Source of the DNA: a virus
DNA length: 24,876 nt
Reading direction: 5' to 3' (one strand)
Virus record (IMG/VR): IMGVR_UViG_3300020438_000260
Location: 1-24,876 of that record
The position numbers and the translations under genes are program-made. Below, in pieces: positions 1 to 24,876 of this stretch. The stretch's first letter is position 1. Each line of letters opens with the position of its first letter. The notes under the pieces are model-generated. The model was not told the DNA's origin and did not search any database. It was given only the letters and a program-made list of their open reading frames with translations.

Positions 1-194
1 GGATCATTTTGTAACCATGTCCAACCCCAACGTATTGCTAGGTATTCTAGTGTGGCATCAAACTTACGAACTGCCCAGGTTGCCATTCTTGTATCTTTGA
101 ACCAGAATAAAAATCCTGCACCAAGTACTGAACCAGCCAATGCTGTATAAATCCATAAGCGATTGCTCGCCATTTGTTCAATCATTTCCCACAT
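1..194 (-). CDS. Small membrane protein, 3'-truncated by window edge (holin candidate)
   Basis: The reading frame starts at the ATG complementary to 192-194 and stays open to the window edge, giving 64 residues so far. A GAGGGA Shine-Dalgarno lies just upstream and an ATAAATAC late-type promoter box lies at 219-226, so the start is well supported. Residues about 14-34 (LWIYTALAGSVLGAGFLFWF) form one clear hydrophobic transmembrane helix, followed by a basic, Trp-rich stretch. It is the last visible gene of the lysis cassette, after endolysin and spanins. Holins and pinholins are short membrane proteins often encoded beside these genes, so a holin role is a reasonable inference. No family motif proves it, and the C-terminus is not visible. 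Confidence 0.7.
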   Translation of the reverse strand, partial: MWEMIEQMASNRLWIYTALAGSVLGAGFLFWFKDTRMATWAVRKFDATLEYLAIRWGWTWLQND

Positions 195-218
195 AGTATT
201 CCCTCAATTATTATGTAT

Positions 219-226
219 GTATTTAT
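219..226 (-). promoter_or_regulatory. T4-late-like promoter box ATAAATAC
   Basis: On the minus strand this reads ATAAATAC, close to the T4 late promoter core TATAAATA. It sits 25 bases before the ATG of the small membrane protein, leaving room for a start site and the GAGGGA ribosome binding site. The same box occurs before other late genes at 3336-3343, 10556-10562 and 13600-13607. Confidence 0.5.
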
Positions 227-227
227 G

Positions 228-383
228 TCAGAATTCACAGGCTACACGAGCACCAGGGGTTACTTCGATATTAATATCGCCATCTACAGTTACTTTAGGG
301 TCGGGTTTGGCTTCGCACTTGATCTTGTCAGCACAACTACTGGTCAGTAGTATCAGTATCAATAGGCTGAACAGCGTTTTCAT
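228..383 (-). CDS. 51-aa lipoprotein overlapping the o-spanin gene
   Basis: This 51-residue ORF starts at an ATG at 383 and ends with TGA at 228. The N-terminus has Lys-2, a run of Leu/Ile (residues 4-13) and then TSSC with Cys-17, which resembles a signal-peptidase-II lipobox, although position -3 is Thr rather than the usual Leu. The mature part would be only about 35 residues, with two more cysteines (23 and 49). The gene overlaps the end of the o-spanin gene by 47 bases in another frame. It may be a second small outer-membrane lipoprotein of the lysis cassette, an Rz1-like partner or an unrelated lipoprotein. The sequence shows only a lipobox-like signal and context; function is not established. 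Confidence 0.6.
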   Translation of the reverse strand: MKTLFSLLILILLTSSCADKIKCEAKPDPKVTVDGDINIEVTPGARVACEF

Positions 384-717
384 AATATAATATAATTGCT
401 TTTTGCTGTTCTATGTAGCGTCTTAGTTCGGCAAAGTTTTTTGATAGGTTTTCGTAGTCTTTAACACTGATAGCAATGTATGAATCGCCACCGTTCTTTG
501 CCTCAAACTCTTTTTTGAATTCTTCTAAGTTTTCTTCAGGTGATACAACGTAAATCTTTATGTCGTTCATTTGCACAGGCTTGGGCATCGGAACAATAGG
601 TACTACAGTTTTTTCTAACTTAGTAACTACTTTAATTTCTGGCTCTTTATAAAAAGTACTACAACTACTCAGTAGGAGTGTTACCAGTAATAGACTCGAG
701 ATCTTTCCAAAGTTCAT
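337..717 (-). CDS. Outer-membrane spanin lipoprotein (o-spanin, Rz1-like)
   Basis: This 126-residue protein begins with a classical lipoprotein signal: hydrophobic residues 9-16 followed by the lipobox LSSC with Cys-19. After cleavage and lipidation it should sit in the inner leaflet of the outer membrane. A short Pro-rich segment (about residues 40-48, VVPIVPMPKPVQ) is typical of Rz1-type subunits, and residues 80-115 are charged and helical. The start lies inside the preceding i-spanin gene with a 53-base overlap in a different frame, the usual arrangement of two-component spanins. i- and o-spanin link inner and outer membranes and disrupt the outer membrane at the end of lysis. It is longer than lambda Rz1 (60 aa). 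The assignment rests on the lipobox, overlap and context, not on sequence identity. Confidence 0.75.
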   Translation of the reverse strand: MNFGKISSLLLVTLLLSSCSTFYKEPEIKVVTKLEKTVVPIVPMPKPVQMNDIKIYVVSPEENLEEFKKEFEAKNGGDSYIAISVKDYENLSKNFAELRRYIEQQKAIILYYENAVQPIDTDTTDQ

Positions 718-1051
718 CTGTTTTACCTTGCATTCTGTTTTGAATTAGCCCTGGCTTCTTATTAGCCAAGTGTGTTAAGTTATGCTTGTTTAGAGTAGCA
801 CGAAGTTCATCTCCGTACTGCTCTGATTTACTTAAATCTGTGTTTAGTTGATCAGTTAGTGTGTTTAGTCTAGCGTTATCTGCTTTTAGTGTTGCTAAAC
901 TTTGCTCGCTTGTTTCAATAGCACTTTCTAATTTAGCATTATTAAGTCGGGCAATTTCCAAATTGGATTGTAGTTGTTTTACATAAAACAATCCTCCTCC
1001 AGCCGCGGCTAGAACTATAAAAACTAATGCAATTTTTAATCCACTAAACAT
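665..1051 (-). CDS. Inner-membrane spanin (i-spanin, Rz-like)
   Basis: The protein has 128 residues. Residues about 5-25 form a single N-terminal transmembrane helix (KIALVFIVLAAAGGGLFYV), leaving the rest in the periplasm. Residues about 27-95 are a long amphipathic, coiled-coil-like helix rich in Leu, Ala, Glu and Lys, as in Rz proteins. The gene follows the endolysin with an 8-base gap, and its 3' end overlaps the lipoprotein gene by 53 bases. This topology and gene order match the i-spanin/o-spanin pair that fuses the inner and outer membranes after the wall is degraded. Spanin sequences diverge quickly, so the call relies on topology and position. Confidence 0.77.
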   Translation of the reverse strand: MFSGLKIALVFIVLAAAGGGLFYVKQLQSNLEIARLNNAKLESAIETSEQSLATLKADNARLNTLTDQLNTDLSKSEQYGDELRATLNKHNLTHLANKKPGLIQNRMQGKTDELWKDLESITGNTPTE

Positions 1052-1059
1052 ATTTGTAT

Positions 1060-1908
1060 TTACCCTAGTAACTTTCCCAGCGTCTTAGGTCCTACAATAC
1101 CGTCAGCAGTAAGTCCGTTTGAACTCTGCCATTCTTTAACAATACGTGCAGTACCTGGACCAAATATACCATCAGCAGGAGCAATATTAAGTTTTTCTTG
1201 TACTTCTGCAACTAATGGACCACGTGATCCTTGTTTAATTGTTTGATTGTAATCTGTTTCTGGTTCTTCAAAGTCGCCACCTAGTACATCCATTGCATGT
1301 AAGTAATGTTTCTTACGATCGTCTAAACCAATTGTGCCACCGTTAATACGTTTTGTAGCGCCAACAATGTCCATGTTATCACAATACTTGTTTAAGTTGT
1401 TTGTATCCCAGAACCAACATGCTGAGTCTAGTGCGCCTTTCTTAGTGCGTACATAGTCTACTGCCGCTTCTGGAGACATGTCCATTTCTTCTGCGAATTT
1501 TGTGTAGTTGTATCTACCAGTGAGTTGTAATATGCCGCCGCCTCTAAAACGCCAGCCATCTCCGCTGTCGGTGTCGCCATTGTCCATACGACCTGCATAT
1601 ATGACATTAGCAATTTTTTCTGGTTTTCTATGGTATGGGTTTGCATCTCGTCCTGCCCTCCTAAAATATTTAGGAAAAATTGTGTTAAGTGCTTTGGCGC
1701 TATAATTTAAGTTTTCACTTAGTACTCTAAAGCCGCCGGACTCATGTCCACACTGTGCTACAAACATTGCTACACGCTCTGCTGTGTTTACTTCCCATAA
1801 AGGAAGAATTTCACACATTGCTTTGTACCAATCTTTCCAGTCATCTCTATGGATTAACTCTTCAGCCATCCATTCTTCGAAATCAAATTTAAAGTGTTCT
1901 TTAGCCAT
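1060..1908 (-). CDS. Endolysin: GH19-type lysozyme/chitinase fold plus peptidoglycan-binding domain
   Basis: This 282-residue endolysin cleaves peptidoglycan. Residues about 40-205 resemble the GH19 chitinase-like lysozyme domain: FVAQCGHESGGF places the likely catalytic Glu at 56, a second acidic candidate is Glu-65 (LSEN), and residues 119-135 (RFRGGGILQLTGRYNY) are the conserved substrate-cleft segment. Residues about 224-281 form a PG_binding_1 module (QGSRGPLVAEVQEKL, ADGIFGPGT, ADGIVGPKTLGKLL). No signal peptide is visible, so release should depend on a holin. The start overlaps the stop of the Cys-rich gene as TAATG, implying translational coupling, and the spanin genes follow directly. 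The catalytic domain at the N-terminus with the binding domain at the C-terminus is a common order. Confidence 0.92.
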   Translation of the reverse strand: MAKEHFKFDFEEWMAEELIHRDDWKDWYKAMCEILPLWEVNTAERVAMFVAQCGHESGGFRVLSENLNYSAKALNTIFPKYFRRAGRDANPYHRKPEKIANVIYAGRMDNGDTDSGDGWRFRGGGILQLTGRYNYTKFAEEMDMSPEAAVDYVRTKKGALDSACWFWDTNNLNKYCDNMDIVGATKRINGGTIGLDDRKKHYLHAMDVLGGDFEEPETDYNQTIKQGSRGPLVAEVQEKLNIAPADGIFGPGTARIVKEWQSSNGLTADGIVGPKTLGKLLG

Positions 1909-2057
1909 TATTTTGTATCCTTATTTTCGCAGTCTTCACATCTGCAACTTTTACACACTTCTATCGAATAACCCCGATCATCATAATCCGTAGTTTGTCG
2001 ATAAAAAGGTGTTCCACAATGCTTACCGTGACCGCAATTTTTACAACTATCATTCAT
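1908..2057 (-). CDS. 49-aa Cys-rich mini-protein (putative zinc-binding)
   Basis: This ORF encodes 49 residues from the ATG at 2057 to TAA at 1908-1910, whose last base is the A of the endolysin ATG. It has seven Cys and two or three His: CKNCGHGKHC near the N-terminus (residues 5-14) and CKSCRCEDC near the C-terminus (residues 35-43). Two such CxxC-type clusters about 25 residues apart could form a zinc knuckle or zinc ribbon. The TAATG overlap suggests it is co-translated with the endolysin. A second in-frame ATG lies two codons downstream and no strong Shine-Dalgarno is visible. I do not recognise the family and assign no function. Confidence 0.65.
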   Translation of the reverse strand: MNDSCKNCGHGKHCGTPFYRQTTDYDDRGYSIEVCKSCRCEDCENKDTK

Positions 2058-2061
2058 GTAG

Positions 2062-2069
2062 GTATTTAT
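2062..2069 (-). promoter_or_regulatory. Possible late promoter box ATAAATAC before the lysis genes
   Basis: The minus strand reads AATAAATAC here, between the stop of the 237-aa gene and the start of the 49-aa gene. The box is only four bases before that ATG, so a T4-like start site would fall at or just inside the gene. It would serve the endolysin better than the mini-protein. The sequence match is good but the geometry is poor. Confidence 0.3.
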
Positions 2070-2782
2070 TAAAGGCGTTTTAGAACTAGTGCAGAATCGG
2101 CATTTTCAAACATTAATTTATCACCGTATTTTGTAATATTATAATCACCTACGTACTTACACAAATATATAATTTCTGCAAACTCATTTACATTAATTTT
2201 TTCATCTAACCTGTTTAAAATTTCTTCTTTAGATCCGTAATCTTGAAATTCAAATACTAATGGATCTGCATATGCTTTTTTAAGACGTAATTGATTGTCA
2301 CGCATATCAATTTCTTCTAAGTAACTATTGTTAAAAAAATTCTTATAGTTATCTAAGTTACTTTCATTAACCTTTTGCTCGTATGCTTTTGGGTCTTGTG
2401 GTATATTAGATTCTAATGTTTCTTTGTCTAATGGCTTACTTCTAAAATTCTTATAATAACGGAACTTAAAACTATCAATATTTCCTAATTTACCAACACC
2501 GTCTGTAATTTCTAAAATATTATCAGATATATGTCTGTTACGTTCTAGTTCAACAAATACTTTATATGTACCATCTGATTGTTCACCTGCTGTAGAATCT
2601 GCATCTAATACAAACTCGTAACCTTTTTCGATAAAATTCATAAGATCATCAGCGGCGTGTTTTTCGTTTACACTAAAACTTAATGTAACAATATCTTTAT
2701 CGTCACCCATTTTTGATTTAAAACTGTCAATCTCAAAAATATGATCAACGCAATCTTTTAAGTCGCCTATGCGTAATCCCAT
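2069..2782 (-). CDS. Uncharacterised phage protein, 237 aa
   Basis: The protein has 237 residues, is acidic and Asn/Asp/Lys-rich, and shows no signal peptide or transmembrane segment. It begins MGLRIGDLKDCVDHIFEIDSF, and its first 110 residues look like an alpha/beta domain with alternating strands. The second half is charged and helical, and the last 50 residues are again strand-like. Its start overlaps the stop of the upstream 175-aa gene by one base (TAATG), so the two are probably co-translated and may act together. Position between a late promoter and the lysis genes suggests a late product, possibly virion-associated. I do not recognise a family. Confidence 0.75.
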   Translation of the reverse strand: MGLRIGDLKDCVDHIFEIDSFKSKMGDDKDIVTLSFSVNEKHAADDLMNFIEKGYEFVLDADSTAGEQSDGTYKVFVELERNRHISDNILEITDGVGKLGNIDSFKFRYYKNFRSKPLDKETLESNIPQDPKAYEQKVNESNLDNYKNFFNNSYLEEIDMRDNQLRLKKAYADPLVFEFQDYGSKEEILNRLDEKINVNEFAEIIYLCKYVGDYNITKYGDKLMFENADSALVLKRL

Positions 2783-3309
2783 TATACTGCTTCCTCTGCT
2801 GGTGCTACTGCGGCCGCCGTGTCTGCTGGTTGCATTTCTTGCTGTGCTTGTGCTGATGCATCAACTGCTGGCTCTGTATTAAAGTTTTGCATTTCTTCTT
2901 GACCACTAAACATATCAACAATTAGTTTCTTAGGCATTTGGATCTTAACTACCCAAATTTCTTTACGGTCTAGTTTGCCTTTTTTAGTACCAGGACGAAT
3001 ATCGTCTGGCTTGCGAATCTTTCTTGGAATTGTAATAGAATCTTTTTTGTAAAAAACTTTACAGTCATAATCTAATAGACGTTTGCCGCCCATCGGATCA
3101 GGCATATTGTCGCGGGTCCACATAAACGAACAACTTACCCAATGTCTATCAATTTCAGGACCAGCAAGCAATTCGCCATCTTCCCAATTATCGTAAACAT
3201 ATATGTCTAATTCGTCTAGTACTCTTTCAAAGTCTTTAAGAACAGCAAAGGCAGTATTACTTTCGTATATACCTTCTACATTCTTAACTAAGTCGTAAAT
3301 ATCTTCCAT
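2782..3309 (-). CDS. Uncharacterised phage protein with Ala/Gln-rich tail, 175 aa
   Basis: This 175-residue soluble protein has a folded part (about residues 1-138) rich in aromatic and charged residues, including DNWEDGELLAGPEIDRHWVS and a basic stretch RKIRKPDDIRPGTKKGK. The last ~35 residues are a low-complexity Ala/Gln/Glu/Pro tail that is probably disordered. An AAAGAGA-like ribosome binding site precedes the ATG, and an ATAAATAA late-type box lies about 26 bases upstream, so this is the first gene of the leftward late operon. It is joined to the 237-aa gene by TAATG. The family and role are not recognised. Confidence 0.75.
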   Translation of the reverse strand: MEDIYDLVKNVEGIYESNTAFAVLKDFERVLDELDIYVYDNWEDGELLAGPEIDRHWVSCSFMWTRDNMPDPMGGKRLLDYDCKVFYKKDSITIPRKIRKPDDIRPGTKKGKLDRKEIWVVKIQMPKKLIVDMFSGQEEMQNFNTEPAVDASAQAQQEMQPADTAAAVAPAEEAV

Positions 3310-3335
3310 TTGAAATCTCTTTCATTCTTATACTG

Positions 3336-3343
3336 TTATTTAT
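3336..3343 (-). promoter_or_regulatory. T4-late-like promoter box with CAGTATAAG downstream
   Basis: On the minus strand this reads GATAAATAACAGTATAAG. The ATAAATA core lies 26 bases before the ATG of the 175-aa gene and should start the late operon that includes the lysis genes. The following CAGTATAAG also follows the box at 13600-13607, which strengthens both. Confidence 0.55.
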
Positions 3344-3369
3344 CGTATTAAATGAGTTAAGTTGTCTTA

Positions 3370-3399
3370 TTGGTAACTGGTAAACTAGGTAAATACAAT
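3370..3399 (+). promoter_or_regulatory. Candidate phoH promoter in the divergent intergenic region
   Basis: TTGGTA (3370-3375) and TACAAT (3394-3399) are separated by 18 bases, a moderate sigma70-like match in the right place for phoH. The same stretch holds GGTAA three times (3372, 3379 and 3388), ending in GTAAATAC (3389-3396), which also resembles the phage late box. Which element is used cannot be decided from sequence. Confidence 0.35.
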
Positions 3400-3434
3400 G
3401 TAGGGCAAATGCTTCTACTGCATAAAGACCCTAC
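3400..3434 (+). promoter_or_regulatory. Nested hairpin in the phoH leader
   Basis: GTAGGG (3400-3405) pairs with CCCTAC (3429-3434), and ATGC (3409-3412) inside the loop can pair with GCAT (3420-3423). The hairpin ends 12 bases before the strong AGGAGG ribosome binding site (3447-3452). It could protect the transcript or modulate phoH translation. If transcription starts near 3405, the left arm would be missing from the RNA. Confidence 0.3.
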
Positions 3435-3457
3435 TCCATACCCAATAGGAGGACTAA

Positions 3458-4180
3458 ATGGGAGCAAAAAGAAAAGCGAAAACTTCGCACAAAAACTTCA
3501 ACAATAATGTTGTTGAACTTAATTCTTTTACAAAGAAAAAACAATCCGTAACAATACTTCCCCGCAATAAAAACCAAGAACAATACGTGCTTAAACTGTT
3601 AGAGCCATCGAAAGACATAGTCTTTGGCATCGGCCCGGCAGGAACAGGTAAAACTCTGTTGGCCGTACAGGTAGCGGTGAAGTTATTCAAAGAAGGTAAA
3701 GTAGATAAGATTATTGTCACCAGACCAGCAGTGTCAGTTGATGAAGATCTAGGACACTTACCTGGTACATTAGAGCAAAAAATGGCTCCGTGGACTAGAC
3801 CTATTTTTGATGTGTTACGTGAATATTTTAATGCTCGCGAAATAGAAGGCATGATAGAAGAAGGTATTATTGAAATAGCACCTTTGGCTTATATGCGTGG
3901 CAGAACCTTTAAACATAGTTTTATACTTGCAGACGAAATGCAAAATGCAACACCCAACCAGATGAAGATGTTATTAACACGTTTAGGAGAAGGCTCAATG
4001 ATGGCGGTAACAGGCGATTTAAATCAGGCTGATCGTATAAGTGATAATGGATTGATTAATTTTACACAATTACTAAAAAACAGCGATACGTCACACCTGG
4101 ACATAGTCCAATTTGCAAAGGGAGATATAGAAAGACACAACGCAGTCAAAGAAGTTCTCGAAGTTTACGGGGACGGATAA
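3458..4180 (+). CDS. phoH: PhoH-like ATPase
   Basis: This 240-residue protein is a PhoH-family P-loop ATPase. The Walker A motif GPAGTGKT is at residues 59-66, VTRPAVSVDEDLGHLPGTLE at 88-107 is a PhoH signature, and the Walker B ILADEMQNA follows at 157-165 with GDLNQAD at 187-193. The first ~40 residues are Lys/Asn-rich and variable. An AGGAGG ribosome binding site five bases before the ATG fixes the start. phoH is widespread in marine phages; related bacterial proteins are linked to phosphate stress and RNA metabolism, but its phage role is unsettled. It is the only plus-strand gene here, divergent from the late operon on its left and convergent with the replication operon on its right. Confidence 0.93.
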   Translation: MGAKRKAKTSHKNFNNNVVELNSFTKKKQSVTILPRNKNQEQYVLKLLEPSKDIVFGIGPAGTGKTLLAVQVAVKLFKEGKVDKIIVTRPAVSVDEDLGHLPGTLEQKMAPWTRPIFDVLREYFNAREIEGMIEEGIIEIAPLAYMRGRTFKHSFILADEMQNATPNQMKMLLTRLGEGSMMAVTGDLNQADRISDNGLINFTQLLKNSDTSHLDIVQFAKGDIERHNAVKEVLEVYGDG

Positions 4181-4189
4181 AATTAAAAG

Positions 4190-4210
4190 AAGGGGGCTTT
4201 ATGCCCCTTT
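4190..4210. terminator. Hairpin terminator between convergent phoH and the replication operon
   Basis: AAGGGGGC (4190-4197) pairs with GCCCCTTT (4203-4210) around a five-base loop, giving an eight-pair GC-rich stem with one G-T pair. For minus-strand transcripts the stem is followed by TTCTTTTAATTTT, a good U-tract. For phoH the stem comes ten bases after the stop but has only TTT at its end. It should terminate the minus-strand operon strongly and phoH less well. The left arm overlaps the stop codon region of the 74-aa gene. Confidence 0.75.
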
Positions 4211-4423
4211 CACCCTTGCTAATAAAAACTCATTTTTTGTATAGACAAATTTCCAATACGAACTTTTCATAGGCGGTTTACCGTTTTGATCATAGTAAGT
4301 ATAACGAATAGTATATTTGTTTAACCATATCAACTTTCCACTATTACTACGTATAGGCCACCAAGCAAACTTGTCCTCATAAGAATGTTGCGGATCATCT
4401 TTTCGCCAGTTGGCACCCATCAT
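4199..4423 (-). CDS. Uncharacterised 74-aa protein downstream of thyX
   Basis: This 74-residue protein is basic and strikingly aromatic (many Trp and Tyr, e.g. YTIRYTYYDQNGK and SSYWKFVY), which suggests a small beta-rich fold. Its ATG overlaps the thyX stop as ATGA and there is no good Shine-Dalgarno of its own, so translation is probably coupled to thyX. A second in-frame Met follows directly. The stop codon lies in the terminator hairpin, making this the last gene of the operon. No family is recognised. Confidence 0.65.
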   Translation of the reverse strand: MMGANWRKDDPQHSYEDKFAWWPIRSNSGKLIWLNKYTIRYTYYDQNGKPPMKSSYWKFVYTKNEFLLARVKGA

Positions 4424-5097
4424 AGGCTGTCTGCGATAGGAAAGATTTCTGCGATAACTTTAGCACATGCTACAGCCACATCCATATGTTCTTTTTGTGT
4501 ACCATTAGCACTACGTAAATCAATATAGTGTACCCAACTACGTATTGTGCCATTCATATATAGGCGTGTTTTTGTTAAACCTTCTGGTAGTACCTTACGT
4601 GCTACTTCTTTAGCAATACCATTAGCAATAGCCCAGTCATATGCTCGACCTGCTGTATAAATTACATCTTGTTGCTTTTCTTCCCAACCAACAATAAGTT
4701 CGGCCATACCTTCTTCAGCGATATCAACTTCAATTGAATTTTGTCTATTTTTATTATCTTGTAAACGTGCTTCACTAGTAACAAATACTTCTTTCATTTC
4801 ATTTGGATTTGCATAACGCTGTGAAAACTCTTGGAATGCAAAACTACGATGACGTACAATTTGATGTGCAATATCGCGAGTTGTTTCAATTTCAATAACA
4901 GCATTGACCATTTCTAAAGGTGACCAATGTTGATGTTTGATCAAATACTTAATTAAACGTTCACTTGTTTCTGTGTTGATCTGTGCGGCAGGATTTGATA
5001 CCTTTGCACAAAATGCAATTAATTCTTGCAGATCTGTTAAACCTTCTGCTTCAAACTCATCTGTTGCTTTACTATAACTTACTAATCTAGCGGCCAT
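4420..5097 (-). CDS. thyX: Flavin-dependent thymidylate synthase ThyX
   Basis: ThyX methylates dUMP to dTMP using methylenetetrahydrofolate and reduced FAD, supplying thymidine for phage DNA synthesis. The 225-residue length is normal. The ThyX signature RHRX7S is present as RHRSFAFQEFSQRY (residues 82-95; R82, H83, R84, S92), and the C-terminal part has the conserved GLTKTRLYMNGTIRSWVHYI region that binds nucleotide and folate. The start overlaps the end of the upstream coiled-coil gene by 16 bases, and the stop overlaps the 74-aa gene as ATGA. It sits in the sigma70-driven operon with the clamp loader, fitting an early or middle role in nucleotide supply. Confidence 0.95.
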   Translation of the reverse strand: MAARLVSYSKATDEFEAEGLTDLQELIAFCAKVSNPAAQINTETSERLIKYLIKHQHWSPLEMVNAVIEIETTRDIAHQIVRHRSFAFQEFSQRYANPNEMKEVFVTSEARLQDNKNRQNSIEVDIAEEGMAELIVGWEEKQQDVIYTAGRAYDWAIANGIAKEVARKVLPEGLTKTRLYMNGTIRSWVHYIDLRSANGTQKEHMDVAVACAKVIAEIFPIADSL

Positions 5098-5264
5098 GGC
5101 GCTTTCCCTTCTAGTTCTTCAATACGTCTTTTAATAAAACCTATTGCTGTGTGTATATGTCCCGTGTCATGTTCTCGTAACAGGGTTTTGTAGTATTCTA
5201 CTTCTTCTCGTAATACGTCTAAGCGTACTATATCATTTATTAGTTTTTTATTCTTAGTCACCAT
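5082..5264 (-). CDS. Small coiled-coil protein, 60 aa
   Basis: From the ATG at 5264 this encodes 60 residues beginning [20 protein letters not shown]. It is highly charged and helical with Leu/Ile spacing suggestive of a short coiled coil, and ends in KAPWPLD. A GGAG lies upstream of this start, which overlaps the ferredoxin stop by 11 bases. A longer version starting at 5312 (76 aa) is open but would overlap ferredoxin by 59 bases, so the shorter start is preferred. The 3' end overlaps thyX by 16 bases. No family is recognised. Confidence 0.6.
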
Positions 5265-5610
5265 TTCCTGGTTTCTCCGAGAAATGGTTTTCAAACTTAT
5301 TTGGAACTCCATTCATCTCTTCTGCTTCTTCTGGTGTTGGTTTGTCGTCATGTACTGCTGTAACTACAGGCCAAAGATCTGAATACTTAGAATTAATATT
5401 CATCCATTTATCTAACTCTGTTCCTTTTAATGTATGATCTGCAACAATAGCATCTGCCGGGCATTCCGGCTCACACACTCCACAATCGATACATTCGTCT
5501 GGATTAATAACAAGCATGTTTTCACCTTCATAAAAACAATCTACAGGACATACTTCGACACAATCCATATGTTTACATTTAACGCAATTATCAACTACTA
5601 GATATGTCAT
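5254..5610 (-). CDS. 7Fe ferredoxin ([3Fe-4S][4Fe-4S], FdxA / Azotobacter FdI type)
   Basis: The start at 5610 is fixed by an AGGAG ribosome binding site; a longer frame to 5676 would run into the oxygenase gene. The 118-residue protein closely follows the 7Fe ferredoxin pattern: Cys at 9, 12, 17, 21 and 25 ([20 protein letters not shown]) and Cys at 40, 43, 46 and 50 ([17 protein letters not shown]). This spacing matches Azotobacter FdI as I recall it, with every cluster ligand present. The remaining ~65 residues form the acidic C-terminal extension usual in this type. Such ferredoxins are low-potential electron carriers. In a phage it is probably an auxiliary metabolic gene; the neighbouring 2OG-Fe oxygenase and flavin-using ThyX are possible but unproven electron consumers. 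Confidence 0.92.
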
Positions 5611-5617
5611 ATTACTC

Positions 5618-6205
5618 CTATTTTTGTGGTGCTTCAAATAACCATGTTGTAATAATATACTTATTAGAAGTTCCAATAGGAGGATTGCCTCTATGTGTAT
5701 GTGTCCAATCTGCTGGAAATACTAACAACCTACCTTCTTTAGCATTAACACGTTTATTTTGATATAAAAATTCTGTTTCGCCTGCATTAGGAATATCATT
5801 AAGATATAATTGACAAACAAGTTTACGCTTTGAATATTCGCCTAGTCCTTCGTAATGCCAAGTGTGAAATCCGCCGCCCGGTTTAATTCTTTTCATTTTC
5901 AATTCTTCGCCTGCTAAAGGTGTCTGGCTTAGAATACTAAAGTTATCTTGATATAAAGGAATTACTTTTTCCCAAAGAACTTGAAAAAAGTATTCTGTAT
6001 AATATTTGCGTACATATTGTATAGTATCAGGATTGTTAAGAAAGATAGCATCTTGATCTACACTGTGTTTTAGTTCTTTTGGTTTTTGAACCATTGGTAA
6101 ATCTGAACTTGATTCAAAAAATTTAATTAGTTCTTTAATATATTGTGGATCAAATACATCTTCAAATATACCTATAAATCCATCAAATTCTACTTTTGGT
6201 TCCAT
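5618..6205 (-). CDS. 2-oxoglutarate/Fe(II)-dependent oxygenase
   Basis: This 195-residue protein has the double-stranded beta-helix features of 2OG-Fe(II) oxygenases of the prolyl-4-hydroxylase-like group. Likely metal ligands are His-117 and Glu-119 in FHTWHYEG (an HxE variant of HxD/E) and a distal His at 169 or 171 in [16 protein letters not shown] at 142-146 and Lys-182 are in the places expected for the core and for 2-oxoglutarate binding. The substrate cannot be inferred; marine T4-like phages often carry such genes. Its ATG overlaps the clamp-loader stop by one base (TAATG), and the ferredoxin starts seven bases after its end. Confidence 0.87.
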
Positions 6206-7119
6206 TACAATCTCGCTAATCTAATCAATGTTGCCGCTAAATTAATTTCAGGGTCTACAACTAGTGTATGATCTACTAGTCCTTGTTTAATAGTTAGTAC
6301 TGCACTATCTTGTTTTTCTTCGTCTCCGAACAACTCAATGTTGTCATATAACCAACGATAAATTTCTTCCATTTCTTCTGGACGTACTGCGCCACATAGC
6401 ATCTTACGTGCTTCTGTAATCTTGCCTGCTTTAAATAATTCAACCATATCCAGTTTCCAGTCTGCTTCACCTGTGTCACCTTCGTTTGGTTTTAACAAAC
6501 TGTTGTCTTGTACGTTCATCTGCACTGTGTTAATGCATTTACGCAAGTCTGGATATGTTGCTTTTACATATGTATCAAGTGTGTCCAAGTCTGGAGTAAC
6601 ACCTTCTGTAATTAAAATCTCTGCAACTCTTGCTGTAAATTCTGTTTGATCTATTTTAGCAATGTGAAAACCTTGACAACGACTGTGCAAAGCAGGAATA
6701 ACACGGTTGGGGTAATTGCAAGTAAGAATAAACCTTGCAGTGGTGTGATATTCTTCCATAACTCCACGTAGTGCCGCTTGAGCATTTGGACTAAGATAAT
6801 CGGCCTCATCAAGTAATACAATTTTAAAGTCTCCAAACGGAATCATTTGTACAAAGTTAACAATCTTATCTCTAACATCATCGACACTATTTGTACGACT
6901 TGCATTGATCTCTAATATATCTAAGTCATTAACTTCAAGTTCATTAAACAATAGTTTTGCAAGTGTAGTTTTACCAATACCTGCATTTCCACTAAACAGC
7001 AAATGCGGAATAGTTTTGTCTTTAATCCAATTTTTTACTTGTGATCGTTGTGCTTCATCTCGAAACACATAGCCGTCAACAGTTTTTGGACGATATTTCT
7101 CTACCCAAAGATCTCTCAT
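6205..7119 (-). CDS. 44: DNA polymerase sliding-clamp loader, large subunit (T4 gp44-like)
   Basis: This 304-residue AAA+ ATPase resembles T4 gp44, RFC small subunits and DnaX. It begins LWVEKYRPKTVDGYVF, the typical clamp-loader opening. Walker A is SGNAGIGKTT (K50), Walker B is VLLDEAD (D104, E105), sensor 1 has Asn-135 in ILTCN, and the SRC motif with the arginine finger is HSRCQ (146-148). With the gp62 subunit, outside this window, gp44 loads the sliding clamp for the phage polymerase. The start overlaps the stop of a small membrane protein as ATGA. It lies near the start of the sigma70-driven operon, as expected for an early replication gene. Confidence 0.95.
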   Translation of the reverse strand: MRDLWVEKYRPKTVDGYVFRDEAQRSQVKNWIKDKTIPHLLFSGNAGIGKTTLAKLLFNELEVNDLDILEINASRTNSVDDVRDKIVNFVQMIPFGDFKIVLLDEADYLSPNAQAALRGVMEEYHTTARFILTCNYPNRVIPALHSRCQGFHIAKIDQTEFTARVAEILITEGVTPDLDTLDTYVKATYPDLRKCINTVQMNVQDNSLLKPNEGDTGEADWKLDMVELFKAGKITEARKMLCGAVRPEEMEEIYRWLYDNIELFGDEEKQDSAVLTIKQGLVDHTLVVDPEINLAATLIRLARL

Positions 7120-7280
7120 TTCTTTTTATTCTCCATACCCATGCCTACTAAAATTAAAAAGATATACAGTATAGGCCATGCCCATCCTGTTAAGTAGTTT
7201 GTAATATGAAGGATCATAAGTGCTATTCCAGCCGCACCTGCTGTACCAATACCAGTATTTTTTTGTTCAGGTAATTTCAT
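7116..7280 (-). CDS. Small membrane protein, 54 aa
   Basis: This ORF starts at ATG 7280 behind GGAGTAG and ends as ATGA in the clamp-loader start codon, giving 54 residues. It has two hydrophobic segments, about residues 11-27 (IGTAGAAGIALMILHI) and 33-48 (WAWPILYIFLILVGMG), with a basic C-terminus (NKKK). A two-helix hairpin in the inner membrane is likely. It is the first gene after the sigma70-type promoter. No family is recognised, and its link to replication may be only positional. Confidence 0.68.
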   Translation of the reverse strand: MKLPEQKNTGIGTAGAAGIALMILHITNYLTGWAWPILYIFLILVGMGMENKKK

Positions 7281-7301
7281 GTTCTACTCCTAATATACTT
7301 T

Positions 7302-7330
7302 ATTATATAGGATACTAGCAAGAAAGTCAA
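7302..7330 (-). promoter_or_regulatory. Near-consensus sigma70 promoter for the replication operon
   Basis: On the minus strand TTGACT (7325-7330) and TATAAT (7302-7307) are separated by exactly 17 bases, an almost perfect host sigma70 promoter. Transcription should start near 7295, just before the GGAG ribosome binding site of the 54-aa gene. The -35 box overlaps the TGA stop of the upstream 51-aa gene. It would drive the operon from 7280 to the terminator at 4190-4210. Confidence 0.8.
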
Positions 7331-7482
7331 GACTTTTTTGCAATATTTTGGAGTATTTCTGAGAGAATCTCTTTTATTTCTTTAATTTCTTTTTCAATGT
7401 TGAACGATTGTTCTTTTGGAGGGTTTGGCATGTTGACTTTAGATATTGCAACACCTTGTTGTTCTACTTTACTAAGTTTCAT
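7327..7482 (-). CDS. Small soluble protein with helical C-terminus, 51 aa
   Basis: This ORF encodes 51 residues from ATG 7482 to TGA 7327-7329. The start overlaps the stop of the 99-aa gene as ATGA, indicating translational coupling. The N-terminal half is polar (MKLSKVEQQGVAISKVNMP); the C-terminal half is a regular charged helix with an Ile-rich repeat (IEKEIKEIKEILSEIL, residues 29-44) that could form a coiled coil. No family is recognised. Confidence 0.6.
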   Translation of the reverse strand: MKLSKVEQQGVAISKVNMPNPPKEQSFNIEKEIKEIKEILSEILQNIAKKS

Positions 7483-7778
7483 ATTTCAAATTCTTCTTCA
7501 ACAGTTTCTTTAATTAATTCTTGTTCCGGACGAATGGGCTCTAACCATGTATCAGCAATATATGCTCTAGGACTAGGACCAAACAAACTAGATAAGTCTT
7601 GTGCTTCAATCCACCAATGGTGATCGGTTACAGCACATTGACATGGCATATCTCTAAATTTAAACTGTTCTCCTTGTTTAAACTTACCAATGTAATCTAC
7701 GACTTTAACAACACGCCCAATATTCTCTGGTCGTACTGAATATATAATCTTAGCAAAGTCGCCTTGTTTACATTTCAT
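7479..7778 (-). CDS. Uncharacterised 99-aa protein
   Basis: This 99-residue soluble protein begins MKCKQGDFAKIIYSVRPENI and reads like a small all-beta domain: GDFAKII, GRVVKVVDYIG, CQCAVTDHHWWIEAQDL. It then has a Pro-containing linker and an acidic tail (ETVEEEFEI). The opening GD.A.I and later G..V.V pattern resembles small SH3-like barrel proteins, but I cannot name a family. It is joined to both neighbours by ATGA overlaps (7775-7778 and 7479-7482). Confidence 0.7.
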   Translation of the reverse strand: MKCKQGDFAKIIYSVRPENIGRVVKVVDYIGKFKQGEQFKFRDMPCQCAVTDHHWWIEAQDLSSLFGPSPRAYIADTWLEPIRPEQELIKETVEEEFEI

Positions 7779-7951
7779 GTTCTTGCTCTAAATCTTTCGT
7801 ATGCTTTCCATAATTCCCATACTACAAATAGTATAGTGGCTGTTGTAAAACCACCACCTACTAATGTAAGAATTACTAAAACTTGCATTACTTTAGCGAA
7901 GAGTGCTATAACTAAGAAGTCATACCATTCAAAGTCGTTAAAGATCTCCAT
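7775..7951 (-). CDS. Small two-helix membrane protein, 58 aa
   Basis: From the ATG at 7951 this encodes 58 residues (MEIFNDFEWYDFLVIALFAK...). Residues about 11-27 and 30-48 are hydrophobic, with a GGG turn between them, and the C-terminus is aromatic and basic (WKAYERFRART), suggesting an inner-membrane hairpin with the basic tail in the cytoplasm. The frame is open further to 7990, but that would overlap mazG by 53 bases; the 7951 start overlaps by 14 and has a purine-rich AGAGAA upstream. The stop overlaps the 99-aa gene as ATGA. Function is unknown. Confidence 0.62.
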   Translation of the reverse strand: MEIFNDFEWYDFLVIALFAKVMQVLVILTLVGGGFTTATILFVVWELWKAYERFRART

Positions 7952-8348
7952 CTTTTCTATTCTCTGAATAGTGAACATCAAACTCGCCACCTGGGTAACG
8001 TGATTTCAATTTATTTACATTCTCTGCTAAGACGTCATTAGGGTTGAGGCCCAAAGCACGGCAACTATTAATCCAGTACCAAGCAATGTCACCCAATTCT
8101 CGTTTAGCATGAAAAATTGTGTCTGCATCCAAAGGCTTACCTTGGAATATACATTTTTTAACAATTTCAGCAAATTCGCCTCCTTCACTGGCCATTCCAA
8201 TTGAACCAGTTAATAGTAGTGCCATGTTAACACCACTGTCTTTTTCAAGTTTTTCTAACTGTGAAGTTAGAGCACCTGTTTCATTACTTTGTACTGAAGT
8301 TACTTCTTGTACAAAATCTTTGTACTTATTTAGATCTACGTTTTCCAA
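7938..8348 (-). CDS. mazG: MazG-like nucleotide pyrophosphohydrolase (TTG start)
   Basis: This 136-residue all-helical protein matches the MazG family, which hydrolyses (d)NTPs or ppGpp-like nucleotides. The metal-binding acidic motifs are EGGEFAEIVKK (residues 55-65) and RELGDIAWYW (about 83-92), followed by the family-typical LGLNPNDVLAENVNKLKSRYPGGEF. The start codon is TTG: an AGAGG ribosome binding site lies six bases before it, the co-chaperonin stop is just upstream, and the next in-frame Met (residue 41) would remove part of the fold. Phage MazG proteins have been proposed to alter alarmone or nucleotide pools in starved hosts; that role is disputed. Confidence 0.88.
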   Translation of the reverse strand: MENVDLNKYKDFVQEVTSVQSNETGALTSQLEKLEKDSGVNMALLLTGSIGMASEGGEFAEIVKKCIFQGKPLDADTIFHAKRELGDIAWYWINSCRALGLNPNDVLAENVNKLKSRYPGGEFDVHYSENRKDGDL

Positions 8349-8357
8349 TTTAGCCTC

Positions 8358-8768
8358 TTATGTTGCGTTTACAAACCCGCTAGGGTCAACTGCGTCCGGA
8401 GCATAGTCGCCTACACTACTTCCGCTCATTAGTACATCGTTTGGTTTTTCATCTGCGTATGCAAGTACACTTTCTGATTCAACCATTCGTAATACAATTT
8501 CTTCTTCGCCTTCGTTAGTCATAGTTACTCCACGTGTCCAACGACCGTGTTCTATAAGTACCCATTGACCAATTTCATAAGGATCCTTGTTTCTAGGACC
8601 TTTCGAATGTACTTTACCCCAACGTGGGTAAATGCCTCTAACATTACCGTCATCGTCACCTAAAATAATTCCACCTTTAGTAGTTTGTTCACCAAAGTGC
8701 ATATCACTTACAAGTAATCGATTACCGACTGCTGTTAGGTTACCTTCAAATTTTGCTAACGTATCCAC
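8358..8768 (-). CDS. GroES/gp31-like co-chaperonin (GTG start)
   Basis: The 136-residue protein lines up with GroES: AVGNRLLVSD is the first strand, EQTTKGGIIL (residues 27-36) is the mobile loop with the GroEL-binding hydrophobic tripeptide, and GKVHSKGP, YEIGQWVLIEHGRW and ESESVLAYAD follow the rest of the barrel. T4 gp31 and its relatives replace GroES in folding the major capsid protein, so that is the likely role. About 30 residues extend beyond the GroES end, Gly/Ser/Asp/Pro-rich and probably disordered. The start is GTG directly after the TAA of the upstream gene, with AGAGGTG as ribosome binding site. mazG follows nine bases downstream. Confidence 0.85.
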   Translation of the reverse strand: MDTLAKFEGNLTAVGNRLLVSDMHFGEQTTKGGIILGDDDGNVRGIYPRWGKVHSKGPRNKDPYEIGQWVLIEHGRWTRGVTMTNEGEEEIVLRMVESESVLAYADEKPNDVLMSGSSVGDYAPDAVDPSGFVNAT

Positions 8769-9158
8769 TTATTCACCTCTTGGCACAAAATTGCCGTCTG
8801 CATCTTCTACCCAATTATCATCAGCATCTTGTGCTTCAACTGCTTTTGCTTTTTTAGCATTTTCTACTGATTTCTTTTGAGCCTTAGTTTGAACAGGTTC
8901 TGCTACTTCTTCTACAGGTTGCTCAATTGTTGCTTGTTCGTCTGGAGCCGCTTGTGGATGCTCATCGTAATAATCACGTAATACTTCATCACGATTCTTA
9001 ACAATTTTGCCACCCGGTCCAAGTTGGTCACCACGTGCATTAACACGGGCATTACCTACTGCTGGAGTTAGTTCGTTACGCTGACGCAACGTATCCATAT
9101 CAATTTTCTTACCTTGGAAAGTTTGGTAAGATTTTTTTTGTTGTTGTCTTACAGGCAT
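8769..9158 (-). CDS. Uncharacterised 129-aa protein, possibly virion-associated
   Basis: This 129-residue protein is hydrophilic and looks largely disordered. The N-terminal ~55 residues are basic (MPVRQQQKKSYQTFQGKKID, then NARVNARGDQLGPGGKIV). The rest is rich in Glu, Ala, Gln and Lys, with an acidic C-terminus (DADDNWVEDADGNFVPRGE). AAAGGAGGT lies just before the ATG, one of the strongest ribosome binding sites in the window, suggesting abundant expression. Basic head and acidic tail would fit a structural or scaffolding role, but this is a guess and no family is recognised. Confidence 0.75.
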   Translation of the reverse strand: MPVRQQQKKSYQTFQGKKIDMDTLRQRNELTPAVGNARVNARGDQLGPGGKIVKNRDEVLRDYYDEHPQAAPDEQATIEQPVEEVAEPVQTKAQKKSVENAKKAKAVEAQDADDNWVEDADGNFVPRGE

Positions 9159-9186
9159 AAAATACCTCCTTTTATTATATTAGTAC

Positions 9187-9717
9187 TTATCTCAAGAACT
9201 CTCTCCAATCCAGGCCAAACTGGATTGAATCTATTTTGTGTACACCTATCAAATACAGCACATAACTTGCTACACTTGATCCACGTCCTACACCCCATAC
9301 AATGTTATTCTCACGCATAAAGTCTACTAGATAGATCATATATCGTAATAGGTTGTGCATATCACGTTGTTTGTACTGTTCCATTTCTTCCCATATACGA
9401 TCTTGTACATGTTGTTCGCAGGGTGTTTCTGCTTTGCCTAGTACATATTCATATACATTAATGTCTTTGTATTCATCAGGCATAAACCATTCACCTTGAC
9501 ATACACCGTCAAAAGTCTTTTTGTCTACATCTAATGGAATATACTTTTGTAGTTTGTTAAAGCCTTGTTCTTCCATAGCATCATTAAACTTGTCTACATC
9601 GTCGTCTGCATCGCACAATACCACATGGACCTTGTCTGCATGACCTGCATAGATCATATCAACTAAGTCTTTATTTGTAAATCGCGGGATACCGAGAGAG
9701 TCTGTTTTCATAAGCAT
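9187..9717 (-). CDS. DNA polymerase III alpha (DnaE)-like fragment, 176 aa
   Basis: Residues about 108-175 resemble bacterial DNA polymerase III alpha just before its catalytic centre: a helix (YMIYLVDFMRENNIVWGV), then GRGSSVASYVLYLIGVHKID (the GRGS phosphate-binding motif, residues 144-147), then IQFGLDWREFLR, equivalent to the DnaE LLFERFL segment. The catalytic aspartates of the family (PDFDxDF) should follow immediately, but the protein stops there with TAA. Residues 1-107 are less clear. It therefore cannot be a polymerase alone. It may bind nucleotide or DNA, complement another subunit, or be a relic that keeps an open frame. No good ribosome binding site is seen before the two candidate ATGs (9717 and 9711). 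Confidence 0.75.
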   Translation of the reverse strand: MLMKTDSLGIPRFTNKDLVDMIYAGHADKVHVVLCDADDDVDKFNDAMEEQGFNKLQKYIPLDVDKKTFDGVCQGEWFMPDEYKDINVYEYVLGKAETPCEQHVQDRIWEEMEQYKQRDMHNLLRYMIYLVDFMRENNIVWGVGRGSSVASYVLYLIGVHKIDSIQFGLDWREFLR

Positions 9718-9726
9718 ACATGTATT

Positions 9727-9972
9727 TTAACTGATATTAATCAAATTGTCAAGTGAATTATCGTCATCTTGACTATTAATTTTTGGTTTGGCTCTACGGC
9801 CTTCCATCTCTGCTTTATACATATCAAGGATGGCTGTGATTTGTTCTTTTACTTGTGGATTCTGAGTCATCCAGAATTTTTTATTTAATGTAAGAATTTT
9901 GTCTTCTATTTCGTTGTCAGACAATAAGTCAAAACTTTGTACTAATGGATTAAAGGACGGTATCGAACTCAC
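9727..9972 (-). CDS. Uncharacterised 81-aa protein (GTG start)
   Basis: This 81-residue protein begins at a GTG at 9972, overlapping the end of the 195-aa gene by 23 bases, with GGAG about ten bases upstream. The next in-frame Met is residue 35, so the GTG start is preferred. It reads as a helical protein: SDNEIEDKILTLNKKFWM, then VKEQITAILDMYKAEMEGRR, followed by a polar Asp/Asn-rich tail. It lies between a fibre-type gene and the DnaE-like fragment. No family is recognised. Confidence 0.65.
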   Translation of the reverse strand: MSSIPSFNPLVQSFDLLSDNEIEDKILTLNKKFWMTQNPQVKEQITAILDMYKAEMEGRRAKPKINSQDDDNSLDNLINIS

Positions 9973-10537
9973 CTAAATATTCTCCGTAGACTGTTTGCCC
10001 GCCGTCGATAGTCCAAAATCTGTAGATGTATGGATGTATATTATCGTCGATTGTTGCTGGATGTGCAAAGCCTGTTGCTACTTTAATACTACCACTGTTT
10101 TCTGTATCAAAAGTTACTGTGTCTGCTTGACTGCGTCCACGTAATTCAATTAACACTTCTGCGTACTTACCACTTGTTGGCCAATCAGCAAGTTGTAATG
10201 TAATGCCTGTACTGTTAATTGTGTAAGAATGATATGTTGCTATTTCGTAACTAACTGGTCTAACACCTGCTGAACTTAGCACACCACCGCTATAAAACTT
10301 TTGTGAACCTTGTGTAATTACTACATTGTTAATAGTATTACCTTGCATGTTAGTAATTGCATCGTTATTCTTAACTGTGTTTGTATCTAATGCTGTTAAG
10401 TCTGCATGTGCATTAGTTAATTCGTCTTTGACTTTAGTAAAATTATCTCTAAAACCTTGCGAATCGTTATCTTGTCCTGCTCGAGGATAATCTGCATCAA
10501 TTGATGCAATATTCGAACTACTTGTATTAATGGCCAT
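9950..10537 (-). CDS. Virion/tail protein with fibre-type N-terminal module, 195 aa
   Basis: The first ~45 residues contain GQDNDSQGFRDNFTKVKDEL, a variant of the module GDGDPLRTAFDKVNDNFTELY found at the start of the 322-aa and 183-aa fibre genes. A short helical linker (DLTALDTNTVKNNDAITNMQ) leads to a beta-rich C-terminal domain (about residues 70-195) with many Thr, Ser, Gly and aromatic residues, such as YHSYTINSTGITLQLADWP. This fits a small trimeric tail or fibre component. An AGGAG site precedes the ATG and a GATAAATAT late-type box lies 19-26 bases upstream, so it can be transcribed separately late in infection. The exact position in the virion is unknown. Confidence 0.75.
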   Translation of the reverse strand: MAINTSSSNIASIDADYPRAGQDNDSQGFRDNFTKVKDELTNAHADLTALDTNTVKNNDAITNMQGNTINNVVITQGSQKFYSGGVLSSAGVRPVSYEIATYHSYTINSTGITLQLADWPTSGKYAEVLIELRGRSQADTVTFDTENSGSIKVATGFAHPATIDDNIHPYIYRFWTIDGGQTVYGEYLGEFDTVL

Positions 10538-10555
10538 ATCTTATTCTCCTACACA

Positions 10556-10562
10556 TATTTAT
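10556..10562 (-). promoter_or_regulatory. T4-late-like promoter box GATAAATAT
   Basis: The minus strand reads GATAAATAT followed by GTGTAGGAGAATAAGATATG, placing the box 19 bases before the ATG of the 195-aa protein. It lies in one of the few intergenic gaps of the structural block. Confidence 0.5.
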
Positions 10563-10567
10563 CAGTG

Positions 10568-13027
10568 TTATGCATTATAGTTATATTTTCCGAACAGTAT
10601 ATATTGATCATTTGAGTTACCTACAACGCTATCTATAATATATCTGTCAATTTCAATGTCTAAATCCTTAAAATCGTATGTTCTATTTCGTAAATTTATC
10701 ATTATTTCGTTACTTTTTCCAGGCTTACAGTAACATAACGGAATTGCTAAAATAAAGCCTGTTTCTTGTTCTCCAGCAACTTGTGGTGTACGCATCCATA
10801 AAGGTAAAAAGTCATACTCAGTACGCCCTAGTGTCTTTATACTGTCTTGCATATTTGTAATATTGCTTATATATTTTTTACCCTGTCCGCCACTTGCTAA
10901 TACAGCATCGCTATCTGTTTTTACAACATTATCTTCACCAAATACAAACGGGTCTGTATCTGTGTTTTCTGTAGCAGTTAGTGTTTCATTTGTTGCTACT
11001 GTGTTTACTGTATCACCTAAATCTAATTGTGTATCGTCAGTCATAAATTTGTACTGTTCAGTATTTCTATTAACACTAGATCCATCAAGTAATGTTGGAG
11101 TTCCTTGACTATGGTTACTACGCTGTGCCAAGTCTGCTTTTAATTGCATTGAACCTTGTTGTACAAATGACTTTTTTGTTTCACCTGTTTTGGCTTTTGC
11201 AGGATCAATAAGTTCTACATATATAACTTCGTATACAACATTTTGTGTACCTGGAGTTTTGGCTACCGCACTTTTTAAAGAACCAACATTAAATCTACGC
11301 TTTCGATGCCATTTTTGACTTGCTATTGCAAACTGATCAATTGTTGCAGTTTCAATACCTGCGTATGCTAATATTTTGACATCACGTTGAATTCCAAAGT
11401 TTGGATCATTTGGTCTATAAATACTTGTCGGCGGAAAGTTTGCAGGGTTACTAATAAACTCCTGATATGCTAATCGTTTATTTTCTTTTAGGAAAGGCTT
11501 CATAAACAAGTTACTATACTGTCTATCATCATCGTCTATTACATTAATAGTAAATTGCTTAGTTGTTGCACTAAATCCAAATCTATCTTTTGCTTCGACT
11601 GTAAACGTATATGTTCTATCAATACTTGTAGTATCGTTATCAAATGTCATGTTGTCGTTATCAAAAAATGTTAATCCATCTTTTTCACTATCACCAAATT
11701 GTACGACAGTACCTGTAATTTCACCATTGTACTGTAGTGTAAGTCCTGGTGGCAAACGTCCGCTACTTAGCGTATAATATAAAGGAGCATCAGGTACTGT
11801 TGTAGTGCCTTGTACTTTAAAAACACTAATTTGATTAGCCGGTATTGATCCTAGGTTTTTATTACTTGTCCAAGCAATAGTACTATCTACTTGACCTAAC
11901 AACGTTACTGTAAAAGTTTTATCTTTAAAAGTTGCTACATCTATAACATTATTATCAACAATAACTAATTCTGCTCTAACTGTAAATTTATATTCTTTTG
12001 TTATAATTGGTTGGTATGCAACTCTGCCTGCTATTTCACCAGTATTAACATCTATAGACATTCCATCTGGAATTACACTGTTTGTACCATCATCATTAAG
12101 TGGCATTAATTTATATCTTACTGCACCTTGTTGGTTTTCGTTTTTTAGAACTTCTAAGAATAATGTAATATAGTTGTTTGCTCGACGAAATCCAAAATCT
12201 TTCGGAGTAATCCAAACCGGAGTTCTAATATATGTGTTATCTGCTGTAAACACACCTGTTGCAACTTGTACAACAACATTGTCTGCACGTAAGAAATCTT
12301 CACCAACTACGTAGATAATAAAGTTTCTTTTTACAACATCAATGCCGTCACTTACACTAACTTTAAATTCGTAGTATCTGTTTAGTTTTTTTGGAGGATT
12401 ATAAACATAATTAGATAAAAGTTGTCCTTGAAAAAACAATGTACTTTTATTACTAAAATCATGCAAGTACATATCGTAGTTACCAGTATCATACTCACCG
12501 ACTTTAGATTTTTTATCTAATGCAAGTAATGGTTCAACTACTCCTGATATTTTACCTGTTCTTGACATATTGATGCCTGGAGGTAATATCCCGTCACCTT
12601 TATCTATCCAAAATTCTAAACTTTTGCCTTCTGGTAAATCAACATCAGTTGCTACTAGTTGGAAATCAATAATTTCATTGTCTAATATAAAGTATCGATT
12701 GTTTAAAGGACTATTACCAATTGGAAGTCTACCTTCTTTAGTTTTCCAAACTGGTTCATCAGCACCATTTACTACTATCTTATAAGTTCTATCTTCAACA
12801 TCATTATTTAATGTAGAACGTAATACAAATCTAAATGTTGTAGTTCTTTCAACTTGAAGTGGTGTTCCGATAATATTATTTTGATATATTCTTAATCCTG
12901 GAGGTAAATCACCTGCAATAATTTTTAAACTGTCTGGACTGGCTACAAGAGGTAATCCTAAAGAAATAGTTTCTTCTTCGTTAGTTGTAACGAGTACGGT
13001 ACCCGATGATTGTGTCCAATTTGACAT
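10568..13027 (-). CDS. Large structural protein with putative Ig (He_PIG-like) repeats, 819 aa
   Basis: This 819-residue protein has at least four repeats of the putative-Ig/cadherin-like type, each with a core like LPPGLxxxxxGxIxGT: residues 39-55, 147-163, 319-335 and 424-441. Strand pairs such as TYKIVVNG, RNFIIYVVGE and QFTINVIDDD close the domains. Such repeats bind surface glycans or stiffen adhesins, and they are common in phage tail and capsid decoration proteins. Residues about 500-819 are different: an Asn/Pro-rich linker, a basic KWHRKRRFN patch, and a Thr/Asp-rich low-complexity stretch before an ordered C-terminus ending YILFGKYNYNA. The gene starts three bases after the 183-aa gene. 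A tail or baseplate adhesin is likely. Confidence 0.8.
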   Translation of the reverse strand: MSNWTQSSGTVLVTTNEEETISLGLPLVASPDSLKIIAGDLPPGLRIYQNNIIGTPLQVERTTTFRFVLRSTLNNDVEDRTYKIVVNGADEPVWKTKEGRLPIGNSPLNNRYFILDNEIIDFQLVATDVDLPEGKSLEFWIDKGDGILPPGINMSRTGKISGVVEPLLALDKKSKVGEYDTGNYDMYLHDFSNKSTLFFQGQLLSNYVYNPPKKLNRYYEFKVSVSDGIDVVKRNFIIYVVGEDFLRADNVVVQVATGVFTADNTYIRTPVWITPKDFGFRRANNYITLFLEVLKNENQQGAVRYKLMPLNDDGTNSVIPDGMSIDVNTGEIAGRVAYQPIITKEYKFTVRAELVIVDNNVIDVATFKDKTFTVTLLGQVDSTIAWTSNKNLGSIPANQISVFKVQGTTTVPDAPLYYTLSSGRLPPGLTLQYNGEITGTVVQFGDSEKDGLTFFDNDNMTFDNDTTSIDRTYTFTVEAKDRFGFSATTKQFTINVIDDDDRQYSNLFMKPFLKENKRLAYQEFISNPANFPPTSIYRPNDPNFGIQRDVKILAYAGIETATIDQFAIASQKWHRKRRFNVGSLKSAVAKTPGTQNVVYEVIYVELIDPAKAKTGETKKSFVQQGSMQLKADLAQRSNHSQGTPTLLDGSSVNRNTEQYKFMTDDTQLDLGDTVNTVATNETLTATENTDTDPFVFGEDNVVKTDSDAVLASGGQGKKYISNITNMQDSIKTLGRTEYDFLPLWMRTPQVAGEQETGFILAIPLCYCKPGKSNEIMINLRNRTYDFKDLDIEIDRYIIDSVVGNSNDQYILFGKYNYNA
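11537..12922 (-). repeat. Four putative-Ig repeats within the 819-aa protein
   Basis: Divergent protein repeats at about residues 36-87, 145-242, 318-378 and 423-497 share GxLPPGLxx...GxIxGT. Spacing between cores is uneven (about 105-175 residues) because of insertions between the beta strands. Confidence 0.65.
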
Positions 13028-13030
13028 AGT

Positions 13031-13582
13031 TTAAAGTGTCCCCATATCACTGCTGTATAACCCAGAAGATGTTATAGTACCATAATCAACATCAAACGCA
13101 AGTTGCATGTACTCTGCATGACTTGTAATATTTGGAACAATATCGCCAAATTCTAATTGAGTACTAAAAACTTCACTACCTTGACTTGATGTGTCTGTAA
13201 TAGTTAATGTATTACCAACTAAATTAGTTGTAATACCTGCGCCACCTATAATACGTAATGTTTCACCATCGTCTACATTCATACTACCACCGTCAGTAAC
13301 TACTAACATGCCCTGTAGATCTGTGCTAATTTGTATGTCGTTCCCTGCAACTGCGGCAACAGTCATTCCTGTACCTGCTGTAAGATTTTTAAATGTTAAT
13401 TGATCGCCAACTTTGCCTGCAAATACAGCAACGCCTGTTCCTATACCAGCACCTGTTGTTGCTTCTGGTTGACGTAAATCTAGTTCATCAAAGTTTTCGT
13501 TTACTTTACGAAACGCTTCTCTTAGATCATCACCTGTGCCATCGTTAGCAATATTACCAATGTTTATATTTTGTATTGTCAT
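13031..13582 (-). CDS. Fibre-type structural protein, 183 aa
   Basis: The N-terminus NINIGNIANDGTGDDLREAF followed by RKVNENFDELD is the same module that opens the 322-aa fibre protein. The middle has Gly/Val/Thr-rich short strands (TGVAVFAGKVGDQLTFKNLT, MNVDDGETLRIIGGAG, LVGNTLTITD), typical of trimeric beta-helical fibre segments. A short C-terminal domain follows (SHAEYMQLAFDVDYGTI). It is probably a short tail fibre or fibre-base component. An AAGGA ribosome binding site and an ATAAATAC box with downstream AGTATAAG precede the ATG, so it can begin a late transcript that continues into the 819-aa gene three bases away. Confidence 0.77.
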   Translation of the reverse strand: MTIQNINIGNIANDGTGDDLREAFRKVNENFDELDLRQPEATTGAGIGTGVAVFAGKVGDQLTFKNLTAGTGMTVAAVAGNDIQISTDLQGMLVVTDGGSMNVDDGETLRIIGGAGITTNLVGNTLTITDTSSQGSEVFSTQLEFGDIVPNITSHAEYMQLAFDVDYGTITSSGLYSSDMGTL

Positions 13583-13599
13583 AATCTTTTCCTTATACT

Positions 13600-13607
13600 G
13601 TATTTAT
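13600..13607 (-). promoter_or_regulatory. T4-late-like promoter box ATAAATAC with AGTATAAG downstream
   Basis: On the minus strand the sequence is AATAAATACAGTATAAGGA, 18 bases before the ATG of the 183-aa protein. The run after the box is almost identical to that after the box at 3336-3343. Confidence 0.55.
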
Positions 13608-13609
13608 TA

Positions 13610-14653
13610 TTAACTACCATAGAAGATACGTATTGCACCTTGTGTACCATTGCTACCATTCTGACCTAAGAACCAGTAATATGTATATGAATAACTGCCT
13701 GAAATTATAGTTTGGGCTCTAATTCTTCCGCCAGCGCCGCCTCCGCCACCACCGCCATATGGACTACCTGTTGCTGTACCACCGTTGCCTCCGGATCCTG
13801 CTAGTAGGTAATTATAAGGACCTGTTCCTAGAGCAGGTGCGTCAGAACCTTGACTTCCTGTATTTGTGCCTCCATATAAATGGCTACCACCACCGTTGCC
13901 TCCGTTAGCCTTTTTATGATAATTATATCCTCCAGTACTTCTGTGAAACTCTCCATTGCCCATGCCGCCATTGCCTGCGTTTGATGTACCGCCACCACCG
14001 CCTGCTTTTACTAAGTATAAACTGCCTCGATTTTCGGCATCGCGTCCAGCCTTGCCTGCATTTGCGGCTATACTTGTAGTATTGTCATTAGCCCATGTTG
14101 ATTGCGATACTAATCCTCCTGCTCCACCAGTATTGCTTAATCCACTTCCCTTGCCACCAAAGGCCGATAAAATAGCAGGACCGCTTGTACCAGAATAGTT
14201 AGGATCACCACTATACCATATAATAGTATCTCCTCCATTGGTAGCGGCTGTTTCGTGGCTTGATTGTGGATAGTAACTCTGTGGACTGTTTAAGGTTTCA
14301 AAAGGTGAGTTTGTACTCATAGTACCACCACCGCCTGCTTTTCCTATAGTAAAACTAAAAATTTCTCCCGGCGTAACTGCTAAGTCAATAACAGAAATGT
14401 AACTACCACCTCCGCCACCGCCTCCGGATCCATATGAATAACGTCCTGGTGCTCCACCTCCGCCACCGCCTATTGCTTGTATAGATACAGATGTTATTCC
14501 TGTAGGAACAGTCCATGTTTGTGGACTATCACCGCTTTGTGTAACTGAACTAAAAACTGCTTCGCCGGATGTTGATTGACTAGTATCGTTTATAGTTATA
14601 TCAGTTGAAATAGCAGTGCCGTCTAATGTAAGCGTAAGTGTTTCTGTTGCCAT
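13610..14653 (-). CDS. Gly-rich tail protein that begins with the end of a Calx-beta domain, 347 aa
   Basis: Residues 2-25 (ATETLTLTLDGTAISTDITI then NDTS) are the last strands of a Calx-beta domain; the first part of that domain is the C-terminus of the upstream 2098-aa protein. From about residue 44 to the end is a Gly-rich domain, from QTWTVPTGITSVSIQAIGGG to GTQGAIRIFYGS, with six or more polyglycine runs. The same domain is in the 2098-aa protein (about 830-1300). Polyglycine runs of this kind recall the polyglycine-sandwich domain of phage adhesin gp38, where variable loops between Gly stretches bind the receptor. AAGGA lies eight bases before the ATG. It is likely a receptor-binding tip or a split part of the giant protein. 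Confidence 0.8.
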   Translation of the reverse strand: MATETLTLTLDGTAISTDITINDTSQSTSGEAVFSSVTQSGDSPQTWTVPTGITSVSIQAIGGGGGGAPGRYSYGSGGGGGGGSYISVIDLAVTPGEIFSFTIGKAGGGGTMSTNSPFETLNSPQSYYPQSSHETAATNGGDTIIWYSGDPNYSGTSGPAILSAFGGKGSGLSNTGGAGGLVSQSTWANDNTTSIAANAGKAGRDAENRGSLYLVKAGGGGGTSNAGNGGMGNGEFHRSTGGYNYHKKANGGNGGGSHLYGGTNTGSQGSDAPALGTGPYNYLLAGSGGNGGTATGSPYGGGGGGGAGGRIRAQTIISGSYSYTYYWFLGQNGSNGTQGAIRIFYGS

Positions 14654-14664
14654 TTTAAAATTCC

Positions 14665-17600
14665 TTAATCTGTTAAATTATCTTCAGTAACATTAATAGT
14701 AATAGTTGCACTATTGTTAAGAATTGTAAATGTCCCAGTTAAACTTACTCCGCCAATATCTGCACTTGATACACCAGTAATAGTGTATGCTACATTGGCA
14801 CCATTTGCTACATTTGTTGTGTCTAGAGTAATTGTGAAACTTCCACCTTCATCTACTGTTGACTGACTTGAGGATAATGAATATGTTGGTAAAGATATTT
14901 CTGGTTCTACTTGTAGACTTGTATCTAGTACCATTTTATATTCTACAAATCCTGATACTGATGTGCTTGTAGTACCGTTTACTAATCCGCCTGCTGTTGC
15001 TAACGTATCATCTACTGTTCCGCCTGTAGTATGAACTGAAATTGGAGAATTTGAATCTATACTAACACTGCCATGTATTTCATATGTCCAATCCTCAACA
15101 GTTAATGTACCCGTACCATCTGCTTGATTTATTGGAACACTAGCAATTACTCCGCCAACTCTACCTAAACTTGTTTGTGTACTAGATATTCCGTAACCAC
15201 TTACCCATAATCTATTATTTGGATTTAATGTATTATCTAAACTACATTTATAAAGTCCTACGTTTAAATTAGAACTAGCATTTGTATGTAAATTTCTAAA
15301 CTTAGCATTACCAAGGTCTTCACTGAATGATATAACCATACCGCGTTTGTTAGTATTAGTACTATCTAAGTTTTGTTCACCAACTGCAAAAATTTTATTA
15401 TTTCTTGTATCAAACTCAACATCTCTTAATTTTGGTTTTGTTACTCTATAGTCTTGTGTAATACTTTGTTCACCGATGTCATTTAATACCCAATCAGTTG
15501 TAATGTCACCAGTAAGTGCGTTTAGTTTAAGAATGTGTGATTGTTCATAACCAGAATCTGGAGTATCTACATAACCAAGACCAACTATTGGATTGTCGTT
15601 TTGATCAATTGTAATACCTGCTGGTTCAAACCCTGTACCTGTTGCGGCCACTACATAAAAGAACTTAGCATATTGTAATGTTAAAGAACTATTAAATTTA
15701 CGAACAAATACTGTTTTTTCAGTACCATCACTTTTTAATTCAGATCCTGTAACATATATGTTACCTGTACTGTCTACAGCAACATCGTGTGCAACACTTA
15801 ATTTATCACTCGGAGATACTTTTCTAACAGTCAATACGTCACCGTTTGTTATATCTACTTTCATCATCCACATGCCACTATTCAAGTTTTGCAAATAGTT
15901 TGCACCTACTACAACAATATTACCATCACTTGTAAATGCCATTTCCTTAATACCTAAAGCATTACCGTCACTGTCCTGATAACTGCGTTGCCATAACACT
16001 GTTCCTGATGCATCTAATTTTGTAATATAAGCATCACTAGGATAATCAACACTTGGTACATTAGTTTCCCAGTTCCATGATCCACTGTACCCTGTATAAA
16101 TGTTTTCACTGCTGTCAACAATCGCACTTGTTAAGATATAGTTTTGTGTAAATGTACGTCTCCAAATTGGAGATCCCCTGTCAGTGTACTTAATTAATGC
16201 ACAAGTTTTATTGTTGCCACTATCAAGTTGTTCAATAACAACTGAAGAAGCACTACCTGCATGTGCAACAAATTGGAACGTTGTATTATCTGAACGTGAA
16301 GTAGTAGGTCCGTAATGTGTAGTTGCCCAATGCTTATCTGCAATATAAATTTCACCATTCATATCAGTGTGTATACTACATTGATAATGCTTACGTCCAC
16401 CTACTGTAGGAGTATAACTTACTGTTGCATTAGTTGTACCTTGATTTGCAACTGCATTTGTTTGATTTGCTGTTCCACTACCTTGTACATCTTTAATATA
16501 AAACGGATGTCCGCTTGCATTAATTGTCCAAGAAATAGTATCATTTCTATCAAATACCAACGGAGGATTTAATCCACTAATTGTTCCATTTCTATCACTT
16601 CCTGAATTCCAAACATATCCACTTGCGCCACTATTTGTAACTTGTCCTGTTAATGTTTCTTGAGTGCCATCACTTGTGTCGTTAATTGTTACATCAATAC
16701 TTTGAGCATTATCAGTCATGTACGGTAGATAAAAGTTTTCATTAACTTGTGTAGTTTTTGTTAGGTCTTCAATTAGTTTAAGATTAAATGTTTCTGTGCC
16801 ATCAAATGTATTATCTGCTGTAACTGTAAAAGTTTTACTATTTGCAACCTGTGTAAGTGTACCTCTAATATTTCCGTAGGTTGTAACTAATCCAGCCATG
16901 TCAATATCTGCTGTTCCTATGCCTGTAACTTCATAAGGGAATAACACTTGCGGAACTGTTGTACTAAGATTATTAGTTACTGCTACTGTAAATGTACTGC
17001 CTTCGTTAGCATTAGTTTTATTAGACGAAAGTGTTAATTCAGGCGCTTCAAATTTATCTCTACTGCCTGGATATCTAATCCATATTCCACCGTCTTGTCC
17101 TGACTCTGCTCTAGTTGTACTACCAGAAGTTGCAAGACCCATTACAAGCACTCCGCCTGCACCTGCGCCAACTTCATAACTTGCTGTTGCAGGAGTTACA
17201 GTATCAACATTATTTCCTGCCTCACCAGCAACACCTGTGGTTACATTTCCTGCACCGCTTATTGTTAATGTTGGAACTGTTGTGGACGCAAATCCTCCAC
17301 GTAGACCTGTAAGTTCTTTTGTAAGTGTTGTACCGCCACCTCTTGCTCCGTAAGTAATACCAGTACCACTTTGCCAGTTAGCAACATAACCATGTCCGCC
17401 ACCTGTGCCTCCAGTTAATGCTGGAAAAACTGTATCATTTCCTTCAGCATGTAAAATTACTTCTGCTAATTTTGTTGTGTTTAAGTCTGTAGCACTTGTT
17501 GCAACACCGCCTCTAAATTCAATTATAGTAACTGGTTCATCTGCTGTGTAACTTCCACTTCTTATAAATGTTCCACTGCCGTAAGTTGTTGTTGTTTCAA

Positions 17601-20600
17601 TTGCACTTGCACCATTTTCAACTCCGCCGAATGTATATTGTGCATTAGATCCTGACAACACAATGGTTGCTTGAGATCCAAAATCTTTACCTAAACTTTT
17701 ATAAACATACTTAGGTGTAGCAGTACCATTACGTATTAGTACATAATATGCATCATAGTCAACTCCGGCATTTGTCCAAGTTCCTGATTGTGCTAATACT
17801 GTTTTAATTTTTTCTCCTAGTATATACGCATACTCGTCATCATAATCATTAGAGCCTCCACTTATAACATCTAGTGTAACTCTTATACCACCTGAGTAAG
17901 TTATATTATCACTACGTACATTTCCTGTAGTAGTGCTAGTCCAGTTGTATGGTGATGTTTGGGCGTTACTAGGATCTAGTACAACGTTATATGGAGTTCC
18001 GTTACCGCCGACCGAGCCAGCACCAGCACCGCCGCCACCGCCTCCAACAATCGCTGAACCTAGTTGAAATCTCATTGAGTCACCACCTGCGCCACCTGCT
18101 TTACTGATTGTAAATGCACCAGTTGTTGTTCCACCTGCGCCGCCTAGTTTTCTTTGGTAAGGACTTATACTGTTAATTGAAACTGCTGTACTTGTTTGTC
18201 CGCCTCCTGCTACATAAGTAGTTCCGGCGTATGTAATTGTAGTATCGCCACCGTTGTTGTTACCTGTTCCTTTTGCACCAACATTATAAGTAATAGATTG
18301 TCCTGGAGTTACTGAAAGGTTATTAATAATACCAACTGCACCTGCTCCACCGCCACCAGTTACTTGTCCAGCACCAAGCGCGGCTATTGTACCAGCACCA
18401 GCACCACCGCCAACTGCTAGAATACTCACGCTAGTAACATTTGCTGGAATTAAAAATGATCCAGATCCTGCTGTAGTTGCAATTTCATCACCGGCTACTA
18501 GTGTTGTACTTGTATCAATTATTGTTACTGTTGTGCTTACGTTGTCAACAGATGTAAGTGACATAGTAAGAGTTTCACTGCCTTCTGTTGTAAAATCTTC
18601 TGCCACTGTAAAGTTTATTCTTGTAACACTACCTACAACAAAATTTCCTGCAATTGATCCTGTGCTGAGATCAGTAGCACTAATTCCTGTTATTGCATAT
18701 GGAAGTTGTACTCCTGGTACTCCGTTTGATACAACTAGATCAATATAAAAATCATCACCTTCGTTTACTTCACCTGTACTTGCAACAAGATTGTATGTAA
18801 TAGGTGAATTACTTGTATCATTAATTTGTACATCAATGTCTTGTCCAGCCGCCGCAAAATTAAATGTTTCTGTACCTTCAAGTAATCCGTCTGCTGTAAC
18901 AACGTATGTACGTGTAGTATCTGAACCTACAGTAAGAGTACCTGTTAGATCTGCATCACTAATATCTGCACTAGATACACCACTAATAGTATAAGGTATA
19001 CTTGTACCTGTTAAAACATTTGATGCAGTAAGTGTAATTGTAAATGTTTCGCCTTCTCCAAGACTATCTCTTGAAGTTGTAAGAGCGTATTGAGCATCAG
19101 GTTTACTTGTGTCTACTAAAGTGACAGTAACAAATTTATTCTCAATATCAACAAGTGCTAATCTGAATGTTTCATTACCGTCATCAAACACATTATCTTC
19201 TGTTGCAGTAAAGGTTAGTACTTGATTAGTTCCTATAATGAATGATCCAGATAAACTTGCATCTGCAATGTCTGCACTTTCGACTCCTGTAATTAAATAA
19301 GGAACAATAGTTCCGTTAACAAGACCAGTTGTAGTTAATGTAACTGTAAAACTTCCACCTTCATCTACACTTGAAGCACTTGCTGTTAGTGCATAAGTTG
19401 CTTCTTGAGCACCAGCATCAGCAACAATAGTTTCATCGCCTGCAATAGTTAATACGTTTGCCTCGTTATATGGTTGGTGTGCATATGCATTTGTGCCGCC
19501 CATTAAACTTCTGTAGTTTGTGTAATCTGTTCCAGTATTACCATTTTCATCTAACTGTGTTTTAGCACTAGATGTTATCCATGCTTTTGTTTGTGCAGTA
19601 GTTGAACTAGGTTGTATTTCTCCATAGGTTGCAATTAGTCCTGCAATTTGTGGAGCCGCCATAGATGTTCCGCTTATGTTTGTTATTCTAAATGATGTGT
19701 CATTGTATTGTGCATCTGTGAATCTATTTGTTGTACTTGTTGCACTAAAAATATTTGTTCCCGGTGCATATACATCGACACCTGGACCTTTTTCAGAACT
19801 TTGTGCTACTTGTTCATTACCGTCTGCATCTAATGCACTGTCAATATTACCTACCATAAGTGCATTTGTACTATAAGGTGATGATCCTCTATGATAGTAT
19901 TTTGTTTGTCCAAAACTTGTTGTATAATAATTGTTATAATCTGGATCAGTTGATGTTGCAATTTTATGATAGTTGTTGCCTGCGGCAATAACAACATGTA
20001 CTCCTGCTTCAATTAATTCTTCTACATCGGCATCAACTGATGCAATCCTAACACCATGTCTATAACCTGTGCCATCAAATGCGCCTGTCATACCGTATGC
20101 GGTATTTTTAGAATTTCCAGTCCAAGATGCACCTCTATAGTTACCACCATTAATGTATAGATATCTACTAAAGTATCCCCAACTCATGTTTATTACTGTA
20201 GGACGTTTTTGTCCTGTTAATACATCTGGAGTTTTTGCTTTGTGCCATTCTTTAACAACATCAAAAATATCACTTATTGGCATTCCATTATTTGGATCTG
20301 AAGATCCTTCTAAGCCTGCAATCTTTATAGAATATATTCTTGAATTTTTAGCCCAGCCGTATGTTTTACCTGCGGCAATACCTGCACAGTGAGTACCATG
20401 ACCATCATAGTCTGTATAAAATCCTGCGGGTAATGTTCCACTTACTACTGACTGTGCTTGGTACCAATCAATTTCTTGTACTCGACTAGTATTAAAAGAA
20501 TCTTGGAATTCAGGATGGTCTGATTGTATACCGCTATCTTGTACAATAAAGTCAACACCTGTACCTGTAAGTGTATGTGTGTATCCTCCAACAACTACTC

Positions 20601-20961
20601 CACTTGAGTTATAAGGATTTGATAACGCACTCATTCTACGTAAACCCCAGTTAATATTGTCTCCGCTGGATGCTGTTGACTTATTAAAATTTCCTACTTG
20701 TGTTGCAAATCTTTCAATACCAATATCGTCACGCAAGTCTGGTCTTAGTTCAACTGCTTCTACTCTACTATCATTTTGTAATTCAACTGCTTCTTCGTCA
20801 GTTAGTAAATAATGTGTATTTCTTTTTGATCCTGGTCTTTCGTTAGCAACTGTAACTGCTTTAGTTGGAACATAAGGTAACATATTTTGTGCTACCATGT
20901 CTTGTCTAAATGCTACGGGATCTACATCTTTCTTCAGGGTAACAATGTATTCTTTTTCCAT
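14665..20961 (-). CDS. Giant mosaic tail protein: subtilisin protease, Calx-beta repeats, Gly-rich, cupredoxin-like and propeller-like domains (2098 aa)
   Basis: Residues 1-75 resemble a subtilisin propeptide inhibitor (I9). Residues about 130-450 are a peptidase S8 domain with complete catalytic residues: D142 (QDSG), H188 (GHGTHCAG), oxyanion N329 (AAGN) and S433 (SGTSMAAP). Three Calx-beta repeats follow (about 523-618, 625-717, 723-818). A Gly-rich domain (830-1000 and 1183-1300) is interrupted by a ~180-residue insert, and a fourth Calx-beta lies at 1308-1430. A cupredoxin-like domain (1445-1541) has H1485, C1528, H1531 and M1534. A propeller-like region with VDSTGNIYVTG-type blades covers about 1545-1900. 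A fifth Calx-beta from 2025 is cut by the stop at 2098. AAGGAT precedes the ATG. It is probably a virion tail protein that binds and possibly digests host surface protein. Confidence 0.85.
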   Translation of the reverse strand: MEKEYIVTLKKDVDPVAFRQDMVAQNMLPYVPTKAVTVANERPGSKRNTHYLLTDEEAVELQNDSRVEAVELRPDLRDDIGIERFATQVGNFNKSTASSGDNINWGLRRMSALSNPYNSSGVVVGGYTHTLTGTGVDFIVQDSGIQSDHPEFQDSFNTSRVQEIDWYQAQSVVSGTLPAGFYTDYDGHGTHCAGIAAGKTYGWAKNSRIYSIKIAGLEGSSDPNNGMPISDIFDVVKEWHKAKTPDVLTGQKRPTVINMSWGYFSRYLYINGGNYRGASWTGNSKNTAYGMTGAFDGTGYRHGVRIASVDADVEELIEAGVHVVIAAGNNYHKIATSTDPDYNNYYTTSFGQTKYYHRGSSPYSTNALMVGNIDSALDADGNEQVAQSSEKGPGVDVYAPGTNIFSATSTTNRFTDAQYNDTSFRITNISGTSMAAPQIAGLIATYGEIQPSSTTAQTKAWITSSAKTQLDENGNTGTDYTNYRSLMGGTNAYAHQPYNEANVLTIAGDETIVADAGAQEATYALTASASSVDEGGSFTVTLTTTGLVNGTIVPYLITGVESADIADASLSGSFIIGTNQVLTFTATEDNVFDDGNETFRLALVDIENKFVTVTLVDTSKPDAQYALTTSRDSLGEGETFTITLTASNVLTGTSIPYTISGVSSADISDADLTGTLTVGSDTTRTYVVTADGLLEGTETFNFAAAGQDIDVQINDTSNSPITYNLVASTGEVNEGDDFYIDLVVSNGVPGVQLPYAITGISATDLSTGSIAGNFVVGSVTRINFTVAEDFTTEGSETLTMSLTSVDNVSTTVTIIDTSTTLVAGDEIATTAGSGSFLIPANVTSVSILAVGGGAGAGTIAALGAGQVTGGGGAGAVGIINNLSVTPGQSITYNVGAKGTGNNNGGDTTITYAGTTYVAGGGQTSTAVSINSISPYQRKLGGAGGTTTGAFTISKAGGAGGDSMRFQLGSAIVGGGGGGAGAGSVGGNGTPYNVVLDPSNAQTSPYNWTSTTTGNVRSDNITYSGGIRVTLDVISGGSNDYDDEYAYILGEKIKTVLAQSGTWTNAGVDYDAYYVLIRNGTATPKYVYKSLGKDFGSQATIVLSGSNAQYTFGGVENGASAIETTTTYGSGTFIRSGSYTADEPVTIIEFRGGVATSATDLNTTKLAEVILHAEGNDTVFPALTGGTGGGHGYVANWQSGTGITYGARGGGTTLTKELTGLRGGFASTTVPTLTISGAGNVTTGVAGEAGNNVDTVTPATASYEVGAGAGGVLVMGLATSGSTTRAESGQDGGIWIRYPGSRDKFEAPELTLSSNKTNANEGSTFTVAVTNNLSTTVPQVLFPYEVTGIGTADIDMAGLVTTYGNIRGTLTQVANSKTFTVTADNTFDGTETFNLKLIEDLTKTTQVNENFYLPYMTDNAQSIDVTINDTSDGTQETLTGQVTNSGASGYVWNSGSDRNGTISGLNPPLVFDRNDTISWTINASGHPFYIKDVQGSGTANQTNAVANQGTTNATVSYTPTVGGRKHYQCSIHTDMNGEIYIADKHWATTHYGPTTSRSDNTTFQFVAHAGSASSVVIEQLDSGNNKTCALIKYTDRGSPIWRRTFTQNYILTSAIVDSSENIYTGYSGSWNWETNVPSVDYPSDAYITKLDASGTVLWQRSYQDSDGNALGIKEMAFTSDGNIVVVGANYLQNLNSGMWMMKVDITNGDVLTVRKVSPSDKLSVAHDVAVDSTGNIYVTGSELKSDGTEKTVFVRKFNSSLTLQYAKFFYVVAATGTGFEPAGITIDQNDNPIVGLGYVDTPDSGYEQSHILKLNALTGDITTDWVLNDIGEQSITQDYRVTKPKLRDVEFDTRNNKIFAVGEQNLDSTNTNKRGMVISFSEDLGNAKFRNLHTNASSNLNVGLYKCSLDNTLNPNNRLWVSGYGISSTQTSLGRVGGVIASVPINQADGTGTLTVEDWTYEIHGSVSIDSNSPISVHTTGGTVDDTLATAGGLVNGTTSTSVSGFVEYKMVLDTSLQVEPEISLPTYSLSSSQSTVDEGGSFTITLDTTNVANGANVAYTITGVSSADIGGVSLTGTFTILNNSATITINVTEDNLTD
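18508..19395 (-). repeat. Tandem Calx-beta repeat array in the giant tail protein
   Basis: Three successive ~95-residue units share SxxSVDEGxxFTVTL, then YxITGVSSADIxxxxLxGxF, then FTxTEDxxxxGxETFxLxL, and end in a DTS motif. Two further copies lie at about residues 1308-1430 and 2025-2098 of the same protein, the last one incomplete. Calx-beta domains often bind calcium in extracellular adhesins. Confidence 0.8.
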
Positions 20962-20972
20962 TAACTAAATCC

Positions 20973-21941
20973 TTATAGTGCCGCTATGCGTGTTTTGAAG
21001 TCTGCAAAGTCTGTACTATTTGCTACTTCGGTCTTCATTGTTGCCAATGTAAATGTTTCTGTAACTGGTGCTGTCCAAGCATAACCTGTTGCTGATTTTG
21101 TTAGTACATCACTTAGGTTACCACCTGGTAATAAATCACCAATGTTTCCTGGAATTAAATTACTCAAGTCAGTTAGGTTTGCTACATCACCTGGAATTAA
21201 ATTTGTTGTATCTGTTAAGTCGGATAAATCAGTTGCAATTAAATTACCATTGTCAGTTAATCCACCTACATCAGTAATTGTCATATTTTTCCAACCACCG
21301 TTTATGTATGCTTCAACATGTCCTGTGGTTGTATTAGCAACTAAGAATCCTTCTGTAGTAAATGCGTTACGTGCCGCTGTTGTATAACTTGGCGGTACTA
21401 TTTTTGAAAATGCGTTTGCGTTTAATGTTCCGTTGATATTTACAAATGAACTGTTGTGGCCCATTTCAACATTACCACTGAGTGTGTCATATCCAATGTG
21501 TATGTCTTGTCCTTGTGTGCGTAATGCAATATCAGTATTCGAATAAATTACAACTCCATTTTGACTTACTTGGACATAATCTTCTGCCGCACTTTCTTGC
21601 AGTGTTACAATTCCTTGTGCTTCAATAGTAATATTTGCATTTACACCTGTGTTAGTAGTTGTAATATCAATGTTATTATCAACAACGTCCCAAGTTGTAC
21701 TTGCTAAAGGTCCTACAACTTTGCTGTTATTACCGTCTACAAGTAATGTACTGTCTGTTGCGTGTACACTACCAATTGTATCTACAATAAGTGTGCCACC
21801 TCCTGTTTGTGCTGACTTAACTTGTTTTAAATCAAGATATAATTCTGTAAAGTTGTCATTTACTTTATCAAATGCTGTGCGTAATGGATCTCCATCACCT
21901 TTGTTAGCACTTGTACCTAGGTTAACTATTTGTTTTGCCAT
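20973..21941 (-). CDS. Tail-fibre protein with GDGDPLRTAF module, 322 aa
   Basis: The first ~40 residues (NLGTSANKGDGDPLRTAFDK, then VNDNFTELYLDL) are the fibre-type N-terminal module. Residues 45-180 are short beta segments rich in Thr, Asn, Val and Gly, such as IEAQGIVTLQES and VNINGTLNANAF, typical of a trimeric shaft. Residues about 184-220 hold YTTAARNAF...YINGGWKNM, a motif I associate with marine phage fibre proteins. Residues 227-275 are short tandem repeats of the LTDxxNLIPGD type, and a helical C-terminus closes the protein. It is joined by TAATG to the upstream gene. The role is probably tail fibre or baseplate-attached adhesin; the receptor is unknown. Confidence 0.8.
   Translation of the reverse strand: MAKQIVNLGTSANKGDGDPLRTAFDKVNDNFTELYLDLKQVKSAQTGGGTLIVDTIGSVHATDSTLLVDGNNSKVVGPLASTTWDVVDNNIDITTTNTGVNANITIEAQGIVTLQESAAEDYVQVSQNGVVIYSNTDIALRTQGQDIHIGYDTLSGNVEMGHNSSFVNINGTLNANAFSKIVPPSYTTAARNAFTTEGFLVANTTTGHVEAYINGGWKNMTITDVGGLTDNGNLIATDLSDLTDTTNLIPGDVANLTDLSNLIPGNIGDLLPGGNLSDVLTKSATGYAWTAPVTETFTLATMKTEVANSTDFADFKTRIAAL
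21117..21263 (-). repeat. Short tandem repeat LTDxxNLIPGD in the 322-aa fibre protein
   Basis: Residues 227-275 read as consecutive units of about 14-16 residues: GLTDNGNLIATDLSD, LTDTTNLIPGDVAN, LTDLSNLIPGNIGD, then LLPGGNLSD. The DNA repeats are degenerate, so the repeat is kept at the protein level. Confidence 0.7.
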
Positions 21942-24876
21942 TACACTTTCCCTACTACTATTTCAATTGTTCCTCTTTCAGTAGTGTCTTTGGCTTGCAA
22001 CGCTTTACCAATTACTGTTCCTACTGTTGGATTGTTGTCAACTATTGCATACCCAGCAATAGCACTTGACACTAATATATCTCCAGGTTGTGCTTTGCCA
22101 ATAATTTTGCAAGGAACTCTACCTGTCAATGCAACTGGAGTTACAAACTCACCTGTCAAATCACTATTCATTAAGTACGCTGGCTTCTCACTTACAACAC
22201 CAATGACTTTTGTATCACCTTTGGTTGCTGTTGTTGTAATTTCTTTTGCACCACCAAGTACAATAACTGTTCCTGGTTCATACTCTGTATCTGCTGAATA
22301 GTTTTCTGCCAAGTCAGCATAACGTGCTTGTGTTGCCGTACCGTCAAACACTGTAGCATAAACAGTATTGTACGCTAATGATGCTGTACCAATATTATAA
22401 ACATTGTTTGTGTCAGGAACAACACCTGTTGCACTAAACTTAAATGGTGCTTTGGTTGCCGCTGAATCTTTTACAAGAATACTTACTTCGCCTGCATTAG
22501 TTTTACCAGTTCCTGCACCTAGTGCAATACCTGTTGAACCTGTACCTTTTTCATTAGCCGCTTCAATAAACTGTGTATACATCCAATCCGAACTAATTCG
22601 TGCTTGGTTGTTGTATGTTGAGTTTTGTTGGAGTGTACTTTGTGTGTTAGCACCTGAGTCTCCAACATCAATACTTGCCGCAAATTCTGCTGTAATAGCA
22701 CTTGTACCTGCCGCTTCAAATATTTGTGCGCCACCAGGTGTAAGCATTTCAATTGTTGTTGCCGCACCTGACTTAGGTTGTAAAATTACGTTAGTATCTG
22801 CCGCGCCTATGATCAAACCAGTTGTTCTAATCATACCATCGGACTTGGTCATTACAATACTATCATTACCACCGGTTGTAGTAATTGTTTGTGCAGTTGG
22901 ACTTGCTGTTGCACCACTAACGTTTGTTAATGCTGTATTATTTGCAATTTCTTCAATGTCGTCTAGATCAACACTACCAGTTTTAAGTGTTACAAATCCA
23001 TCTGTTACTGTAAAGTCTCCGCTATCAAATACTGCAAGACCTAAGTCTTCTTGAATAACTGCTCCACTACCACCACTACCACTTGTAGCATCTGCAATAG
23101 TACTTGCCGCTTGCATAGCAAGTTTGCTTTGTGCAATCGCCGCCGCAGGATTAACATCAGCATTTAAAATACTGTTGTCTTTAATATTATATGTAACTCT
23201 ATATTCCGAAGGAAATCTTGTACCGAACCATTCAATTTGACTGCTGGTATCATATGTAGCGTTTGCAGTTTCATGATGCGGTCCACTTACTATTGTACCT
23301 ATTGCGTCTGTAATAAATCCTGTATTTCCAGCAACTGTAAATGCTAAAATTGCTCCGTTTCCAGAAACTGATGTAATTGTAATTGTACAATCGTTAGCCG
23401 GAGTTGCTCCTTGAGCACTTCCTGTGCCTAATTGATCTCCTGGTATTGTAAATGTTTCATTAATTGCATATCCAGTACCTGAATTAAATGTATAAGCAGT
23501 GTATGTAGTTCCTTTACCTATATTAAAACCAGCGTCAACACCTGATGCTCCTGAGTATATTACACCACCTGGATTTTTGCACGATACTACTGTAGATGCA
23601 TCTGCTTGTGTTAATGTTCCTGCTACTTCTCTATAAACAACTCTTTGTACTGCACCAAGAACACCATCTGTTCTTGCTTCGATATCTTCAATTTCGCCAA
23701 TGTTTGAGCCTTGTATAATTGTTCCGCCTGTTACTAAAGGACCGTCTGCAATAGTAGCACTGTCAAAGAATACAATTCTTTTACCTGTTCTGTGCATTAA
23801 TTGATCTTTGTAGTAGTTTGCATCTGATTCAGCACTACCAGGATTTTTCTCAAGACTTACATCTCGCATACCATCTAAAGTATTATACTGTTCTACAACT
23901 GTATCGACATATGCTTTGTTGACTGCATCTGAATCTTGTGATGGTGCTTGGACATTAATAATTCTATTACTACCCATGTTCAAGTTACCTGTCATTGCCG
24001 CATGACCATCTCTTGGAACTGTACCGCCACCAATAACATTGTTCACTGGTAGACCATTATGGTCCCAACCTAAACGTCTGTTTACATATCCACGTACTGC
24101 GTTTTGTGTTGGAACAATATCTGATCCATTCTGTGTCATACCATCGTCAGTACTAAATTCACTAACAACAACACCACGTTTAAAACCAATACCGTCCAAG
24201 TTACTTAACGCAATACTACCTGCGAATGTAACTGTACCAGTACCTTGGTCAACTGTAAAGAATCTACCTACACGGAAGAAACCGTCTTGGTCTGTACTTA
24301 CGTAGAACACTCTACCTTTTGAACGCTCTTGTACTTCGTATGATTGATTAGGTTGTCTTGGTGCACCTAGTAGTACACTTGGATAGTTACTAGTGTTGTA
24401 TGAGCCTGTACCAATGTCTAAGAAGTCATGTCCTGTTGCTCTTGTAAGTGATATGTTAATTGTAATATCACCTGGAGCGCCTTGTGGTAGACCAATTCTA
24501 ATTGTATTTGCTTGTCCGCCATTTAGTACTACCGGAAGATGAAGACCTGTTGCATTGTTCGTTAAGTTATGATCAACTTTACCGCTTGGGTTAGTTGCGT
24601 CAGCAACATCTTCAATTTTAATAACTGCATAACCAACAAAGTCTAAGTAATCAACAACTTTGTGTAACTTACCTTCCCATGTAAAGATCATGTTACCTCT
24701 ACGTAGTCTTGCAATGTCTGAAACTTCAGTAAGTTCTGCAACCGCAATACCTACGTCACCTTTGGTTGCACCTAATGTTGTACCTCCAAAGCCTACTGCT
24801 GGTGTATCACTTGTATGATTAGTATCTACAATAACTCTAACGTAATCGTAAGTAGCATCAAAGCCCATTAAGATTT
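21941..24876 (-). CDS. Large tail-fibre/structural protein, 5'-truncated by window edge
   Basis: At least 975 residues are visible from the first Met at 24868, but the frame continues to the window edge without a stop and no ribosome binding site precedes that Met, so the true start is probably outside. Residues about 295-320 contain the phage-fibre motif MGSNRIINVQAPSQDSDAVN followed by KAYVD. The middle is Thr/Ser/Gly/Ala-rich beta structure with short repeats. The last ~130 residues form a distinct domain, from ADLAENYSADTEYEPGTVIV through VIGVVSEKPAYLMN to GKAQPGDILVSS, which resembles C-terminal chaperone or autoprocessing domains of some fibres. That resemblance is weak. It ends with TAATG into the 322-aa gene. 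Likely a long tail-fibre subunit. Confidence 0.8.
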   Translation of the reverse strand, partial: ILMGFDATYDYVRVIVDTNHTSDTPAVGFGGTTLGATKGDVGIAVAELTEVSDIARLRRGNMIFTWEGKLHKVVDYLDFVGYAVIKIEDVADATNPSGKVDHNLTNNATGLHLPVVLNGGQANTIRIGLPQGAPGDITINISLTRATGHDFLDIGTGSYNTSNYPSVLLGAPRQPNQSYEVQERSKGRVFYVSTDQDGFFRVGRFFTVDQGTGTVTFAGSIALSNLDGIGFKRGVVVSEFSTDDGMTQNGSDIVPTQNAVRGYVNRRLGWDHNGLPVNNVIGGGTVPRDGHAAMTGNLNMGSNRIINVQAPSQDSDAVNKAYVDTVVEQYNTLDGMRDVSLEKNPGSAESDANYYKDQLMHRTGKRIVFFDSATIADGPLVTGGTIIQGSNIGEIEDIEARTDGVLGAVQRVVYREVAGTLTQADASTVVSCKNPGGVIYSGASGVDAGFNIGKGTTYTAYTFNSGTGYAINETFTIPGDQLGTGSAQGATPANDCTITITSVSGNGAILAFTVAGNTGFITDAIGTIVSGPHHETANATYDTSSQIEWFGTRFPSEYRVTYNIKDNSILNADVNPAAAIAQSKLAMQAASTIADATSGSGGSGAVIQEDLGLAVFDSGDFTVTDGFVTLKTGSVDLDDIEEIANNTALTNVSGATASPTAQTITTTGGNDSIVMTKSDGMIRTTGLIIGAADTNVILQPKSGAATTIEMLTPGGAQIFEAAGTSAITAEFAASIDVGDSGANTQSTLQQNSTYNNQARISSDWMYTQFIEAANEKGTGSTGIALGAGTGKTNAGEVSILVKDSAATKAPFKFSATGVVPDTNNVYNIGTASLAYNTVYATVFDGTATQARYADLAENYSADTEYEPGTVIVLGGAKEITTTATKGDTKVIGVVSEKPAYLMNSDLTGEFVTPVALTGRVPCKIIGKAQPGDILVSSAIAGYAIVDNNPTVGTVIGKALQAKDTTERGTIEIVVGKV

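Follow-up and report, generated by a model that had tools for sequence, protein, structure and literature searches.

The window analysed here is the whole stretch of 24,876 nucleotides of a viral record (IMGVR_UViG_3300020438_000260) from a marine T4-like phage, and the features discussed below are collected in Table 1. Three of its proteins, denoted A, B and C, were described in a first-pass annotation as carrying variants of one short N-terminal helical module; the segments pointed out in A and B span residues 3-36 of A (21834-21935) and 4-34 of B (13481-13573). In related contigs, the gene order is D - A - B - large gene - C, with protein sizes of about 1900-3050 aa for D, 42-865 aa for A (some cut by contig ends), mostly 180-240 aa for B and mostly 185-200 aa for C. 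Subtilase or protease genes are found next to module-carrying or C-type genes in this window (14665-20961, minus strand) and at two further loci, L231 and L255.

Table 1. Features of the window, with positions in nucleotides from its first letter
Feature	Position	Strand	Properties	Family match (E-value)
Protein A	20973-21941	-	322 aa; module followed by a body that is highly variable among relatives	PHROG 677 (1.1e-7)
Module of A, residues 1-35	21837-21941	-	blastp match to B	
C-terminal tag of A, last 26 residues	20976-21053	-	shared by many relatives whose bodies otherwise differ	
Protein B	13031-13582	-	183 aa; gp9/gp10-type N-terminal module followed by a short fibre-like body	PF07880 (8.3e-6)
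Module of B, residues 1-35	13478-13582	-	contains the segment of the first-pass annotation	
Protein C	9950-10537	-	195 aa; N-terminal helix and XD1-like sandwich (both predicted)	
Segment of C, residues 24-40	10418-10468	-	third variant of the first-pass annotation; same register by hhalign	
XD1-like beta-sandwich of C, residues 81-190	9968-10297	-	VIA-align on the predicted model	
C-terminal 975 residues of protein D	21941-24868	-	N-terminus and module outside the window	
Subtilase-domain protein, 2098 aa	14665-20961	-	directly after A; one gene separates it from B	PF00082
176-aa protein	9187-9717	-	fragment-like small gene	PF07733

Proteins A and B begin with the same module. Whole-protein blastp aligns residues 1-49 of A with residues 1-46 of B at 55% identity (E=1.1e-10), the significant similarity being confined to an N-terminal stretch of about 35 residues, and gives no significant match between the remainders behind the module (best E=0.46). 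A profile of the module matched 254 frames at E<=1e-3 among 12,717 real frames and none at this threshold among reversed or shuffled copies of these frames. On this evidence, the proposal of one module in three proteins stands for A and B; for C, discussed below, membership by sequence was not recovered by blastp, Pfam, hhalign or control comparisons. In the window, A, B and C do differ in their remaining parts, as proposed. In relatives, many of the remainders are connected by repeat motifs; 233 remainders fall into 5 single-linkage groups, and clustering of the bodies was accordingly set aside as uninformative on whether they are unrelated. The structural model of B (AF2) is poor (pLDDT 62.6), with a helix at residues 19-35, and fold searches with this model returned no match.

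At the level of sequence, the module of A and B is a known one, namely the N-terminal segment of the T4 baseplate proteins gp9 and gp10 (PF07880, PHROG 677/958). Protein B scores 26.4 bits against PF07880 (T4_gp9_10_N), above the curated cutoff of 25, and each of the 22 sequences in the B alignment, among them B of the window, matches the family at E<=1. Protein A reaches 15.1 bits, below the cutoff; given its matches to PHROG 677 and to B, we claim for A the shared module and not Pfam membership. From the N-terminus onwards, A and B are each matched by PHROG 677 (gp9-type connector) and by PHROG 958 (baseplate wedge subunit), and residues 4-37 of B align to residues 3-36 of gp10 (whole-sequence E=3.3e-7). 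When a profile built from 24 modules was compared with the PDB, the five distinct sequences found at E<=10 were all gp10 or gp9 chains (E from 3e-12 to 0.02), namely gp10 of 5hx2 and 2fl8, which we take to be T4 entries, the gp10 and gp9 chains of 9f4a, from a KP1-type Klebsiella phage according to the structure title, and T4 gp9. In whole-genome scans with the module profile, T4 and KVP40 each gave two genes, identified as gp9 and gp10 from their position and length (the T4 frames have 288 and 602 aa). Of the 9 named phages scanned whole, 8 have one matching gene or more, the exception being Agrobacterium phage Atu_ph07, with no match in its whole genome. The first 38 residues of B match 1773 of 50,697 phage-collection records at E<=1, and among the 60 matches listed the informative names are mostly those of baseplate wedge proteins. 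Taken together, the Pfam and PHROG, PDB, whole-genome and phage-collection matches identify the module as one of a known kind. A full-text literature search for the Pfam name of PF07880 returned no paper.

The expectation that the module always lies at the protein start is borne out. In all 254 significant frames (E<=1e-3), which represent 179 distinct carriers, the module lies no further than 25 residues from the frame start, the largest offset, counted from the preceding stop and not from a known start codon, being 21; two weaker matches (E=0.86 and 3.5) are left out of this count. The same applies to the 109 of 109 frames (62 distinct carriers) matched by a profile of the C-type N-terminus, which gave no match at E<=1e-3 to reversed and shuffled frames. 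The 12,717 stop-to-stop frames of at least 50 residues come from 182 sequences (the window, two phage records and fetched loci, many of them overlapping); since the queries used to fetch the loci bear the module at their N-terminus, carriers of this kind are favoured, but every frame of the loci was scanned. A second set of 49 loci, some overlapping, contains 51 frames at E<=1e-3, one of them cut by the locus edge and all 50 uncut ones with the module within 25 residues of the start. Across 14 whole records, 35 strong matches (E<=4.2e-18) and a single weak one (E=0.003) were found. Occurrence at random places, named in the first-pass annotation as the observation that would speak against the module, was looked for as well, and only two weak internal resemblances came up, both in the second set: one in the interior of a protein of Pseudomonas phage ZQG1 (E=0.13) and one in a bacterial ORF of L284 (E=0.014). 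The latter, a resemblance to half of the module inside a 1198-aa ORF, is probably due to chance. This ORF belongs to the three loci (L282, L283, L284) obtained by scanning bacterial genomes with one module protein; the 486-aa ORF of L283 has the module at its start, and that of L282 is cut at its start.

The window contains part of an additional carrier. The ORF of 975 aa at the window edge shares 99.9% identity with residues 1511-2485 of protein D of L106, a protein of 2485 aa that starts with the module; the D frame of the window is open to the edge. By this alignment, the ORF is the end of a protein D of about 2485 aa, a fourth carrier with its predicted module beyond the window. Among 12 IMG/VR records searched whole, which may be fragments, three module genes are present in eight, five in one, two in one and one in two; a C-type gene is found in 11 of the 12. 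In eight loci (L106, L166, L170, L171, L173, L226, L227, L228), the gene before D encodes a protein of about 107-130 aa; close to the end of this protein is a CGCG motif, which we take to be an iron-sulfur carrier signature.

Protein A has, besides the module, a conserved C-terminal tag. Of 41 matches to a profile of this tag, 39 are located at the C-terminus of module-bearing frames, and the other two, also C-terminal, are on frames whose 5' end is cut off at the edge of the locus. Five distinct A proteins of 66-67 aa, encoded on nine loci (L140, L166, L167, L168, L170, L171, L172, L173, L184), consist of the N-terminal module and the C-terminal tag only. Downstream of these minimal A proteins, the six loci that were read encode a separate protein with MANR.PL at its start or a few residues from it.

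For protein C, whole-protein blastp gives no significant match, the best E-values being 3.0 (with A) and 0.56 (with B). In ungapped comparisons of the module over 17 columns, the highest identity of C is 7 with A, a value reached by 52 of 5000 shuffles, and 4 with B, reached by 3957 of 5000. Alignment of the module to C with hhalign recovers the register of the first-pass annotation (P=0.12 and 0.038), and with the profile of the whole B protein the best alignment falls elsewhere (P=0.31). By hhalign score, the C family comes 6th among 31 N-terminal families of the same loci, a ranking led by the module itself. None of the 22 members of the C alignment matches PF07880 at E<=10, and the gp9 and gp10 chains are absent from the PDB matches of the C profile. 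Membership of C by sequence in the gp9/gp10 N-terminal family is thus not established by Pfam, hhalign, the control families and the shuffles.

The predicted structure of C (pLDDT 83) has a 27-residue helix near the N-terminus and a beta-sandwich that VIA-align matches to XD1 of CBA120 TSP4 (residues 78-179, Z 8.6), to residues 49-157 of chain 9f4b_FA, gp10 of a KP1-type phage (Z 8.5), and to residues 66-168 of T4 gp9 (Z 6.5, where values under 8 may reflect a common arrangement only). TSP4 XD1 is itself described, in a passage of PMC8825819, as closest to T4 gp9. In gp9 and gp10, the module likewise precedes an XD1-like domain; among the models of the window, the XD1-like sandwich is seen in that of C, the B model being of the low quality noted above. 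The fold is common among phage proteins, with 295 predicted viral structures of BFVD matching the C model at E<=1e-3, and is therefore a weak marker. Judging from the model, C may work like the module carriers, through its own N-terminal helix and XD1-like sandwich, and we do not file it as a member of the family. In two loci, L140 and L173, look-alikes of the 176-aa protein of Table 1, in which 80 residues match the bacterial DNA polymerase III alpha domain PF07733 (2.3e-11), are encoded near C.

Alternatively, C could truly belong to the gp9/gp10 N-terminal family and have diverged strongly, a possibility to which we give a little less than an even chance. It draws on the recovered register, on the strictly N-terminal position of the C-type segment, on the predicted sandwich behind the helix, as in gp9 and gp10, and on the 18-column aligned stretch of C, the longest among the 24 non-self families listed. 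Furthermore, the C-type N-terminus also heads a different, 876-aa body in Atu_ph07, where the carrier adjoins a gene annotated as protease. These points have to be weighed against the failure of all C members to match PF07880, the sixth rank by hhalign, the displaced whole-profile alignment and the wide occurrence of the XD1-like fold.

The module is present in several phages of other kinds. In Pseudomonas phage ZQG1 (Mesyanzhinovviridae), it stands at the start of a GDSL-hydrolase protein. It also begins a protein of Nonlabens phage P12024L and, in the crAss-like phage phi14:2, gp092, whose annotation as a structural protein comes from mass spectrometry. A search for the gp6 family, the sole baseplate gene searched for in ZQG1 and phi14:2, found none in either phage, so gp7 need not be the partner of the module. 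Pelagimyophages are reported, in a passage of PMC7029224, to lack T4 gp7. In the two relatives in which gp6 was found (G001 and G002), the module genes are more than 100 kb away from it.

We also considered the large ORF directly after gp6, called gp7 by position only; BLAST with this ORF of Mosig matched only itself in 7 records. Its length, with the number of module genes in brackets, is 1032 aa in T4 (2), 1165 in KVP40 (2), 874 in Mosig (1), about 896 in Melnitz-3 (1), 903 in phiM9 (1), 867 in RHph_I1_9 (1), 6376 in Syn33 (1), 6198 in S-ShM2 (1), at least 6511 in P-RSM4, where it is cut at the region end (1), 1892 in metaG-MbCM1 (1), 3007 in S-SSM7 (3), 4449 in Atu_ph07 (0), 4906 in G001 (3) and 4937 in G002 (3). 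These lengths do not follow the carrier counts, and the notion that carriers increase in number with the seats on a longer gp7 was rejected. The size of the ORF in the two relatives (4906-4937 aa; L247:4051-18771 and L248:4071-18884) and in three cyanophages (about 6200-6500 aa; L275, L276 and L281, the last 6511 aa and cut at the region end) stands out against that in T4. A carrier directly follows this ORF in S-SSM7, Syn33, Mosig and Melnitz-3; this is not the case in S-ShM2, where another ORF comes next, or in phiM9, RHph_I1_9, G001 and G002, and in T4 and KVP40 another gene separates the two. Since the adjacency is missing in several phages, it is only suggestive and was not taken as proof of a partnership.

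The module copies differ systematically between gene positions. In 35 distinct contig sets of D and A, 17 of them with B, compared without the first three residues, the identity between copies at the same position across contigs is 0.858 for D, 0.814 for B and 0.867 for A, the A value being raised by the fetching of contigs by similarity to A, a selection that did not act directly on D and B. Between different positions, the identity is 0.517-0.601 within one contig and 0.515-0.603 between contigs, and by this equality the copies are not homogenised within a phage. Gene position and residue share mutual information that exceeds the shuffled mean by 0.11 bit per column in five presumed core columns, which were assigned from hydrophobic spacing and not from a structure, compared to 0.53 in the arm (columns 6-19) and 0.47 in the other helix columns. 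Among 57 distinct modules, no variation is seen at ten residues (G9, N13, G15, G17, R21, F24, K26, N28, N30 and F31); in the wider set of 24 modules, only M1, G9, R21, K26, N28 and N30 are invariant. The position of F24 is occupied by Gly in the alignments of T4 gp9 and gp10, so T4 shares the presumed core only in part.

As far as these alignments go, each of the positions D, A and B keeps its own subtype, with the differences mostly outside the presumed helix core, a pattern that fits a common scaffold with position-specific surfaces and argues against one shared site. Given that each position has its own subtype, D, A and B most likely go to different places or partners. Plain orthology of the positions, with no functional meaning, could give the same pattern. 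In the titles and abstract openings of the literature on gp9/gp10, tail fibres, cyanophages and pelagiphages, we recognised no description of module subtypes by position.

T4 gp9 and gp10 are trimeric baseplate proteins. The identification of the module with their N-terminal segment is the reason why a docking or trimerisation tag, as suggested in the first-pass annotation, fits A and B; this part of the suggestion is retained by analogy, and its other parts, a single attachment site and the inclusion of C by sequence, are not. According to passages of a T4 review, the N-terminal domain of gp9 binds a domain of gp7, and gp10 shares 23% identity with gp9 over its N-terminal 200 residues (PMC3004832); it is from the facts on gp9 and gp10 given there that we infer trimerisation and docking for A, B and D. 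The module of these three proteins would be an anchor segment in which an extended arm of about 18 residues is followed by a short helix. Three copies would pack through this helix and start a parallel trimer, as suggested by the gp9 and gp10 trimers and by the spacing L20-F24-V27-F31-L34, and the arm, together with the polar face of the helix, would seat the trimer on the baseplate periphery in the manner of the gp9-gp7 binding. The body behind the module would be exchangeable, and each of the D, A and B positions, with its own arm and helix-surface subtype on a common core, would most likely lead to a different place or partner. Protein C, not shown to be a member, would probably play a similar role with an N-terminal helix and XD1-like sandwich of its own. 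We assign a probability of about 0.75 to this explanation as a whole, that is, a gp9/gp10-type anchor module with exchangeable bodies, position-specific subtypes and separate destinations.

A further extension would treat the N-termini of D, A, B and perhaps C as orthogonal addresses on one anchor scaffold with freely exchangeable bodies, each address bringing a trimeric tail protein to a seat of its own and the 66-67-aa A proteins being pure adaptors or plugs for the A seat; we put it forward tentatively and consider it rather more likely to fail than to hold.

The module might also be a trimer nucleator only, starting parallel fibre trimers while other parts attach the proteins. The conserved hydrophobic spacing, which is a/d-like in the group to which the window belongs, and the presence of the module in ZQG1, P12024L and phi14:2, with no obvious common docking partner, are compatible with such a role. 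The invariance of the non-core residues G9, N13, G15, G17, R21, K26, N28 and N30, the concentration of subtype differences outside the presumed core, the Gly in place of F24 in the T4 proteins and the reported binding of gp7 by the N-terminal domain of gp9 speak against it, and we regard it as unlikely. Still less probable is the proposal of the first-pass annotation that all carriers share one tail site, where they would compete or alternate: the invariant residues are indeed common to all subtypes, but each position has its own subtype across phages, the copies are not homogenised inside a phage, and several carriers are kept together, three in most of the possibly fragmentary IMG/VR records. 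Chance or compositional resemblance of short helices, which could apply to C at most, is already refuted for A and B by their pairwise alignment and by the complete lack of decoy matches, and the likelihood that we leave to it is negligible.

A known family was correctly sighted in the window, with the third protein, C, unproven. Through the module, a number of marine phage tail genes that lack annotation are explained together. The position-specific subtypes and the two-tag minimal A protein are worth testing: if the subtypes are true addresses, sequence alone would tell the tail seat of a fibre protein, and such addresses would help to read the host-recognition genes of uncultured phages.

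Compared to T4, the similarity lies in the sequence of the 35-residue module, in its N-terminal position and in the nature of the carriers as tail or baseplate proteins. The differences are that the part following the module in A, B and D was not recognised as a gp9 or gp10 body, that most long relatives have three module genes compared to two in T4, and that in the clade of the window each gene position has its own module subtype. Among cyanophages, module genes are named 'baseplate wedge tail fiber connector' (gp9) in deposited genomes such as those of Synechococcus phage S-SSM7 and Prochlorococcus phage Syn33, which have three and one module genes, respectively. In S-SSM7, a PF00082 gene is located between two connector-named genes, resembling the subtilase gene between A and B in the window, although only the 853-aa one of these two matches the module profile, and a C-type match is absent from both cyanophages. 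The third comparison is with branched fibres. In TSP4 of CBA120, the anchor is described in PMC8825819 as a triple beta-helix domain, unlike the module of A and B, whereas the XD1 domain of this protein matches the sandwich in the predicted model of C. The N-terminal part of TSP4 and the branched fibres of RaK2 are built with gp10-like N-terminal domains, and PMC8825819 and PMC10253068 describe, in the passages concerned, standard N-terminal parts that organise several receptor-binding proteins.
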